Shown here piece by piece: positions 1 to 64,000 of a stretch of DNA of 64,000 nt. Source of the stretch: Neolewinella aurantiaca (GTDB lineage: Bacteria; Bacteroidota; Bacteroidia; Chitinophagales; Saprospiraceae); assembly GCF_008014675.1 (NCBI RefSeq), contig NZ_VOXD01000012.1, positions 62,001-126,000 on the forward strand, written 5' to 3'. Made by a program: the position numbers and the translations under genes. The notes below the pieces were generated by a model, which searched no databases, was not told the origin of the DNA, and worked only from the letters and a program-made list of their open reading frames with translations. Within the stretch, counting starts at the first letter, position 1. Each line of letters starts with the position of its first letter.

Positions 1-3000
1 CGCCCGCTCGCTGTATACGCTGTCCGCCTGCAGAATATCTCTCCGGATGATGTCTCTCCATTGGTACCGCTCGGAGAAAATGACCACCCCTTCGGATTCA
101 ACCAGTCCTTCTCCCGGGATGGTATAGACGTACGTTATCTCTGAATCGTCATTGGTTGTGGCAACTATGTCCAGCACAGGAACGGTTGCCGTTCCTGTTA
201 TTTCCACGCGGGCATCAACGGACATTTTTCCGTAGTAAAGCTCGTTGTCCTTTCTAGTAGAGTTGATGGCGATGAAGTCATCGGCGACCACGAGCATATC
301 CAGCTCAACGTTGCTGAAATCTCCTAGTCTTACCTCACCACTCACAACTGCCGATCCGTTCTCGCTGTCGTAGATTTTGAAGCTGTTACCAAAGTTGAAG
401 ACACTGTTGTCGAAAAATATTGATTCGTCTCCCACTCTGAAACGCTCTCCGAGGAGACTGATCACCAAGCTTGCATCAACGAACTTCAACTGGCCATCGA
501 GATCGGGCGCGGTGGCGGTGCCACCGATGTTTACCTTCCCCGTCAGGTAGCCCTCCGATTGGGTCAGGAAGCCCAGGCTAAAAGGTTCTGCGGACTCAAG
601 CTGCAGTTTTTTCACATCCGCAATCAGGCTTATCGGCCCGTCCAGAGATACGTTGCCCTTCACGGTTGCGTTATTTCCTGCTTCCGTGAGGCTCACGTCT
701 ACCAGGTAATTCTGCTCGTCGCTCGTCGTTGCGTTTGCTTCCAGAAGTCCGAGCCGTTGCCCGGCCCAACTCAGGTCATCGATACGTAAATCGGTATTCA
801 GGCCGGGGTTGGTCATTACGTTATCAAGCCCGACCGAACCGTTCAGGATTCCTCCGGCTACTTCTTCGTCGGGGAAGACGAGGCGGCTTGGGGTGTTGAG
901 GTTAAAATCGGTGAAGACCACCTCGATGTCTCCGGGGTCGGAGGTTTCGGCCCTGAGCGACTGTCTTCCATTTTGCAGCGCAAAATCACTGATCATCAGG
1001 GAGTCCCCGATCAGCGTAATCAGGTTTTCGCCGGGTACCGTCCACGTTTCGAAATTAAGAATTTGTTCCTCTTCAAAATGGGCCCTGATGGCATCCGTTT
1101 CCGGATCGACGTAAAGACCCAGATAGTGGCGCAAACTATCGGCCGGAGTATACATTTTCAGTTCTACCAGAATTTCGTCATTCACCGTTTCACCCGAGAG
1201 CCGGGTCTTACCGAGATCTACCTGATCGTTGTAGTTGATGTCGGACCAATCGGCCTCGAAATTCAGCGCAGCCGTATCTCCGATGACCCGCAGGGCGAGA
1301 TCGCTCGCTTCGACCCCGGCATAGTTTATATTTTTGAGGTCCATGTTGAAGAGCAAGGAAGGGGTCGCATCCCGGTAGAGCAGCGACATCTTCATCGGCG
1401 ACAGTTCGGTAAGGCCATCGATAAGGCCTCCCGTAAGTGGCTGAGGGCGCTTGAGGTCGAGGACGAAATCAAGTTCGCTGCCGTTCTCTACGGGGATCGG
1501 CTGACGCAGGTCTTCCTCCCAGTAAGCCATTACGAACTGCGTCAGTTTTTCGGGTGTCTTCAGAGGATCGAAGCGGCCAATAAGCTCTGCATCCATCACA
1601 TCGGAACGGACGTATATTTCGTTGTCCCAGTCGTGCATGCTTGCAGTAATGGCCATGCTGTCAACGAAGCTCCTGCCCTGGGCACCACGCAGGAAGACGC
1701 TGTCTAACCTTACGTATGCATCGAGGTTGTACGGGTCCAGGCCTTTGCTGCGGGCAACGAGGCTCCCTCTGAGCAGCATCGGCTCTTCCGTGATCTCCCA
1801 TTGCTGGAGGTCTATTCGTTTCAGCGTAACCTGGGCTTCCACCGATGCAACACTGTCTTCATCAACGGAGTATGCACCTGCGCCCTGCGCCATAAAAGCA
1901 GGGTGTGTGAAGTTGAAGTCGGCTTCGTAATTGTTGTCCTGAACCAAAGCGTTGAAATCAGCCCACTGCTCAGCACCGGTTCCCCCGATGGTAGCATCGA
2001 CGAGTAAGTTCATGCCGGGTTCGAGCTGGCCGGTGACGCTGGCGGTGATGTCGACGGGTCCAAGATCCAGCGCCCGGAGGCTGTCACTTACCGGCCCCGT
2101 GAAGAGATCTGGCACCCGGACGCCCTGAATGGCGAGGTCTACGTTCAGGTCTTCGGGATCGTACTTGCCCTCAAGTTGCCAGTTGCCGTTGTCGGTTTCC
2201 AGAGGAACCGAGAAAACAAGGTTAGTCAGCGAGCCGGAGATCTTCGCATTCCTCACCCTCAGGTCAGGAATATTCAGGTTGGAAGGCAGCATGCTGTCGG
2301 GCAGAATTGCCGTTACGTCGTCAATATTGATGGCCAGATCGCTCACCTCCAGGTCGAGGTTCAGGTTCTCCGGTTCGAGCGCATTTTTGATGTTTCCGTT
2401 GATGCGGGCGAAGGTTTCTTCTCCGGGCAGGTTCAGCCGGAGGTTGACGTCCAGGTCCTCCATCGGGCCGGAGACGGTGCCGCTGCCCCGCACGAAGTCG
2501 GGGATTCTGTAATCCTCGGGGAGTGTTCCGGGAGGCAGGTAAGCGAGGATGGTGGGCCTGGTTGCCAGCAAAGTATCCAGCTCAACGTTCAGGCGGGTAC
2601 TGGGAAAACCTTGTACCCCATCAATCACGCCGCTGGTTCGGATTCGACTTTGCAGTCCGTTACCAAACTGGCGATTTTCGATGGCGTAGAGGTTGAGTTG
2701 TAGTTGGTCGTTACGGTATTCTGCGTTGCCTTCTGCAACGACCTTTGTGGGCCAGTCGATGTCGGGCGGCAACATACCATCGGGCAACAAAGGGAGCAGT
2801 GGCCCCGGCGTAACACTGAACTCGCGCAGGTTCAGCCGTCCGGCGATCCGTTTCATATCCAGCGCATTTTCGATGCGTCCGGAAGCACGGACTTTCACTC
2901 CGGGGCCATCCAGTTGCACCCGGCTCAGCTCCATGGCGGCCATGGTGCCGTTGGCCCGGACGGAGAAATTCACCTTCTGGCCGAGGTTAGTTCCAACCAC

Positions 3001-4266
3001 CGGTATATCAAGCATTTGCGGAGCAACGTAGGCAATGTCTTTCAGCCCCAAAAAACCGTCGAGTTGCAGACGGGCAATCATTTCGCTCAGGTCTGCCCCA
3101 CCCGCAAAATTATACTGAACCTCAGTGAGGTCACTCACCAGTTGGCTGTTACCAGTCTTGATGGTAAACTTGTCCAGGACGAGGTATTCCGGGGTGTAGA
3201 TCACTGTTCCGTCGGTACGTTGCAGGTCAAGTCCGCTTTTTTCTTTAGCCGCGAGTTGGCGCAAACGCAGGTGCAATGAATCGACTACATAAGCAATGTC
3301 GGTTGCCTCAGCCTGGATGTCGGTTAAAGCCAGATGGTTGTAATCTATCCCTGGTCCTTCCTGTTTCGGGGCGGGTGTATCCATCCGGAAAGCCAGGTTA
3401 GTTGTTTGGAAGAGCTCCCCCTGAAAGCTGAGTGAATCCCCCAGATTGAGGTTAGCGCCTTCCAGGTTTACGTAGGGCAAGCCGGTTTTTATTTCCATTT
3501 CTTCCATCCGGAGGTCAAAGTCCGTTTCCTGGATCGTAACCCGGCCGGCGATGAGTTGCATCGCTGCGGCGGGCGTAGCAGCGGTCGTATCCACAGGTGC
3601 AGTACCTGCGCCAATACCAACCAGGGCGTTTGTTCCGTCCAGTTCCAGGTAATCGATATCGAACCTCATTGTTTCGAGGTTCACTTCGTTCGTTTTTCCG
3701 GCAAGGCGGCGGGCTTCGAGGTCAGCCAGAATTCCTGTGGGGTCGTCCTGATAATAGATATTGGTCCGTTCCAGCAGGAGCTCGGTACCGCTTGCTTCGA
3801 TGACCCATCCTGCAGCAGTTGTCGTATCCGACACGGTGGCTGAGGCTGTTGAGTCGGGAGTAGTTGCCATATCCAGCAGGAATTGGATGTTGGAGCTGCT
3901 ATCGGTAGTAACCACGTTTGCGAAGACGTCCTTAAGGATGATATCAGAGACCTGCACCTTTGAGCTCACTAGCCCCCACATGTTGATGCCCACGCCCAGG
4001 TGGCCTACCCTCAGGATGCTGTCTCCGGCTGGGTTATTGACGTATACGTCATCCAACTCAATACGACTGGGAAAATCGATGTCCAACCCACCGATTCCTA
4101 CATCCGTGCCAAGGCTGCTGGCAGCAATTTCCTGTACCTGGCGGGCAACTCCCTGTTGCACTGCGGGAAGTTGCAGCAGCAGGAACACCAGCAGCAGGAG
4201 CATCATGATGATGCCAAAAGTCCAGAGTAAGACTTTTAAGATTTTACGGGAGATGCTCTTAGCCAA
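1..4266 (-). CDS. tamB: TamB-like translocation/assembly module protein (5' part; C-terminus beyond the window)
   Basis: The reading frame is open on the minus strand from 4266 to the window edge (about 1,420 codons). The N-terminus is basic (KSISRK), followed by one hydrophobic segment, the usual inner-membrane anchor of AsmA/TamB proteins. The body is a long run of beta-rich repeats of the AsmA type. Near position 1-700 the sequence has a DUF490/TamB signature: INSTRKDNELYYGK, then a segment with TGTATVPVLDI. In this family the protein spans the periplasm and helps outer-membrane protein or lipid transfer. No ATG precedes the membrane segment: I chose TTG at 4266 because it keeps the basic residues; the ATG pair at 4206 lies inside the hydrophobic stretch. 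The start overlaps the stop of a small ORF, suggesting translational coupling. The last few hundred residues are outside the window. Confidence 0.85.
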   Translation of the reverse strand, partial: MAKSISRKILKVLLWTFGIIMMLLLLVFLLLQLPAVQQGVARQVQEIAASSLGTDVGIGGLDIDFPSRIELDDVYVNNPAGDSILRVGHLGVGINMWGLVSSKVQVSDIILKDVFANVVTTDSSSNIQFLLDMATTPDSTASATVSDTTTAAGWVIEASGTELLLERTNIYYQDDPTGILADLEARRLAGKTNEVNLETMRFDIDYLELDGTNALVGIGAGTAPVDTTAATPAAAMQLIAGRVTIQETDFDLRMEEMEIKTGLPYVNLEGANLNLGDSLSFQGELFQTTNLAFRMDTPAPKQEGPGIDYNHLALTDIQAEATDIAYVVDSLHLRLRQLAAKEKSGLDLQRTDGTVIYTPEYLVLDKFTIKTGNSQLVSDLTEVQYNFAGGADLSEMIARLQLDGFLGLKDIAYVAPQMLDIPVVGTNLGQKVNFSVRANGTMAAMELSRVQLDGPGVKVRASGRIENALDMKRIAGRLNLREFSVTPGPLLPLLPDGMLPPDIDWPTKVVAEGNAEYRNDQLQLNLYAIENRQFGNGLQSRIRTSGVIDGVQGFPSTRLNVELDTLLATRPTILAYLPPGTLPEDYRIPDFVRGSGTVSGPMEDLDVNLRLNLPGEETFARINGNIKNALEPENLNLDLEVSDLAINIDDVTAILPDSMLPSNLNIPDLRVRNAKISGSLTNLVFSVPLETDNGNWQLEGKYDPEDLNVDLAIQGVRVPDLFTGPVSDSLRALDLGPVDITASVTGQLEPGMNLLVDATIGGTGAEQWADFNALVQDNNYEADFNFTHPAFMAQGAGAYSVDEDSVASVEAQVTLKRIDLQQWEITEEPMLLRGSLVARSKGLDPYNLDAYVRLDSVFLRGAQGRSFVDSMAITASMHDWDNEIYVRSDVMDAELIGRFDPLKTPEKLTQFVMAYWEEDLRQPIPVENGSELDFVLDLKRPQPLTGGLIDGLTELSPMKMSLLYRDATPSLLFNMDLKNINYAGVEASDLALRVIGDTAALNFEADWSDINYNDQVDLGKTRLSGETVNDEILVELKMYTPADSLRHYLGLYVDPETDAIRAHFEEEQILNFETWTVPGENLITLIGDSLMISDFALQNGRQSLRAETSDPGDIEVVFTDFNLNTPSRLVFPDEEVAGGILNGSVGLDNVMTNPGLNTDLRIDDLSWAGQRLGLLEANATTSDEQNYLVDVSLTEAGNNATVKGNVSLDGPISLIADVKKLQLESAEPFSLGFLTQSEGYLTGKVNIGGTATAPDLDGQLKFVDASLVISLLGERFRVGDESIFFDNSVFNFGNSFKIYDSENGSAVVSGEVRLGDFSNVELDMLVVADDFIAINSTRKDNELYYGKMSVDARVEITGTATVPVLDIVATTNDDSEITYVYTIPGEGLVESEGVVIFSERYQWRDIIRRDILQADSVYSERA

Positions 4267-4408
4267 GGAAGAAGTTGGTTTTTAGCGGGGAGAGGAAATT
4301 ATACTTATAACCCACGCGGAGGGCCCCGTGTTTGCCTGCACGAAAGTTAACGAAGGCGCTTCTCCCGAAAGCAACCTCAAACGAACGAATCAGTTCAGGC
4401 TCTTTCAT
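4259..4408 (-). CDS. Possible 49-aa ORF overlapping the tamB start
   Basis: An ATG at 4408 opens a 49-codon frame beginning MKEPELIRSFEVAFGRSAF and ending in LKTNFFLG. Its TAA (4261-4259) lies inside the proposed TTG start region of tamB. I do not recognise the product. It lies between the stop of the membrane glycosyltransferase gene (4474) and tamB, on the same strand, and could be a coupled leader peptide or a chance frame. No clear ribosome binding site is visible. Confidence 0.3.
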   Translation of the reverse strand: MKEPELIRSFEVAFGRSAFVNFRAGKHGALRVGYKYNFLSPLKTNFFLG

Positions 4409-4473
4409 AACAAGAAACAGACGTTTCCGAAATCAGGTATGGTGCCTTAGTCAGATCGGCTGATTGTGAAAAG

Positions 4474-5991
4474 CTACTTACGCCGGTAGATCACCAACTC
4501 CCCCCCGATGGAATCAACGGGTTCGAAAGCAGTAAGGATCCTTTGCCCTAGTGCGCCCTCAATTTCTTCATCGTCCTCGCGCCCCACGAGGAGGGTTACC
4601 TGCTCATCATCGATGATGCGGTTGGCTTCTGCTATTTCGTCGACCTGGAAGGCGCGGACGTGATGGTCGAGGAACAACAGAGAAGAATGAACATACGGAG
4701 TAGGCACATTTCTTCCCGTGAGGTGATAGGTGATCTGGTGCCCGTTGAGGAGGAAAAAGGTTTCCTCGGGCCCGAGGTTCGCGTTCAGGTAGGTGGCCAG
4801 TTCTTTTGAGTAGTCGTCTTTTTTGCTGTAGCGGCTAAAGTGCATACCACCCAGCAAGAGTGCCAAAACAGCAACGGTCCACCAGGCTCGCGCGCCCCCG
4901 AAAATTGTTCCGGTCTGCGAGGGAGCCATGTTGGTACTAAGGTTGTTTTTGCGCCTGGCCCACCATCGTTTGATGATGGAGAGCGATGACGGGAATCCCG
5001 GCGTCCACCAACAGGCGGCCAGCAACGCCAGTACGGGGTGAAGCTGAATCTGATAATGTCCGAAGCGCTTGCCGGTGAGCAGCACCACAACCGTGACCAG
5101 CAGGAACTGAAGCAGCAGGTAACTCCACCAGCGAATTCCGGCCCTGCTCTTTTGTTTTTTCCATTGCACCAGCGCCCCCGCCCCTAAAATCACAAAGGGC
5201 GAAAAACGCAACAGGTAATCCCCCATGTACTTGAGACGTAAATACCATGGCAGTTCTATGGGGTAAGCAGAACTCACTTCAAAGGTGTAGAAAGCTAGTT
5301 GATCGAGCAGTCCGAGACGGTAATAATACCCATACACGTAAAGCAGCGGCAGTGTGAAAAAGGCTACCAGCAGTGTGCCTGAGCCAAGCATGCGACCGAA
5401 CGCCTGACGCTGTGCGTAATACCAAACCATGAAAAGACCAACAGCAAGGGCCTCGGCAGCGGCGAAAGGTTTGATGATAACAGCAAGGCCCAGGAGGAAG
5501 CCTGCTACCGGCCAGTGCCAAACCGGATCCGCACTTCCTTCGTTCACACGGGGAGCTACCGCAAGAGCTACCGCAGCGATGGTGAAAAGATTGAAGAAAA
5601 TCTCCGTATTCGGGGATATACCGTAATACGTGAAAAGGCTACAAATAAAGATGTAGATTACACCGGCCGCGGCACCTACCTGCTCGTGTCCCGTTGCCCG
5701 GCGACCAGCCAGAAACAGGCCCCAGCCCCCCAATGCCACTACAGCAGTTGCAGCAGCCCGCAGTGCTATGATGCTTCCCCCCGTCAGTTTTATCAGGGCT
5801 GCGTAAATCCAGAAAATACCAATCGGTTTTGTATCGACCACATCCTGCAGATAGATCTCTCCGCGGAGCATTTCGTCGGCGATGACGATGTAGGTGCTCT
5901 CGTCGTGATTGATCACGGAGATGAAAAAGGTCCCCCAGCGGGCCACAACGGCAAGAATCAACAGGATCAGTAACCACTTGTATTTTCCCAT
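4474..5991 (-). CDS. GT39/ArnT-like membrane glycosyltransferase
   Basis: 505 residues with about ten or more hydrophobic segments. The first is followed by the acidic motif NHDESTY, in the first periplasmic loop where GT-C enzymes (PMT/ArnT/GT39) carry their catalytic acidic residue. A soluble C-terminal part follows the last membrane segment. By family such enzymes transfer a sugar from a polyprenyl-phosphate donor to lipid or protein outside the inner membrane; the acceptor cannot be told. I place the start at the ATG at 5991 rather than the upstream GTG at 6027, because TATCTTTG ends five bases before this ATG. It probably precedes tamB in one transcription unit. Confidence 0.75.
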   Translation of the reverse strand: MGKYKWLLILLILAVVARWGTFFISVINHDESTYIVIADEMLRGEIYLQDVVDTKPIGIFWIYAALIKLTGGSIIALRAAATAVVALGGWGLFLAGRRATGHEQVGAAAGVIYIFICSLFTYYGISPNTEIFFNLFTIAAVALAVAPRVNEGSADPVWHWPVAGFLLGLAVIIKPFAAAEALAVGLFMVWYYAQRQAFGRMLGSGTLLVAFFTLPLLYVYGYYYRLGLLDQLAFYTFEVSSAYPIELPWYLRLKYMGDYLLRFSPFVILGAGALVQWKKQKSRAGIRWWSYLLLQFLLVTVVVLLTGKRFGHYQIQLHPVLALLAACWWTPGFPSSLSIIKRWWARRKNNLSTNMAPSQTGTIFGGARAWWTVAVLALLLGGMHFSRYSKKDDYSKELATYLNANLGPEETFFLLNGHQITYHLTGRNVPTPYVHSSLLFLDHHVRAFQVDEIAEANRIIDDEQVTLLVGREDDEEIEGALGQRILTAFEPVDSIGGELVIYRRK

Positions 5992-5995
5992 GGCG

Positions 5996-6003
5996 CAAAG
6001 ATA
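5996..6003 (-). promoter_or_regulatory. TAnnTTTG -7 element for the GT39-like gene
   Basis: TATCTTTG on the minus strand, four bases upstream of the ATG at 5991. It matches the Bacteroidota -7 consensus TAnnTTTG and implies a nearly leaderless transcript. Confidence 0.6.
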
Positions 6004-6055
6004 GATTTCCTGAGAGGATTCAGACACCCTTGCTCCCTCCCCTCATTCAGGAGAT

Positions 6056-9000
6056 TCAGCACGCTTCAATTCTGATGGTAACCACCGTGCCCGGATACTT
6101 CTTACCGGGATACAGGTCAGAAACTTCAATGCCGATCTTAATCTCGTCATTGGTTGCCAAAAGCGCCTGTCGTTCTTCGAGAATGGCCGTTGCCCGGGAA
6201 ACGTGGTTGAATCTTTTAGGGAGCATCTCGGCGTTGCTACGGCCAACGCCGTTGTCGGAAATCACGCAAATAATCACGTCATCATCCGTTGGGTCAAGGC
6301 TGAAATCGATGATGAGTTCCCCGCCCGATTTCAGGGGGCCCAGGCCGTGCTGTATAGCATTTTCAATGATAGGTTGCAGGAACAAAGATGGAACTTCGTC
6401 CATCTGCGGGTCTAACTTCGGGTCGATACGAACGTTGACGTTGAATTTCCCGGGAAACCGAAGCTGCTCCAGACTGATGTAGCGTTCGAGCATGTCGACC
6501 TCGTCGGCGATGGAGGTGAACCGATGCCGGGATGACTCAAGGAAGCGCCGCATCATCAGTGAGAAGTCGGTAAGGTAGCGGGCCGGATCATTCGCATCGG
6601 GTCTTTGAATATATTCCTTGATGGCATTCATGGCATTACTGATGAAATGCGGATTAAGTTGTTGCCGTAATGAGCGCAACTCCAGGCTTTGCATTTTACG
6701 CTCTCGTTCCATTTTCTCGCGCAGACGATACAGCCTTATCCGGTGCATACAATACAAAAGCAGGAGACAGGTCAGAACCATTAGAAAACCGAACCACCAC
6801 TGTTTATAAAAGGGCTTCAGCACTACTATGTTGATGCTGCGTTCGATCTCTCCTTTGCGCCCCTGGCCATCGAAAGCCCTTACGTGGAGGGTGTACTTTC
6901 CCGGATCGAGGCCGGTGTACCGAACCGAATTACTGGTAGTGGGTGAAGACCAATCTATGTCGAGGCCTTCCAGTTTCGTCTGGTATTTCCTGTGTCCTTG
7001 GGGAAAATAATCCGGTATGGTAAAATCAATTTCAAAATATAGCACCGAAGGGCTGAAGGTAATCTCATGCGCTGGGGCCGAGGGGAGAATATGAGTAGTC
7101 TCGTATCCTATTCCTTTATCAAAAATCCGATAGCTTAGGAATACCGGATTATAGGGGCTCACGGGCGGGGTAAGATCGGCGATCGAGAAGGAAACGAAAC
7201 CGTTTACTCCTCCGGCATACCACCGCTTACCGGCCGCATGAAAAAATACAGATGAGGTATTGAATTCGTCGCTTCCCAAACCATCGTTGGTAGTAAAGAC
7301 TGTCGTTTCTCCGGTTCGGCTTCCGTGCAGGGCAAGCCCTTCGAAGGTTGTGAGCAAAAGATCGTTCTCTTCGGTCAGGTTCAGCGTAGCAACGTCGTTA
7401 GTTGGTAGTTCAAGGAATACTTCAGGATTGGCGGGTTGTTGGTTCACGGGAACGAGACCGCCTACTTTGGTGAATCTTCCGGAGGAGGGGTCAAACGATT
7501 GTAAGCCTTCCTTGAGGGCTGACAGCAGGAGCATACCGTTCTTGCGCAGCAGGACATCGGAGATAAAGGTTTCCTTGTCTCCGCCCAGAAAGTAGGAATG
7601 CAGTTTATGATCCTCAAAATCGAAGCGATAGAATGCCCGGTCGGTACCGAACCAAAGGCAATTGCGCTTTTCGTCGAACGCTGCCCCTTTTGTATATCCT
7701 TCTACGGCCAAAGCCGGGCCGGCGGGTTGTATGTATGCGAATGAGTCCTGTGCCGGATAAAAGTAATAGAGCTGGCCATCCTCATGGTTTACTTTTTCTT
7801 CCGTGATCAAGAGAAACTCATCCTCAGTCCTCCCTTTTGCGATCCAGCGGATAACCTGGCTGGCTTCTGGCAAGGGCCAGCTTTTCCATTCATCACTCCG
7901 GGGGTTGTACCGGTAAAGAGAACCCAGAAAGAGACCGTTGGAATCCAGACCACAGGTATGACCATAGATGTCACCTTTATAATTAATGAGGTTAGTACCG
8001 CACCCCAGTTGATCCACCGCAAGGCCTTCGTTGTCGAGGATTATGAGGGTATCCATTTCGTCTGATTCCGGATTGAGCCGGAACCAGTATGGCATGCTGG
8101 AGTCTTTATTGGTATAGATGCGCCCCTCGTCATCAGCGGTGAAACCACGCATCACATCCCCGAACTTACCCGGAAGAATATCATGAGAAAGGTACTTTTT
8201 GAACGGGCTTTTTACCGGATCGTTGAAATCTAGTGCGTAGATGCCTCCGTAAGTATTGAGCCTGATCGTCTTCCGGTAATCCTTCCCCGAAATAGAAAGG
8301 ATTCTGTCTTCAATGCCTGTCAGCCATTTCGCTTCTGACCGCACTCCGTCAATAATTTGTTCCAGGTAAGTTACCCGAATCAGGAGCGGATCCATGTAGC
8401 CAAAGAACATATTGTGGTTCTCGTCTTCGGCGAAGAAGTTGATACTTCCTCCGTTTTCCAGAGGTCCCAGAAAAAGAGAAAAACTTCCCCCCATCGGCCG
8501 GCGAAAAGTCCCTTCAGGGCTACTTACCCACAGGTAGTCACTCTGGTCGAGATACAAACAATCAGGAGGGGAATCGGTGGGCAGTTTCAGGACGCTGAAT
8601 TCTCCGTTGTGAAACTGCTCAATAGTTTGCGTCTCTTTTCGGTACAGGAGGTAACTGTCATCCGACGCTGCAATCAACTGATCTCCGGACAATATTTCCT
8701 GGCTAATCAGGTGAATTTGTCGTAGTTCTTCGCCCGGCAGGTAAGCATAAATAATGCCACCCTGCGCAAAGTAGAGCGCGGAACCATTCCGCTGGTAAAT
8801 ACCGCCAAAAACGCCACGTGACTTATCGTTGAACCGGTCTCCCCACACTTCGAGAGTAGCCGGATTGATGACCTCCACTGAGTCGTGAAAACTTCGGTTT
8901 ATCACGTAGAGCCATCCTTTGGCATCGTAGTGTACCTCTCCCCGAAAAGTCATAGGAATCTGATGCAGTCCGGTGACGCCGTAGCCGTTGATCCGGCATA

Positions 9001-9199
9001 AGCCTCCCGTAGTCCCCGACCATATTACCCCCGTCGTATCAGCGACGGAATTGTAAGCGATTCTGCTGGAAAGGCCATCTTTGGTGCCAAAATACTTCAA
9101 CCTATACTCCTCGGGAGGAAATTCCTGACACGTCAGGTTAGTTCCACACAAGAGCAGAATGATAATGACATTAAAGCTTATATTTAGTTTAGAGAGCAT
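6056..9199 (-). CDS. LytS-type sensor histidine kinase with periplasmic beta-propeller
   Basis: About 1,047 residues: an N-terminal hydrophobic signal segment, a long beta-propeller sensor region (repeats such as LWFGTDRAFYRFD and IWSGTTGGLCRING), a Y_Y_Y Ig-like module ending near WYL-like residues LDPGKYTLHVRAFDG, one membrane helix (WWFGFLMVLTCLLLLY), a coiled coil, then a His_kinase domain with QQLNPHFISNAMNAIKEYI (His near 851) and an HATPase domain with IIENAIQHG and DNGVGR. These kinases sense extracellular signals and phosphorylate LytTR regulators. A GTG at 9211 adds four residues; I prefer the ATG at 9199. It is divergent from the LytTR regulator at 9450, its likely partner. Confidence 0.9.
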   Translation of the reverse strand: MLSKLNISFNVIIILLLCGTNLTCQEFPPEEYRLKYFGTKDGLSSRIAYNSVADTTGVIWSGTTGGLCRINGYGVTGLHQIPMTFRGEVHYDAKGWLYVINRSFHDSVEVINPATLEVWGDRFNDKSRGVFGGIYQRNGSALYFAQGGIIYAYLPGEELRQIHLISQEILSGDQLIAASDDSYLLYRKETQTIEQFHNGEFSVLKLPTDSPPDCLYLDQSDYLWVSSPEGTFRRPMGGSFSLFLGPLENGGSINFFAEDENHNMFFGYMDPLLIRVTYLEQIIDGVRSEAKWLTGIEDRILSISGKDYRKTIRLNTYGGIYALDFNDPVKSPFKKYLSHDILPGKFGDVMRGFTADDEGRIYTNKDSSMPYWFRLNPESDEMDTLIILDNEGLAVDQLGCGTNLINYKGDIYGHTCGLDSNGLFLGSLYRYNPRSDEWKSWPLPEASQVIRWIAKGRTEDEFLLITEEKVNHEDGQLYYFYPAQDSFAYIQPAGPALAVEGYTKGAAFDEKRNCLWFGTDRAFYRFDFEDHKLHSYFLGGDKETFISDVLLRKNGMLLLSALKEGLQSFDPSSGRFTKVGGLVPVNQQPANPEVFLELPTNDVATLNLTEENDLLLTTFEGLALHGSRTGETTVFTTNDGLGSDEFNTSSVFFHAAGKRWYAGGVNGFVSFSIADLTPPVSPYNPVFLSYRIFDKGIGYETTHILPSAPAHEITFSPSVLYFEIDFTIPDYFPQGHRKYQTKLEGLDIDWSSPTTSNSVRYTGLDPGKYTLHVRAFDGQGRKGEIERSINIVVLKPFYKQWWFGFLMVLTCLLLLYCMHRIRLYRLREKMERERKMQSLELRSLRQQLNPHFISNAMNAIKEYIQRPDANDPARYLTDFSLMMRRFLESSRHRFTSIADEVDMLERYISLEQLRFPGKFNVNVRIDPKLDPQMDEVPSLFLQPIIENAIQHGLGPLKSGGELIIDFSLDPTDDDVIICVISDNGVGRSNAEMLPKRFNHVSRATAILEERQALLATNDEIKIGIEVSDLYPGKKYPGTVVTIRIEAC

Positions 9200-9449
9200 A
9201 AATTTCACCACACTACTCTACATTTTTGGCTCCCTCTCCGCTCAGTCTCAGGCGAAGCTTGTTGAAAAGAGGGAGGGGGGATAGGTGGAAAATCAAAAAT
9301 GTAGAGCGGTATGAAATTCCACACAAAAAGGAAAACGTATGCAAGTATCCTGACAAATTACAGGAAACCCGAAATGCTAAGGTAAAGAAAACTCATTTGT
9401 ACTCCTCGCAAATCGTATTATCAATACTTTCAACGATTACATTCACGAT
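9200..9449. promoter_or_regulatory. Divergent control region between kinase and LytTR regulator
   Basis: 250 bases between divergent starts. It holds an inverted repeat CTCCCTCT / AGAGGGAG (9231-9238 and about 9267-9274) and, upstream of the regulator, a weak -7-like TACTTTCA at 9425-9432. A possible 75-codon ORF here has no protein-like features and was left out. Confidence 0.3.
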
Positions 9450-10184
9450 ATGAACACACTTATTATTGATGATGAGCCGGCCGCAAACACCGAGCTGAAG
9501 AAAATGTTACGGGCCTACCACCAGGAATTAACGGTGGTGGGCGAAGCAACTAACGTTCATGAAGGGCTGATGAAAATCAGAAAATTGAAGCCTGAACTAT
9601 TATTTCTAGACATCGAGATGCCCGGAGGAACGGGTTTCGACCTCATCCGGCAATTAGGTAAAGACGCACGCCCGGAGATCGTTTTCGTTACGAGCCGTAA
9701 TGAGTTCGCCTTCCAGGCCTTCAACTGTGCCGCACTCGATTACATCCTTAAGCCCGTAGATCAGGGTTCGTTGGCTACGGCGGTACAGCGGGCCAAAGAA
9801 CGAATGCACCAGAAGAACAGTTCCCGCAGGCTCGAAGCCTTGCTCGCAAACATAGATGCCTCCAGCAACGCCGATAAGCACATCGGGATCCCCAACGACC
9901 ACGGTATAGAATTCATTACCGCCGGAGACATCATCTGCTGCCAGGGAAGCGATGGCTACACCCTGATCCACCTCGCCGACGGCACCCGCCGGACTTCCTC
10001 CTACCCGATCGGACATTACAAAAAGATGCTGCCAACGCCGGATTTTTTTATGACACACCGCTCTTTTATCGTTAATCGGAAGCACGTAGTCAGGCTGTCT
10101 GCCGACGAAATTTCGCTAAACGGGGGCCTGAAAGCAGAAATAAGCCGACGAAGGAAAAAACTCGTAGAAGACTGGCTCTCTTAA
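9450..10184 (+). CDS. LytTR-family response regulator
   Basis: 244 residues. An N-terminal receiver domain (residues 1-120) begins LIIDDEPAA and carries phospho-acceptor Asp54 in FLDIEMPGGTGFD and the conserved Lys in ILKPVD. A C-terminal LytTR DNA-binding domain (about 145-244) shows ICCQGSDGYTLIHL and FFMTHRSFIVN. It should be phosphorylated by the divergent LytS-type kinase and bind direct repeats upstream of target genes. Target genes are not evident in the window. Confidence 0.92.
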   Translation: MNTLIIDDEPAANTELKKMLRAYHQELTVVGEATNVHEGLMKIRKLKPELLFLDIEMPGGTGFDLIRQLGKDARPEIVFVTSRNEFAFQAFNCAALDYILKPVDQGSLATAVQRAKERMHQKNSSRRLEALLANIDASSNADKHIGIPNDHGIEFITAGDIICCQGSDGYTLIHLADGTRRTSSYPIGHYKKMLPTPDFFMTHRSFIVNRKHVVRLSADEISLNGGLKAEISRRRKKLVEDWLS

Positions 10185-10388
10185 TTTACCGCTTATCGAA
10201 TCATAATAACCGCTTATCGGACCAAATTTAAAAATCGTAAATAAGCTCTCCATATTGTGCGAAGATTCAAACAACCTCTATGGGGTTCACTGTAATCACA
10301 CATATTTTTTTGAGTTTATTTTTGAGACAGAGTAGACAATACTATGAACAATATTTAGCTAGAAAAGCACCATAATAGCCATTCGTTC

Positions 10389-10423
10389 AGGTCCGTTTCT
10401 CCAGAGAGACGGACCTCTTTTTT
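10389..10423 (+). terminator. Rho-independent terminator
   Basis: AGGTCCGT (10389-10396) pairs with ACGGACCT (10409-10416); TCTC/GAGA extends the stem to about 12 pairs with a four-base loop. It is followed directly by CTTTTTT. Confidence 0.85.
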
Positions 10424-10536
10424 GGTAAAAACGCCTTGGTTTCCTTTGTCCTCATCCCGCGTTCGCAGGTGGTAACTCGAACATAAATTAGGCCCGCGCT
10501 TTGCGGTAATAGCTTTTGATCAGCAAACGGTCTGGC

Positions 10537-10544
10537 TATCTTTG
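10537..10544 (+). promoter_or_regulatory. proB promoter -7 element
   Basis: TATCTTTG, four bases before the ATG at 10549. A TTTTG at 10514-10518 lies 18 bases upstream, where the Bacteroidota -33 TTTG element is expected. Confidence 0.65.
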
Positions 10545-10548
10545 CGAT

Positions 10549-11310
10549 ATGTATAAGAGCCTCGTAATAAAAGTGGGCACCAACGTGCTTACCCGTCCGG
10601 ACGGTCGCCTCGACATCACAAATATCAGTCATCTCGTCGATCAGATCGCGGCCCTCAAACAGGCCGGTATCAGCCTGGTGCTTGTTTCTTCGGGAGCCGT
10701 AGGGGCGGGGCGCGAGCTCTTACAGGTTCGGGAAGGAACCGAGGAAGTGGCCCGCAGGCAGGTGCAAAGTGCGGTTGGGCAAGTCCGGTTGATGGAAATA
10801 TACCGTCAGCTGTTCCACAACCACGGGCTACTCTGTGCCCAGGTACTGGCTACGAAGGGCGACTTCAGAGACGACCTGCACGCCGATAATATGCTGAATT
10901 GCTTCAGAGCGCTGTTGCTCGACGAAGTCGTTCCCGTTGTGAACGAAAACGACGTCGTTGCCGTCTCCGAACTCATGTTTACCGACAACGATGAGCTCGC
11001 CGGCCTCGTAGCCAGAATGCTGAAAGTGGACGCCCTTGTCATCCTTTCCAGCGTAGACGGCCTCTACGACGGGCCACCGGAAAACCCTGCTTCGCGTCTG
11101 ATCGTAGACGTCGCTGCCTCCGATCAATCCGTACTCGGTTTCGTGCAGCAAAAGAAAACCTCCTTCGGAAGAGGCGGCATGGCGACAAAACTACGCATAG
11201 CCGCAAAGACTGCTACTGCGGGAATTCCCGTTCTGTTAGGAAACGGACGTACCCCGGACATCCTGAATAAGCTGACCGAAGGAAACTGGCCGGGCACAAC
11301 GGTTTCCTGA
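10549..11310 (+). CDS. proB: Glutamate 5-kinase (short form)
   Basis: 253 residues. It catalyses ATP-dependent phosphorylation of glutamate, the first step of proline synthesis. Amino-acid-kinase motifs are visible: IKVGTNVL at the N-terminus, VSSGAVGAGRELL, VVNENDVVA, and GRGGMATKLRIA near the C-terminus. The C-terminal PUA domain of the E. coli enzyme (367 residues) is absent, so this is the single-domain form. The start is the ATG at 10549, not an in-frame TTG 33 bases upstream, because the -7 element lies directly before it. The usual partner proA is not in the window. Confidence 0.93.
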   Translation: MYKSLVIKVGTNVLTRPDGRLDITNISHLVDQIAALKQAGISLVLVSSGAVGAGRELLQVREGTEEVARRQVQSAVGQVRLMEIYRQLFHNHGLLCAQVLATKGDFRDDLHADNMLNCFRALLLDEVVPVVNENDVVAVSELMFTDNDELAGLVARMLKVDALVILSSVDGLYDGPPENPASRLIVDVAASDQSVLGFVQQKKTSFGRGGMATKLRIAAKTATAGIPVLLGNGRTPDILNKLTEGNWPGTTVS

Positions 11311-11320
11311 ACCTGATTTT

Positions 11321-11337
11321 GCACCTGCGGCCGCGCC
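11321..11337 (+). repeat. 17-bp dispersed element, exact copy
   Basis: GCACCTGCGGCCGCGCC, preceded by TTTT, 11 bases after the proB stop. The core is the palindromic octamer GCGGCCGC with unlike flanks, so the element has an orientation. It is one of about ten near-exact copies in the window. Confidence 0.85.
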
Positions 11338-11508
11338 AGTATGTAGTGAGTGAGTAGTGCAACTGCTGTTGCAAGCTCCCTTCGCTCGTGCGGCTTCGCC
11401 TTGTGCGGGTACTTTTACTCATTCAAAAGCAACGTCGCTACAAACGAATTGAACATTTCGCTCCAAAATGCGACAGCACTACCTACTACATTCTACCCGC
11501 TACCAACT

Positions 11509-11516
11509 TATCTTTG
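11509..11516 (+). promoter_or_regulatory. -7 element for the beta-helix lipoprotein gene
   Basis: TATCTTTG followed by CC, 29 bases upstream of the ATG at 11546; it supports that start over an upstream in-frame one. Confidence 0.6.
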
Positions 11517-11545
11517 CCCTCCCCTCCAACGAACCATCAACACAA

Positions 11546-13063
11546 ATGACCCTTCTTCAAAAACTGTCCTTCTTCACGGCTGCGGCAATGATTTGTCTCT
11601 TCTCGGCCTGTGACGTAGAAACAGAGTTCCTGACCGGCAACAACGTGCAACTTCGTTTCAGCATCGACACTGTTGCTTTCGACACCGTTTTTGTGGCCCG
11701 TGGCTCAGCCACACAACGCATGAAGGTGTACAACGACGGCGAACAGCCCATCAAAATCGATCGTGTCCGGGTCGAAGGCAGAACGGGTGTAAACTTCATC
11801 TTCAACATCGACGGCACCCGCGGGCCGGAAGCGGAGGATATCGTTATCTGGGGCGAGGACAGCATCTTCCTCTTCGTGGAGGTAGAAGTGGACCCCACCG
11901 AGCCCGAAAACACGAGCCCGTTCATCGCCGAAGACCGCTTGCTCTTCGAAACCGGAGACATTCAGGACGAAGTAGTACTGCTTGCATACGGACAAAACGC
12001 CAACTACCTCAACGGATTCAACCGGGGGCAATTTGGCGGGATCGACGCCAGAAACTGTGACTCTGAAGGCTTTTTCACCCTGCCCACCGATTTGCCAACG
12101 GTCATTTATGGTTCCCTGATTGTCGATGAGTGTACCCTGCGCGCATTGGCTGGCACTAAAGTCTACTTCCACGGAGGCGTTCAGCGCAACGACCAGTTTG
12201 CGGGAACGGGATTTTTCAACGACGGCCTTATCCTTACCACCGCTACCGGATCCGTAGAGTTCCTGGGCACGCTCGAAGAACCCGTCATCCTGCGCACCGA
12301 CCGCCTCGAGCCCCGCTTTGAGCAGGACCCTGCCAAATACCGCGGCCTCGTACTGGGCGCCGGCAGCCGGGATAATCGCCTGGAATACACCCAACTCCTC
12401 AACGCAATTGTAGGCATCACCATCGACAGTGCCGCAGAAGTCACCATCGAGAACTCCGTAATCGCTTACTCCGGAGGTTCAGCCATTTCGGCTTACCAGT
12501 CTGAGGTAACACTACGCAACTCAGTGTTGCACGACAACTTCGGAAACGCCATTCAGTTCGTGAAGGGAGGAACCCTGGAAATGGAGCACACCACCATCGC
12601 CAATTACGGCGTCGACGCCAGCGCTTTGGCGCTGACCAACTTCAGCTGCGACGACAGCGGCAACAACTGTGTTTTTGCGCCGATGACCGCCCGCGTCCGC
12701 AATTCCATCATCTCGGGATCGAGGGGGAGCGAGCTCATATTTCTCGACATCTTCGAAGGCAGCGAACCCAGCCAGTGGAACGTCCTGTTCAACAACTCCG
12801 TAGTGCGGACCGATCAGCCTTTTCTTGATTCGCAAAACGGTATCTTCTCCGACTTTTACGAAAACATCTGCCGAAACTGCCATAACCTGGAGTTTAGCGA
12901 CCCACTCTTCGTAGCGCTGGATCAGGACGACTACCAGCTCGACTCGCTCAGCGTAGCCCGTGACCTTGGGGCATTCCTGCCTTCCCTGCCTACCGATATT
13001 CTGGGCGTGGAACGCGACCTGTCTACCCCCGATGCGGGTGCGTACGAAAGGGTGGATCAGTAA
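11546..13063 (+). CDS. Lipoprotein with right-handed parallel beta-helix
   Basis: 505 residues. The signal peptide ends in a lipobox (ICLFSAC), so the mature protein should be a lipid-anchored envelope protein. Residues about 30-150 form a beta-rich domain (FSIDTVAFDTVFVARGSATQ, VYNDGEQPIKIDRV) typical of a conserved Bacteroidota family. Residues about 170-480 show beta-helix repeats (VTIENSVIAYSGGSAISA, VTLRNSVLHDNFGNAIQF). The end, PDAGAYER, resembles the choice-of-anchor Q type terminus. No catalytic residues are evident; the role is unknown. The start at 11546 is chosen because of the signal peptide and the promoter at 11509. Confidence 0.8.
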   Translation: MTLLQKLSFFTAAAMICLFSACDVETEFLTGNNVQLRFSIDTVAFDTVFVARGSATQRMKVYNDGEQPIKIDRVRVEGRTGVNFIFNIDGTRGPEAEDIVIWGEDSIFLFVEVEVDPTEPENTSPFIAEDRLLFETGDIQDEVVLLAYGQNANYLNGFNRGQFGGIDARNCDSEGFFTLPTDLPTVIYGSLIVDECTLRALAGTKVYFHGGVQRNDQFAGTGFFNDGLILTTATGSVEFLGTLEEPVILRTDRLEPRFEQDPAKYRGLVLGAGSRDNRLEYTQLLNAIVGITIDSAAEVTIENSVIAYSGGSAISAYQSEVTLRNSVLHDNFGNAIQFVKGGTLEMEHTTIANYGVDASALALTNFSCDDSGNNCVFAPMTARVRNSIISGSRGSELIFLDIFEGSEPSQWNVLFNNSVVRTDQPFLDSQNGIFSDFYENICRNCHNLEFSDPLFVALDQDDYQLDSLSVARDLGAFLPSLPTDILGVERDLSTPDAGAYERVDQ

Positions 13064-13216
13064 ACAGTGACAACCGGAACCCTCAATACACTTTTCGGTT
13101 CGCGGTGATGTCTTTGCCTCCTGCCCGTCAAAAAGGTTAATTATCCTATAAAAGACATCCGCCGCCCTGAACTCCCCGTATATTGTGACCCGCTCTAATA
13201 AATTACAACCCTTGAC

Positions 13217-14371
13217 ATGGCCAAATCTTTACTCGTTTCCCTGTTGGTCTTTTGTTTAGCGCCAATGGCGGCTCAGGTTACGCTCAGTAACGACTACTTC
13301 CCCGTTGCCGGAGACACCCTGAAGTACAATACCGTTGATAGTGCTTATTTATCGACCCTGGTAATCGCTGAAGCGGGAGCCAATCTCTCGTGGAATTTCG
13401 GCGTCCCGCCCATCAACGAAGAGCGGGCGGATGCCGTCACTGCGATCGGTTCCGACACTTCGTTTCTCGGTGCCGACTTAAAAATCCTGACCGGAGACGA
13501 TACCGAAAGCTACTACTCCGTTTCCGATACCGAATTCAACCTCGTTGGCATTAAGACCAGTTTTGCCATCCTGCCCAACTTCCAGATCAGTACGCCAGCC
13601 GACCCGGCGCGCCCCACGCGCCGTGCCCCTCTCAACTACCTCGACACCTACGAAACCGTAACGGTAAACTCGGCCACAATTGCCGTAGACAGCCTGCCCG
13701 ACGAGGCGCTCGATCTCATCGGTGACGCTATTGCCAACGTAGACTCGATGCGGCTTACCACCACTTCTACCCGAACCGATGAAGTAGATGCCTACGGAAG
13801 TCTCACCATCGACGGAGAGACCTACACGGTCCTGCGGGAAGTAAGAACCGAAAGTGTTTTCATCCAACTCGAGATTCAGTCCGCCTTCCTGCCCTGGACC
13901 GACGTAACCGGCACCATTACTATCCTGGACCCAACACTGGCGGGTTTTGTGGGTCCTCAGGACATTACCAAAACCTACTATTTCTGGAGCCCCGAAATCA
14001 TTGAACCCATTGTTGAGATTACAACCCTGGAGCAAACAGGGGAGATTCAGCGGATGGATTTCCGCCGCCGTCCGCGGACCGTTTCCACCGAAGGCCCCGG
14101 GCTGCAGCAGGCACAGGTAAAAGTGTACCCCAACCCCGCCAGCCAACTGGCCACCTTTGAGTTTACCGGTCTCGACCGCGGAGAATACACGCTCTCGCTG
14201 TTCAACATGAACGGCAGAATGGTCGAGTCCCGCACTTTCTCCCCCATCGGAGACCAGACCCGCCTGAACGTAGAGGTTACTGATTTGCCCAAAGGGCTCT
14301 ATCTCTACAACCTGCGTAACGCGTTGGGCCGTACCATCACTACCAAACGTTTGGTGGTGGGCGCGGAGTAG
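13217..14371 (+). CDS. T9SS type A sorting-domain protein of unknown function
   Basis: 384 residues: a Sec signal peptide (MAKSLLVSLLVFCLAPMAAQ), an unrecognised beta-rich body of about 270 residues, and a C-terminal T9SS sorting domain beginning VKVYPNPASQLATFEFTG and containing LPKGLYLYNLRNALGR. By family it crosses the outer membrane through the type IX system, where the tail is normally removed by PorU. No enzyme signature was found in the body. Confidence 0.85.
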   Translation: MAKSLLVSLLVFCLAPMAAQVTLSNDYFPVAGDTLKYNTVDSAYLSTLVIAEAGANLSWNFGVPPINEERADAVTAIGSDTSFLGADLKILTGDDTESYYSVSDTEFNLVGIKTSFAILPNFQISTPADPARPTRRAPLNYLDTYETVTVNSATIAVDSLPDEALDLIGDAIANVDSMRLTTTSTRTDEVDAYGSLTIDGETYTVLREVRTESVFIQLEIQSAFLPWTDVTGTITILDPTLAGFVGPQDITKTYYFWSPEIIEPIVEITTLEQTGEIQRMDFRRRPRTVSTEGPGLQQAQVKVYPNPASQLATFEFTGLDRGEYTLSLFNMNGRMVESRTFSPIGDQTRLNVEVTDLPKGLYLYNLRNALGRTITTKRLVVGAE

Positions 14372-14398
14372 TGGGATACCTACAAAGTGTTTTTGGGG

Positions 14399-14415
14399 GG
14401 CGCGCACGCGGGTGC
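14399..14415 (-). repeat. 17-bp dispersed element, degenerate copy
   Basis: GGCGCGCACGCGGGTGC, the reverse complement of the element with three mismatches, between the T9SS cargo gene and the hydrolase start. Confidence 0.5.
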
Positions 14416-14469
14416 AGGGGTGAGTTGTTAGAAGCAGAGCGAAACTTCTTCAGGCGCTATATTACGACC

Positions 14470-15279
14470 ATGAAGTACCTACTATGCTCCTTTATCCTCC
14501 TGCTCTGCACCTGCGTCAGCGCCCAAAAAGACACTACTTACGAAACGCTGCGTGAACTAAGCTACCGCCCCGACGCAACGGATGAATACGCTCAGGAACG
14601 TTGCAAACTGGACCTCCGCTACCCTACCGACAGCACCGGCTTTGCCACCATCGTGTACTTCCACGGCGGAGGGTTGGAATTTGGCCAAAAGCACTTCATC
14701 GAAGCCTGGAACAATCAGGGCGTTGCCGTTGTCACTGCCAACTACCGGATGCACCCCAAGGTAAAAAACCCAGTTTATACCCAGGATGCCGCAGCCGCCG
14801 TTGCCTGGACGATGAAGAACATCGAACGTTACGGCGGCGACCCGAAACGCATCTACGTGACCGGACACAGTGCCGGTGGTTACCTGACCAGCATGATCGG
14901 GCTGGACACCACTTACCTCGCAGAACATGGCCTGCACCCCGACAGTCTGGCCGGGCTGATTCCCTTCAGTGGCCACACCATCACCCACTTCACCCCGCGC
15001 AAAGAGCGCGGCTTGGCCTGGAACGACGTGGTGGTAGACCGCTACGCCCCCATTGCGCACCTGCGCGTCAGCGACCTGCCCATCGTACTCATCACCGGAG
15101 ACCGCGAACTGGAGCTCTTCGGCCGCTACGAAGAAACCGCCTATTTCTGGCGCATGCTGACCGCATCGGGCCACCAACACGCAGAGCTCCACGAACTGGG
15201 AGGCTTCGACCACGGAAGCATGGTGGGGCCGGCCGCTTTGCTGACGTTGCGTTGGATCCGGGAGCATGAACGGCGGTGA
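14470..15279 (+). CDS. Secreted alpha/beta-hydrolase (esterase/lipase, HSL/BD-FAE-like)
   Basis: 269 residues with a signal peptide (MKYLLCSFILLLCTCVSAQ). The fold signature is clear: oxyanion-hole HGGG in VYFHGGGLEF, nucleophile Ser in VTGHSAGGYLTS, and a C-terminal His in GGFDHGSM; the acid residue is probably the Asp of LITGDRELE. Family members hydrolyse short or acetyl esters; the substrate is unknown. The start is the ATG at 14470; a longer frame from a GTG at 14371 runs across the 17-bp repeat and lacks a signal peptide. It converges on the acyl-CoA dehydrogenase gene with only 19 bases between stops. Confidence 0.82.
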   Translation: MKYLLCSFILLLCTCVSAQKDTTYETLRELSYRPDATDEYAQERCKLDLRYPTDSTGFATIVYFHGGGLEFGQKHFIEAWNNQGVAVVTANYRMHPKVKNPVYTQDAAAAVAWTMKNIERYGGDPKRIYVTGHSAGGYLTSMIGLDTTYLAEHGLHPDSLAGLIPFSGHTITHFTPRKERGLAWNDVVVDRYAPIAHLRVSDLPIVLITGDRELELFGRYEETAYFWRMLTASGHQHAELHELGGFDHGSMVGPAALLTLRWIREHERR

Positions 15280-15298
15280 CTCCGAACCTGCCGCCACC

Positions 15299-16513
15299 CT
15301 AAGCGCCCGGCAACCGCTGAATAACATTCCGCCCCAACTGGAACATATGTACTTCGTCGGGGCCATCCGCAAGGCGGATGCTGCGGGCGTAGGCCCAGAA
15401 CGCAGCCAGCGGCGTATCCGCTCCGGAAACGCCCATACCGCCGTGCGCCTGAATGGCGCGGTCAATCACCGTTTGCGCCATCGTGGGCGCAACGATTTTG
15501 ATCATCGAGACGAGCTCCTTTGCGTGTTTGATCCCTTCGCGGTCGATCTTATCCGCCGCGGAGAGGGTCAGCAGGCGGGCCTGCTCGATCTCGCACGCTG
15601 AGCGTGCGACTTCCTGGCGGATGCTGGAAAACTTGCTCAGCTCGCGGCCGAAGGCCGTGCGGGACTGCACGCGCGCACACATCAGTTCCAGGCTCCGCTG
15701 CGCGGCACCGATCAGGCGCATACAGTGGTGGATACGACCGGGGCCGAGGCGCCCCTGAGCGACCTCGAAGCCACGCCCTTCGCCCAGAATTATGTTCTCC
15801 ACCGGGACGCGGACATCCTTCAGTTCTACTTCGGCGTGGCCGAAGGGTGAATCGTAGGTATGGAAGGCATCGAGCGGGCGAACGATGCGGACACCCGGCG
15901 TAGCGGCCGGGACGAGGATCATACTTTGTTGCTGATGCCGGGCGGCATCAGGGTCTGTTTTGCCTATCACGATGTACATCTTGCAGTCGGGGTGCATCGC
16001 GCCCGTACTCCACCATTTCCTGCCGTTGACGACGTACTCGTCTCCCTCGCGGACGATGCTGGTACAGATGTTAGTCGCATCCGAGCTGGCTACTTCGGGC
16101 TCCGTCATCAGGAAAGCGGAGCGGATTTCTCCGGCCAGCAGGGGTAACAACCATTGCTGGCGCTGCGCCGGAGAGCCATATTTGGCCAGCACTTCCATAT
16201 TACCCGTGTCGGGCGCGCTGCAGTTGAATACTTCGGAACACCACAAATACCTCCCCATCTCTTCGGCCAAAGGCGCGTACTCGAGGTTGGTCAGCCCGGG
16301 GCTGTACTCGCCGTATTCTTCGGGCAGGAAGAGGTTCCAGAGTCCGGCGGCGCGGGCTTTTTCCTTCAGGCCGGGCATGGCGGGATGAACCTGCCAGAGA
16401 TTCTGGCTCGTCCAGGCTGTGTATTCTTTGTCCAGCGGAGCGATGTGCTCAGCGATGAAAGCTTTCAGCCGGGCTAGCAGGTCTTTTGTTTTTTGGTTGT
16501 ATTCGAAGTTCAT
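15299..16513 (-). CDS. Acyl-CoA dehydrogenase family protein (ACAD11/LvaC-like)
   Basis: 404 residues, the full length for the family. The N-terminal helical domain ([19 protein letters not shown]) leads to the FAD region with [18 protein letters not shown] and GRKWWSTGA. The C-terminal part has [20 protein letters not shown] and [18 protein letters not shown]. It lies downstream of an aminoglycoside-phosphotransferase-fold kinase; the same two domains are fused in eukaryotic ACAD10/11 and adjacent as LvaA/LvaC in Pseudomonas, where the kinase phosphorylates 4-hydroxyacyl-CoA and the ACAD converts the phosphoester to an enoyl-CoA. The ATG at 16513 is used; the frame stays open upstream only through a tandem repeat. 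Confidence 0.88.
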
Positions 16514-16547
16514 GGTGATAATTTTTCGCTTCGCGGTATTTCCGGTG

Positions 16548-16564
16548 GGCGGGGCCGCGGGTGC
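16548..16564 (-). repeat. 17-bp dispersed element, two mismatches
   Basis: GGCGGGGCCGCGGGTGC, reverse orientation, 35 bases upstream of the dehydrogenase ATG. Confidence 0.6.
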
Positions 16565-16617
16565 AGTGTAGTGGATGGAGGAGCAGTGGCGGGTTAGCCG
16601 CAGTGATGATCTCCGGG

Positions 16618-16822
16618 CTTCGCTCGAGGCTACGCCTCTTGGCTTCGTCTGGGGGGGATCGTGTCCACCCCGGACTTCGCTCGAGGCTGACGCCTTTTGC
16701 TTCGTTTGGGGGGATCGTGTCCACCCTGGACTTCGCTTGAGGCTGACGCCTCTTGGCTTCGTCGGGGGGGGGCGTGTCCACCCCGAACTCCGCTCGAGGC
16801 TACGCCTCTTGCTTCGTCCGGG
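16618..16822. repeat. Tandem repeat, 56-57 bp unit, about 3.6 copies
   Basis: Units begin at 16618, 16675, 16731 and 16788 with CTTCGCTCGAGGCT or a close variant. Each holds a small palindrome (GAGGC-TAC/TGAC-GCCTC) and most a GTGTCCACCC stretch. Units differ by several substitutions. The array separates two genes of one apparent operon. Confidence 0.85.
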
Positions 16823-16848
16823 GTTAAAACGATTTGATCCCTCCGGGA

Positions 16849-17886
16849 TCATACGTTCAGGATAGTGGTGCCCAGGCGGGCGAACACTTTGGAGATTTCG
16901 CCGAACATTTCCATGCGCTTGTCTTTGGTTTTTCCGGCGACGAAGCGGGCGTAGAGTTGCTGGGTAATGACGGCGGATTTATAGCAGGCGAAGGCTTCGT
17001 ACCAGTCCATCCGGCTGAGATCGAGGCCTGAATGTTCGGCGTAGCGTTCTTTCAGCCAGGCTTTGGTGGGCCAGTTACCCTGCATCATCGAGGTGGGCAT
17101 CTGCTGCCCGTTGGGCAGCATTTCCGGCCAGTAGCTCAGCAGGCCGCCCAGATCGATGAGCGGGTCGCCGAGCGTTGCCATATCCCAGTCGAAGACGGAG
17201 CTTACTTCGTCCGGGTTATCGGCCTGAAACTGGCAGTTGTCGAACTTGAGGTCTCCGTGGACAATGCTTATTCTTTGGGGCTTGGGGACATCCTTCAGCA
17301 GGTTTTCCATCAGCTGATCCATATGCTGGTTTTCTTGCAGTTTAGCGAGGCTCCAGCGTTTGGCCCAGCCTTTGAGTTGGCGATCAACGAAGCCGTCCGG
17401 TTTACCGAGGTCCGACAGGCCCGCGGCCGCGACGTCTACAAGATGGAGGTCGGCGCAGACCTTCATCAGTGCGTCGGAGAGGCGCTCGGGGGCGTTTTCG
17501 AAACTGGTAAAGTTTTCGGGCAGCGTAGTACGGATCACCACTCCTTCGCGGCGTTCCATGACGACGAAGTCGCTGCCGATCACTTCGTGATCGGTGCAGA
17601 GATGAAAGGCATTCGGCGCTGCCGGAAAGCTGGGATGGAGGGCGGAAAGTACTTTATACTCCCGCTTCATATCGTGAGCACCGGGAGCGATTTTACCAAA
17701 CGGAGGTCTCCGAAGGACGAGTTCCCGATCGCCGAAGCGCAGCAGATAAGTCAGGTTCGCGTGGCCGCCGTGGAACTGGGCGTAAGAGAAAGCTCCGGTC
17801 AGTTCCGGGATTTCCCGGCGCAGGTAAGCTTCGAGTTGTGGCCACGGCAGCTCTTCGCCGGGACGGATGTTTTTGTAATCTTGCAT
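16849..17886 (-). CDS. Phosphotransferase family protein (APH fold; LvaA/ACAD10-11 N-domain-like)
   Basis: 345 residues. Kinase motifs of the APH/choline-kinase fold are visible: a nucleotide-binding hairpin ([21 protein letters not shown]), the catalytic loop [12 protein letters not shown] and the metal-binding [17 protein letters not shown]. This is the version that occurs with acyl-CoA dehydrogenases rather than with antibiotic resistance. The likely role, by analogy with LvaA and the N-domain of ACAD10/11, is ATP-dependent phosphorylation of a 4-hydroxyacyl-CoA. The ATG at 17886 begins a typical N-terminus ([20 protein letters not shown]). Its first 20 codons and upstream region are duplicated at 21205-21329. 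Confidence 0.87.
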
Positions 17887-17951
17887 GAATTCGACTGTTC
17901 TTCAGCCTAGCGGCTGAACGGGGCTTAAGCTAAAACATTTTTTGGGATCAT
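17828..17951. repeat. 124-bp duplicated segment, copy 1 (start of the phosphotransferase gene)
   Basis: Covers the first 20 codons of the phosphotransferase gene and 65 bases upstream, including the hairpin TTCAGCC-TAGC-GGCTGAA (17901-17918). Nearly identical to 21205-21329. A 17-bp element follows 25 bases later. Confidence 0.9.
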
Positions 17952-17975
17952 ACCGGTTTTCCTGACCAGATCATT

Positions 17976-17993
17976 GCACCTGCGGCCGCGGCC
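17976..17993 (+). repeat. 17-bp dispersed element, with one extra base
   Basis: GCACCTGCGGCCGCGGCC, preceded by CATT, between the phosphotransferase gene and the hybrid kinase stop. Confidence 0.75.
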
Positions 17994-18074
17994 GCCTGTC
18001 TCCCTCTGCTCAGGCACTACCTTTCGGAGGTGAGCTTCCAGTTGGAGCCAGGCTAGTGGACCACAAAAGCCTCC

Positions 18075-20000
18075 CTACTTTGCCTCTAAGGCTCGCAAAA
18101 GCTCCCCTTCGAAAACATCAAACCCAACAAGAAGCTGATCGATGACCACCAAAAATTGTGACTGGTTATCGGTCTCCAGCGCAGTTTTTCCTTCATCAAA
18201 GGCCTTTGCCAGTTCATCAAGCAGGAAAACCCGCATCGTGGAAATCAGATTATGTTTCAGGTCGCCAAATTCTTTTTGAGAAAACGAAAACTTACAAGCT
18301 CCTAATATATCCTTGGCCTCCGCTACATCGTCTTTAATGATTCTCAGGAAAGCGAGGTACTCCTCTTCATCTCCCTCAAATATTTCCTGAACCCTGGAAA
18401 AGTCCACCGCTCTGGTCTCCGTCGCGGGTTGGCCCGTCTGCTGTTCTGGATTTCCTTCTCCTTCTTGCTCGCCGAATCTTTTTATGATGTGATGCAGATA
18501 ACCCGGCTCGAATGGTTTTATCACCAACCCGTTAATGCCGGCTTCCAGCATCTGAGCGGTCACCTCCTGGGATGCAGAGGCGGAAAGCGCAATAAGAGGA
18601 AGATCCTTGATGGGGGCATCAGGATGAGACCTGATGCGCCGGGCCAATTCGTAGCCGTCCATTCCGGGCATCTTCAGGTCAAGAAGCACGACATCATACG
18701 TATTAGTTTCTAACAACTTCAGCGCTTCCTTTCCGGAGGTAGCCTGGTCGTACAGGAGCTTCCATTCCGAGAAGTACCGGGCATTGATGAGTAAGTTCGA
18801 GCGGACGTCATCTACGTTCAGTACCCTGATGTGGTTCAATGGAGGCAATCCCTCTGCCGGCAAACCGGGCCGTTGATCAATTGGCAACTCTTCCGCCGAA
18901 GCCGCCTTCAGCGTAATGGTAAAGTAGAATTCGGTGCCTTCCCCAGGCTTACTGTTAATCTTTAGATCCGCCCCATAGGCTTCCAGGATTCTCTTGCATA
19001 TCGCAAGGCCAAGGCCGGTCCCACCAAAGTCGGCCTGCGTTTTCTCACTTGCCTGGACAAAGGGCTCAAATATATACTTCATCTGGTCTTCGGCAATGCC
19101 CATACCGGTGTCACGGACGCGGAAACTTAAGTTATGTAGCCCATCCTCGTCTTCTTCGTGGGTCAGGCTGATAACGATCTCCCCCTCACTGGTAAATTTC
19201 ACAGCGTTACTCACCAGATTGTTAAGGACCTGGGTAAGTTTCCCCCCATCAGCCAGCAGGAGCGGGACATTGCCAATTGGCAGAACGGATCGGAGTACAA
19301 CCCCCTTTTCCTTACAGGTTGGCCGGTAAGTATCCACTACTTGCTTCACCAGCTGGTCGCCGTACATCGGGCGCTCGTCCAGGGTCGTCATCCCGGCTTC
19401 CAATTTACTGACATCAAGAATATCATTCACGATGTTCAACAAACTGTTACCTGCGCTACGAAGTACCTGAATGAATTCCAACTGGTCCGGGCGGGGATCA
19501 TCCTTAAACAAAAAATTCCCCGCTTCCAGAATGGCATGGAGCGGTGTACGAATTTCGTGGCTCATGGTCGAAATAAACGTCGACTTTGTCTTATCCGCTG
19601 TTTCCGCCTGCAGCCGAGCACGTTTCAATTCCCGTTCGTATTCCTGCCGTTCCCTGGAAGGAAAGGCCACGTAAATGTAACCTCCTCCGGCAGAGAGTAA
19701 ACGACTTACGTTGACGATGACCGGGTGACGGGCTCCTGTCTTCCCCACCATTTCAAAATTAGTTTCCCTGAGCTCACCTTCCAGTGCCAGCGCCGGAGCA
19801 AAGTGAGCCTCGAAGTATAACTTTCCGCCAACAGATAATAGTTCGTAGAAATACCGCTCCCCAACGAGTTCCTCACTGGTATATCCCAATAGTTCCCGCA
19901 GGAGCTTATTGACATAAGTGACCTTTTGCTTTTCATCGGTCCATGCCACTCCGCATGGTAACAGTTCATAAGCCGCCCAATCAGATTCCTCGGGGTACAT
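18075..20000 (-). CDS. PAS hybrid histidine kinase with receiver and Hpt-like tail
   Basis: 641 residues, no membrane segment. Order: PAS domain (about 8-118; ends YIYVAF), short coiled coil, HisKA with His148 in STMSHEIRTPL, HATPase with NAVKFT, RDTGMGI and GGTGLGL, receiver domain (about 390-510) with Asp441 in LLDLKMPGMDG and Lys495 in IKPFEP, and a helical C-terminus (about 533-641) where His583 in LKHNLISTM could be an Hpt-type phospho-site, though the usual HxLKG is degenerate. The gene lies 114 bases downstream of an RsbQ-like hydrolase gene on the same strand; in Bacillus RsbQ works with the PAS domain of RsbP. The effector of the kinase is not in the window. Confidence 0.9.
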   Translation of the reverse strand: MYPEESDWAAYELLPCGVAWTDEKQKVTYVNKLLRELLGYTSEELVGERYFYELLSVGGKLYFEAHFAPALALEGELRETNFEMVGKTGARHPVIVNVSRLLSAGGGYIYVAFPSRERQEYERELKRARLQAETADKTKSTFISTMSHEIRTPLHAILEAGNFLFKDDPRPDQLEFIQVLRSAGNSLLNIVNDILDVSKLEAGMTTLDERPMYGDQLVKQVVDTYRPTCKEKGVVLRSVLPIGNVPLLLADGGKLTQVLNNLVSNAVKFTSEGEIVISLTHEEDEDGLHNLSFRVRDTGMGIAEDQMKYIFEPFVQASEKTQADFGGTGLGLAICKRILEAYGADLKINSKPGEGTEFYFTITLKAASAEELPIDQRPGLPAEGLPPLNHIRVLNVDDVRSNLLINARYFSEWKLLYDQATSGKEALKLLETNTYDVVLLDLKMPGMDGYELARRIRSHPDAPIKDLPLIALSASASQEVTAQMLEAGINGLVIKPFEPGYLHHIIKRFGEQEGEGNPEQQTGQPATETRAVDFSRVQEIFEGDEEEYLAFLRIIKDDVAEAKDILGACKFSFSQKEFGDLKHNLISTMRVFLLDELAKAFDEGKTALETDNQSQFLVVIDQLLVGFDVFEGELLRALEAK

Positions 20001-20114
20001 ATTGACAGTTTTATTTGAAATACTGGTCTAAACCTCCAAATCTGGCCGCTCTGCAGGCCGGGTGATAAGGCCCTGAAATAAAAGTTGAACATCTTCACTT
20101 TCTGAGTGATTACA

Positions 20115-20912
20115 TTAACCATGCTCAAGATAGCTTTTTATAGCGGCGATAGTTACCTCAGGTGCACTAATGTTTGGGCAGTGGCCCCGGGCGTCCAACA
20201 AGACGAATTTACTACCTGAAATGTGTTTGTGAATATACTCTCCAACCTGACGGGGAGCAATAATGTCTTCTTCCGTTTGGAGAATAAGGGTCGGTGTGGT
20301 AATACGGGAAAGGTCTTCACGATTGTCCGCAGTAAACGTAACCCGGGCGAAGAAGCTGGCAATTTCGGGGTTCATGGAGCAGAAACTAGCCGTCAGTTCT
20401 TCGCCAAGTGCCGGCTGCTCAGCGTTCCCCATGATGCTCGGAGCCATGCTTTTTGACCATGAGATGTAATTTTCTCCCAATACTTCCAGTAACTCCTCGA
20501 TGTCTTCCCTGGTAAATCCTCCGTAGTAGTCCCCATCATTAATGTAACACGCCGAAGGGCCGATCATTACCAGCTGACTAAACAAATCCGGACGTTGGAT
20601 GGAAGCAAGCCCGGCAATCATGGCGCTCACGGAGTGACCGATGTGGATAACGTCGCTAAGGCCCAATTCCTCACAAATCCCGATCACATCCTTTGCGTAT
20701 CCATTGAGGTCCTGATGGCTGGCACGACTGAAGCACTCAATCGGATAATTCCCCATGCCGGCAATGTCGTAGGTTATTACCCGGTAATGGGGGGAGAAAG
20801 CCGCTACCAGGTAGCGGAACATTGCCTGTCCGCAGCCGAAACCATGACTCATCAGCATGGTACGTTCGCCTGAACCCGATACCGTTACACTGTGCAACTT
20901 CCTGTAATTCAT
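20115..20912 (-). CDS. RsbQ/KAI2-like alpha/beta-hydrolase
   Basis: 265 residues, cytoplasmic. The sequence matches the RsbQ family along its length: SHGFGCGQAMFRYL, IGHSVSAMIAGLAS, VMIGPSACYINDGDYYGGF, and ARGHCPNIS. The triad Ser94, Asp216 and His244 is spaced as in B. subtilis RsbQ (96/219/247, from memory). RsbQ binds or hydrolyses a small hydrophobic molecule and is needed for signalling by the PAS domain of RsbP; plant KAI2/D14 receptors belong to the same family. Here the downstream gene is a PAS hybrid kinase, not a PP2C phosphatase. An ordinary esterase role is possible but less likely given the neighbour. Confidence 0.87.
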   Translation of the reverse strand: MNYRKLHSVTVSGSGERTMLMSHGFGCGQAMFRYLVAAFSPHYRVITYDIAGMGNYPIECFSRASHQDLNGYAKDVIGICEELGLSDVIHIGHSVSAMIAGLASIQRPDLFSQLVMIGPSACYINDGDYYGGFTREDIEELLEVLGENYISWSKSMAPSIMGNAEQPALGEELTASFCSMNPEIASFFARVTFTADNREDLSRITTPTLILQTEEDIIAPRQVGEYIHKHISGSKFVLLDARGHCPNISAPEVTIAAIKSYLEHG

Positions 20913-20932
20913 ATATTTTTCTTCTAGTCTGA

Positions 20933-20940
20933 CAAAGCTA
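20933..20940 (-). promoter_or_regulatory. -7 element for the RsbQ-like/PAS-kinase unit
   Basis: TAGCTTTG on the minus strand, 20 bases upstream of the ATG at 20912; fits TAnnTTTG. Confidence 0.6.
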
Positions 20941-21204
20941 AAATACAGATAATTATTTCACGTCCCGTGGTGTACATCAGGCGAGAACGCAGGTGCCTAC
21001 CAGGTTAAACGCATCAAATATCTACCTTAGGGAATTCGGAAGCAAGTTAAGGATTTCGAAGCACCCACTTGCTGGAGAACAGCAAGGGTTTTCAGAACAA
21101 CTGTCAACCATTGGTCTTTCGTTACGTGGCTGTTCCGTAGCGTGCCCCCTGGTCATTTTGATGTGCTTGCCCCGGTCAGCCCCGGGGCTTTCTGATGCGG
21201 GCAG

Positions 21205-21329
21205 GCTTCGAGTTGTGGCCACGGCAGCTCTTCGCCGGGACGGATGTTTTTGTAATCTTGCATGAATTCGACTGTTCTTCAGCCTACCGGCTGAACGGGG
21301 CTTAAGCTAAAACATTTTTTTCGGATCAT
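21205..21329 (-). pseudogene. Duplicated 5' fragment of the phosphotransferase gene (copy 2)
   Basis: Nearly identical to 17828-17951: one substitution inside the hairpin (TAGC to TACC) and a small change at the T-run. It carries the upstream region, the ATG (21262 on the minus strand) and the first 20 codons, [20 protein letters not shown]; translation then runs into unrelated sequence and stops near 21151. Like copy 1 it is followed by a 17-bp element, here 44 bases later. It is a non-functional gene fragment, although its promoter-like part is intact. Confidence 0.85.
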
Positions 21330-21372
21330 GCTTACTTTACGCTATTAACCGGGCTCCATTAACCGAAGCATT

Positions 21373-21389
21373 GCACCTGCGGCCGCGCC
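21373..21389 (+). repeat. 17-bp dispersed element, exact copy
   Basis: GCACCTGCGGCCGCGCC, preceded by CATT, 20 bases beyond the stop of the GAF kinase gene. Confidence 0.85.
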
Positions 21390-21408
21390 CTACTTTTTCA
21401 CTAATGTA

Positions 21409-22659
21409 TCAGTTTTCTGCTTCAGGCAGGTCTGCTCCCGCTTCCGGCAGGAGAACGTTGAACTCACACCATGCGCCTTCTTCGTAGGCAACCTCTACCC
21501 TTCCGCCCAGCAATTCGGTCATTCGTTTCACGATGTTAAGCCCAACACCGTGGCCGTCTTTCTCTGTCTGCTCGGCGGTGGAATAAAACATCGTAAATAT
21601 CTTTTTCTCCTGGACCGCGTCCATTCCCGGGCCATTGTCCCATACCCGTAAGCTATGACCATCTTCGATCGGGCAACAGCTTACTTTTATATACGAAGGA
21701 GATTTATCACTGAACTTAATCGAATTCCCGATCAGGTTCTGGAGGATTTGCTCTACGGGGATACGCGGTGCATTCAGGATTGAAGCCGGGCCCTCGAAGG
21801 TCAGAAAAGTATCCGTTGGTAATCCGATGCGCCGGCCAATTGCAGCAACGACTTCTTTGAGGTTGATATCCTCCCGGCCTTCGGAATACTGGTTGAGGGC
21901 ACTGCCGTAACGCAAAACCCCGTCGACCATCGAGCGTGCTTCATCGGACAGTTCGACAACGTCGCGCAACATCTCGTTGCCTTCCGGCGGTAGAAGTTCC
22001 CCGAAATCTTCTCTGATGATCTCTGTATACCCCCGGATGTTCCGCAGGGGCGCTTTAAGGTCGTGAGCGATGATGTTGCTGAAATCCTTCAGCGTTTCGT
22101 GCGACTTTTGTAGTTCCTGATGACGGGTGTCGGCGAGTTGCAGCGCCTGACGGTGCTCCATCAACTGTACCACCTGCCGCGCAAGGCGCTCCAAAGCAGC
22201 AATTTGTTCGGCGTTGAGTTCTTTTTCCTCCTGATCGATAACACAAAGACTCCCCAGCGTATGCCCCTCCCGGCTGACCAATGGAGCCCCGGCGTAAAAA
22301 GCAATCCGGGGATAATCGGTAACCAGCGGATTGTCGGCAAACCGAACATCCTTACGGGCGTCCTGAACGATGAACGGGTCGGAAGCATCCATGATATTGT
22401 AGGCGCAAAAAGCGTCGTCGCGCGGTGTTTCAGTGATGTCTTTCCGCAGCCCTAAAGATGATTTGAACCACTGGCGGTCATCGTCAACGAGGCTGACCAG
22501 CGAGATGGTGGTACCACAGATGTAGGAAGCCAGCGCGGTGATGTCGTCGAAGGCTTGGTCCTGTTCACTGTCGAGAATATTGTAGTCGCGAAGGTTACGA
22601 AGCCGTTCAGCTTCCGTGTCGGGTTTGGGTGGTATCGGTCGGTTGTGTTGTTCGGTCAC
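21409..22659 (-). CDS. GAF-domain sensor histidine kinase
   Basis: About 416 residues, soluble. GAF domain (about 25-170): ALASYICGTTISLVSLVDDD, DDAFCAYNIM, GAPLVSREGHTLGSLCVID. Then a coiled coil, HisKA with NIIAHDLKAPLRNIRG, and HATPase with NLIGNSIKFSD, WDNGPGMD and GHGVGLNIVKRM. No receiver domain, so it must act on a separate regulator, none of which is adjacent. The start is uncertain: GTG at 22659 gives VTEQHNRPIPPKPDTEAERL, the usual beginning for this family; an upstream frame to 22731 runs into a 17-bp element and is unlikely. Confidence 0.85.
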   Translation of the reverse strand: MTEQHNRPIPPKPDTEAERLRNLRDYNILDSEQDQAFDDITALASYICGTTISLVSLVDDDRQWFKSSLGLRKDITETPRDDAFCAYNIMDASDPFIVQDARKDVRFADNPLVTDYPRIAFYAGAPLVSREGHTLGSLCVIDQEEKELNAEQIAALERLARQVVQLMEHRQALQLADTRHQELQKSHETLKDFSNIIAHDLKAPLRNIRGYTEIIREDFGELLPPEGNEMLRDVVELSDEARSMVDGVLRYGSALNQYSEGREDINLKEVVAAIGRRIGLPTDTFLTFEGPASILNAPRIPVEQILQNLIGNSIKFSDKSPSYIKVSCCPIEDGHSLRVWDNGPGMDAVQEKKIFTMFYSTAEQTEKDGHGVGLNIVKRMTELLGGRVEVAYEEGAWCEFNVLLPEAGADLPEAEN

Positions 22660-22712
22660 AGAGTATGAATGTGAATTTCGGTATGCCTGGCAAGATAGCA
22701 TACTGTGCAGAG

Positions 22713-22729
22713 GGCGGGGCCGCTGGTGC
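22713..22729 (-). repeat. 17-bp dispersed element, two mismatches
   Basis: GGCGGGGCCGCTGGTGC in reverse orientation, upstream of the GAF kinase start and followed by a run of A. Confidence 0.6.
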
Positions 22730-22995
22730 AAAAAAGGTTCTAAGAACGTAAAACGGACCGATAGCTCAGTTGTTCCTTATGCTTACATTAAACGGCCTTC
22801 AGTCAGCGAAAAGAGATACATGAACCGGGATAAACGGGTGCCAGGCACTACTGTGGCATTACAGCAAACTAGTGAGCGCCAGACGGCAATCCGTTTCTTT
22901 GGATTGCTGCCTTCAAGCAGCAATATGCGAATACGCACCGGAAAGCAGATAGGCGCAAACCAATTTCGGCGTTAAGGTTTTCCGCCCGGAAGCGT

Positions 22996-23003
22996 TACCT
23001 TAG
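22996..23003 (+). promoter_or_regulatory. -7-like element for the RidA-like gene
   Basis: TACCTTAG, four bases before the ATG at 23008; one mismatch to TAnnTTTG. Confidence 0.45.
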
Positions 23004-23007
23004 CTAA

Positions 23008-23562
23008 ATGCGATTAGTTACTCTTTCCCTCCTGATGCTTGCCTTCCTGTCTTGTTCCCAGGCATCTGAATCACCAGATTCACCGACCGTGCAAACTTCA
23101 GCGACAGACTACTCAGAACGGCTCAAGGAACTGGGCATTACCCTCCCTGAGCTCGGGGTGCCGCAGGCGAACTACGTTCATGCGGTCCGGTCGGGCAAGC
23201 TCGTTTTCCTGGCGGGTAAAGGCCCGTCGCGTCCGGATGGCTCCAGGGTGACCGGTCGGTTGGGCGACGACCTCACCGTTGAGCAGGGCTACGAAGCAGC
23301 CCGCCTGGTTGGCATCCAGCAACTTGCTGCGCTGCAGCAGGAACTCGGTGATCTGAACCGGGTAAAACGCATCGTTAAGGTTCACGGCATGGTGAACGCT
23401 ACGCCGGACTTCAAAGACCACTCGAAGGTGATAAATGGCTTCTCCGACCTTATGGTCGAGGTTTTCGGGGAGCAAGGTAAACACGCCCGCGCGGCGGTTG
23501 GCATGGGCTCGTTGCCCGGCGGCATCGCCGTCGAAATTGAGGTCATCGCCGAGACGTATTGA
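23008..23562 (+). CDS. RidA (YjgF/UK114) family protein with lipoprotein signal
   Basis: 184 residues. Residues 1-17 form a signal peptide ending in FLSC, a lipobox, so the protein is probably lipid-anchored in the envelope. From about residue 33 there is a complete RidA domain: ANYVHAVRSGKLVFLAGKGP, LTVEQGYEAARLVGIQQLAA, RIVKVHGMVNATPDF, and RAAVGMGSLPGGIAVEIEVIA, which keeps the Arg of the active-site cleft. Cytosolic RidA deaminates reactive enamines/imines; that role is uncertain outside the cytoplasm. No operon partner is visible. Confidence 0.87.
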   Translation: MRLVTLSLLMLAFLSCSQASESPDSPTVQTSATDYSERLKELGITLPELGVPQANYVHAVRSGKLVFLAGKGPSRPDGSRVTGRLGDDLTVEQGYEAARLVGIQQLAALQQELGDLNRVKRIVKVHGMVNATPDFKDHSKVINGFSDLMVEVFGEQGKHARAAVGMGSLPGGIAVEIEVIAETY

Positions 23563-23660
23563 TGCCGGTACACAGAAGAAGCGCAAACCACCGTTTAGTC
23601 CCCAACGCAAAATAACCGCTCAAACAGCAACTTTCACCAACTCTCAATCGTTTGAGTATA

Positions 23661-23668
23661 TACTTTTA
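23661..23668 (+). promoter_or_regulatory. -7-like element of the toxin-antitoxin operon
   Basis: TACTTTTA, 25 bases before the GTG start at 23694; one mismatch to the consensus. Confidence 0.4.
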
Positions 23669-23693
23669 CGACATACCAATAAAACATACAGTT

Positions 23694-23948
23694 GTGAAAA
23701 CCATTTCTCTTAAGCTTGACGACGGCACCTTTCAGGAGACCGAACAGTTGGTTGGCAAGTTGAAACTTGCCCGCAACCGCTACATCAACGAAGCGGTGGC
23801 CTACTACAACAGGAAACAACGGCGGGAACTGCTGGAGCAACAACTCGCGTTCGAGTCGGAGTTGTGCCGCGAAGACTCCATGCAGGTACTTAACGATACG
23901 GAAGCAGCCGTAACTGGCGACCTCAACGAATTGCTGGATGAAGGTTAA
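23694..23948 (+). CDS. Antitoxin of a MazF-type module
   Basis: About 84 residues, starting VKTISLKLDDGTFQETEQLV. The N-terminal part fits a ribbon-helix-helix DNA-binding fold (a beta strand, then GKLKLARNRYINEAVAYYN), and the acidic C-terminus (DTEAAVTGDLNELLDEG) is the usual toxin-binding tail. The GTG at 23694 is preferred; an upstream TTG at 23652 would include the promoter. It overlaps the toxin start by 11 bases, which fits coupled translation and autoregulation. Confidence 0.75.
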   Translation: MKTISLKLDDGTFQETEQLVGKLKLARNRYINEAVAYYNRKQRRELLEQQLAFESELCREDSMQVLNDTEAAVTGDLNELLDEG

Positions 23949-24288
23949 ACGCTTTGAAGTCTGGCTAGTCAACTTTAACCCCAGGTACGGCACTGAGGTC
24001 GGTAAAACCCGACCAGCAGTAGTTATTCAGACCAATCTTCTCAACAAGATCGGGCATCCGTCGACGATTGTTTGCCCGATGTCTACCAATATTAAAAAGG
24101 AAGCCACCATCCTGCGGGTTGGCCTCAAGGATGGCGAAGCGGGATTGATCGGTGATGGAGACATCCTTGTGGATCAGCCGATGGCGATCGACAACCGGCG
24201 GTTTCGTCGCCGGCTCGGCCTGCTGCCCGAACATGCTGCCGAGCAACTGGTGGATGCCCTCAAGGCTATCCTTGACCTGGAAGACTAG
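23938..24288 (+). CDS. MazF/PemK-family endoribonuclease toxin
   Basis: 116 residues, full length. Family motifs: FEVWLVNFNPRYGTEVGKTRPAVVIQ at the N-terminus (with the conserved G-x-E-x-G-K-x-R-P), IVCPMST in the middle, and DILVDQPMAIDNRRF. Such toxins cut single-stranded RNA at short sites and are held inactive by the upstream antitoxin. No truncation is seen. The recognised RNA sequence cannot be deduced. Confidence 0.9.
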   Translation: MKVKRFEVWLVNFNPRYGTEVGKTRPAVVIQTNLLNKIGHPSTIVCPMSTNIKKEATILRVGLKDGEAGLIGDGDILVDQPMAIDNRRFRRRLGLLPEHAAEQLVDALKAILDLED

Positions 24289-24324
24289 ATTTATATATTC
24301 AGATACCCCTCCCCCGACCGGGGC

Positions 24325-24545
24325 AGGGCTAACGCATAAAATCGTTCATCACACCTATGAACATTTGTCCGACTTCGTCAGGCCAATTGATGCAAAGGAG
24401 GAGGACGAACTTGTACTTGTCGCTACAGAATACAGCATTCTCCTCCCAGATGTCGAGTAAATGGGCTGACGAAGTCGCTCATTTACGAGCACCTCGGAGG
24501 TGTAATGCGAAAAGAAGATACTTTTTATTTTGATGCGTTTACCCT
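24325..24545. repeat. Palindromic MITE-like element A
   Basis: Ends: AGGGCTAACGCATAAAAT (24325-24342) and, inverted, AGGGTAAACGCATCAAAAT (24527-24545). Inside, GACTTCGTCAGGCC (24371-24384) and its near-perfect inverse (24463-24476) form a second nested pair. No transposase. The end motif recurs at 27585 and 27719. Confidence 0.65.
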
Positions 24546-24564
24546 AGCCGACCGAGGTCTTTTT

Positions 24565-24665
24565 GGGGCGTAAACCAGACTGTCACTCACCCCCCTCTCA
24601 GCCTCCCCACACCGCTGCACTGGGGAGGAGCAATCGCGACAATCTGGCTTGTGCCCGGTTCAACA
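24565..24665. repeat. REP-like hairpin unit, copy 1
   Basis: About 100 bases containing CCCCACACCGCTG and TGGGGAGGAGCAATCG, bounded by GGGCGTAAACCAGACTGTC and an imperfect inverse. A direct copy lies at 25187-25283. Confidence 0.7.
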
Positions 24666-24874
24666 ACCCACACAAACGCCACCACCCAAAATAAAATATG
24701 TTAAAAAGCAACCAGCAATAAAGTTCATACTTCGTAATGCCATATATTACTGGCAGAACCTCGCATGAAATTATGGATATCATATCCTGAAAATGCTGTT
24801 GCAGAATAGTTTTTACTTCTCTTGCTGAGGTGTCACGTTATACCTTTCCACCCATAAATTCTTCTATTATGAAG

Positions 24875-24882
24875 TACCTTTG
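24875..24882 (+). promoter_or_regulatory. -7 element for the mini T9SS gene
   Basis: TACCTTTG, 45 bases before the ATG at 24928. Confidence 0.5.
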
Positions 24883-24927
24883 CACCTTCGTGCACCCGCA
24901 CTCCGTTCTAACCTCACCCTCGCACTG

Positions 24928-25179
24928 ATGTTGTTCGGTCTCTTCCTCACCTCTCTTTCTTTCCCCGCCATTGCGTTCGCGCAAAATAGTATTAGTGGGA
25001 AGTTGATTAATGGCCAAAACATCTCAGGAATTGAATTATTCGCCAATAAAACACCAGGCGATAGCAGCAAATTCAACCTCAATGGAGAATCGGTCTCAAA
25101 TTTGCCCCCAGGAACCTATGTGATAAAAATATCACTTGATGACGACACTCAGGTAATTGAGAAGTTTCTAAAGAAATAA
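24928..25179 (+). CDS. Small secreted protein resembling a lone T9SS sorting tail
   Basis: 83 residues: a clear Sec signal peptide (MLFGLFLTSLSFPAIAFAQ) and then about 64 residues. The end, VSNLPPGTYVIKISLDDDTQ, matches the last strands of a T9SS type A domain (LPxGxYxxxI), but there is no cargo body and the YPNP start of the domain is not recognisable. It may be a remnant after deletion of the body, or a genuine mini-protein. An ATG at 24869 lies in another frame and soon stops, so a frameshift is possible. The gene sits between two direct REP-like copies. Confidence 0.55.
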   Translation: MLFGLFLTSLSFPAIAFAQNSISGKLINGQNISGIELFANKTPGDSSKFNLNGESVSNLPPGTYVIKISLDDDTQVIEKFLKK

Positions 25180-25186
25180 GTCTTTA

Positions 25187-25283
25187 CGGGCGCAAACCAA
25201 GTCGTCGCCCCCCCCTCCCAGCCTTCCCACACCGCTGCGCTGGGGAGGAGCAATCGTGACAACCTGGTTTTCGCCTGGTGGGC
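25187..25283. repeat. REP-like hairpin unit, copy 2
   Basis: Direct repeat of 24565-24665, with several substitutions; the inverse-repeat ends GGGCGCAAACCAAGTCGTC and GACAACCTGGTTTTCGCC are visible. A half copy of the end (GGGCGCAAAACAGATTGTC) occurs near 29908-29926. Confidence 0.7.
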
Positions 25284-25415
25284 CTTTATAGGTCAGAACT
25301 ATTCGCTATCGGAGTCGAAATCATCATGCATGACCTTGGTTCTATTTACCCGCCATAATCATTGCTGGCTTATTATACCACAATAGTAATAGCTACCACT
25401 ATAAATTCATTCCAA

Positions 25416-27488
25416 ATGTGCACTTCTGTAATAAAACTAATAACCATTTTTTTAATTACCCCCTTAAATTTCATCTTTTCTCAAGATACTGTTCATATCT
25501 TCATCCCGGAAATATCTATAACTACGGAAGATGAAGGAGAATTGATCGCAGTCCCTGTATTTATTGAATACCCTGGTGAAATAGGAGGATTTCAACTGGG
25601 TATAAATTGGGATCCTGAAGAACTGGAACTAGATACTTTGATTTTTGGGGATGTAATCTTGAGTAACTTTTACTTGTACAACCAGACTTCTCCAAGTCAG
25701 CTTCGAATAATTGCAAGTAGTGACCTGTTACCATTCAATTTCACTGAAAGCTCCCCCGCATTATTTGTTTATTTTAAACTTAAAAAATTTACGGGATTTA
25801 TAGACATTAATTTTGACCCAAATTTCAGAATTGAACTTAGTCGTGATGACCACACCACTATCCCCCACACCACCTCCAACGGCAGCATAACCTACAACGA
25901 CCAACAAGCCCGCACCCTCTTCAGCCCACCCACCGACCTGAGCCCGGAAGGCACCACCTGCACCGGCCTATACTCGCGCGGAACGGCACCGCTGCTGGGT
26001 TTTGATTTTAATGTGGATTGGGACACGACCGCTTTCCGGCTCGTGGATGTGGGCTACGCCGATAATCCGCTCGGGCTACGGGAAAGTGAAGTGGCGATGA
26101 CCCCAACCAGTCTACACCTGGCGCGGGACACCTCGTTGCGCGACACTACCCCACGCTTGCCCTACGGCGTCCAATTGCTGGAGCTGTGCTTTGAGCCGAC
26201 TGCGCTCACCAGCACTTCCTACCTGCGCATCGGGCGTACCGTCGACCCGGTTTTCCACCTGGTGTTTGAGGACTCGCTGTACAGTCCGGCGCCGTACAAC
26301 CTTTTCCCCGGATCTTTATATCTCCGGGGCGAGCAGGCGCGTGATACCGTGAAGTTGGAAGTAGGGCCGCCAGTCAGCACCAACATTTCGGATACCTTGC
26401 TTTGCACCAGCGTCCGCGCCAAAAACTACATTGACGTAAGTGCATTTGACTTCTCGGTGAGTTGGCCAGAAGATTTGGCGCTGGCGCAGGTGCATTACCC
26501 GGACAACGAGCAGGGTCTGGTTGGAACATCGCTGCTGGCGCAATCAGAAACCTCCGCCCGCTTCGGCCTCAGCCCCGACGAACCCGTCAACTTTTCGCTG
26601 GAACCCGGCACGCCGCTGGTAGAGCTCTGTTTTACCGGAGACTTCACCCCCTGCGACTTCTACCCCATTGAACTGGCCGAACAGCCCGACGAGACCCACT
26701 TCGACCGCCGCTTGCTCGATTTGCCGGGGGGTCTGCCGCTGTCGTACAAACTCACCTCCGGCTACGTCTACCAGGAAGGCGGCGATGCGCTGCGGATTGA
26801 ACTGGAAACCGTTCATTCTGATCCGGACAGTTCGCTGCACCACGTTCGCATGTCCACCACCAGCGACGTTTGCACGACCGACTTCCCCTTCCTCGTTCAA
26901 TACGATTTCTCTGAGCTGGGTTTTGACGACGTCGAGCTGGCTCCGGAGCGGGAGGGAGAATTCCGCATTCGCCGGCGCGGCAGTCCGATTGCGGGAGCGA
27001 AAGGCTTTGCGCTCGAACGGGAGCCCGGTGCTTCAGGCATCAGAATTACTCCGGGAGAAATTGCCACCTTTACCTTCACGCGCCGGGGTACGCTGGATAC
27101 CGTTCCCATCGGCCTGCTTCCCTACGAAACGGATACCATCACCGTTACCCGTGAAGACGGCGTCACAATCGGCATCCCCGTTTTCCTGACGGATGGCAGC
27201 ATCATTTTCGGACTGGATATGATTACCGGGACGCGTTACTTTAATTCGCCGCAGAACCCGCCGCTTACGGTGTACCCAAACCCAACCTCCGGCATAGTTA
27301 ATATTGAAGGCTTGCGGGTCGGAAGTCCGGTTTCCGTCTGGATTTATGACCGGAGTGGGAGCTTGCTCAGGCGTATCCAAAACCCGGATGACCAGGTTGA
27401 TCTTTCCGGCTTACCGGCGGGCATCTTCTGGCTGCGGGTCGAGCAGGAGGGAGTGCGCTGGATGGAGAAGGTCATCATGGTGGAGTAG
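25416..27488 (+). CDS. T9SS cargo protein with cohesin-like domains
   Basis: About 690 residues. The signal peptide is MCTSVIKLITIFLITPLNFI. Several cohesin-like beta-sandwich repeats follow: GGFQLGINWDPEELELD, LLGFDFNVDWDTTAFRLVD and FDFSVSWPEDLALAQVHY. The C-terminal T9SS type A domain has LTVYPNPTSGIVNIEGL and LSGLPAGIFWLRVE. It is probably surface-attached; no catalytic domain is seen. Base composition changes abruptly near 25860: the first domain is AT-rich, the rest GC-rich, so the gene looks mosaic. The start at 25416 is chosen because it opens the signal peptide; an earlier in-frame start at 25362 would add 18 residues. Confidence 0.8.
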   Translation: MCTSVIKLITIFLITPLNFIFSQDTVHIFIPEISITTEDEGELIAVPVFIEYPGEIGGFQLGINWDPEELELDTLIFGDVILSNFYLYNQTSPSQLRIIASSDLLPFNFTESSPALFVYFKLKKFTGFIDINFDPNFRIELSRDDHTTIPHTTSNGSITYNDQQARTLFSPPTDLSPEGTTCTGLYSRGTAPLLGFDFNVDWDTTAFRLVDVGYADNPLGLRESEVAMTPTSLHLARDTSLRDTTPRLPYGVQLLELCFEPTALTSTSYLRIGRTVDPVFHLVFEDSLYSPAPYNLFPGSLYLRGEQARDTVKLEVGPPVSTNISDTLLCTSVRAKNYIDVSAFDFSVSWPEDLALAQVHYPDNEQGLVGTSLLAQSETSARFGLSPDEPVNFSLEPGTPLVELCFTGDFTPCDFYPIELAEQPDETHFDRRLLDLPGGLPLSYKLTSGYVYQEGGDALRIELETVHSDPDSSLHHVRMSTTSDVCTTDFPFLVQYDFSELGFDDVELAPEREGEFRIRRRGSPIAGAKGFALEREPGASGIRITPGEIATFTFTRRGTLDTVPIGLLPYETDTITVTREDGVTIGIPVFLTDGSIIFGLDMITGTRYFNSPQNPPLTVYPNPTSGIVNIEGLRVGSPVSVWIYDRSGSLLRRIQNPDDQVDLSGLPAGIFWLRVEQEGVRWMEKVIMVE

Positions 27489-27837
27489 TGGGCCGGGGTC
27501 TCCCGTGTGTGTCACGAGATGCACTCCTATCACGAATTTGCCGCTTGTCACGTCTCCCCTCTCCCGAGGAGAGGGGCTGGGGGGAGGGCTAATGCATAGG
27601 ATTTTAAGTCGTGTTAAACCCCCTCCCCAACCCCTCCCCACCGGGGAGGGGCTCGTGAAAACGCTACGCGTTTTGGGTTGCAAGCTCTTAGGCGGTGAAT
27701 ATGATCTCGAGCTAAAAGCTTAAAATCGAATCCTATGCGTCAGCCCTGGGGGGAGGGAGATTCTGTGCATCTCGTGATACACCGGGGTCTTTCGACGTTC
27801 AATTTGTTCGAAAGACAATGTTTACCTTGCATCCCCA
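27489..27837. other. Intergenic region with palindromic element
   Basis: 349 bases. GC-rich hairpins (CCCCTCTCCCGAGGAGAGGGG near 27557) lead into element B (27585-27747). A TACCTTGC sequence about 20 bases before the next ATG may be its promoter -7 element. Confidence 0.45.
27585..27747. repeat. Palindromic MITE-like element B
   Basis: Ends: AGGGCTAATGCATAGGAT followed by TTTAAG (27585-27608) and, inverted, AGGGCTGACGCATAGGAT followed by TCGATTTTAAG (27719-27747). The end motif AGGGCTRAYGCATA is shared with element A. The interior has a CCCCTCCCC/GGGGAGGGG hairpin and no ORF. Confidence 0.65.
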
Positions 27838-29502
27838 ATGACCATACTACGCTCCTTCATCCTGATCTTTGCATCCTGCGTCTGCGCCCTGATGAACGCC
27901 CAGGAACACGCCGATTACTTCAAGCATCATCATTTCACCCGCGCCGATACACTGCGCGGCAGCCTCCGGCCCGAGCGCACCTCGTTCGACGTGACCTACT
28001 ACGAACTCCACCTCGAAGTAGACCCCAATGAGCGTGAAATTGAAGGCCGGGTGGACATGAGCTACCGGGTAGTACACCCTACCAACCGGCTTCAGATCGA
28101 TCTGTTTCGGAACCTGACCATCGATAAAATCACGCAAGACGGCCAGCAACTATCCTTCGACCGCGAAGCCAACGCCGTCTTCGTCGATCTACCCGACCGG
28201 CTTGAACAGAACAGCCTGCACACCATGAGCATTTGGTACGGCGGCAAACCCGTTGCTGCCAAAAATGCCCCCTGGGACGGCGGCTTCGTCTGGAGCCTCG
28301 ATCACCGCGACCGCACCTGGGTCGGTGTAGCTTGTGAAGGAACCGGCGCCAGCCTCTGGTGGCCGAACAAAGACCACCTGAGCGACGAGCCAGACTCGAT
28401 GCTCGTAAGCGTTACCGTCCCCAAGCGCCTGTTCGTTGCCAGTAACGGTAATCTGCGCGAAGAGATTGAGCTCGAAAACGGCTACCAGAAACGCTACGAC
28501 TGGTTCGTTTCCTACCCCATCAACAACTACAACATCTCGCTGGGCATCGGTAGCTACATCCACTTCGACAGTACCTACGTAGCCTTTGACGGCGAAGAGC
28601 TGGCGCTCGATTATTACGTACTGGATTACAACAAAGACAAAGCCCGTAAGCAGTTTCAGCAGGTCAACCAGATGCTGGCCGCCTACGAGCATTACTTCGG
28701 CAAATACCCGTTCTGGGACGACGGCTACGCCCTCATCGAAACGCCTTATCTGGGCATGGAACACCAGAGTGGTATCGCTTACGGTAATAAGTTTATGCGC
28801 GGTTACCTGGGCGGCCTCATCCCGGACGACATGGATTGGGATTACATCATTATTCATGAAACCGGGCACGAGTACTTCGGCAACTCGATCAGCGTTGCCG
28901 ATCACGCTGAGATGTGGATTCATGAAGCCTTCACGACCTACATGGAGACCCTTTACGTCGAGTACCGCTACGGCGAAAAAGATGCCCGACGCTACATCGG
29001 CACCCAGCTGAATTTCATACGAAATGAGTCACCCGTCCTTGGTCCGCTGGGCGTAAACTTCGATGATTTCGGCAGTTCAGATCATTACTATAAAGGTGCC
29101 TGGATGCTTCACACCTTACGTTATTCACTCAACGACGACCCGCTCTTCTTCGGCATGCTAAGGTCTTTTTATCAGGACAACAAACGCAGCATAGTCAGTA
29201 CCCAACAGGTGATCGACTACTTCAGCCGCTTCGCGAAACAGGATTTTGGCCCCTTCTTCGATCAGTACCTCCGGCATCCGGAGGTGCCGGTGCTTGAAGT
29301 ACGCAAAAGCGGCAAACAGGTAGAATACCGCTGGCGGGTGCAGGCTGAAGGTTTTAACATGCCGGTGGGTGTATTCATCGGGAAAGAACCCGTTCGTTTG
29401 CAACCAACTGATAAATGGCAAACGATGGGCAAGGGATTCCTTCCTTCCGACGTTTCAATCGATGAAAATCGTTTCCTCGTCGATTTGGAAGTAGTGGAGT
29501 AA
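27838..29502 (+). CDS. M1-family zinc aminopeptidase
   Basis: 554 residues with a signal peptide (MTILRSFILIFASCVCALMN). The N-terminal beta domain (TYYELHLEVDPNEREIEGRV) is followed by the catalytic domain. The exopeptidase motif is GMEHQ (306-310), a variant of GAMEN, and the zinc site is HETGH (340-344) with the third ligand Glu363 in WIHEAF, exactly 18 residues later. The protein should be a secreted, zinc-dependent aminopeptidase. The long ERAP-like C-terminal domain of larger M1 enzymes is absent. The next gene lies 38 bases downstream. Confidence 0.92.
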   Translation: MTILRSFILIFASCVCALMNAQEHADYFKHHHFTRADTLRGSLRPERTSFDVTYYELHLEVDPNEREIEGRVDMSYRVVHPTNRLQIDLFRNLTIDKITQDGQQLSFDREANAVFVDLPDRLEQNSLHTMSIWYGGKPVAAKNAPWDGGFVWSLDHRDRTWVGVACEGTGASLWWPNKDHLSDEPDSMLVSVTVPKRLFVASNGNLREEIELENGYQKRYDWFVSYPINNYNISLGIGSYIHFDSTYVAFDGEELALDYYVLDYNKDKARKQFQQVNQMLAAYEHYFGKYPFWDDGYALIETPYLGMEHQSGIAYGNKFMRGYLGGLIPDDMDWDYIIIHETGHEYFGNSISVADHAEMWIHEAFTTYMETLYVEYRYGEKDARRYIGTQLNFIRNESPVLGPLGVNFDDFGSSDHYYKGAWMLHTLRYSLNDDPLFFGMLRSFYQDNKRSIVSTQQVIDYFSRFAKQDFGPFFDQYLRHPEVPVLEVRKSGKQVEYRWRVQAEGFNMPVGVFIGKEPVRLQPTDKWQTMGKGFLPSDVSIDENRFLVDLEVVE

Positions 29503-29540
29503 ACACTTACCTGCTTTTCAGCATCTTAAAAGAAAAACCC

Positions 29541-29849
29541 ATGGGAGTCCTGTTCGTAATGTTCTTTTTCCTGATTGCCATCGCCAGTATCGCCATCACA
29601 ATCTGGTCAGTGGTGGAAATCGCTACCAAACCCTTCAAGAAAGAAAGCGACAAAGTAATCTGGCTCATCGTCGTTCTGTTGTTGGGCGGCATCGGCCCGC
29701 TCATTTACCTCAGTCAACGCAAAAATCTACTGGCCAACCCTCCCGGCGGCAACCAATTTGACGACCGGGAATACTTGCCGCCCCTCGACGATCATTTGGC
29801 GCGGCCGCAGGTGCAAAAAAGGTACGACGAGCAGGACGACTACGTGTAA
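29541..29849 (+). CDS. PLDc_N-domain small membrane protein
   Basis: 102 residues. Two membrane segments (VLFVMFFFLIAIASIAITIW and VIWLIVVLLLGGIGPLIYL) flank a short loop (EIATKPFKKESDK), the layout of the PLDc_N domain found alone in many small proteins. Function unknown; the phospholipase catalytic domain is absent. The C-terminal tail is hydrophilic; its codons for LARPQVQ are an exact reverse copy of the 17-bp element plus flank, so the repeat has become coding. Confidence 0.75.
   Translation: MGVLFVMFFFLIAIASIAITIWSVVEIATKPFKKESDKVIWLIVVLLLGGIGPLIYLSQRKNLLANPPGGNQFDDREYLPPLDDHLARPQVQKRYDEQDDYV
29798..29814 (-). repeat. 17-bp dispersed element inside a coding region
   Basis: GGCGCGGCCGCAGGTGC, the exact reverse complement, near the 3' end of the PLDc_N gene and followed by AAAAAA. 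Confidence 0.85.
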
Positions 29850-29937
29850 AAATCGTTGCTAGCCCTGCACGCCCTGTGCTTCATCCTCAATTTCCCCTGT
29901 AGGTTAAGGGCGCAAAACAGATTGTCGCCAAATAAAG

Positions 29938-31209
29938 ATGAAATTCTTACTCCTCTCCATCGGAACCCGCGGCGATGCCGAGCCTTTTCTGGCCATCGGA
30001 GATTTGCTCCACCGAAGCGGGCACGAAGTCACCATCGCTCTGCCCGCTCAGTTTCGTCCTCTTGCCGAAGATGCCGGCCTTGATTTTGCACCGCTCGACG
30101 AACGTTTCCTGGAAATTCTCGACGGACAAACGGCACGCGACTTCATGGGCCAGAAAGGGAGCTGGCCTAATCGATTGTTTCAGCTGGCCCGGCTTGCCAG
30201 AACGTCGCTATCCGTTCAGAAAGACATGATCAGAGAGCAACGTGATTTGCTTGTGCATTTTGCCCCCGATCGGGTCGTTTTTCATCCTAAGTGTCTTGTT
30301 GCCAGAGTTTGGGGGATGCAATTTCCGGAACGTGCGATTTGCCTCAGTCCCGTTCCCAACATTCTCCACCCGGTGCGGAGCTACCCGCACATCGGTATTA
30401 CCACCCCGCTCGGCAAATGGGCCAACTGGAAATCCTTTACCGTCGTCAACCGCATCACCGCACGCATGGTGGCTAAATACGTAAAGCCGTACGCTGCGGA
30501 TTTCCCGGGGACAGACGTTAGCAGCAATACTATTTACCACCACATGCTGGAGCGGGAACGCACCCTTTACCTGATCTCTCCCACCCTTTACCCCAGGCCA
30601 GAACACTGGCCCGGGCACGCTAAGGTAATGGGCTACTTCGAGCGTAACAAGACCAGAAACTGGTCTCCTCCTGCTGAACTTACCGACTACCTGGCCCGGT
30701 ACAAAGCGGAGCAAATAACCTTTATCACTTTCGGCAGCATGGTGAATGCGGCACCGGAGGCCACAACGCAAGCGATCCTGTCAGTACTCCGCAAGTACCG
30801 GGTACCGGCCATAATCAATACCTCTTCGGGAGGCTTACAACGACTGGAGAGAGAAGCACCAGACCACGTTTTATTCGTAAGCGACATCCCGTACGAATGG
30901 GTTTTCCCTAAGGTCCATTCCGTTGTTCACCACGGCGGATCGGGGACGCTGCACACCGCGACGAAACATGGCCGCCCAAGCCTCATCATCCCCCACATCG
31001 TTGATCAGTTTTTCTGGAACCGTCAGGTTGCCAGCCTTGGGCTGGGTCCGTTGGGAGTCAAAGTGAAACAGCTTACGGCGAAAAGCTTTAGCCCACTCTT
31101 GCTCGACCTGCGAACCACAGTATCTTACGCAGAAACCGCCCGAAAATTATCCGCTCGTATGGCCCACGAAGCAGACCCGAAGGAGCTGCTGGCGGAGCTG
31201 ACAAAGTAG
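29938..31209 (+). CDS. GT1-family glycosyltransferase (sterol/MGT type)
   Basis: 423 residues, two Rossmann domains of the GT-B fold. The N-terminus, KFLLLSIGTRGDAEPFLAIG, is the GTRGD start seen in sterol glucosyltransferases and related enzymes. The C-terminal donor site has ITFGSMVNA, VSDIPYEWVFPKVHSVVHHG and HHGGSGTLHTATKHGRPSLI. It probably transfers a hexose from a nucleotide sugar to a lipophilic acceptor; the acceptor is unknown. A P450 gene lies nearby on the other strand, but a joint pathway is only a possibility. Confidence 0.85.
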   Translation: MKFLLLSIGTRGDAEPFLAIGDLLHRSGHEVTIALPAQFRPLAEDAGLDFAPLDERFLEILDGQTARDFMGQKGSWPNRLFQLARLARTSLSVQKDMIREQRDLLVHFAPDRVVFHPKCLVARVWGMQFPERAICLSPVPNILHPVRSYPHIGITTPLGKWANWKSFTVVNRITARMVAKYVKPYAADFPGTDVSSNTIYHHMLERERTLYLISPTLYPRPEHWPGHAKVMGYFERNKTRNWSPPAELTDYLARYKAEQITFITFGSMVNAAPEATTQAILSVLRKYRVPAIINTSSGGLQRLEREAPDHVLFVSDIPYEWVFPKVHSVVHHGGSGTLHTATKHGRPSLIIPHIVDQFFWNRQVASLGLGPLGVKVKQLTAKSFSPLLLDLRTTVSYAETARKLSARMAHEADPKELLAELTK

Positions 31210-31254
31210 TTTTCGGTTGTAGTCCGAACGCAAGACATAAGACCACGAACCGCT

Positions 31255-31833
31255 CTACCATTTAAGCAGGTGTTGGTAAACGAGGTCTACGGGTAACCCC
31301 ATGATGCAAGGGTAAGTACCTTCTATTTTGCAAATCTTCGCCAGCCCGACCCATTCCTGAATAGCGTAAGCGCCGGCCTTATCATAGGGCTGATAGTTAT
31401 CCACGTACCATTCGATTTCTTCGCGGGTCATCTCGTTGAGCCACACTTCGGCCTTACTGCTGAATATTTCCTTTTTACTGCTGCTGAGCAAACAGCAGCC
31501 GGTTACCACGATGTGGCTGCGGCCGCTCAGTTTTTCGAGTGTTTCGATGGCATGTTCGCGGCTTTTGGGTTTACCGTGTTTTACGCCATCGATGAGCACT
31601 ACGCTGTCGGCAGTCAGTAATACTTCATTATCGGCCCGGAGCAGATCGCGGACGCCTTCGGCCTTCAACTCGGCTAAAAACGGCGCAATTTCGAGGGGGT
31701 CCAGATCAGCGGGGAATATCTCCTCCACATCCTGTGTGCGAACGGTAAAAGGAATGCCGGCCTGCTCGAGGAGGTAAGAACGACGGGGAGACTTTGAGGC
31801 AAGAATTATGGAAAGGTCGGGGTTAATTAACAT
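31255..31833 (-). CDS. maf: Maf-family nucleoside triphosphate pyrophosphatase
   Basis: 192 residues, full length. Motifs: LASKSPRRSYLLEQAGIPF at the N-terminus, LTADSVVLIDG, GKPKSREHAIETLEKLSGR and the DKAGAYAIQEWVG signature. These enzymes hydrolyse dTTP, UTP or modified nucleotides (YhdE subgroup by the motif) and help keep the nucleotide pool clean. The ATG at 31833 is preferred: a -7-like TACCTTAG lies a few bases upstream (31839-31846), and the upstream extension has no family match. Confidence 0.9.
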   Translation of the reverse strand: MLINPDLSIILASKSPRRSYLLEQAGIPFTVRTQDVEEIFPADLDPLEIAPFLAELKAEGVRDLLRADNEVLLTADSVVLIDGVKHGKPKSREHAIETLEKLSGRSHIVVTGCCLLSSSKKEIFSSKAEVWLNEMTREEIEWYVDNYQPYDKAGAYAIQEWVGLAKICKIEGTYPCIMGLPVDLVYQHLLKW

Positions 31834-31838
31834 GGGCG

Positions 31839-31846
31839 CTAAGGTA
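31839..31846 (-). promoter_or_regulatory. -7-like element for maf
   Basis: TACCTTAG on the minus strand, five bases upstream of the ATG at 31833; one mismatch to TAnnTTTG. Confidence 0.4.
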
Positions 31847-31911
31847 ATCAGACTCGCCTTCGGCCGTTGCACAATCTCGCTGGTTTTTGGACGCGCCGGT
31901 AGCAACTCCGC

Positions 31912-33261
31912 TTACCGTTTACGTAGATTCACCTTCACTTCCCGGTCCATTTGCAAAGTGATGAGGGCTTTTTTGCCTACGGTACCCGCATCTTCAGGAA
32001 ACACAAAATCATAGTCCCGGAGGAGCCGGACCAGAATAAGCTGCATTTCCAGCATCGCGAAATGGTTCCCGATGCACAGCCGCGGGCCTGCGCCGAAGGG
32101 CAGGTAGCACATCGGGTGGCGGGTTTTCTTAGCTGCCGCCGACATCCTTTCGGGCCGGAAGGATTCGGGGCTATCCCAGTATTCGGGGTTATGGTGCAGA
32201 CCATGAATAAAAACGGCGATTGATGTCCCCGAGGAGATGTTGTAGCCTCCCGCCTGGTCGTCCGTTAATGCCACCCGGTCCGTGATCCATGCCGGAGGGT
32301 ACATCCGCATGCTTTCTTCGATGACCTGGGTGAGGTAAGTCAGTTTACGCGCCGATTTAAAGCCTACGGGGCCCTCCGTTTCCACTACTGCAATTTCGGC
32401 CCTTATTTTCTCCCGTACTTCCGGGTGCTGATCGAGCAACCAGAGTGTCCAGGCCAGCGCGTTGGCGCTGGTTTCGTGGCCGGCGGCAAAAAGAATCATG
32501 ATCTCATCCACCAGCTGCTGATCCTCCATTGGCTCTCCGCTGTCCTCGTAGCGGCTGTCGAGCAGCATCTGCAACAAATCATCTTTGGGTTCGCCAGCTC
32601 GCCGGTCTTCGATCCGTAGTTGGATGCGCGCGCGGACTTCGGTCGTAATCTGAAGGTGCTTTCTCTCCTGCCCGATCCAGCGCAGGGGGCCGCGTAGGAA
32701 GGGCATCCGGACAGGATAGATTACGTAGCCCTGCACGGCATCGATGGCTTCATTTAATTCCTTCGTTTCTTCGTCATTGAATCCGTCTGTGAAAATAGCC
32801 CGGGCGATTACCCGGAATACGAGGTCGGTGGTCAGGCCGTGTAAAGAAGTAGCTTCTCCGCTTGTCGCGACCTGATCCAGGCCGGTACAGCAGCGATTAA
32901 TGACCGCCTGCATTTCGGTCACCAGCGAGGCCAGCCGCTTGCGGTGAAAACCGGGTTGAATCAGCCGTCGTTGGGTAAGCCAGGGTTCTCCGTTATTGGT
33001 CAGCAGTCCGTGACCGAGGTATCGTGCCAGGTCCCTGGTCTGAATCACGCTCTTATGGTAGTTTTTATGGTTTCGCTGAAGGACGTGCTGAATTACATCC
33101 GCATTGACCGTAAAATGGGTCAAACGGGAACCTCCGATCGCCAGCAAAAAATCAGCGCCGTAATCTTTTACGTAACGGGAAAAGTACTTGATCGGGTTAC
33201 GGGCGACAAAGGGAATATTAGGCAGAACCCGGCGCAGCGGGACTTGTGGAGGGGATGTCAT
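31912..33261 (-). CDS. Cytochrome P450
   Basis: 449 residues. P450 landmarks are complete: I-helix oxygen motif AAGHETSANAL, K-helix EESMRM (ExxR), the PERF-region FRPERMS, and the heme loop FGAGPRLCIGNHFA with ligand Cys396. No N-terminal membrane anchor, so a soluble bacterial enzyme needing separate ferredoxin/reductase partners, none of which is adjacent. Substrate unknown. The start is the ATG at 33261 (MTSPPQVPLRR); 14 more residues are possible from an upstream TTG. Confidence 0.92.
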   Translation of the reverse strand: MTSPPQVPLRRVLPNIPFVARNPIKYFSRYVKDYGADFLLAIGGSRLTHFTVNADVIQHVLQRNHKNYHKSVIQTRDLARYLGHGLLTNNGEPWLTQRRLIQPGFHRKRLASLVTEMQAVINRCCTGLDQVATSGEATSLHGLTTDLVFRVIARAIFTDGFNDEETKELNEAIDAVQGYVIYPVRMPFLRGPLRWIGQERKHLQITTEVRARIQLRIEDRRAGEPKDDLLQMLLDSRYEDSGEPMEDQQLVDEIMILFAAGHETSANALAWTLWLLDQHPEVREKIRAEIAVVETEGPVGFKSARKLTYLTQVIEESMRMYPPAWITDRVALTDDQAGGYNISSGTSIAVFIHGLHHNPEYWDSPESFRPERMSAAAKKTRHPMCYLPFGAGPRLCIGNHFAMLEMQLILVRLLRDYDFVFPEDAGTVGKKALITLQMDREVKVNLRKR

Positions 33262-33356
33262 GTTACCAGGTCTTTGAAGCAAAACACCAGTAATATAAGA
33301 CAAAGAATATCGCCGAAGCAGGATTACCAGCCAGACAGTGCTGTTCGGCAGCCTTC

Positions 33357-33471
33357 AGGCTGCCATTTTAAGGGCCTTCACCTGAAAGGCTGATAGAAAA
33401 CAGATTTGACCGTACTAACCTGATCGTTATTGTTCACGCTAAAGCATAACGAACAGCAGCCGGAAGGCTGC
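33357..33471. repeat. Pair of REP-like hairpins
   Basis: GGCAGCC-TTCA-GGCTGCC (33357-33374) and GCAGCC-GGAA-GGCTGC (33456-33471), with inverted CTGTTCG/CGAACAG flanks, between the P450 start and the GT4 stop. The family resembles the hairpin at 17901-17918. Confidence 0.65.
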
Positions 33472-33499
33472 CAGACAGTAAGAGGATTGCCTTACAAAA

Positions 33500-34660
33500 T
33501 CACCGATAGGCGGCACCGTCCTCCACTGCTAACTGATAGACCGAATTGATTGCCTCCAACACCGCTTCTTCGCTGTACAGTTGCAACGCTCGCTCCCTGA
33601 TTACTTCCGGGTCGAAGGAAGTGTATTCATCGCGCATTTTTTCGAATGCGCCGGCCAGCGCAACAGCGTCGCCCACCGGTACCAGGAGGCCGGTTTCGCC
33701 GTGTAGTACGATGTCAGGCACTCCGCCAACGGGTGTTGCGATGCACGGCCGGCCACACATCTGTGCTTCGAGCAATACGACCGGCTGGTTCTCGTAATTG
33801 CTAAAAAGTACGAACGCGTGGCAGTCTTGCATCAGTTCTGCGATTTCTCCTTCGGTGTGCGGTCCGGAGCAGGTTATTCCGGCTACACCCAGGTCATCGA
33901 TCATTTGCGTCAAAATCTCCAGGTCGCCGTCTCCCGCGAGATGAAGCGTTACCGGCACATTGGTTTTTTGCCGCAGAAGAGAGAAGCCCCGCAGTAGTCC
34001 CGTGATGTTCTTCGGGGCTTCGTCGAAGTTGGAAACGTGGAGCAAGCGGAAAGGAAGTGTCGGGGATGGTTGCCCCGGCAGATATGTTTTTTCGTCTACT
34101 ACGTTACTCACTGTACGGTAATTTCCGGCCAGTCGGTTCCTTTCTCTCATACTTCGTCCAAGGTGATCCGATACTGGTAAAATGGCCACAGCATTACGGC
34201 ACGCGTAACGGCCAAGCCAGCCCCTGAAACCGGACAGTGCGTTCGCTTTGTGGTAAGCCGAGCTGTGCTCGGTAAGGACAAACGGAAGATTCCAAAAGCC
34301 CGAGTAGAGGGCCGCAGCCATTCCACCGTCCAGCAATACGTGGCCGTGCAGCAGGTCTGGCCGGCCAAACTTCTTTCGGGCTGCGCGCATAGCCACAACG
34401 TAAGCTCTGAGCCGCAGCGCGGCTTTGACCGGGCCGGGAGTTTGGGGGCCGTACCCAACGTAAACGTGTATAACTGCGTAGCCATCTTCAGTTCGGCGGG
34501 TTACGTCCAGTTTGCCTGGGGCCAATTGCAGGTCCTCTTCGACGGCAACGACGGTTACCCGGTGGTGGCGCGCCATCAGGCGCGCGTGCCGGCCGATGAA
34601 ATTCCCGTTGGTGGGATGAACGCGGCTCGGAAACCAGGAAGTGACGAAAAAAACATTCAT
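33500..34660 (-). CDS. GT4-family glycosyltransferase
   Basis: 386 residues, GT-B fold. N-terminal acceptor domain MNVFFVTSWFPSRVHPTNGN, with the usual GNF motif; C-terminal donor domain with LLHVSNFDEAPKNITGLLRG, LHLAGDGD, and the E-x7-E region FSNYENQPVVLLEAQMCGRP followed by TPVGGVPDIV. Probably transfers a nucleotide-activated sugar in exopolysaccharide or lipid glycan synthesis in the cytoplasm. The ATG at 34660 is chosen; the upstream extension is coded by a 17-bp element and has no family match. Confidence 0.87.
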   Translation of the reverse strand: MNVFFVTSWFPSRVHPTNGNFIGRHARLMARHHRVTVVAVEEDLQLAPGKLDVTRRTEDGYAVIHVYVGYGPQTPGPVKAALRLRAYVVAMRAARKKFGRPDLLHGHVLLDGGMAAALYSGFWNLPFVLTEHSSAYHKANALSGFRGWLGRYACRNAVAILPVSDHLGRSMRERNRLAGNYRTVSNVVDEKTYLPGQPSPTLPFRLLHVSNFDEAPKNITGLLRGFSLLRQKTNVPVTLHLAGDGDLEILTQMIDDLGVAGITCSGPHTEGEIAELMQDCHAFVLFSNYENQPVVLLEAQMCGRPCIATPVGGVPDIVLHGETGLLVPVGDAVALAGAFEKMRDEYTSFDPEVIRERALQLYSEEAVLEAINSVYQLAVEDGAAYR

Positions 34661-34715
34661 TTTCAGGCCATAAGGTACGGTACATTGCCTCAGACCGGAC
34701 CCTGAAACCCGCCTT

Positions 34716-34732
34716 GCACCCGCGGCCGCGCC
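34716..34732 (+). repeat. 17-bp dispersed element, one mismatch
   Basis: GCACCCGCGGCCGCGCC, between the divergent GT4 and PorU2-like genes, about 100 bases before the latter's promoter-like element. Confidence 0.75.
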
Positions 34733-34816
34733 CAATTGCCAGTAAAGATGGCCGCGTAAACTGCCGCAGAGCTGCTAAACCATGACATTTTAAACTAATC
34801 AACCCCTTACGTGCGT

Positions 34817-34824
34817 TATCTTTA
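34817..34824 (+). promoter_or_regulatory. -7-like element for the PorU2-like gene
   Basis: TATCTTTA, 28 bases before the ATG at 34853; one mismatch to TAnnTTTG. Confidence 0.45.
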
Positions 34825-34852
34825 CGACGTATTTTTACGAACAACTCTCCCC

Positions 34853-37800
34853 ATGTTTCGCACCCTTACCACCCTCTGTCTCACTCTTTTATCCTGTTCA
34901 TTATTCGCTCAAATGGTTGCCCCCGACGGGAGCATCAGTTACGGCAATGAATGGATCGATTATGGCCAGACCCACCTTCGTATTCAGGTCGCCACAGACG
35001 GGATGTACCAGGTTTCGGGCGCAGAAATCAATGCCGCCGGCCTGAGCGGAGACCTGGCGCTGCACCACCGCGGAGAGCTGGTTCCCATCAGAGTGACCAG
35101 TGACGGGAGCATTATTTTTTACGGCGAAAAGAACCGGGGAGAGATGGACCGTCACCTTTGGCCAGACCCCGACGCAAACCAACTCAACGATCGTTACAGT
35201 ATGCACTCCGACACCGTGGCCTACTACCTCACGGCCGGAACCGGACAGTATTATCAGCAGCCCGATGTGGTGACGCCGGTGGCTGCTACGGCGATTCTCC
35301 GCCGCACCGAAGAGGTATTCAGCGATGAGATGGTGAAGAATTTTTTCCGCAGTGGTGGTATCAGCATTTACTATTCGCACTACGACAAAGCCGAAGGATT
35401 TGGCCAGCGCAGCAGTGGGGATTTGCTTTCCAGCAACGGTGATTTAGAAAGCAGCGTTACCCTGCCACTGCCTTCGGCAAACGGTCAGCAGGCCACGCTG
35501 GATGTTCGGTTCGGCACGGCTTTCGGCAGCCATGAAGTAGAAGTCTCTGCCAATGGCAACGTCCTCGCAACGCCCGTTCAGTCGGGCTGGGGAGTGATTC
35601 AACAGCAGGCAACTTTCAATCCTGCTGGCGCAGAAACCACCATTTCGCTGAAGGGTACTGCCGGAGATCAGGATAAGCCCAATCTGGCCTGGGTTGCGGT
35701 AACCTACCCGGCCCAACCGGTTTACGACGAGGAGTTGTCCTCTTTTTCTATTCCCGCTTCGGCCACAGCTACCCGTATCACGCTTACTGGTCTGGGCGCG
35801 GCCGCGGGTGCATTGGGAAGGATAACGGGCTATGCCCCCACCACCGGAAATATGTTTTCAGCTGAGGTAGACGGTACCGGAACCGCCGTGATCGACTTTC
35901 CTCCTTCCAGCTCCGACATCACCTACCAGCTCGTCGTGGAAAGCTCGGACCTCAAAGCAGCTCAAACCAATGCGCTGAGCTTTTCTTCTACCCTTCCGCC
36001 CGCTAATACCGATTACCTCGTACTTACCAGCCGGAGGTTGCACGGCTCTTCTGTCGATCAGCTGGCTGATTACCGGCGCTCTGTCGCCGGAGGAAGCTAC
36101 CAGGTTGAAGTTGTCGACGTTGAGGATTTATACGATGAATTCGGCTACGGCATCCCTAACCATCCGATGGCGCTGCGTAACTACCTCACCGCCGCCAAAA
36201 TTGCGGCCCCGAACCTGCAGTACCTTTTCATCATCGGTAAAGGCCGTGAATACAGCGACATACGTACCACTTCGGAAATGGCTGCTGCGCAAGCGACATT
36301 CTTCATTCCTTCCTTCGGCTCGCCTGCTTCAGACAATCTGCTTGCGGCTAAACTGGGAGAAGTCACCCCACAACTCTCCGTTGGCCGCCTGGCGGCGATC
36401 AACGACAGTGAAGTCGGTATTTACCTCGAAAAACTCCGGGAAGTCGAAGCACAGATCAATCAGGGCGGACAAAGTATCGCTGACCGCGACTGGCAAAAGC
36501 AAATCATGCACCTCGGCGGAGGTACGAGTGCCGGCGAACAATCCGGAATCAAAAGCCGGCTGAATACTATGGAACTTGGTATTGAAGCAAGCGCAATGGC
36601 GGCGAATGTCACATCATTCTTTAAAACCAGTACGGAGCCTATCGAAGACAGTCGCCAGGAGGCGATTTTCGAACGCATCAACGGAGGTACCTCCATCCTT
36701 ACTTTCATGGGACACTCCAGCAGCCAGACCTTCGATTTCAGCATTGATGATCCGGCAAACTACAACAACAAAGGCCGGTATCCCTTCATGCTGAGCCTCG
36801 GGTGTTATTCCGGAGACGCTTTCACCGAAGAAAGAAGCATCAGTGAGCGGTTTATCTTCCTGCGCGAAAAAGGAGCGGTTGCCTTCGCGGCCTCCAAAGG
36901 TATAGGATACATTTCGGCCCTGGGCAACTGGGGAGAGAAACTGTATGATAACATAGGGAACGAAAATTACGGCGAAGGTCTGGGTGACGTGATGCGCAAC
37001 GCCATCGAGCACTTCAGTGGCACGTCGAACTTCACCCTCGGAATCCTGCTCGAACAATTTGCCCTGAGTGGCGATCCGGCTTACCGGCTGCACCCCCGCC
37101 CCGGACCAGACTTTGTAGTTGATCCGGCTTCCGTTTCTTTCACCCCTGACGTGGTGCCGGCTCAGGACGAAACATACGGAATGGATTTTCGACTCCTTAA
37201 CCTAGGAACAAAGTCGGAGGCAGACAGTATGACTCTTCGTATCCGACAGGAACTGCCCTCCGGAGAAATTGTAGAATTAAAAACCCTCCGGGCACAAATC
37301 CCGGTTTACGCCGAAGTTCTTTCGGTCGAACTCCCGAACCCGGGAATCGATGCTGTGGGGCAAAACCGTGTTTTTGTCACCCTGGATACTGACAACGAAG
37401 TAACGGAGCTTCCGGCTCCCGCCGCAGAGCTGAACAACGAACTCGAGACCGGTGGCCAGGCGGGCGTTCCCCTTACCTTCGTGGCCAACACGGCAAAGGT
37501 TGCCTTCCCGCCCCGGTACGCCGTAATTGGGGGAGAGCTGGAATTCATTTCCTCGACTACCGACGTACTCGCGCCCGAAAGAAACTACGTCATTCAGGTT
37601 TCATCCGACCGGAAATTCAATACACTGCTCACCAACGAGACCATCGCCAGCCCCGGCGGCGTGATTCGTTACCGCCCGCCCTTTGCACCAACAGACAGTA
37701 CAACCTACTACTGGCGCATCAGCCCGGACAGCACTTCCACCGAAGGCAGTGGTTTCATCTGGAGTGAAAGCTCGTTCACCTGGGTCGCCGATCAACCGGA

Positions 37801-39850
37801 AAACGAGATCGGTTGGGCAATGCAGGACCAGGGGCAAACCGTGGACGGGACATTTGACAACATCCTCGCCGACAGCCTCGAGTTTGGCTGGAGTTTCTCA
37901 AGGAGCATTACCGACATTAAGATTTTCAACGCGCTTTACTCCAGCCGTGACATGCCGCGCTTCGAATACAACGGACAGCGTTTTGGATCTCCCCACAGAT
38001 GGTACATCCGGGCGGGCATTCAAATGATCGTGATCGACAGTACCAACAGTTCGAAGTGGTATCCCAACCCGGGCAATGCGGATTACAACACCCGCCCGAT
38101 TGCCAATTCGAGTTGGGATTTCGATACCAGAACCGCCAGCGGCCGGGAGGGTATGATCAACTTTCTGGATGAGTTCGTTCCCGAAGGGGCTTACGTTATG
38201 CTTTACTCAGTACAGCGTGGTGCTGATATCGAATACGTAACGGAAGACTGGTTAGCAGATTCCAACACCTTGGGCACCACCATTTACGACGTGCTTGAAG
38301 CCGAAGGCGCGTTGCAGGTAAGGGGGCTGAGCGAAGTTGGATCGGTTCCCTACCTCTTCTCCTTCCAGAAAGGGATGGGACCAATAAGCGAAGCCCTTGC
38401 CGAAACCCGGTCAGACACCATTCAGATGGACGCCAGTATTCTCGAGAACTGGCCCCTCGGGTCGTGGCGCTCCGAAGCGGCAGGCCCCGCCCTTGCCTGG
38501 GACAATCTTGAAGTCTCACTATCGCCCATACATCTGAGTGAAAACGATAGTGTACTGGTCAGAGTAATGGGAACCAACCCCGAAGGCAGTGAGGTAGTTC
38601 TGCACAACCAGGTATTCAATCACCTTTCTTCCAGAAGCATATCAGTCGACCTGTCGGGTGTTTCAGAGGAGGAGTTTCCTTTCCTGTGGGCAGAGCTCGA
38701 TTTCTTCGATGAAGAGGACAGAAACGTACCAACCGTAGAGCATTTGTACTTCAACTTTTCCTCTCCCGGAGACGCAGCGATCAATCCCGCTGTTTCGATA
38801 AGCCTGCCCGATTCGGTAGATCAAGGCCAGGAATTAGTGATCAATGCCGGTTACGAGAATATTTCACGAATCGGAATGGACAGTCTATTGGTAGAGCTCT
38901 CGGTAGTAGATGCTACCAATAACATCTCCACATTTACGCAGCGAAAAGGACCACTCCCGCCCGGAGCCACAGATCAGTTCTCGTTCTCTCTGCCGAGTGT
39001 CGATTTCTCGCAAGACTTCCGTTACAGCGTAACCCTGAACCCGAATCAGGACCAACCGGAAAACGTGACCTTCAACAACGTCCTCAACTCGAGGGTGAAA
39101 GTCGGAACAGACCTGATTGACCCTGAGATGCAAATATTTTTTGATGGCATCCGGATCAATAACGGCGACCTGGTGAGCGCAAAACCTGAAATTCACATTG
39201 TGCTTCGGGATGAGAATCAGTACCTCGCGCTGAACGACACTGGAGCCTACTTCCTTCAACTTACCCACCCTGGTGATCTGGAAAACGGACTGAGCAGCTA
39301 CCAGGAACGGATCTCTTTCTCCGATTCCAGGGTTGAGTTTTTGCCCGCCACGACCGACAACAACAGCGCTGAAATTTTCTTCCGCCCTTCCCTCTCCAGA
39401 GATGGGAACTATACCATCGAAGTAGTGGGACAAGACCGAAGCTCTAATTTTTCGGGCGCTCTCTCTCTGCAGCAAGACTTTGAAGTCATCAACGAACAGA
39501 TGGTGGCGAATGTGCTGACCTACCCCAACCCCTTCACGACACAGACCCGGTTTGTTTACACCCTTACCGGAAACGAGGTTCCCGAAGTTTTCCGGATTCA
39601 GATCATGACCGTTTCCGGACGCGTGGTGCGGGACATCGACCTTGCCGCCAGTGAGCTATTGAAGATCGGTACACATCAGTCTCAGTTTGCCTGGGATGGA
39701 ACGGATGAATACGGAGACCTTCTTGCCAATGGTGTTTACCTCTACCGCGTGATTACAAGTGATGAATCGGGTAATACTTTAGAGAAATACGACACAGGTA
39801 CCGACCAGTACTTCGCCCGGGAGATCGGGAAAGTGGTTATTTTAAGATAA
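34853..39850 (+). CDS. PorU2-like peptidase C25 family protein
   Basis: 1,665 residues. Signal peptide MFRTLTTLCLTLLSCSLFAQ; an N-terminal region as in PorU; then a C25 (gingipain) caspase-like domain at about 390-760 with catalytic His621 in TFMGHSSSQTF and Cys651 in LSLGCYSGDAF. Several beta-sandwich modules follow, and the end has VLTYPNPFTTQTRFVYTLTG and LLANGVYLYRVIT, a FlgD-like/type A tail. PorU removes sorting tails of T9SS cargo; this longer protein fits the PorU2 group, whose role is less certain. The start at 34853 is set by the signal peptide; a frame from 34811 adds 14 residues. A reverse 17-bp element at 35795-35811 codes for GAAAGA. Confidence 0.8.
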   Translation: MFRTLTTLCLTLLSCSLFAQMVAPDGSISYGNEWIDYGQTHLRIQVATDGMYQVSGAEINAAGLSGDLALHHRGELVPIRVTSDGSIIFYGEKNRGEMDRHLWPDPDANQLNDRYSMHSDTVAYYLTAGTGQYYQQPDVVTPVAATAILRRTEEVFSDEMVKNFFRSGGISIYYSHYDKAEGFGQRSSGDLLSSNGDLESSVTLPLPSANGQQATLDVRFGTAFGSHEVEVSANGNVLATPVQSGWGVIQQQATFNPAGAETTISLKGTAGDQDKPNLAWVAVTYPAQPVYDEELSSFSIPASATATRITLTGLGAAAGALGRITGYAPTTGNMFSAEVDGTGTAVIDFPPSSSDITYQLVVESSDLKAAQTNALSFSSTLPPANTDYLVLTSRRLHGSSVDQLADYRRSVAGGSYQVEVVDVEDLYDEFGYGIPNHPMALRNYLTAAKIAAPNLQYLFIIGKGREYSDIRTTSEMAAAQATFFIPSFGSPASDNLLAAKLGEVTPQLSVGRLAAINDSEVGIYLEKLREVEAQINQGGQSIADRDWQKQIMHLGGGTSAGEQSGIKSRLNTMELGIEASAMAANVTSFFKTSTEPIEDSRQEAIFERINGGTSILTFMGHSSSQTFDFSIDDPANYNNKGRYPFMLSLGCYSGDAFTEERSISERFIFLREKGAVAFAASKGIGYISALGNWGEKLYDNIGNENYGEGLGDVMRNAIEHFSGTSNFTLGILLEQFALSGDPAYRLHPRPGPDFVVDPASVSFTPDVVPAQDETYGMDFRLLNLGTKSEADSMTLRIRQELPSGEIVELKTLRAQIPVYAEVLSVELPNPGIDAVGQNRVFVTLDTDNEVTELPAPAAELNNELETGGQAGVPLTFVANTAKVAFPPRYAVIGGELEFISSTTDVLAPERNYVIQVSSDRKFNTLLTNETIASPGGVIRYRPPFAPTDSTTYYWRISPDSTSTEGSGFIWSESSFTWVADQPENEIGWAMQDQGQTVDGTFDNILADSLEFGWSFSRSITDIKIFNALYSSRDMPRFEYNGQRFGSPHRWYIRAGIQMIVIDSTNSSKWYPNPGNADYNTRPIANSSWDFDTRTASGREGMINFLDEFVPEGAYVMLYSVQRGADIEYVTEDWLADSNTLGTTIYDVLEAEGALQVRGLSEVGSVPYLFSFQKGMGPISEALAETRSDTIQMDASILENWPLGSWRSEAAGPALAWDNLEVSLSPIHLSENDSVLVRVMGTNPEGSEVVLHNQVFNHLSSRSISVDLSGVSEEEFPFLWAELDFFDEEDRNVPTVEHLYFNFSSPGDAAINPAVSISLPDSVDQGQELVINAGYENISRIGMDSLLVELSVVDATNNISTFTQRKGPLPPGATDQFSFSLPSVDFSQDFRYSVTLNPNQDQPENVTFNNVLNSRVKVGTDLIDPEMQIFFDGIRINNGDLVSAKPEIHIVLRDENQYLALNDTGAYFLQLTHPGDLENGLSSYQERISFSDSRVEFLPATTDNNSAEIFFRPSLSRDGNYTIEVVGQDRSSNFSGALSLQQDFEVINEQMVANVLTYPNPFTTQTRFVYTLTGNEVPEVFRIQIMTVSGRVVRDIDLAASELLKIGTHQSQFAWDGTDEYGDLLANGVYLYRVITSDESGNTLEKYDTGTDQYFAREIGKVVILR
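35795..35811 (-). repeat. 17-bp dispersed element inside the PorU2-like gene
   Basis: GGCGCGGCCGCGGGTGC, one mismatch in reverse orientation, followed by ATT; read as codons for Gly-Ala-Ala-Ala-Gly-Ala. Confidence 0.75.
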
Positions 39851-40571
39851 GCGTTCCGGAGGGCGACTTCTTTACTTTTTCATACAATGAGATGTCCTCT
39901 GCGTAGCGCTGTCTGAACAAGTCTGTCCTGAAAAGACCGGTATCATCTGGGTTGGATGTCCTTTCCCCTGCATTGAGGTGAATCTGCTCTGCGCCCGCCT
40001 GACCGGACATGAACTCCTGTAGATCCACAATGCGGACGGATTGCGCAGCCTCGATAACCTGCGCCCGGAGGTAATAACTTTGGGAGCGAAAATGCCGGTC
40101 TGCGATCCGGTCCGGGATACTTGCCACGATTCTTAGGAAACGTTCTATTCTCATTTGCGGAGAGAACCTGACGATGTGGTTCAGACGGGAAGGATAACGG
40201 TACATGACGTTCCGGCCCGAGATCACGTCGTTGTAGCACGATTGAAACCGTGCTGCAGGTTCCCTGATCACCACCACGAGCTTTTTGCCCCGACAAAAGA
40301 CCAGATACTCGTTGTAATTTTTAAAAATGTGGCGGGTGAGCTTTCCGTCCGTCAATACTCCCGGCTTGAGATGGTGGATTTCAGGAAAACGGCTTTCAAA
40401 CCCGGGAAGGTACCTGCGAATTAAACTGAGCTTTACCGAACTACACCCTGCTTTTGAAACCACAGGAAATACCTCGCCCGTTGCGGCATCAAAGGTCACA
40501 TCAATCGGATCAACGACGTATAGCCCAAGCAATGCTTTTGTCAGGCGATAATATTCCCTTATCCGTTGCAC
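39837..40571 (-). CDS. Sulfotransferase family 2-like protein
   Basis: 244 residues. The PAPS-binding elements are visible: the 5'-phosphosulfate loop region VVSKAGCSSVKLSLIRRYL near residue 38 and the 3'-phosphate region VVVIREPAARFQSCYND near residue 100 (Arg and Ser). Family members transfer sulfate to carbohydrates. It is the last gene of a minus-strand unit after three GT2 genes, so it may sulfate the glycan they build. The start is a GTG at 40571. The 3' end overlaps the PorU2-like gene's end by 14 bases, convergently. Confidence 0.75.
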   Translation of the reverse strand: MQRIREYYRLTKALLGLYVVDPIDVTFDAATGEVFPVVSKAGCSSVKLSLIRRYLPGFESRFPEIHHLKPGVLTDGKLTRHIFKNYNEYLVFCRGKKLVVVIREPAARFQSCYNDVISGRNVMYRYPSRLNHIVRFSPQMRIERFLRIVASIPDRIADRHFRSQSYYLRAQVIEAAQSVRIVDLQEFMSGQAGAEQIHLNAGERTSNPDDTGLFRTDLFRQRYAEDISLYEKVKKSPSGTLILK

Positions 40572-40607
40572 GAAACTGTTGATGTCAGGTTAACTTTTGA
40601 TTGAGGA

Positions 40608-41513
40608 TCAGACAGAAACCTTCCAGCGCTTGCTCAGTCGGCCGTAGGCGAAAGCATACTTGGTTAAAACGATCAGGGCTGCATTTTGCCAGTACCATTC
40701 CCGGTGACGAAACACCCAGCGGAGGAGCGTCACGGGGAAGACCACAAACGTGATTCTCAGTATGTCCAGCACAAAGCTTGCCATTGAGTAACGGTTGTCG
40801 CCAGTTGGCAACCAGCTCATTTTGCCGTGGGAGTAAGCGTAGCGCAAACGGCCCCGGAACGAGCATTTCCAGGGCTGTATCAGGTGCTCTATAACCAGTT
40901 CTGGTGCATAGTACACCGTCATTCCTGCGGCTCTCATCCGAAACTGAAGTTCTGTCTCATCCGCCCAGCCGACCTCTTTACCCTTCATACCGTATCCCGG
41001 GCTGAAACCACCCGCAGCTTTCGCTTTGGCAACATCAACACCAAAAAAGCAGCCAATCAGGTAGCGACTTTCGGGGAGTACCCCGAAGGATGTATTACTG
41101 CCCGGAAATTTCCCAACCCCCATTTCCATTCGCAACCAGTCTGGCGGGTCAGATTTGTACCAGTGTGTGAAAGCTCCGCCAAATGCCGCGCCGCCGGCTA
41201 CCTGCGGAAGATAGGAGATGTAACTCCGGACGATGTCAGGGGGTAATAAGGTATCGTCATCAAAGTAAAGCACCCAGGGAGCACGAGCCTCCTCTAAACC
41301 TCTGTTTCTGGCATAACAGATCCCGGTCTTGCCCTCGTAAATATACCGAAACCCGTAGCTCTCAACGCTTCTCTGACACTCCTCCTGCCCTGCGTTGTCG
41401 ATCACAATCACCTCATAATCCGCCGCCGGGGCATCCTGGACCTGAAGGCCAGCGAGGCACCCGGGCAGTAAATCTGCCCGATCGTAAGTTGTTATCACCA
41501 CTGAAACCTTCAT
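40608..41513 (-). CDS. GT2-family glycosyltransferase (third in operon)
   Basis: 301 residues. GT-A fold with MKVSVVITTYDRADLLPGCL, VIDNAGQ, the acidic DDD in LYFDDDTLLPPD, and a later WADETELQFRMRAAG (ED-like motif). A hydrophobic C-terminal stretch (MASFVLDILRITFVVFPVTLL) suggests membrane association. It lies 24 bases after the second GT2 and 36 bases before the sulfotransferase. Confidence 0.87.
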   Translation of the reverse strand: MKVSVVITTYDRADLLPGCLAGLQVQDAPAADYEVIVIDNAGQEECQRSVESYGFRYIYEGKTGICYARNRGLEEARAPWVLYFDDDTLLPPDIVRSYISYLPQVAGGAAFGGAFTHWYKSDPPDWLRMEMGVGKFPGSNTSFGVLPESRYLIGCFFGVDVAKAKAAGGFSPGYGMKGKEVGWADETELQFRMRAAGMTVYYAPELVIEHLIQPWKCSFRGRLRYAYSHGKMSWLPTGDNRYSMASFVLDILRITFVVFPVTLLRWVFRHREWYWQNAALIVLTKYAFAYGRLSKRWKVSV

Positions 41514-41537
41514 AAGCTGTTGGTATTGTCCGCAAAA

Positions 41538-42512
41538 CTACTTCAGAAACTTCCGCCAACCCAATGGCACAAACGAAGAAAAAAACCTCCTTAAACACTC
41601 CGTCGCTCCAAAGCCGAGAAAAGGGTATAGCACCCCGTGTTTCGGGACAAAAGCCCTGTCAAAATCGGATGCATCGTACCCCTCCGGAAATACTTCGTTG
41701 AAGTTATGTTTTGCCCCAGGCAAATCGACCGTAGCTTGCTTGCGAAGCGCTCCGAGCAAAGCAGCATTGATTGTCTCCCGGTTGGCTTCGTAGTACTGTG
41801 CGCGCCGGGCTTTCAGGTGTTTAACTTCTCTTTTGGTCAGAGCAACCCGCAGGCGGGCCATTTCCTTCAGGTTGGTGGTCGTGATTCGCTCACCGCTGTG
41901 CTGAAAATGGACAGCTGCGCATAGATGGTCTTTTACAATGTTCGCGCCCCGCTGCAGCAAACGGAAAAAGAATTCAAAGTCGTTACAGCTTCTGTAACCC
42001 GGATTAAAACCACCAATTTCGTCTGCCAAGGATCTCCGAAAGAGGTTTGCGTTGAGATGCCCGAGCCCTGCGTAAAACAGAAGCCCCTGCCACGGGTCGT
42101 CCGCAATCGGGACAACAGTCTCTTCTCCGTCTTCCCATCTTATCAGGAGTTCGCCGATCACCCAGTCTGTATCCGGAGCCGTCAGCTGCAGTTGGCGCGC
42201 CAATTTGCCCGGCAGTAAAGCATCATCCGCGTCCAGAAACTGGATCCATTCCGCCCTGGCCAACGCCAAACCAGCGTTTCGTGCTGCCGATGCTCCGGCT
42301 ATCTTTTCCTGCACTACGCGGACAACTCCCGGGTGAGCGTCCTGCAGCGCAGTGGCTACCCGGAGGGTAGCATCGGTAGAATTATTCTCTACGATGATAA
42401 TCTCGAAACTGCACCCTTTCTGGCTGAGTACTGACGCTACCGACCGCGCAAGGAACTTTTGCGCATTGTAGGCAGGAATTACTATCGAAACTTGTGGTCT
42501 GGTTACTTCCAT
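41538..42512 (-). CDS. GT2-family glycosyltransferase (second in operon)
   Basis: 324 residues. VSIVIPAYNAQKFLARSVAS, IIIVENNSTDATL, and QFLDADDALLPGKLARQL are the GT2 nucleotide-sugar and DxD motifs. The C-terminal half (KAQYYEANRE-type region, NEVFPEGYDASDFDRAF) matches the preceding gene residue for residue in many places, so the two are tandem paralogues of equal length. The ATG overlaps the end of the upstream gene by 10 bases. Confidence 0.88.
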   Translation of the reverse strand: MEVTRPQVSIVIPAYNAQKFLARSVASVLSQKGCSFEIIIVENNSTDATLRVATALQDAHPGVVRVVQEKIAGASAARNAGLALARAEWIQFLDADDALLPGKLARQLQLTAPDTDWVIGELLIRWEDGEETVVPIADDPWQGLLFYAGLGHLNANLFRRSLADEIGGFNPGYRSCNDFEFFFRLLQRGANIVKDHLCAAVHFQHSGERITTTNLKEMARLRVALTKREVKHLKARRAQYYEANRETINAALLGALRKQATVDLPGAKHNFNEVFPEGYDASDFDRAFVPKHGVLYPFLGFGATECLRRFFSSFVPLGWRKFLK

Positions 42513-43477
42513 CTCTTACCCTTCATTTGATTCCGGACAGAAAGGGGCAAAAGGCCAGCGGCATTCAACCTGGCAAATTCGACCGGTCCGAAGCCCAAAT
42601 ACCGGTAAAGGACAGCAAACCGGGGAGCAATCGAAGCATCGATATCCCCGGCCGTTAAACCATCGGGAAAGAATTCGTGAAACAACTGCCGGGCTTCATC
42701 GAGGTTCTGCGTAGCGAGTATCCTCAATGAATTGAGCAGTGCTGACCTGAAGAATGCTTTGTTTTCGTTGTAATAGTCAGGTTTGTTGCGCTGCAGGAAT
42801 TCGATAACGGCAGCTTTTAGCCGGACCGATCTTTGCCTCGATGCAGGATTGTCGATGGTCGACAGTCTGAAGCCTGGTCGATCCAGGTAAACAGCCCCGG
42901 GAACCGGATCTGCAACACAGCGAGCTCCCTGCTTCAGCATCCGGAAGTACAGATCAGTATCGACTCCATTGGGGAGGTCTTCGTTTTGTCCGCCAACACT
43001 GAGGTATAACGACTTTTTTATCAGGTTGGAGTTGGTATGCCCTAGCCCTCCGTTGTGCACAAGCCCTTTCCACGGATCAGGGTTGATGGCGGATACATTC
43101 TGCTTACCGTCAATTCCTTCTCTGATGGAAGCACCGGTAACCCAGTCGACCGAATCATTGACCAGGTTGAGTTGGCGCTCAAGTTTCCCCGGCAACAGGA
43201 GATCGTCCGAATCCAAAAACTGGATCCAGTCGCCCTGGGCCATATTTACGCCGTGGTTCCGGGCAGCGGCAGATCCCTGCTTTGGTTCGTGCGACAGCCG
43301 TACTACCCCGGGGTATTTCCGGTACAGGCTTTCCGATAGCAGCACCGTTTCGTCGGAAGAATTATTATCTACAATGATTACCTCGAACGAGGTGCCCTCC
43401 TGCTGGATAGCCGAAGCGAAAGCCCTTTCCAGAAAAGCTTCAGAGTTATAGGTAGGAATGATGATGGACACCTTCAC
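42503..43477 (-). CDS. GT2-family glycosyltransferase (first in operon)
   Basis: 324 residues. VSIIIPTYNSEAFLERAFAS, VIIVDNNSSDETV, and QFLDSDDLLLPGKLERQL carry the GT2 motifs. C-terminal HEFFPDGLTAGDIDASIAPR parallels the neighbour's NEVFPEGYDASDFDRAF, evidence of gene duplication. It should start a four-gene unit making a sulfated or variable surface glycan. A 17-bp element lies upstream at 43524. Confidence 0.88.
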   Translation of the reverse strand: MKVSIIIPTYNSEAFLERAFASAIQQEGTSFEVIIVDNNSSDETVLLSESLYRKYPGVVRLSHEPKQGSAAARNHGVNMAQGDWIQFLDSDDLLLPGKLERQLNLVNDSVDWVTGASIREGIDGKQNVSAINPDPWKGLVHNGGLGHTNSNLIKKSLYLSVGGQNEDLPNGVDTDLYFRMLKQGARCVADPVPGAVYLDRPGFRLSTIDNPASRQRSVRLKAAVIEFLQRNKPDYYNENKAFFRSALLNSLRILATQNLDEARQLFHEFFPDGLTAGDIDASIAPRFAVLYRYLGFGPVEFARLNAAGLLPLSVRNQMKGKRWK

Positions 43478-43523
43478 AGCGACAAAGTTACGGGTTTCGG
43501 AACAGGACTCATCAACCTGCTCT

Positions 43524-43540
43524 GCACCTGCGCGCGCGCC
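43524..43540 (+). repeat. 17-bp dispersed element, two mismatches
   Basis: GCACCTGCGCGCGCGCC, 47 bases upstream of the first GT2 start and close to the DoxX stop. Confidence 0.6.
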
Positions 43541-43565
43541 CTCCTCAAATGACTACTACTGATGA

Positions 43566-43967
43566 TTACACCCCTGATTTCCGAACAAAAAGCTGATGAT
43601 CGGCAGAGTAACGGCCCGGGCCGGCGAGGAGCAAAACTACTCCGACCACAACGTACATGAGCGGAAGGGCCATCTTGCCCCAGGGGTCGCCGCCGTGCGA
43701 AATGAACGCCGCCACCAGCATCGTGATGATGAAAGGGATGCAAGCCAAACGGGTGAAAAAACCCGCTGCGATGAGGATACCACAAATGAACTCGCCAAAA
43801 ACAGCAAGCACGAGGCTTACGCCCATACCAAGTCCCAGCGGATCGGCGAAAGTCATATCTCCGCTAAAAACCTTCATCAGTTTGGGCCAGCCGTGCATGA
43901 AGGCCATTTCCAGGCCAAACCAAAGGCGAAGGACCAGCAGTCCCAGATCAATATTTCCGTTTGTCAT
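43566..43967 (-). CDS. DoxX-family membrane protein
   Basis: 133 residues with four hydrophobic segments. Family features: GLLVLRLWFGLEMAFMHGWP, GEFICGILIAAGFFTRLACI and the ISHGGDPWGKMALPLMYVVV end. Members occur in membrane redox modules, but their function is poorly defined. It is not obviously in an operon. Confidence 0.87.
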   Translation of the reverse strand: MTNGNIDLGLLVLRLWFGLEMAFMHGWPKLMKVFSGDMTFADPLGLGMGVSLVLAVFGEFICGILIAAGFFTRLACIPFIITMLVAAFISHGGDPWGKMALPLMYVVVGVVLLLAGPGRYSADHQLFVRKSGV

Positions 43968-44164
43968 GATTGTTATTTTTCGAGAGTAAGGTAAAAGGAA
44001 TTACTTACTTTTCTTCCAATAAGGAAGTCAAAACCGTTCAGGCGGGGCCACTACGATGCAGATTAACGGGAAGAGGAGAGACAATTACCTGCGCGTCAGG
44101 AAAATTCGGGAAAGGCGAGAAACTGAAATATCAGATTGACTGCCGATACGGCCCAACCGGGCAT

Positions 44165-44260
44165 AAAAAAAGGCAGACGCACCGGTCGCTACAACCCCCT
44201 ACCCTTGCTGCATTTCTGCCCTGGGGGAGTTCAGGAGGAGCTGACCGTGCGCTGCCCAGG
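44165..44260 (-). ncRNA. ffs: Signal recognition particle RNA (small bacterial type)
   Basis: About 96 bases. On the minus strand the conserved SRP core GAACTCCCCCAGGGCAGAAA and then TGCAGCAAGGGTA is present, flanked by pairing arms: GGCAG/CTGCC, CGCAC/GTGCG and GGTC/GACC form the closing stem. A run of seven T follows the 3' arm (44171-44165), a simple terminator. A perfect TACCTTTG promoter element lies at its 5' end. With Ffh it targets membrane proteins to the translocon. The exact ends are inferred. Confidence 0.88.
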
Positions 44261-44262
44261 CG

Positions 44263-44270
44263 CAAAGGTA
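44263..44270 (-). promoter_or_regulatory. -7 element of the SRP RNA gene
   Basis: TACCTTTG on the minus strand, directly upstream of the first stem of the RNA. Confidence 0.7.
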
Positions 44271-44414
44271 ATTCGCCGGACTTTTAGTCTGTTAATCTTT
44301 TAGTCTTTTTTTCACATCTACGAAAGATTCAAAACACAATCCGTTGAATGTGAATGACCTAAAAGCAAGAATTTATTTCGCTCGGACGGGCCCAAAGTGG
44401 CAAGAGCGCCCGGA

Positions 44415-45131
44415 TCAGGTGATCAGGTTCATTTCATCGTCCCATTCCGCCTGTATGTCTCGCTTGCTCTGGTCTACATATTTGTCGAGGTATTTCGGGT
44501 CGTAGGCCAGGCCATGCTTATCGAGTACTTCCTGCGGGACACCATCCCATACGTTGGGGGAGTTGCCCTGATAATCCAGCGTTTTGATTCCTTTTTTGCT
44601 GGTGAAGTAGCCAGTGAGGGTCAAATACCGTACACGATCGAAGAATTTCGATCCGGCTTCGAATTCGGTCCCTTTCGCATCTTCGGGGTAGGCGATGTCA
44701 TCGACGATCTGAATCCTTTCGGCCTCGGTCAGTTCCGAGAAGTAACGGCCGAAGCGTTTGCTTGCTTCGATGTTGAGCCAGCCGAGGCCACCGCGGAGGA
44801 TGTTCTGGTGGTAATCGGGCATATCGAGAGCGATGAATTCGAAAAAGTCCACTACCCCACAATCGGTGGCTTTGGGCTCGGTTTCGGTACCCGGCGTGAT
44901 GATGTCGGCCAGGATGCCCAGGTCGGTTTTCTCGGCGTCGGTAAAAAACGAGTCGTTCGCGATGCGGGCATCGTGCTTCAGCTCGTGCGGCAGCCGCATG
45001 CCGTAGCCGGCTGCTTTGGCTTCCGTTACTTCGGCCAGGTCGGCCGGAGCCTCGCAGGCGGTTGCCTGGGTAAGCAGCGCCGCGCCGGCGGCGCCGGCCA
45101 AAAGGTTTTTGATGGTAGTTCTGCGATCCAT
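44415..45131 (-). CDS. Gluconate 2-dehydrogenase subunit 3 family protein
   Basis: 238 residues. Tat-type signal MDRRTTIKNLLAGAAGAALL with the twin Arg, followed by a Cys that could be lipidated (QATAC). The body (LADIITPGTETEPKATDCGV, FFEFIALDMPDY) is the subunit-3 domain. In related flavin dehydrogenases this small subunit carries the Tat signal for the catalytic GMC subunit, which lacks one, as is the case here. Located 92 bases downstream of the GMC gene. Confidence 0.9.
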   Translation of the reverse strand: MDRRTTIKNLLAGAAGAALLTQATACEAPADLAEVTEAKAAGYGMRLPHELKHDARIANDSFFTDAEKTDLGILADIITPGTETEPKATDCGVVDFFEFIALDMPDYHQNILRGGLGWLNIEASKRFGRYFSELTEAERIQIVDDIAYPEDAKGTEFEAGSKFFDRVRYLTLTGYFTSKKGIKTLDYQGNSPNVWDGVPQEVLDKHGLAYDPKYLDKYVDQSKRDIQAEWDDEMNLIT

Positions 45132-45223
45132 AATTTAGAAAGTTGCAGATTATAGAATGCAGGAATCAGGATGCAATCGCGTATGAATAACGGGAAGCCT
45201 GAATGCTGAATTCTGCAATCTGT

Positions 45224-46960
45224 TTAGATGTTCATTTTTTTGCGTTCGGAGATGATGTGGTCAGAGGCGCGCATTGCCAGCGCCATGATGGTCCAGGTCG
45301 GGTTTTTGTCGGCCTGGGAAGTGAATACCGAAGCATCGGTCAGGTACACATTAGGGACTTCGTGCAGGGCACTGTGCTTGTTGGTTACTCCTTGTTTGGG
45401 GTCGTTGTGCATACGTGCGGTTCCTACCTCATGAATGATGGCTCCCGGCGGGAGAAGGCCATGATCGTTTTCGTAAGAAGGTACTTCGTCGTCGAAGAGT
45501 TCCCCTCCCATATTTACGAGAATTTCACGGATGGTCTCGTGCATATGCTTGGCCTGAAGCCGTTCGTGATCGCTCCATTTGTAATGGAAGCGCAGGGTTG
45601 GAATTCCCCACTGATCTACCTTTCCCGGGTCGATCTCACAGTAATTATCGTACAATGCGACCGCTTCGCCTCTTCCGGCCATGCCGACTACAGCTCCGTA
45701 ATAGGACTTGACTTCACTCATCAACGGGTTACCGTAGCCGCCCGGTTTGTAGCCCAGCATTTTCTGGATGGCCTTATGGCCTCCGCCGAAGCCGTAGCTT
45801 GGCATCCCCATCCCTCCCCACACTTCGAGGTGATAGCCCCGGGGGAAGTCCAGCTTTTTGTTGTCTCCCCACCAGGGAGCATATACGTGCATGCCGCCAA
45901 CACCATCTTCGTTGTAGCGCTCACGGTTCATCAGGCTGGGAATGAAGGCCGAGGCACCCGCTCCGGTACTGTCGTGGAGGTACCGGCCCAGCGTTCCGGA
46001 TCCGTTACCAAGTCCGTTGGTTTGCCCCGGCGCTTTAGAATTCAGCAACAACCGCGCTGTTTCGCAGGCCGAAGCAGCCAGTACGATTACTTTGCCTTTA
46101 ATCTGGTACTCCCGCCGGTCGTCTTTACTGATGTAGCTGACCGCCGTTGCCTTGCCGCTGTCATCGGTGATTACCTCGCGGGCCATGGAGTTGACGAAGA
46201 GGTCGACCTGTCCGCCTTTTCCGTCTTTGCCGTTCTTCATAGCTGGGAAGATCAGGCAGGTGCCGGCGCTGAAATCGGCGTACACCGCACAGGCGCGGGA
46301 ACACTGGCCACAGTAGAAACAAACGCCACGGTCTTTATTGATCCTCTTGGTGACCATACTCAGCCGGCCGGGGTAGAACGGTACGCCAACCTTGGTGGCG
46401 GCCTTCACCGTCATCAGTTCGTGCAGGCGTGGTTTTGGAGGCGGCAGGAAGTAACCGTCCGGGTGATTGAAAAGGCCTTCGTTGGTCCCGAATACGCCCA
46501 CGAGTTTGTCGAGGCGATCATAATAAGGCTTGATTTCGTCGTAGGTGATGGGCCAGTTTTCGCCGAGGCCATCAAAATCTTTGCCGTGAAAATCGTTCGG
46601 GCCAAAGCGCAGGCTGATTCGCCCCCAGTGATTGGTACGTCCGCCCAGCAGGCGCGTGCGGTACCAGTCGAACTTTGTGCCTTCAACGGTGGAATATGGT
46701 TCTCCGGGCACCGTCCAACCTCCGAGTCCGGCGTGGAAGTCACCAAAGGAGCGCAGGGTTCCTGCACCGCGGCGCGGACTCTCCCAGGGCCAACGGAGCT
46801 GGGTTTTCATGGCGGGGTCTGCGGGATCGAAGTAGGGCCCTGCTTCAATAATGGCCACGTTGAGGCCGGCCTTGCTGAGCTGATTGGCGGCCATACCACC
46901 ACCTGCTCCGGAGCCGACAATTACCGCGTCGTAAACTTTGTCGTTCTTCTTTATTTGCAC
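45224..46960 (-). CDS. GMC-family FAD oxidoreductase
   Basis: 578 residues. FAD-binding Rossmann motif VIVGSGAGGGMAANQLSKAG at the N-terminus with IIEAG; RLLGGRTNHWGR; a Cys-rich segment GVCFYCGQCSRACAVY as in sugar/gluconate dehydrogenase large subunits; C-terminal catalytic region IHEVGTARMHNDP and NPTWTIMALAMRASDHI. It oxidises a sugar or alcohol in the periplasm; the substrate is not evident and no cytochrome subunit is adjacent. The start is a GTG at 46960, with a -7-like TACCTTAA about 20 bases upstream. Confidence 0.9.
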   Translation of the reverse strand: MQIKKNDKVYDAVIVGSGAGGGMAANQLSKAGLNVAIIEAGPYFDPADPAMKTQLRWPWESPRRGAGTLRSFGDFHAGLGGWTVPGEPYSTVEGTKFDWYRTRLLGGRTNHWGRISLRFGPNDFHGKDFDGLGENWPITYDEIKPYYDRLDKLVGVFGTNEGLFNHPDGYFLPPPKPRLHELMTVKAATKVGVPFYPGRLSMVTKRINKDRGVCFYCGQCSRACAVYADFSAGTCLIFPAMKNGKDGKGGQVDLFVNSMAREVITDDSGKATAVSYISKDDRREYQIKGKVIVLAASACETARLLLNSKAPGQTNGLGNGSGTLGRYLHDSTGAGASAFIPSLMNRERYNEDGVGGMHVYAPWWGDNKKLDFPRGYHLEVWGGMGMPSYGFGGGHKAIQKMLGYKPGGYGNPLMSEVKSYYGAVVGMAGRGEAVALYDNYCEIDPGKVDQWGIPTLRFHYKWSDHERLQAKHMHETIREILVNMGGELFDDEVPSYENDHGLLPPGAIIHEVGTARMHNDPKQGVTNKHSALHEVPNVYLTDASVFTSQADKNPTWTIMALAMRASDHIISERKKMNI

Positions 46961-47264
46961 GAATCTGATTTTTTGGTGGGCTTAAGGTAAGTACAGAATT
47001 GGATTACCGGGCCATCACAAGACCAATGATTATTCGTTTCAACAGCGGGTTCACGTATTTCGGCGCGGCCGCAGGTGCAATGCACAAGACAAAACTCTAA
47101 ATTCATCCACCCAGCAGCTCTCTGCGATTTCAAAGCTTTGCTTCTTCACAGACAACCGTAAGGTTACCCTGAGACGTTTACACAGGTAACTCCCCTTGGC
47201 TTTGCCCGGCAATCGGCAAGTCTCCGCAACGGGGAGACTATACTCAACATCAATTTTCACCTCA
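46961..47264. promoter_or_regulatory. Divergent region before GMC and TonB-domain genes
   Basis: 304 bases. Contains the GMC promoter-like sequence (46981-46988), an exact 17-bp element (47063-47079) and a hairpin AGTCTCC/GGAGACT (47219-47239) 25 bases before the TonB-domain ATG, which could affect its translation. Confidence 0.4.
47063..47079 (-). repeat. 17-bp dispersed element, exact reverse copy
   Basis: GGCGCGGCCGCAGGTGC between two divergent genes. Confidence 0.85.
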
Positions 47265-47732
47265 ATGGCCAAAAACCGTCCGTCTCACGTTTCCCGCCCG
47301 GTTTACCCCGGCGGCGTTGCCGCCATGAAGAAGTTCGTCGCCGCCAACCTGAAATACCCGCCCGCGGCAATTGAGGCCAAAGTAGAGGGCACCGTCATCA
47401 TTCGGTACGGCCTGAACTATACCGGCAAGGTTACCCAGGCGAAGGTGAAAAAAGGTATCGGGCACGGGTGCGATGAAGAAGCAATGCGGGTCGTGAAGCT
47501 GATGAAATTCACCGTTCCGCAGTCCAGTAAGAAGAAGGTGCGCATCCACCAGGACGTCAACATCCACTTCAAGCTCCCTAAGCCAAAGCCTACCCCCAAA
47601 CCGAAGCCCGCTCCGAAGACGTCAACCAGCATCACTTACACGCAGAGCGGGTCTTTGAGCGGAAAAGTCGTCCGGAAAAAGACGACGGACAACAAGCCGA
47701 ACTCCGGCTACAGCTACACCATAGAATGGTAG
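47265..47732 (+). CDS. Stand-alone TonB C-terminal domain protein
   Basis: 155 residues. A TonB-type domain (about 12-110) is clear: PVYPGGVAAMKKFVAANLKY, YPPAAIEAKVEGTVIIRYGL, and HGCDEEAMRVVKLMKFTVP. It is followed by a Lys-Pro repeat (PKPTPKPKPAPK) and a short tail. No membrane anchor or signal peptide precedes the domain, unlike an energy transducer, so it is either cytoplasmic or its true start is misjudged. The ATG at 47265 is the last before the domain; longer starts add no hydrophobic segment. Function unknown. Confidence 0.7.
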   Translation: MAKNRPSHVSRPVYPGGVAAMKKFVAANLKYPPAAIEAKVEGTVIIRYGLNYTGKVTQAKVKKGIGHGCDEEAMRVVKLMKFTVPQSSKKKVRIHQDVNIHFKLPKPKPTPKPKPAPKTSTSITYTQSGSLSGKVVRKKTTDNKPNSGYSYTIEW

Positions 47733-47884
47733 TCTCTGCTCTTCCTCTGCCAGCGGCAGGAGAACGGGTAATTCCCTAGAAAACCGGACCTGCCCACCAA
47801 AGCCAACAGCGGTGCTGAACCACAAAACGGCGCTTCCGGAGACGGGTACTGCGGCAAAGCCGTTGCTTCCGTAAGCTGCTCCTT

Positions 47885-47901
47885 GCACCTGCGGCCGCGC
47901 C
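47885..47901 (+). repeat. 17-bp dispersed element, exact copy
   Basis: GCACCTGCGGCCGCGCC, 28 bases before the promoter element of the PPIase operon. Confidence 0.85.
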
Positions 47902-47928
47902 AAACAATAACAAGCCCCGAAAAAAGGT

Positions 47929-47936
47929 TACTTTTG
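47929..47936 (+). promoter_or_regulatory. -7 element of the SurA/PpiC operon
   Basis: TACTTTTG, a match to TAnnTTTG, 68 bases upstream of the first ATG. Confidence 0.55.
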
Positions 47937-48004
47937 CGGTCCTGATTGGGCCACCTTTTAGCCGCGCAGCAACTGCGCGGTCGGATGAACTGAAACCAAT
48001 ATTT

Positions 48005-49972
48005 ATGCATTTCACAAAGCATTTTCTTACCCTGATCCTCTTCTGCTCGGCGCTGTCCCTGGCTGCTCAGCAAGACAGCGACGTGCTGTTTACCGTTGAT
48101 GGCCAAGAGATTACGGTAGGCGAATTTCGCTACATCTACGGAAAAACCAACGGAGAACAGGCAGACTACGGAGAAGAAAGCGTAAAGGAATACCTGGACC
48201 TCTACGAGCGCTTCAAGCTCAAAGTTGCCCGTGCCAAAAGCATGGGGCTCGACACCGTTAAAGCGCTGCAGCGGGAACTGGAAGGTTACCGCCGCCAACT
48301 TGCCGATAACTACCTCGTTGATAAGCAGGTTACCGATCGTCTCGTTGAGCAACTTTATGAGCGCAGAAAAACGGACATTGAATTCAGCCACATTCTCTTC
48401 ACGCTCAAGAGCCAGGCGCCCTCTCCCGCGGATACTCTCGAGGTCTTCAACCGGGCAATGACAGCGAAAAAGAACCTTACGGCCGGCAACTTCGCAGAAA
48501 CAGCGAAGACCACGAGCGAAGACAAGTTCAGCGCGCCGAAGGGCGGGCGCATCGGCTATTTCAACGCGCCGTTCCCCAAAGGGATGCACCGCCTGGAAGC
48601 AGCCCTCTACAACGCTAAGAAAAACGAGGTCGTTGGTCCCATCCGAACGCCCCTGGGCTACCACCTGGCCATCAAGACCGGGAGCCGCCCCGCCCGCGGA
48701 GAAATGGAAATCAGCCATATCCTTATCCGGAAACCCGAAGGCGCCGGGTCGATGCCCGTACCCGCTCAGCTCCAGGCAGCAAAAAAGATGCTCGATAACG
48801 GAGAAGATTGGGCCGCAGTAGCTGCCCGCATCAGTGAAGACAGTAAAACGAAAGATAATGGTGGCTACCTTGGTTACTTCGGAATCAACAAGTTCGAGCC
48901 CGCCTTTGAAGATGCAGCGTTTTCACTGACGAAAGACGGACAGGTCAGCGACATCGTCGAGTCCAGCTCCGGTTTCCACCTCATTCGCCGTATTTCGCAC
49001 AAAGGAATACAACCTTTGAACGACAGCCGCCCTCTTTTAGAAGCAAAAGTGAAGGCCGATGGCCGCTTTGACGAAGCTAAAAAGCAAATGCTGCGGGAAA
49101 TCAGACAAAAGGCCGACGTGCAGGAAAACAAAGCGGTGTTCGGTCGCTTTGCCGCTACCCTCGTTGATTCTACCTTCCTCAACTTCCGCTGGAAACCTGA
49201 CCCTAATGTTGACAAAACACCTTTGCTCGTGATCGGTGACGATTACAAAGTAGGCCTGGAACAGTTTCAGGAATCCATGCGTAAAGACAGCCGCAAGCGC
49301 GTAAGCATGGGCCGCAAGAGCAATTCCGCAACCGTCGCCGCAGCCCTGTACGAAGAATGGGTAGACAAACAACTGATGGCTTACGCCGAAAGCCAGCTCG
49401 AAGCCGACTTCCCCGAGTTCGCAGCACTGATGCGCGAATACCGCGAAGGCATCCTGCTCTTTGAAGCAACCAAAATTGAAGTTTGGGACAAAGCCAGCGA
49501 AGACACCACCGGTCTGCAGGCTTTCTTCGCCGATCACCGCGATGATTACCAGTGGGAAGAGCGGGCCACCGTTGTCCAGTACGCCATCAACGCAAAATCA
49601 GAATTGGACGCAACGGAGGTGCTGTACTTCGCCAAAGAAAACGGGATGGACGCAACGCTCGACAAATTCGGCCGGGCCAACATCGACGCCACAACAGACG
49701 ACTACGAGCTCAGCCGCCTCCCGGAAATCGGAGGGCTGAAGCCTGAGGTAGGCAACACCACCGCCGTGACCAAAGACGTCCGCAAGGGCGTAAGCACCTT
49801 CTACAAAGTGGAAGCGCTGCTGCCCACCCGACGCAAAGAACTGAGCGAAGCCAGAGGCTATGTAATTGCAGACTATCAGGACCAACTCGAACGCGAGTGG
49901 GTAGAGAAACTGCGCAAAGAATACCCCGTAAAGATCAATAAGAAAGTACTCGCTAAACTCATTAAGTCTTGA
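48005..49972 (+). CDS. PpiC-type peptidyl-prolyl isomerase with two parvulin domains
   Basis: 655 residues. Signal peptide MHFTKHFLTLILFCSALSLA. A SurA-like N-terminal region is followed by two parvulin domains: the first has IEFSHILFTLKSQAP and GYHLAIKTGSRPA, the second EMEISHILIRKPEG, GGYLGYFGINKFEPAFEDAA and GFHLIRRIS. A long C-terminal extension follows. It should be a periplasmic chaperone/isomerase for outer-membrane proteins. First of three related genes; its TGA overlaps the next start. Confidence 0.9.
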   Translation: MHFTKHFLTLILFCSALSLAAQQDSDVLFTVDGQEITVGEFRYIYGKTNGEQADYGEESVKEYLDLYERFKLKVARAKSMGLDTVKALQRELEGYRRQLADNYLVDKQVTDRLVEQLYERRKTDIEFSHILFTLKSQAPSPADTLEVFNRAMTAKKNLTAGNFAETAKTTSEDKFSAPKGGRIGYFNAPFPKGMHRLEAALYNAKKNEVVGPIRTPLGYHLAIKTGSRPARGEMEISHILIRKPEGAGSMPVPAQLQAAKKMLDNGEDWAAVAARISEDSKTKDNGGYLGYFGINKFEPAFEDAAFSLTKDGQVSDIVESSSGFHLIRRISHKGIQPLNDSRPLLEAKVKADGRFDEAKKQMLREIRQKADVQENKAVFGRFAATLVDSTFLNFRWKPDPNVDKTPLLVIGDDYKVGLEQFQESMRKDSRKRVSMGRKSNSATVAAALYEEWVDKQLMAYAESQLEADFPEFAALMREYREGILLFEATKIEVWDKASEDTTGLQAFFADHRDDYQWEERATVVQYAINAKSELDATEVLYFAKENGMDATLDKFGRANIDATTDDYELSRLPEIGGLKPEVGNTTAVTKDVRKGVSTFYKVEALLPTRRKELSEARGYVIADYQDQLEREWVEKLRKEYPVKINKKVLAKLIKS

Positions 49973-50826
49973 GGATATTTTCGTTGAATTTATTGAGAAC
50001 GGCAACGGCCGCACTCCTGCTCTTGACATTTGCCTGCGGAGACAAGGATCCTGACGCTGCAGACCCCATTCTGGCACAAGTGCACAAGAAAACGCTGCGG
50101 CTGTCGGAACTGGAAGGGATGTTCCCCGAGGAAGCAACGGCGAACGACAGTCTGGTGATCCGGGAAGCGTTCATCCGGCGCTGGCTGCGGGAAACCGTGC
50201 TTCAGTACGAAGCCGAACGCAACCTGCCAACCGATCTGAACATCGACCGGTTGGTGCGCGATTACCGCGCCAGCCTGGTGAGTAGCCACTACGAGGAGGT
50301 ACTCATCAGTATGCGCCTCGACAGTACCATCACTCAGGAAGAACTCGAAGCCTACTACGAATCGAGCAAAGGACAGTACTTGTTGGAAAAGCCTATCGTT
50401 CGTTGCCTGTTCATCCGTGTCCCCTATCCTACCCCGGAAGAGGAATTACTGCAACAGCTCTGGAACAATGGCAAGATAACCGATACGATGGCCCTCGAGA
50501 ACTACTGCGAACGCCTCAGCGAAGTTGCCTTGCTTGACCCAACGGCCTGGTATTCGCTGGACGACATCGCACAGCAATTGCCCGAAGGCACCCTTACCGC
50601 CTCCAACGTCAATTCAAAGCGGGAATTCAGCCAGCAGGACGGCAGCAACCGCTATTATTTCCGCCTTTTGGAAATGAAACCGCGGCTGGAAATCGCGCCG
50701 CTGAGCTACGTTGAAGAACAGGCCCGCAAAGTGATCCTTCACGGCCGCAAAGCAAAAGTGCTCAACGAGGCCCGTGAAGACATCTACGAACGAGAACTGC
50801 GCAGCAAGAACATTAAGATCTTTTAG
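49969..50826 (+). CDS. SurA-like lipoprotein chaperone
   Basis: 285 residues with a lipoprotein signal (LLLLTFACGD). The remainder is a SurA N-domain-like helical protein (LAQVHKKTLRLSELEGMFPE, REAFIRRWLRETVLQYEAER); a parvulin domain is weak or missing. The start is probably TTG at 49969, giving a TTGA overlap with the previous stop, so translation is likely coupled. It is the second member of the chaperone unit and is likely periplasmic-facing in the membrane. Confidence 0.7.
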   Translation: MRIFSLNLLRTATAALLLLTFACGDKDPDAADPILAQVHKKTLRLSELEGMFPEEATANDSLVIREAFIRRWLRETVLQYEAERNLPTDLNIDRLVRDYRASLVSSHYEEVLISMRLDSTITQEELEAYYESSKGQYLLEKPIVRCLFIRVPYPTPEEELLQQLWNNGKITDTMALENYCERLSEVALLDPTAWYSLDDIAQQLPEGTLTASNVNSKREFSQQDGSNRYYFRLLEMKPRLEIAPLSYVEEQARKVILHGRKAKVLNEAREDIYERELRSKNIKIF

Positions 50827-50842
50827 GCGCCAACGCAGGTGC
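50826..50842 (-). repeat. 17-bp dispersed element, three mismatches
   Basis: GGCGCCAACGCAGGTGC, overlapping the end of the SurA-like lipoprotein gene. Confidence 0.5.
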
Positions 50843-50976
50843 AATGGGAGGGATGCCGGCCAACCGGTTAACAGCCCACGTTTAGCTCCTTTACTTCTAA
50901 CCGGTCTTTGTACCCGCGCGCCCGCCGAATTAGACAAAGAATAAGCCCCCTCCGGGCAGCCTTAACATTAGAATTT

Positions 50977-52359
50977 ATGAATACGATTTTTAACCGTCTG
51001 ACCCTGTTTCTGATCTGCCTTCTGCCAGTAGGCCTGAGTGCGCAATCTTCCGTAATCGATCAGGTGATCGCCCGCGTTGGCAGCGAGTACGTACTGCTCT
51101 CCGAACTGGAAGAACAATACGCTCTGGCGGCCAGCCAAACCAACGAATCATTGCCTCCCGATGCCCGCTGCCAGATGCTGGACCAGTTGCTTGTAGGTAA
51201 ACTCCTCTACAATCAGTCGAAACTCGACAGTATCGAGGTTGCTGACTCAGAAGTGGAAAGCCAGCTCAACGCGCGGATCGACCGCATCCTCAGCTACATG
51301 GGCGGCAGCATCGAGCAGTTCGAGGACTACTACGGACAGAGCATCTCGGCAACAAAGGAACAGTTCCGGGAAGATTTGCGTGAGCAAATCGCTACCGACC
51401 GCATCCGCCAATCGGTGGTCCAGGGCGTAAAGGTTACCCCCGAAGAGGTAAAAACCTTCTTCGCAAACATCCCCCGCGACAGCCTCCCTTACTTCAACGC
51501 AGAGGTGGAAGTAGGTGAAATCGCGGTACTCCCCGAAGCCAACGACGAGACGCGCAAGGCCACCGTCGCCCGCCTTAAGGACATCCGGGAAAGAATCGTT
51601 AACGAAGAAATCACCTTCGAAGAAGCAGCCAGAAAATACAGTGCCGATGGCTCCGGCCAGGCCGGAGGCGACCTCGGCTGGACGAAGCGTGGAAAGTTCG
51701 TGCCCGAATTCGAAGCAGCTGCTTACAACCTCGACCCGGGCGAACTCAGCGACATTGTACGCTCTGAGTTTGGTTATCACCTCATCAAGCTTCAGGAACG
51801 CCGGGGTAACACCATCAAGGTGTCTCACATCCTTCTCAGCCCTGAGATCACCGAAGCAGACGTCGAGAAAAGCCGCATATTTCTCGATAGCATCGCCAAC
51901 CTCGTACGGGTCGACTCGATGTCCTTCAGCGTTGCCGTGAAGCGCAACGGCTTCGATAAAGTGCAGAGCTACAACAACGATGGCCGCATGACCAACAACG
52001 CATCCGGAAATACTTTCTTCGAAATCGGAGACCTTGACCCGGACATTTACTTTGCCATCGACGAGATGGAAGTAGGCGAAATCAGTGAAGTGATGGAATT
52101 CAAAGGCCCACGCGGCGAAACAATGCTCCGCGTTGTTCAGCTCCAATCACGCAGTAGCCCGCACCGTGCCAGTCTTGCTCAGGATTACGCCAAAATCCAG
52201 ATTGCCACCAAAAGCTCTAAGCAGCAAAAGCACCTCAGCGACTGGATCGAGAAAACGATCGGTTCTACCTTCGTTATGATCGACGAACGCTACAAGCCCT
52301 GCCCTTCCGTCCAGAATTGGATCGAGGACAGCCGTAAGATCGTTGTCGGTAACAAGTAA
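50977..52359 (+). CDS. surA: SurA-like peptidyl-prolyl isomerase
   Basis: 460 residues. Signal peptide MNTIFNRLTLFLICLLPVGL; SurA N-domain (VIDQVIARVGSEYVLLSELE); first parvulin domain (GGDLGWTKRGKFVPEFEAAA, GYHLIKLQERRGN) and a second, weaker one (IKVSHILLSPEITEADVEKS). It folds outer-membrane proteins in the periplasm. The ATG at 50977 opens the signal peptide; an earlier frame from 50908 lacks one. A large hairpin follows the stop. Confidence 0.88.
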   Translation: MNTIFNRLTLFLICLLPVGLSAQSSVIDQVIARVGSEYVLLSELEEQYALAASQTNESLPPDARCQMLDQLLVGKLLYNQSKLDSIEVADSEVESQLNARIDRILSYMGGSIEQFEDYYGQSISATKEQFREDLREQIATDRIRQSVVQGVKVTPEEVKTFFANIPRDSLPYFNAEVEVGEIAVLPEANDETRKATVARLKDIRERIVNEEITFEEAARKYSADGSGQAGGDLGWTKRGKFVPEFEAAAYNLDPGELSDIVRSEFGYHLIKLQERRGNTIKVSHILLSPEITEADVEKSRIFLDSIANLVRVDSMSFSVAVKRNGFDKVQSYNNDGRMTNNASGNTFFEIGDLDPDIYFAIDEMEVGEISEVMEFKGPRGETMLRVVQLQSRSSPHRASLAQDYAKIQIATKSSKQQKHLSDWIEKTIGSTFVMIDERYKPCPSVQNWIEDSRKIVVGNK

Positions 52360-52370
52360 TAGAAATTGAG

Positions 52371-52432
52371 AGCGCCTGGCGGGTAGAATGTAGTCGGTAA
52401 TACCGCCTACTCTCTAGCTGCCAGGCGCTTTG
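52371..52432 (+). terminator. Long hairpin after the PPIase operon
   Basis: AGCGCCTGGC (52371-52380) pairs perfectly with GCCAGGCGCT (52420-52429), with an inner GTAG/CTAC pair. Only a weak T-run (TTTGCTATTT) follows, so termination is probable, not certain. Confidence 0.55.
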
Positions 52433-52444
52433 CTATTTGTGCCA

Positions 52445-52886
52445 CACAGTAGCCGCGGCTTTAGCCGCTGGTTTGATTTATTAAGGCTCCGGCTGAAGCG
52501 CGGGCCTACCCGATAGGATAATAAGAGAAAAGGCTGCTGCGGTTGAGGATTCTCGATCTGCTCCACAGTAGCCGTGGCTTTAGCCGCTGGTTTAATTTAT
52601 TAAGGCTCCGGCTGAAGCGCGGGCCTACCCGATAGGATGATAAGGGAAAAGGCTGCTGCGGTTGAGGATTCTCGATCTGCCCCACAGTAGCCATGGCTTT
52701 AGCCGCTGGTTTGTCATTTAAGGCTCCGGCTGAAGCGCGGGCCTACCCGATAGGATGATAAGGGAAAAGGCTGCTGCGGTTGAGGATTCTCGATTTGCCC
52801 CACAGTAGCCGCGGCTTTAGCCGCTGGTTTGTCATTTAAGACTCCGGCTGAAGCGCGGGCCTACCCGATAGGATGATAAGGGATGA
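52445..52886. repeat. Tandem repeat, 118-119 bp unit, about 3.7 copies
   Basis: Units begin at 52445, 52564, 52683 and 52801 with CACAGTAGCCGCGGCTTTAG or a close variant, and contain a Pro-like TAGCCGC/GCGGCTA hairpin, CTCCGGCTGAAGCGCGGGCC, and CCTACCCGATAGGAT. Copies are over 90% alike, so expansion is recent. The spacing and lack of spacers rule out CRISPR. Confidence 0.9.
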
Positions 52887-52991
52887 GGCCAGGAGCGAGC
52901 AGAGCCCTCCAGTCTTTCACAATGTCACAGCCAAAGACGGAACAGCCTGCATTTGAACGCCAAAAAGCTCGCCTCTTCGTACAACGCAGAA

Positions 52992-53019
52992 GGGCCAGTA
53001 ACCCGAAGATTACTGACCC
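52992..53019 (-). terminator. Terminator-like hairpin after tRNA-Gly
   Basis: On the minus strand GGGTCAGTAA pairs with TTACTGGCCC (one G-T pair), followed by TTCT; 15 bases beyond the tRNA 3' end. Confidence 0.6.
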
Positions 53020-53033
53020 TTTGACGCGATTAG

Positions 53034-53106
53034 AGCGGATTACAAGATTCGAACCTGCGACCTCAACCTTGGCAAGGTTGCGCTCTACCAACTGAGCTAA
53101 ATCCGC
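53034..53106 (-). tRNA. tRNA-Gly (anticodon GCC)
   Basis: 73 bases on the minus strand. Acceptor arms GCGGATT and AATCCGC pair fully; D-arm GCTCAGTTGGTAGAGC; anticodon stem-loop CAACC-TTGCCAA-GGTTG gives GCC; T-arm GCAGGTTCGAATCTTGT is present. CCA is not encoded. Confidence 0.97.
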
Positions 53107-53549
53107 GTCTGCTGGCTGCTCAGCCATGTGCTTTATCTCTAAAGCGATGCAAATATACAGCCATCCACCTCACCCTTGCAAGTAAAAAAGAGCTTTAAAA
53201 AGAAAAAAAACAGCCCGAAATCTCCAATATTTTGATTTTCAACGACTTGGAGGAAAAACTTTTTTTAGCTCTTTTTCACTTTTTTCTTCCGGCCCGCCAA
53301 AAAGCCTTCAAAACAGCGAAAACTGAGATCGCCCCCGATGTTTTTAACCGGATGACTTTTGCCTTACGTTGGAGTTTGCCCCTTTACGGCCCGGAGAGCC
53401 CCCCGGAGGACCAGGCAAGGCTGAAACCCGTGCCCGCACCTGCGCACCGTCGCCCCCCCTTCCCCCCCCGAAGTATTCAATATGTTTTGGGTGCAAACAG
53501 AACAATTGCCACCCATCGGCACTTTTTCAGGTACTAAAAGTCAGCTCAT
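53107..53549. promoter_or_regulatory. Region upstream of glpD with nested inverted repeats
   Basis: 443 bases. AAAAAGAGCT (53185-53194) and its inverse (53267-53276) enclose CTCCAA/TTGGAG (53222-53227, 53247-53252); this may be a bidirectional terminator or a structured leader. A loose 17-bp-like match lies at 53436. No ORF. Confidence 0.4.
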
Positions 53550-55232
53550 ATGAAAGCCAGCCCTCAGCGCGCAGCCAAATTCAATAAACTAAGTTCTCAT
53601 CAATTCGACCTCGTCGTTATAGGAGGTGGTATTACCGGCGCCGGAGTTGCCCTCGACGCGGCAAGCCGGGGACTAGATGTTCTCCTGCTTGAACGCAACG
53701 ACTTTGCCTCGGGCACCAGTTCTAAATCAACCAAGCTCATCCACGGTGGCCTGCGCTACCTGAAGAACCTCGAAATTGGTCTCGTACGGGAAGTTGGCAA
53801 AGAGCGTGCAGTCGTACACGAAATTGCTCCTCACCTGGTTCGTCCGGAGAAGATGCTGCTGCCCTTGGTGGAGGGAGGCTCCCTTGGCCGGCTCACAACA
53901 AGTATGGCGTTATGGGTCTACGACTTCCTGGCCGATGTAGAGGGAGACGACAAGCGCGTAATGCTGAGCAAAGAAGAAACGATCGCGCACGAGCCACTTG
54001 TCCGCAAAGACATCCTCACCGGTGGTGGCTTTTACGCAGAATACCGCACCGACGATGCCCGCCTGACCATCGAGAACATCAAAACGGCCGAGCGCCACGG
54101 CGCCACCGCTCTCAACTATACCGAAGCAACCGATTTTGTGTACAACGACGACGGGATCATCACCGCTGTGGTTTGCCATGATCGCTTCATGGACGAAACA
54201 TATACCGTTAAGACCAAGCACGTCATAAGCAGCACCGGCCCCTGGGTGGACGAGCTCCGCGAAGTGGACCACAGCATGACTGAGCGCCACGTCTTCCTTT
54301 CTAAAGGCGTTCACATCGTAGTGGCCCGCGAGCGGCTTCCGCTGAAGCACGCCGTTTACTTTGATGTGGAAGACGGACGAATGTTTTTTGCAATTCCCCG
54401 CCTGCGCTGCACCTACATCGGAACCACAGACACCCCTTACAAAGGTGATACGAACGCTATCCCGACCTACATCGAAGACGTGGAGTACCTCCTGAAAGGA
54501 ACCAACGCTATCTTCCCTGGGGTCGACCTTAAAATCGAAGACGTGGAATCCAGTTGGGCCGGTGTCCGGCCCCTCATCTTTGAAGAAGGGAAAGATGCAA
54601 GTGAGATGAGCCGGAAAGACGAAATTTTCGAATCAAAATCCGGTCTCCTCTCCATCGCTGGCGGAAAACTGACGGGCTACCGCAAAATGGCCGAGCGCGT
54701 GGTAGACCGCCTCGGTAAGCAAATGCAGAGCTACGGCGGAAAGCTCAAGAAGACCCACACCGAAGAAATTGACCTCACCGGAGGCCCGTTCAGCGACTTC
54801 GAAGCAGTACTCGCCTACGAAAAAGAAATTGCTGCACAACTGGAAGACGCCAGCCTTGCCCCCGACCGGGCGGCTTATCTGGTGAGTAACTATGGCAAAC
54901 AAAGCCCGGAGATCATCCGGGCGGCAACGAAACGTACCGAGGGTACCGATGTCGCCCGCCTGGCCTGTGCCGAAGCCGCATGGTGCATCGAGAACGAGCT
55001 GACCCTCTACCCCATCGACTGGGTTGAACGACGCAGTGGCCGGCTCTACTTCGATATGCCAAGCATACAACCCGTGCTCGAAGAAGTACTCGCGGTATTT
55101 TCCGAAGCTTACCTGTATACAGAAGCGGACCTGCAGGCTGAGCGCGATAAAATCACCGCTGCCATCAAATGGGTATCGGAATTTGAGGCCGCTCCCGAAG
55201 GGACGGTGGTGCCGGGGCAACAGACTACCTGA
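53550..55232 (+). CDS. glpD: Glycerol-3-phosphate dehydrogenase
   Basis: 560 residues. FAD-binding N-terminus DLVVIGGGITGAGVALDAAS, then SGTSSKSTKLIHGGLRYLKN, the substrate-site regions RTDDARLTIENIKTAERHGA and GGKLTGYRKMAERVVDRLG, and the C-terminal helical cap typical of GlpD. It oxidises glycerol-3-phosphate to dihydroxyacetone phosphate at the membrane, passing electrons to quinone. No glpK or glpF is adjacent. Its end overlaps the convergent GDYXXLXY gene by 8 bases. Confidence 0.94.
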   Translation: MKASPQRAAKFNKLSSHQFDLVVIGGGITGAGVALDAASRGLDVLLLERNDFASGTSSKSTKLIHGGLRYLKNLEIGLVREVGKERAVVHEIAPHLVRPEKMLLPLVEGGSLGRLTTSMALWVYDFLADVEGDDKRVMLSKEETIAHEPLVRKDILTGGGFYAEYRTDDARLTIENIKTAERHGATALNYTEATDFVYNDDGIITAVVCHDRFMDETYTVKTKHVISSTGPWVDELREVDHSMTERHVFLSKGVHIVVARERLPLKHAVYFDVEDGRMFFAIPRLRCTYIGTTDTPYKGDTNAIPTYIEDVEYLLKGTNAIFPGVDLKIEDVESSWAGVRPLIFEEGKDASEMSRKDEIFESKSGLLSIAGGKLTGYRKMAERVVDRLGKQMQSYGGKLKKTHTEEIDLTGGPFSDFEAVLAYEKEIAAQLEDASLAPDRAAYLVSNYGKQSPEIIRAATKRTEGTDVARLACAEAAWCIENELTLYPIDWVERRSGRLYFDMPSIQPVLEEVLAVFSEAYLYTEADLQAERDKITAAIKWVSEFEAAPEGTVVPGQQTT

Positions 55233-55710
55233 GCAATTGAAAGTCCTCGTCGTACAGTCCTTCGAGTAAGCTATTGCCTTTGCCATCCACGCGCAGGCCT
55301 CCATACTTCGCGTTTTCGTAGCGTTCTGCGTGCCCTTCCTGAAAGAAATAAGACTCCGCACCGATATTAATTCGCCAGCGCGAGGCGGTATAGTTCACCG
55401 GGTATTCTCCTTCAGCCAGGGGTGTCAGTCCGCTTTGGAGCCGCTGTCTTTGAGCGACATTGTTTTCGCCTTTAGTGACGATGAGGAAGCCTGTTTTGGG
55501 TAATGAGTCGCTCGGCCAGCTTGCGGCAATGGCGTACCTAAGGGTCATGTAATCACCCTGGATGAGAGAGCGCGGATCAACGGGAGCGAGTTCAAAAAGC
55601 AAAAGATCTCCTTCGGAGATAAGGATTTCCTTCTCCCGCACAGTCCACGCGAACCATGCCAAAAGCACTATCAGATTAGCGGCCACCAGGGCCCGGTGCA
55701 GTGGTTTCAT
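55225..55710 (-). CDS. GDYXXLXY-domain protein
   Basis: 161 residues. One N-terminal membrane segment (ALVAANLIVLLAWFAWTV) and the name-giving motif GDYMTLRY at about 52-59. It is the last gene of the DUF2157-DUF4401-GDYXXLXY unit that recurs in bacteria. Function unknown; the soluble part should face the periplasm. Its start lies 35 bases inside the end of the DUF4401 gene. Confidence 0.85.
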   Translation of the reverse strand: MKPLHRALVAANLIVLLAWFAWTVREKEILISEGDLLLFELAPVDPRSLIQGDYMTLRYAIAASWPSDSLPKTGFLIVTKGENNVAQRQRLQSGLTPLAEGEYPVNYTASRWRINIGAESYFFQEGHAERYENAKYGGLRVDGKGNSLLEGLYDEDFQLLR

Positions 55711-56827
55711 GCGAAGATATCTTTTTGCGGAGCAACGCCCAGGCTGCCAGAAACAGGCCACCGGAAGTACTCAGGATGATGGATTTGGTGAGCAGGCTGA
55801 GGTTCATATCGTAGTAATAGCGGCTGATGAAATAAATCAGCGCAATTACAGCCAGAGCAGTACCGGTTCGGTAACCGGCTTTCCAGGCAAGGAGGAGGCA
55901 CAATAAAGTGGCGCTCAACGCAGGTGCAAAAATGGTTGGAATGAGCAACGCGAGCAAACCCGCCAGGTACAGCCTCTGCAGGGGGCTGAGCACCGGCCCC
56001 GTAGCCTTTGCGGTTGCGGGCATTTCGGTGCCTACCCTACCCTGACTATGGTTGAAGCGTTTCAGCAGGTCATACACCAACCAGAACAGAAGCGGGACCA
56101 GGGCAACCGAGGCGTACCAGTTGGGAAGCCGGGGCAAGTCCATCCAGAAACGAAAATCACTCAGGTAGCCTGCTCCGATGAGCAGGGCCAGGATGAGCCC
56201 CGTCCGGACCCCGTCGTAACGACGGGCCAGCAAGCCGGACGACTTGAGCAGCAATGCCTCGGACTGAACCCAGAGGGTCAGTGCGATCGCAAAGAAGCCT
56301 ACGTAGAGGTGAGCCCCGAAACGACCATAGTCATCGTGAGCGAGGAAGAGCATACAGCCTCCCATCGTGACGGTAGCGAGAAAAGTTATGATCTTGTTTT
56401 CGGTTATCACCAGAATCAATACTGCAAGCGCGAGCGCTGCAAGTGCCATTCCGGTTTCGGTATTTGTCACGTCGGACATTCCCGCCAGAAACAAGGGAAA
56501 TCCGCACACCATCAACGCTACGCCAAAAGCTTCTCCCAGAATCCCCAACAGATCCCTCCGGCAAAAAACGCAGCCGGCACCAAGCATTATGGTTCCCATT
56601 ACCGCGAAAGCCAACGTAGAATTCAGGCCAATGAGAAAAGTAAACCCGATAAAAAAGCCCGTGGCGATGAAAGCACTGACGATCGAAAGCACCTTCATTC
56701 CCAGCGTTCCTTCGTGTTCCTGATCATCGTGAAATTCGTGCAGGAGGGCCGGCTGATCGATTTGCAGAGGGCGGCCGAGCTCACGCTCGAGCTGGTCGAG
56801 TTCCTCCAGTAATTTTTTCTCAGTCAT
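55676..56827 (-). CDS. DUF4401-domain membrane protein
   Basis: 383 residues with about ten hydrophobic segments after a cytoplasmic N-terminus (MTEKKLLEELDQLERELGRP). It is the middle gene of the three-gene unit; the ATG at 56827 overlaps the DUF2157 stop by 8 bases, so translation is coupled. Function unknown. Confidence 0.8.
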   Translation of the reverse strand: MTEKKLLEELDQLERELGRPLQIDQPALLHEFHDDQEHEGTLGMKVLSIVSAFIATGFFIGFTFLIGLNSTLAFAVMGTIMLGAGCVFCRRDLLGILGEAFGVALMVCGFPLFLAGMSDVTNTETGMALAALALAVLILVITENKIITFLATVTMGGCMLFLAHDDYGRFGAHLYVGFFAIALTLWVQSEALLLKSSGLLARRYDGVRTGLILALLIGAGYLSDFRFWMDLPRLPNWYASVALVPLLFWLVYDLLKRFNHSQGRVGTEMPATAKATGPVLSPLQRLYLAGLLALLIPTIFAPALSATLLCLLLAWKAGYRTGTALAVIALIYFISRYYYDMNLSLLTKSIILSTSGGLFLAAWALLRKKISSHETTAPGPGGR

Positions 56828-57776
56828 GACGCCATACTTTTCGGAGGTTATTGAGAACGATGAGGCTTCCTGTGGTAGCACCTACAACCCAGATTGCAGC
56901 AAAGAGGAAAGCCGCCGTACTGAAACCGGCCCGGATGATGATTGACGCCACGATGGCGATGCAGGCCAGTGCGAGTAGCGTCAGATGATAAAGGTTTTTG
57001 TAGCGTTTTGCGGCCCAGGCAACCGCAGCGAACAAGGCGAGTACCGGAACCAGATAGAAAACCTGCGCTGGCTTGTCGTCGAGGTCGAGAACAGCCGAGC
57101 AGCAACATACCGTACCGGCCGCTACCGCTGCCAGAGCTGTAGTCTTTTTAAACCAGTCGGGATAATCGACGCCGGACATCCGTGCATCCGCAAGGACAAA
57201 GCCCGCCACGGCGACCGAATTAACGATGAAGAGCAAAAACATCAGCATCGTGTAGCTCCAGCCGGAGGCGACCTGCTCGCTGTAGAGCACAATGGTAGTG
57301 TTGACCAGCGTCAGGAAAAGCACCCACAGTGGGGCAAAGTTGATGGCCAGGACCCAGACCAGGATAAAAATGCACCACGCCAAAAACAGATCATACGCGT
57401 TAGCTCCGGTTTGGTAAATCTGACCAAACACCCCGAAGAGAGGACCGACCAGAAAGGCCGCTGCGGTAAGTAGCAGTTTCCGGATCAACTCCGTAAAGGA
57501 AGGAATCAGCGACAATACACAAGGAATAATAACCGCCCCGGCGGCAATACCCAGCTGGCCGAACTTCGGGATTTCCGACCAGTTGTAGGCAAAAAAGAAC
57601 AGGATGCCGCAGGCCAGGAACCCTATCCCGATAGCGGGCAGCAATAACCTTAACAGCCAGAACCAACGCCCGGCATCGGCGTAGACATGTGTATCCAGGG
57701 CCTCGTCGAGTTCTTCGGGCTTCAAATCAGAATGCCGGGCAAGGAGCTTGATCGATAAACGGGTTATTTTTGTCAT
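56820..57776 (-). CDS. DUF2157-domain membrane protein
   Basis: 318 residues. A short N-terminal helical domain (LARHSDLKPEELDEALD) precedes about nine membrane segments, beginning WFWLLRLLLPAIGIGFLACG. First gene of the DUF2157/DUF4401/GDYXXLXY unit. The ATG at 57776 is preferred over a longer frame to 57905. Function unknown. Confidence 0.83.
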   Translation of the reverse strand: MTKITRLSIKLLARHSDLKPEELDEALDTHVYADAGRWFWLLRLLLPAIGIGFLACGILFFFAYNWSEIPKFGQLGIAAGAVIIPCVLSLIPSFTELIRKLLLTAAAFLVGPLFGVFGQIYQTGANAYDLFLAWCIFILVWVLAINFAPLWVLFLTLVNTTIVLYSEQVASGWSYTMLMFLLFIVNSVAVAGFVLADARMSGVDYPDWFKKTTALAAVAAGTVCCCSAVLDLDDKPAQVFYLVPVLALFAAVAWAAKRYKNLYHLTLLALACIAIVASIIIRAGFSTAAFLFAAIWVVGATTGSLIVLNNLRKVWRHD

Positions 57777-57984
57777 GACACAAGGGGTAACAGGAGTATA
57801 CGGCAGTCTTCGTGACTCCCTTTCTCCGGGAAAGAGACAAGCCTTCAGCGACAAGTTAAGCCGGATATTGTACGAACCCCGCTGAAGGGCAGGTAATATC
57901 GACAAAGACCGTTCTGAGGACGATCAACGAAGTATTCTGCTGACACTCAGCGGTACGGAGACGCCCTCCTTCATCCTTTTCATT

Positions 57985-58001
57985 GCACCTGCGGCCCCGC
58001 C
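57985..58001 (+). repeat. 17-bp dispersed element, one mismatch
   Basis: GCACCTGCGGCCCCGCC, preceded by CATT, about 50 bases before a -7 element. Confidence 0.75.
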
Positions 58002-58049
58002 AGATCAAATTGATCAAACCATCCCGCCCTACAGCACGTTACAGCACCG

Positions 58050-58057
58050 TACTTTTG
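58050..58057 (+). promoter_or_regulatory. -7 element upstream of the hairpin RNA and mlaD-like gene
   Basis: TACTTTTG, a match to TAnnTTTG, 10 bases before the left arm of the hairpin. Confidence 0.55.
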
Positions 58058-58067
58058 CGATTCCTGC

Positions 58068-58156
58068 TATAGTTGCCTCGGCCACCCCAGGTGATTTCTG
58101 GCGGCTGCTTTTATCATCTGGCCAAAATTTCACCTTTGATGACCGAGGCAACTATA
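58068..58156 (+). ncRNA. Possible hairpin RNA or structured leader
   Basis: TATAGTTGCCTCGG (58068-58081) and its exact inverse CCGAGGCAACTATA (58143-58156) enclose 61 bases, in which GGTGATTTCTGGC and GCCAAAATTTCACC pair partly. With the promoter element before it, transcription would produce a stable stem of about 14 pairs, either as a leader of the MlaD-like mRNA or a separate RNA. A short palindromic insertion is the alternative. Confidence 0.4.
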
Positions 58157-58222
58157 TACCAAAAAAACAGAGGGAAGGATGCCAAAACGATTCATCCCAC
58201 TTAATCAGCTACCCCAAGAAAT

Positions 58223-59287
58223 ATGCGTTACGAAGTAAAAATTGGTCTCCTTGCGATTGTCGCTATTGCAGTCGCCTTCTGGGGTTACAAGTATATTCAG
58301 GGAAGTAATATACTTTCCAATTCCAACTACTACCATGCTATCTACGACGACGTTGGTGGTCTCACCGTCGGCACTCCCGTGACCATCAGCGGGGTAACCG
58401 TGGGTTCGGTCAACGAAATCATACTCGACCAGGTAAAACGGAAGGTTAAGGTAACCTTCGATATTCAGGGAGGCATCAACATTCCCAAAGAAACCGATGC
58501 GTACATCGCCACCGTGAGCCTGCTGGGCGAAAAAGCAGTCGTCCTGGAGTACTCAACCCCTTGTTTCGGTGGCAAGGATTGCGCTCCGGAGGGAAGCGAA
58601 CTCAATGGCTACACCAAAGGAATCCTTGCTTCCTTCACCGGAGGAGGAGGCAAAGGTGAGGAAAGCCCGTTAGACGGGATGAAAGACCAACTGGGTGCTA
58701 CGCTCGACAGCCTCGAGTACAAATTCTTCAGCCCCGAAAGCGACAACCCCATTGCACGTTCTACCAACGACCTTGCCGTAACGATGGAGAACCTCAAGGC
58801 CAGCACCGCCCGGCTGCAACGCATCATGGATCAAAACGCCGGCGAGATCAACACCACTTTCGATAACCTTGCCGGGCTGACCAATACACTAGCCACTAAA
58901 CAAGAGAGTATTGCCGGACTGATCGACAATGCAGAGAATTTCACCGGAGACCTCAGCAAACTGGACCTCGACAAGACAATGGTTGAAGTTAATCAGGCTA
59001 TCGCCAGCCTGAAAACCACCCTCAACGAAGCCGATAAAGCAATGGGTGGCGTCAATTCGGTTATGAACAAAGTAAACTCAGGTCAAGGCACACTGGGGAA
59101 ATTGCTGACCGACGACAAAATCTACGATCGCCTCAACAGCGCAACCATGGCGGCCGACACCCTCTTTTCCGATTTCCAGGAAAAACCGTACCGCTACATT
59201 CCATTCAAAAGCCGTAAACGCGTACTGAAACACGATCGCAAGGATGCAGCTTTGGAGGAAGAACAAAACGAGGGCAACAACAAATAA
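58223..59287 (+). CDS. MlaD/MCE-family protein
   Basis: 354 residues. One N-terminal membrane anchor (VKIGLLAIVAIAVAFWGYKY) and an MCE domain (about 35-110: GGLTVGTPVTISGVTVGSVN, LLGEKAVVLEYS), then a long helical, coiled-coil-prone C-terminus. MCE proteins form rings that carry phospholipids across the periplasm with an ABC transporter (MlaE/MlaF), neither of which is in the window. The following gene starts five bases later and is probably co-transcribed. Confidence 0.9.
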   Translation: MRYEVKIGLLAIVAIAVAFWGYKYIQGSNILSNSNYYHAIYDDVGGLTVGTPVTISGVTVGSVNEIILDQVKRKVKVTFDIQGGINIPKETDAYIATVSLLGEKAVVLEYSTPCFGGKDCAPEGSELNGYTKGILASFTGGGGKGEESPLDGMKDQLGATLDSLEYKFFSPESDNPIARSTNDLAVTMENLKASTARLQRIMDQNAGEINTTFDNLAGLTNTLATKQESIAGLIDNAENFTGDLSKLDLDKTMVEVNQAIASLKTTLNEADKAMGGVNSVMNKVNSGQGTLGKLLTDDKIYDRLNSATMAADTLFSDFQEKPYRYIPFKSRKRVLKHDRKDAALEEEQNEGNNK

Positions 59288-59292
59288 ACCCT

Positions 59293-60801
59293 ATGCAAAT
59301 CCTGAGCGCCGAACAGCACCGGGCCCTCGACCAGGCGACGATACAAAATGAAGGTATCTCCAGCCTCGAGCTGATGGAACGGGCTGCGACCGCCTTCGCT
59401 CAGGCACTGATGAACAAGCTTGGTTCCGTTGAAGCTCCGGTTACCATTGTTTGCGGCACCGGTAACAACGGCGGAGATGGTCTCGTCGCGGCGCGAATTC
59501 TACACCAAAAAGGCTATTCCGTAAAGGCGTACCTCGCCCCGATGGGCAACCCAACTGCGGACAACGTAGCCAACCACAAACGCGCCGAAGAAGCGGGCGT
59601 TCCGGTTCACGAAATCAAGAAAGAAGATCCCCTCTTCGGCGTTCCGCCGGATGCTGTTGTCATCGATGCCCTTTTCGGCACCGGGCTCAGTCGCCCGGTT
59701 ACGGGATACCTGGCTCAGATCATCGAGCATCTCAACAGCATGGCAAACACCCGCTATGCGCTCGACCTTCCAAGCGGACTATTTGCCGATGCGCCCGCGG
59801 CAGGAGTTGTTTTCTGCGCAGACCACACCTTCACCCTTGGCTACCCCAAACTTGCGCTTTTCTCGCAGAACAATACGAACTGCGTTGGTTCGTGGGAGAT
59901 CGTCTCTTTTGACCTGGCGAACGATTTCGCAGAGCAGGAACCGGGCAATGACCGAATTCTGAACACCAGCCCGGATATGAAATCGCTGCTGCGGACACGC
60001 CGGCCCAACGACCATAAAGGCACGTTCGGACACGCCCTCATGATCGCGGGCAGCTACGGCAAAATGGGAGCCGCCATCATTGCAGGACGTGGCGTTCTGC
60101 AAGCGGGAGCGGGCCTGCTGACCTACCACACCGCACGCTGTGGCTACGAAATCCTTCAGATATCATTGCCTGAGGCAATGGTCATTACCGATGAACACGA
60201 AGAACACATCCGTAAAATCGGTGACCTCTCAGCGTACAAGACCATAGGCATTGGCCCGGGAATTGGTCAGGCGGCCACCACCGCAACTGCGCTAAGCGAC
60301 GTACTGCGGCGCTTCGACCAACCGATGGTGATCGATGCCGACGCACTGAATATTCTCAGTAACAACAGTCAGTGGCTGGAACTCATTCCTGCGGGAAGCA
60401 TCCTTACGCCTCACCCGAAAGAATTCGAACGGCTCTTCGGAGAGAGCACCGATGATTTCCAGCGTTGGGAAACCCAACGCGAAGCAGCCCGAATCCTCAA
60501 TGCGGTTGTGCTGCTGAAGACCGGTTACACCAGCATCGCAACTCCGGATGGTAAACTCTACTTCAACCATACCGGCAACCCGGGGATGGGAACCGGAGGC
60601 ACAGGCGACGCCCTAACCGGAATACTAACCGGTCTACTTGCTCAGGGCTACCCTTCCGCCGATGCCGCACGCCTGGGCGTGTACCTGCACGGCCTTGCCG
60701 GAGACATCGCTGCGGAGCAGCTCGGTCAGGAGAGCCTCCTTGCAGAAGACCTGGTGAACATGCTCGGGCAGGCCTACCAGCGCCTCCGGGAGGTGGTATA
60801 G
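59293..60801 (+). CDS. nnr: Bifunctional NAD(P)H-hydrate epimerase/dehydratase
   Basis: 502 residues. N-terminal epimerase domain (1-about 210) with VCGTGNNGGDGLVAARIL and DALFGTGLSRPV; C-terminal ADP-dependent dehydratase domain (about 230-500) with IAGSYGKMGAAIIAGRGVLQ, VIDADALNILS, LTPHPKEFERLFG and GMGTGGTGDALTGI. It repairs hydrated NADH/NADPH. The MlaD-like gene just upstream is unrelated in function. Stop lies 31 bases from the convergent rtcB. Confidence 0.94.
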   Translation: MQILSAEQHRALDQATIQNEGISSLELMERAATAFAQALMNKLGSVEAPVTIVCGTGNNGGDGLVAARILHQKGYSVKAYLAPMGNPTADNVANHKRAEEAGVPVHEIKKEDPLFGVPPDAVVIDALFGTGLSRPVTGYLAQIIEHLNSMANTRYALDLPSGLFADAPAAGVVFCADHTFTLGYPKLALFSQNNTNCVGSWEIVSFDLANDFAEQEPGNDRILNTSPDMKSLLRTRRPNDHKGTFGHALMIAGSYGKMGAAIIAGRGVLQAGAGLLTYHTARCGYEILQISLPEAMVITDEHEEHIRKIGDLSAYKTIGIGPGIGQAATTATALSDVLRRFDQPMVIDADALNILSNNSQWLELIPAGSILTPHPKEFERLFGESTDDFQRWETQREAARILNAVVLLKTGYTSIATPDGKLYFNHTGNPGMGTGGTGDALTGILTGLLAQGYPSADAARLGVYLHGLAGDIAAEQLGQESLLAEDLVNMLGQAYQRLREVV

Positions 60802-60832
60802 TTAAGGAAGCAGCACCCGCCGGAAAGATGAA

Positions 60833-63330
<2,498 letters not shown>

Positions 63331-63358
63331 GCATGAAAGTGATTGACCTGTTTTATGG

Positions 63359-63375
63359 GGCGCTGGCGCAGGTGC
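63359..63375 (-). repeat. 17-bp dispersed element, two mismatches
   Basis: GGCGCTGGCGCAGGTGC, 28 bases after the WYL-regulator stop. Confidence 0.55.
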
Positions 63376-63438
63376 ACGGTCCGTTTTTCTGAGAGGCAAG
63401 CGCTCCTTCAACCTATCCCCTCCTCGGTCCACAGCTTT

Positions 63439-63455
63439 GCACCTGCGGCCCCGCC
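63439..63455 (+). repeat. 17-bp dispersed element, one mismatch
   Basis: GCACCTGCGGCCCCGCC, about 65 bases before the next promoter element and 80 bases from an opposite-facing copy. Confidence 0.75.
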
Positions 63456-63521
63456 AAAATATGCGTACCGGGAGGGGGATAGAAAAAGCGGACAGACCGG
63501 AAGGTCTCGTTAAGACAATGT

Positions 63522-63529
63522 TACCTTTG
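63522..63529 (+). promoter_or_regulatory. -7 element for the Ig-like lipoprotein gene
   Basis: TACCTTTG, 46 bases before the ATG at 63576. Confidence 0.55.
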
Positions 63530-63575
63530 CCTTTCGAAGCCAACGCTTCGTTTAATTCCGGTATCAATACCCTCA

Positions 63576-64000
63576 ATGACGCGTTCCCTACTTGCCATCG
63601 CCGGCCTGCTGCTTGTTCTCATAGCCCAAATGTTCACCCTGCAACATTGTGCTACGCCTTCTTCCCCGACAGGAGGCCCGCGGGACACGATTGGCCCCGT
63701 ACTCATCCCCGAAGAGACCACCCCGAATTTTCAGACCAATTTCCGTCCCGAAGAGATTGTACTCACCTTCGATGAGTGGGTAGAACAAGACGCGAAGCAG
63801 CAGATCATCATCTCTCCGCCGCTCGAACTTGGCGAAGACAACCAGCCCTTCCTGCGTCGGCGTAGTCTCGTCATCCCACTGAAAGGCCTGACGCTACGCG
63901 ACAGCGTGACCTACGTCGTCAACATCGGCTCGGCCATCAAAGACCTCAACGAAGGCAACCCTACCGAAAACCTGCGCTTCGTTTTTGCTACCGGCCCGGT
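63576..64000 (+). CDS. Ig-like-domain lipoprotein (5' part; continues beyond the window)
   Basis: 141 residues are in the window. The N-terminus MTRSLLAIAGLLLVLIAQMF precedes QHCATPSSPTGG; the Cys fits a lipoprotein site. The first Ig-like domain begins TTPNFQTNFRPEEIVLTFDE and contains IIISPPLE, LTLRDSVTYVVNIGSAIKDL and NEGNPTENLRFVF, a pattern of a conserved Bacteroidota outer-envelope family. Function unknown. The frame is open to the window edge. Confidence 0.8.
   Translation, partial: MTRSLLAIAGLLLVLIAQMFTLQHCATPSSPTGGPRDTIGPVLIPEETTPNFQTNFRPEEIVLTFDEWVEQDAKQQIIISPPLELGEDNQPFLRRRSLVIPLKGLTLRDSVTYVVNIGSAIKDLNEGNPTENLRFVFATGP

Follow-up and report, generated by a model that had tools for sequence, protein, structure and literature searches.

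A kinase and an ACAD10/11-type acyl-CoA dehydrogenase encoded side by side in Neolewinella aurantiaca: a predicted two-gene route from 4-hydroxyacyl-CoA to beta-oxidation

The kinase and dehydrogenase genes

The window, that is the whole 64,000-nucleotide stretch of Neolewinella aurantiaca DNA that was analysed, carries a gene for an APH-fold kinase and a gene for an acyl-CoA dehydrogenase (ACAD). The original prediction that the two are neighbours on one strand was borne out, and both were located on the minus strand (Table 1). The kinase matched the Pfam family APH (PF01636) with 151 bits, and the ACAD matched Acyl-CoA_dh_1, Acyl-CoA_dh_M and Acyl-CoA_dh_N with 130, 65 and 51 bits, respectively.

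Table 1. Features of the gene pair and the unlinked SDR gene. Positions are those of the window unless a contig is named.
Feature	Position	Strand	Remarks
APH-fold (protein-kinase-like) kinase, predicted 4-hydroxyacyl-CoA kinase	16849..17886	-	345 aa; Pfam and residues
Intergenic stretch, 335 bp	16514..16848	-	Contains the 57-bp tandem repeat; probably outside the ACAD protein
57-bp tandem repeat, 3.8 copies	16613-16823		Between the kinase and ACAD genes
ACAD10/11-type acyl-CoA dehydrogenase, predicted 4-phosphoacyl-CoA phosphate eliminase	15299..16513	-	404 aa; Pfam and residues
SDR dehydrogenase, own genome	contig C10:92917-93684		Unlinked to the pair; neighbours not obviously related by eye

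A longer ACAD frame of 517 aa starts at 16852 and overlaps the stop codon of the kinase gene. Its first 113 residues correspond to the intergenic DNA with the 57-bp repeat, and this frame is probably not the ACAD protein. The likely start is the ATG at 16513 (MNFEYNQ...), which is favoured because 23 out of 28 matches start at residue 1 of the 404-aa form. In a relative with an ACAD 96% identical to that of the window (G008) the gap between the genes is 132 bp and contains no such repeat array. A doubled 57-bp repeat unit had no second matching site in the own genome.

Family placement and active-site residues of the two proteins

The ACAD was compared with proteins of solved structure, and the highest scores were those of 4hr3 (441 bits), mouse ACAD11 (8v3u, 416 bits) and human ACAD11 (2wbi, 413 bits); the best conventional ACAD, next after the ACAD11 chains, reached 136 bits. 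Identity was 51% to the ACAD domain of mouse ACAD11 and 58% to a protein of Burkholderia guangdongensis (locus L176). The closest named ACADs listed, from which very near records may be left out, belong to Saprospiraceae-type Bacteroidota (71%). In a tree of 61 rows (380-440 aa only, thinned at about 72-74% identity; quick search with SH-aLRT support and no bootstrap) the window ACAD was found amid Bacteroidota ACADs, in a clade (support 96) shared with ACAD11, 4hr3 and the Burkholderia protein, and the conventional-ACAD outgroup was separate from this clade. By sequence comparison, membership of the ACAD in the ACAD10/11 group is strongly supported.

The active site points the same way. Passages of the study of ACAD11 (PMC12440821) describe how the HCMR motif and an upstream arginine (R626, H634 and R637 in the mouse protein) hold the 4-phosphate; mutation showed that these three residues matter for the ACAD step, which their substitution abolished, and D753 is named as catalytic. 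The same passages state that ACAD11 needs redox-active FAD although its reaction is redox neutral. In the window ACAD, R255, R260, H263 and R266 (residues 255-266) are the equivalents of mouse R626, R631, H634 and R637, and D383 (in ADGPDE) is the equivalent of D753, a catalytic aspartate instead of a glutamate. Residues of this set are said, in the published passages, to be missing in conventional ACADs. The arginine/HCMR motif was present in 165 of 167 ACAD rows, a set that was picked by similarity (220 bits or more) and is therefore biased; one of the two misses is truncated at a contig end; the other, from Rhodococcus (L248), reads RLGGGRIHHAMR, with R, R, H and R retained. The row sets used here (146 kinases and 167 ACADs) are non-independent, since they include some cut copies of one gene.

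The pocket proline (human Pro463, mouse P462), which according to PMC11342911 widens the pocket of ACAD10/11, is replaced by Ser93 in the window ACAD. Among the 167 rows this position was occupied by S in 58, P in 40, A in 14, H in 10, G in 5 and D in 1, with 39 rows unmatched by the pattern, and a protein 92% identical to the window ACAD (L003) has P. Because the position varies among relatives, the missing proline was given little weight and is not a strict mark.

The kinase matched 9o56 (276 bits), 3dxp (148 bits) and the kinase domain of ACAD11 (142 bits) among solved structures, the next score being 23 bits. NCBIfam models of other kinases, including resistance kinases, gave 28 bits or less, far below their cut-offs. 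The protein carries GGHANLTY at residue 40 and the catalytic D212 in HGDLKFDN. D212, N217 and R169 align with D220, N225 and R176 of ACAD11, and R75 aligns with the ACAD11 arginine beside the alphaC glutamate (R86 as published, residue 84 by our count); two of the conserved arginines contact CoA in the ACAD11 model.

Identity of the kinase was 32% to ACAD11 and 32% to the B. guangdongensis kinase. A GQSNPT motif is found in ACAD11, 3dxp, Burkholderia and many Proteobacteria kinases, and a GxxNLTY motif in the window kinase, 9o56 and the kinases of Bacillaceae, Deinococcus and other Bacteroidota, those of the Deinococcus and Cytobacillus clusters described below included. The NLT form was counted in 92 of the 146 kinase rows, the NPT form in 41 and neither in 13. 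An unrooted tree of 80 rows separated 29 rows of the NPT branch, together with ACAD11, from the window kinase (SH-aLRT 99.9), and constraining 10 window-type kinases with the NPT rows was weakly rejected (p-AU 0.02). The window-type kinases clustered with a kinase of Rhodococcus opacus (support 98), which at 50% identity is the nearest found outside the relatives of the window. On this placement the window kinase lies apart from the side of the tree that ACAD11 and the Burkholderia kinase occupy.

The grouping of all Bacteroidota kinases into one family was also rejected (10 window-type and 16 other-type rows together, p-AU 6e-7); the 16-row other-type group has an own support of only 39. These p-AU values are optimistic because the groups were defined with a first tree already in view. 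The value for a tree that makes the window kinase sister to ACAD11 (p-AU 4e-9) carries no weight, since any two rows with closer kin would fail. The kinase trees (rows of 300-420 aa, thinned at about 72-74% identity) were quick searches with no bootstrap in which the deep branch order is not settled, and when two APH paralogues from the own genome served as root, the outgroup branches came out very long, so that this rooting was not relied on. The first tree used a cut copy of the window kinase (L001); the later tree and the constraint tests used the full protein and left out two divergent kinases and the outgroup.

Phylogeny against ACAD11 and the Burkholderia proteins, part of the check proposed for the original prediction, gave a divided answer: the dehydrogenase joined the ACAD11 clade and the kinase fell on the other side of its tree. 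The description of the two proteins as halves of ACAD10/11 consequently stands for the dehydrogenase, by clade and by residues with the exception of the proline, and does not extend to the branch of the kinase, although the catalytic residues of the latter are kept.

Occurrence of the pair and its companion genes

Among 60 relatives, the own genome included, the ACAD was found in 28, the kinase in 30 and both in 28; the kinase occurred without the ACAD in G010 (55% complete) and in G028. The kinases of the relatives are of two types, with 57-100% or 34-42% identity to the window kinase. The two genes adjoin on one strand in 13 of the 28 paired relatives and adjoin divergently in G035; in 8 they lie on the same contig as non-neighbours, up to about 20 kb apart, and in 6 on different contigs. 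A sample of the phylum (148 genomes at least 90% complete) contained the ACAD in 9 genomes, the kinase in 12 and both in 9, and in all nine the two genes share a strand and lie no more than 2.1 kb apart. In three genomes of this sample (G256, G353 and G257) the kinase was found but no ACAD passed the threshold; in the stretches fetched from G256 and G353 (L301 and L302) an ACAD does adjoin the kinase, indicating a threshold effect for these two. Fisher tests that ignore kinship gave p = 8e-15 for the relatives and p = 3e-12 for the phylum sample.

The 80 named loci, which were found by motif and are the best 80 of 594, hence not a random draw, had a kinase within 10 kb in 48 cases, some flanks being shorter. 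Of the 32 loci with no kinase nearby, 31 belong to genomes that could be searched, and 29 of these genomes have a kinase elsewhere. Relatives lacking the pair still showed three or more ACAD-like first-look candidates, and absence of the pair is probably not simply a lack of ACADs. The pairing of kinase and ACAD is more than chance, and this co-occurrence together with the shared operons supports the function of the kinase, while co-occurrence alone cannot name the substrate.

An SDR dehydrogenase follows nearly the same distribution: it was found at E<=1e-70 in 28 of the 60 relatives, 27 of them in common with the ACAD genomes, the mismatches being G049 (ACAD, no SDR) and G028 (SDR, no ACAD). 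One member of the genus, G014, has none of the three genes at the thresholds applied. The gene adjoins the ACAD or the kinase in loci L039, L041, L042, L043 and L077, in the genomes G033, G025, G019, G027 and G034, and adjoins genes of the pair in the Flavobacteriaceae/Polaribacter loci L107, L112, L113 and L115. A same-family SDR match above 150 bits was present in 21 of the named loci (the best 80 of 594). G034 carries the genes as SDR, window-type kinase, ACAD, and G025 and G019 carry them as SDR, ACAD, other-type kinase. Since one three-gene set can host either kinase type, this is the best sign that both types do the same job.

Clusters with the same ACAD family were also found in Pseudoalteromonas, Deinococcus and Cytobacillus. 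These hold SDR and accessory genes within the cluster, whereas the window genome groups the kinase and the ACAD only. The Pseudoalteromonas cluster is annotated as ACAD-SDR-kinase-histidine phosphatase-SDR, SDR being here an annotation only. That of Deinococcus is annotated as SDR, MaoC, thioesterase, gluconolactonase-family protein, a hypothetical protein and ACAD, followed by a HicBA pair, SDR, kinase, YetF, histidine phosphatase and alpha/beta hydrolase, a set that would be suited to lactone or hydroxy-acid use. The Cytobacillus cluster includes ACAD, SDR and phosphotransferase, and a histidine phosphatase is not listed for it as it is for the other two. An ACAD-kinase-phosphatase set was found in Pseudomonas (L244), and PMC6692424 describes an lva cluster that includes a gene for a histidine phosphatase but lacks lvaB. 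The histidine phosphatase was considered as a further component in N. aurantiaca and rejected, as it occurs in 3 of the 60 relatives and no match at E<=1e-20 was found in the own genome.

Predicted reactions and alternative readings

We consider it probable, at roughly 75%, that the pair constitutes a split 4-hydroxyacyl-CoA kinase and 4-phosphoacyl-CoA eliminase feeding beta-oxidation, a two-gene version of ACAD10/11 comparable to LvaA plus LvaC. A 4-hydroxyacyl-CoA would be made by a CoA ligase, or from the 4-oxo form by the SDR, and the kinase would phosphorylate its 4-OH. The ACAD would bind the resulting 4-phosphoacyl-CoA via R255, H263 and R266; D383 would take the alpha proton, electrons would pass to FAD and back, and the phosphate would be expelled to leave a 2-enoyl-CoA for ordinary beta-oxidation. 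The unlinked SDR on contig C10 probably interconverts 4-oxo- and 4-hydroxyacyl-CoA, or acts on another hydroxyacyl-CoA. Gene content, family placement, conserved residues, co-occurrence and the gene order of relatives were observed here, and both enzymatic steps are assigned by analogy with what the ACAD10/11 papers (PMC12440821, PMC11342911) and PMC6692424, which describes the LvaA and LvaC steps, report. That 4-hydroxy fatty acids or gamma-lactones serve as natural substrate is a prediction, as is the step given to the SDR. Counted against the split-pair reading were the kinase branch, Ser93, the absence of the phosphatase, the unlinked pairs and the two kinase-only relatives.

ACAD11 and ACAD10 (PMC12440821, PMC11342911) share with the window pair the ACAD clade and the equivalents of R626, R631, H634, R637 and D753 and of kinase residues D220, N225 and R176. 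They differ in being fused proteins, whereas the window has two separate genes, and relative to ACAD11 the window kinase belongs to a different family branch (32%) and Ser replaces the pocket proline. LvaA and LvaC of the Pseudomonas putida levulinate operon (Rand et al. 2017, as described in PMC12440821, PMC11342911 and PMC6692424) are likewise encoded by split kinase and ACAD genes and presumably catalyse the same two reactions. In contrast to that operon, no lvaB, lvaD, lvaE, transporter or LvaR-like regulator was recognised among the window neighbours read, which are an esterase, a PAS histidine kinase and an RsbQ-like hydrolase; this fits the original remark that no other lva genes lie nearby. 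The SDR, which may do the step of LvaD, co-occurs elsewhere in the own genome. The Burkholderia orthologues of LvaA and LvaC, which PMC11342911 tested and which the B. guangdongensis locus L176 represents here, resemble the window pair in adjoining kinase and ACAD genes, in the ACAD itself (58%) and in its motif; they differ in that the kinase is of the GQSNPT branch and an enoyl-CoA-hydratase-like gene lies upstream of the pair.

Passages of PMC11342911 report that orthologues from bacteria resemble ACAD10/11 more closely than they resemble other bacterial enzymes, that Burkholderia proteins can replace ACAD10 domains, and that LvaA shares just 29% identity with the kinases of ACAD10/11; LvaA may therefore itself fall outside the ACAD11 branch. 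In Pseudomonas the ACAD was found in 116 of 119 genomes. The lva operon was not recognised in 11 regions of 8 Pseudomonas genomes read by eye, second-copy ACADs included, and searching 118 Pseudomonas genomes for the kinase, with secondary matches read in part, gave no LvaA anchor. Bacterial split orthologues are already in print, and the part that could be new, subject to the position of LvaA, is the exchange of the kinase partner. A literature search of partial coverage turned up no mention of such a pair in Bacteroidota or of two branches of the kinase, and the word Bacteroidetes is absent from both ACAD10/11 papers.

The same phospho-elimination might act on a different hydroxyacyl-CoA (5-hydroxy, branched, terpenoid or sterol-derived), with the other-branch kinase setting the substrate range. 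This is suggested by the difference between the window kinase branch and that of ACAD11, and by the cluster around the Rhodococcus opacus kinase, which contains a lipid-transfer protein, a thiolase, a CoA-transferase and an F420-dependent oxidoreductase. We regard it as unlikely: the second type of Bacteroidota kinase and the NPT-branch kinases accompany the same ACAD family, often with an SDR, and the active site of the window ACAD is the ACAD11 set. In addition, in the portion of PMC11342911 concerned with ACAD10-deficient cells, the phosphorylated product was followed for the 4-hydroxy form, with 5- and 6-hydroxyhexanoate as contrast.

If the pair is a 4-hydroxyacyl-CoA kinase and eliminase, its occurrence would predict the ability of a bacterium to use gamma-lactones and 4-hydroxy fatty acids; 4-hydroxy acids come from lipids, lactones and plant-derived levulinate. 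The mammalian enzymes for 4-hydroxy-acid breakdown were assigned only in 2024-2025 (PMC11342911, PMC12440821), and the widespread bacterial split form with its co-travelling SDR offers simpler proteins in which to study redox-neutral FAD use. We tentatively propose, as a possibility somewhat short of even, that the ACAD10/11-type eliminase forms a constant core to which several kinase branches have been joined and that the kinase of the window lineage was replaced from a branch shared with Actinomycetota (Rhodococcus). Bacteria would then have at least two separate families of 4-hydroxyacyl-CoA kinase, with differing substrate ranges, serving one enzyme, and the kinase exchange, if true, would show which half sets substrate choice.

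An ordinary acyl-CoA dehydrogenase beside an unrelated small-molecule kinase of the aminoglycoside type is what the Pfam names alone would point to, APH being a broad fold. It is very improbable, in view of the presence in the window ACAD of the residues said to be missing in conventional enzymes, the scores of 28 bits or less given to the kinase by resistance or other APH-type models or chains, and the co-occurrence and gene order of kinase and ACAD across phyla.

Least probable of all is a lactone-sensing circuit in which the upstream RsbQ/KAI2-like hydrolase, encoded with the PAS histidine kinase at 18075-20912, makes the 4-hydroxy acid: the four genes do lie in a row on the minus strand and the hydrolase scores 265 bits against RsbQ and about 195-209 bits against D14L/KAI2 chains, but RsbQ occurs in 9 of the 60 relatives, own genome included, two of which (G014 and G048) lack both ACAD and kinase, and six genomes (G001, G004, G011, G013, G016 and G017) carry it on another contig than the ACAD. 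This link was rejected, as RsbQ travels with the PAS kinase and not with the ACAD/kinase pair, a homologue adjoining it in 4 of 5 loci, own included.

A possible hydrolase-kinase module beside the pair

Comparison of the window's RsbQ/KAI2-type hydrolase with solved structures gave 265 bits against RsbQ, whose usual partner is the RsbP phosphatase. A PAS-histidine kinase-receiver homologue adjoins the RsbQ-type hydrolase in four of the five loci checked, the window's own counted. The two window genes look like an RsbQ-type sensing module coupled to a two-component kinase.

Features in the window and in the Rhodococcus opacus locus
Feature	Location	Strand	Remarks
57-bp tandem repeat	window 16613-16823		3.8 copies; between APH-fold kinase and acyl-CoA dehydrogenase (ACAD); reading frame open, continuous with ACAD frame
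RsbQ/KAI2-type alpha/beta hydrolase and PAS-histidine kinase-receiver hybrid	window 18075-20912	-	hydrolase directly upstream of kinase
ACAD with RLGGGRIHHAMR beside window-like kinase	L248 4670-7047		Rhodococcus opacus plasmid

The tandem repeat of the pair

The 57-bp repeat was found at no second site in its own genome, and was not present in the kinase-ACAD gap of a relative (G008) whose ACAD is 96% identical.

Related loci and doubtful database labels

The APH-fold kinase of the R. opacus plasmid locus showed 50% identity to the window kinase, the highest among plasmid matches. Its cluster also encodes a lipid-transfer protein, a thiolase, a CoA transferase and an F420-dependent oxidoreductase, and may represent a further pathway with the ACAD/kinase chemistry of the window pair.

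In four alphaproteobacterial loci (L118, L121, L125 and L249) a very divergent further kinase branch was observed near a window-type ACAD; these kinases carry neither the NLT motif (GxxNLTY in the window kinase) nor the NPT motif (GQSNPT in the ACAD11 and Burkholderia kinases).

In the PLSDB gene table, the ACAD matches on Sulfitobacter pontiacus plasmids (H3, H4 and H30) overlap a vanG (glycopeptide resistance) label, which is probably a false resistance call. Another ACAD (L114) comes from a MAG submitted under Klebsiella pneumoniae. It clustered in the ACAD tree with alphaproteobacterial rows, within a Bacteroidota-rich clade, and the MAG is probably a mislabelled or contaminated bin.
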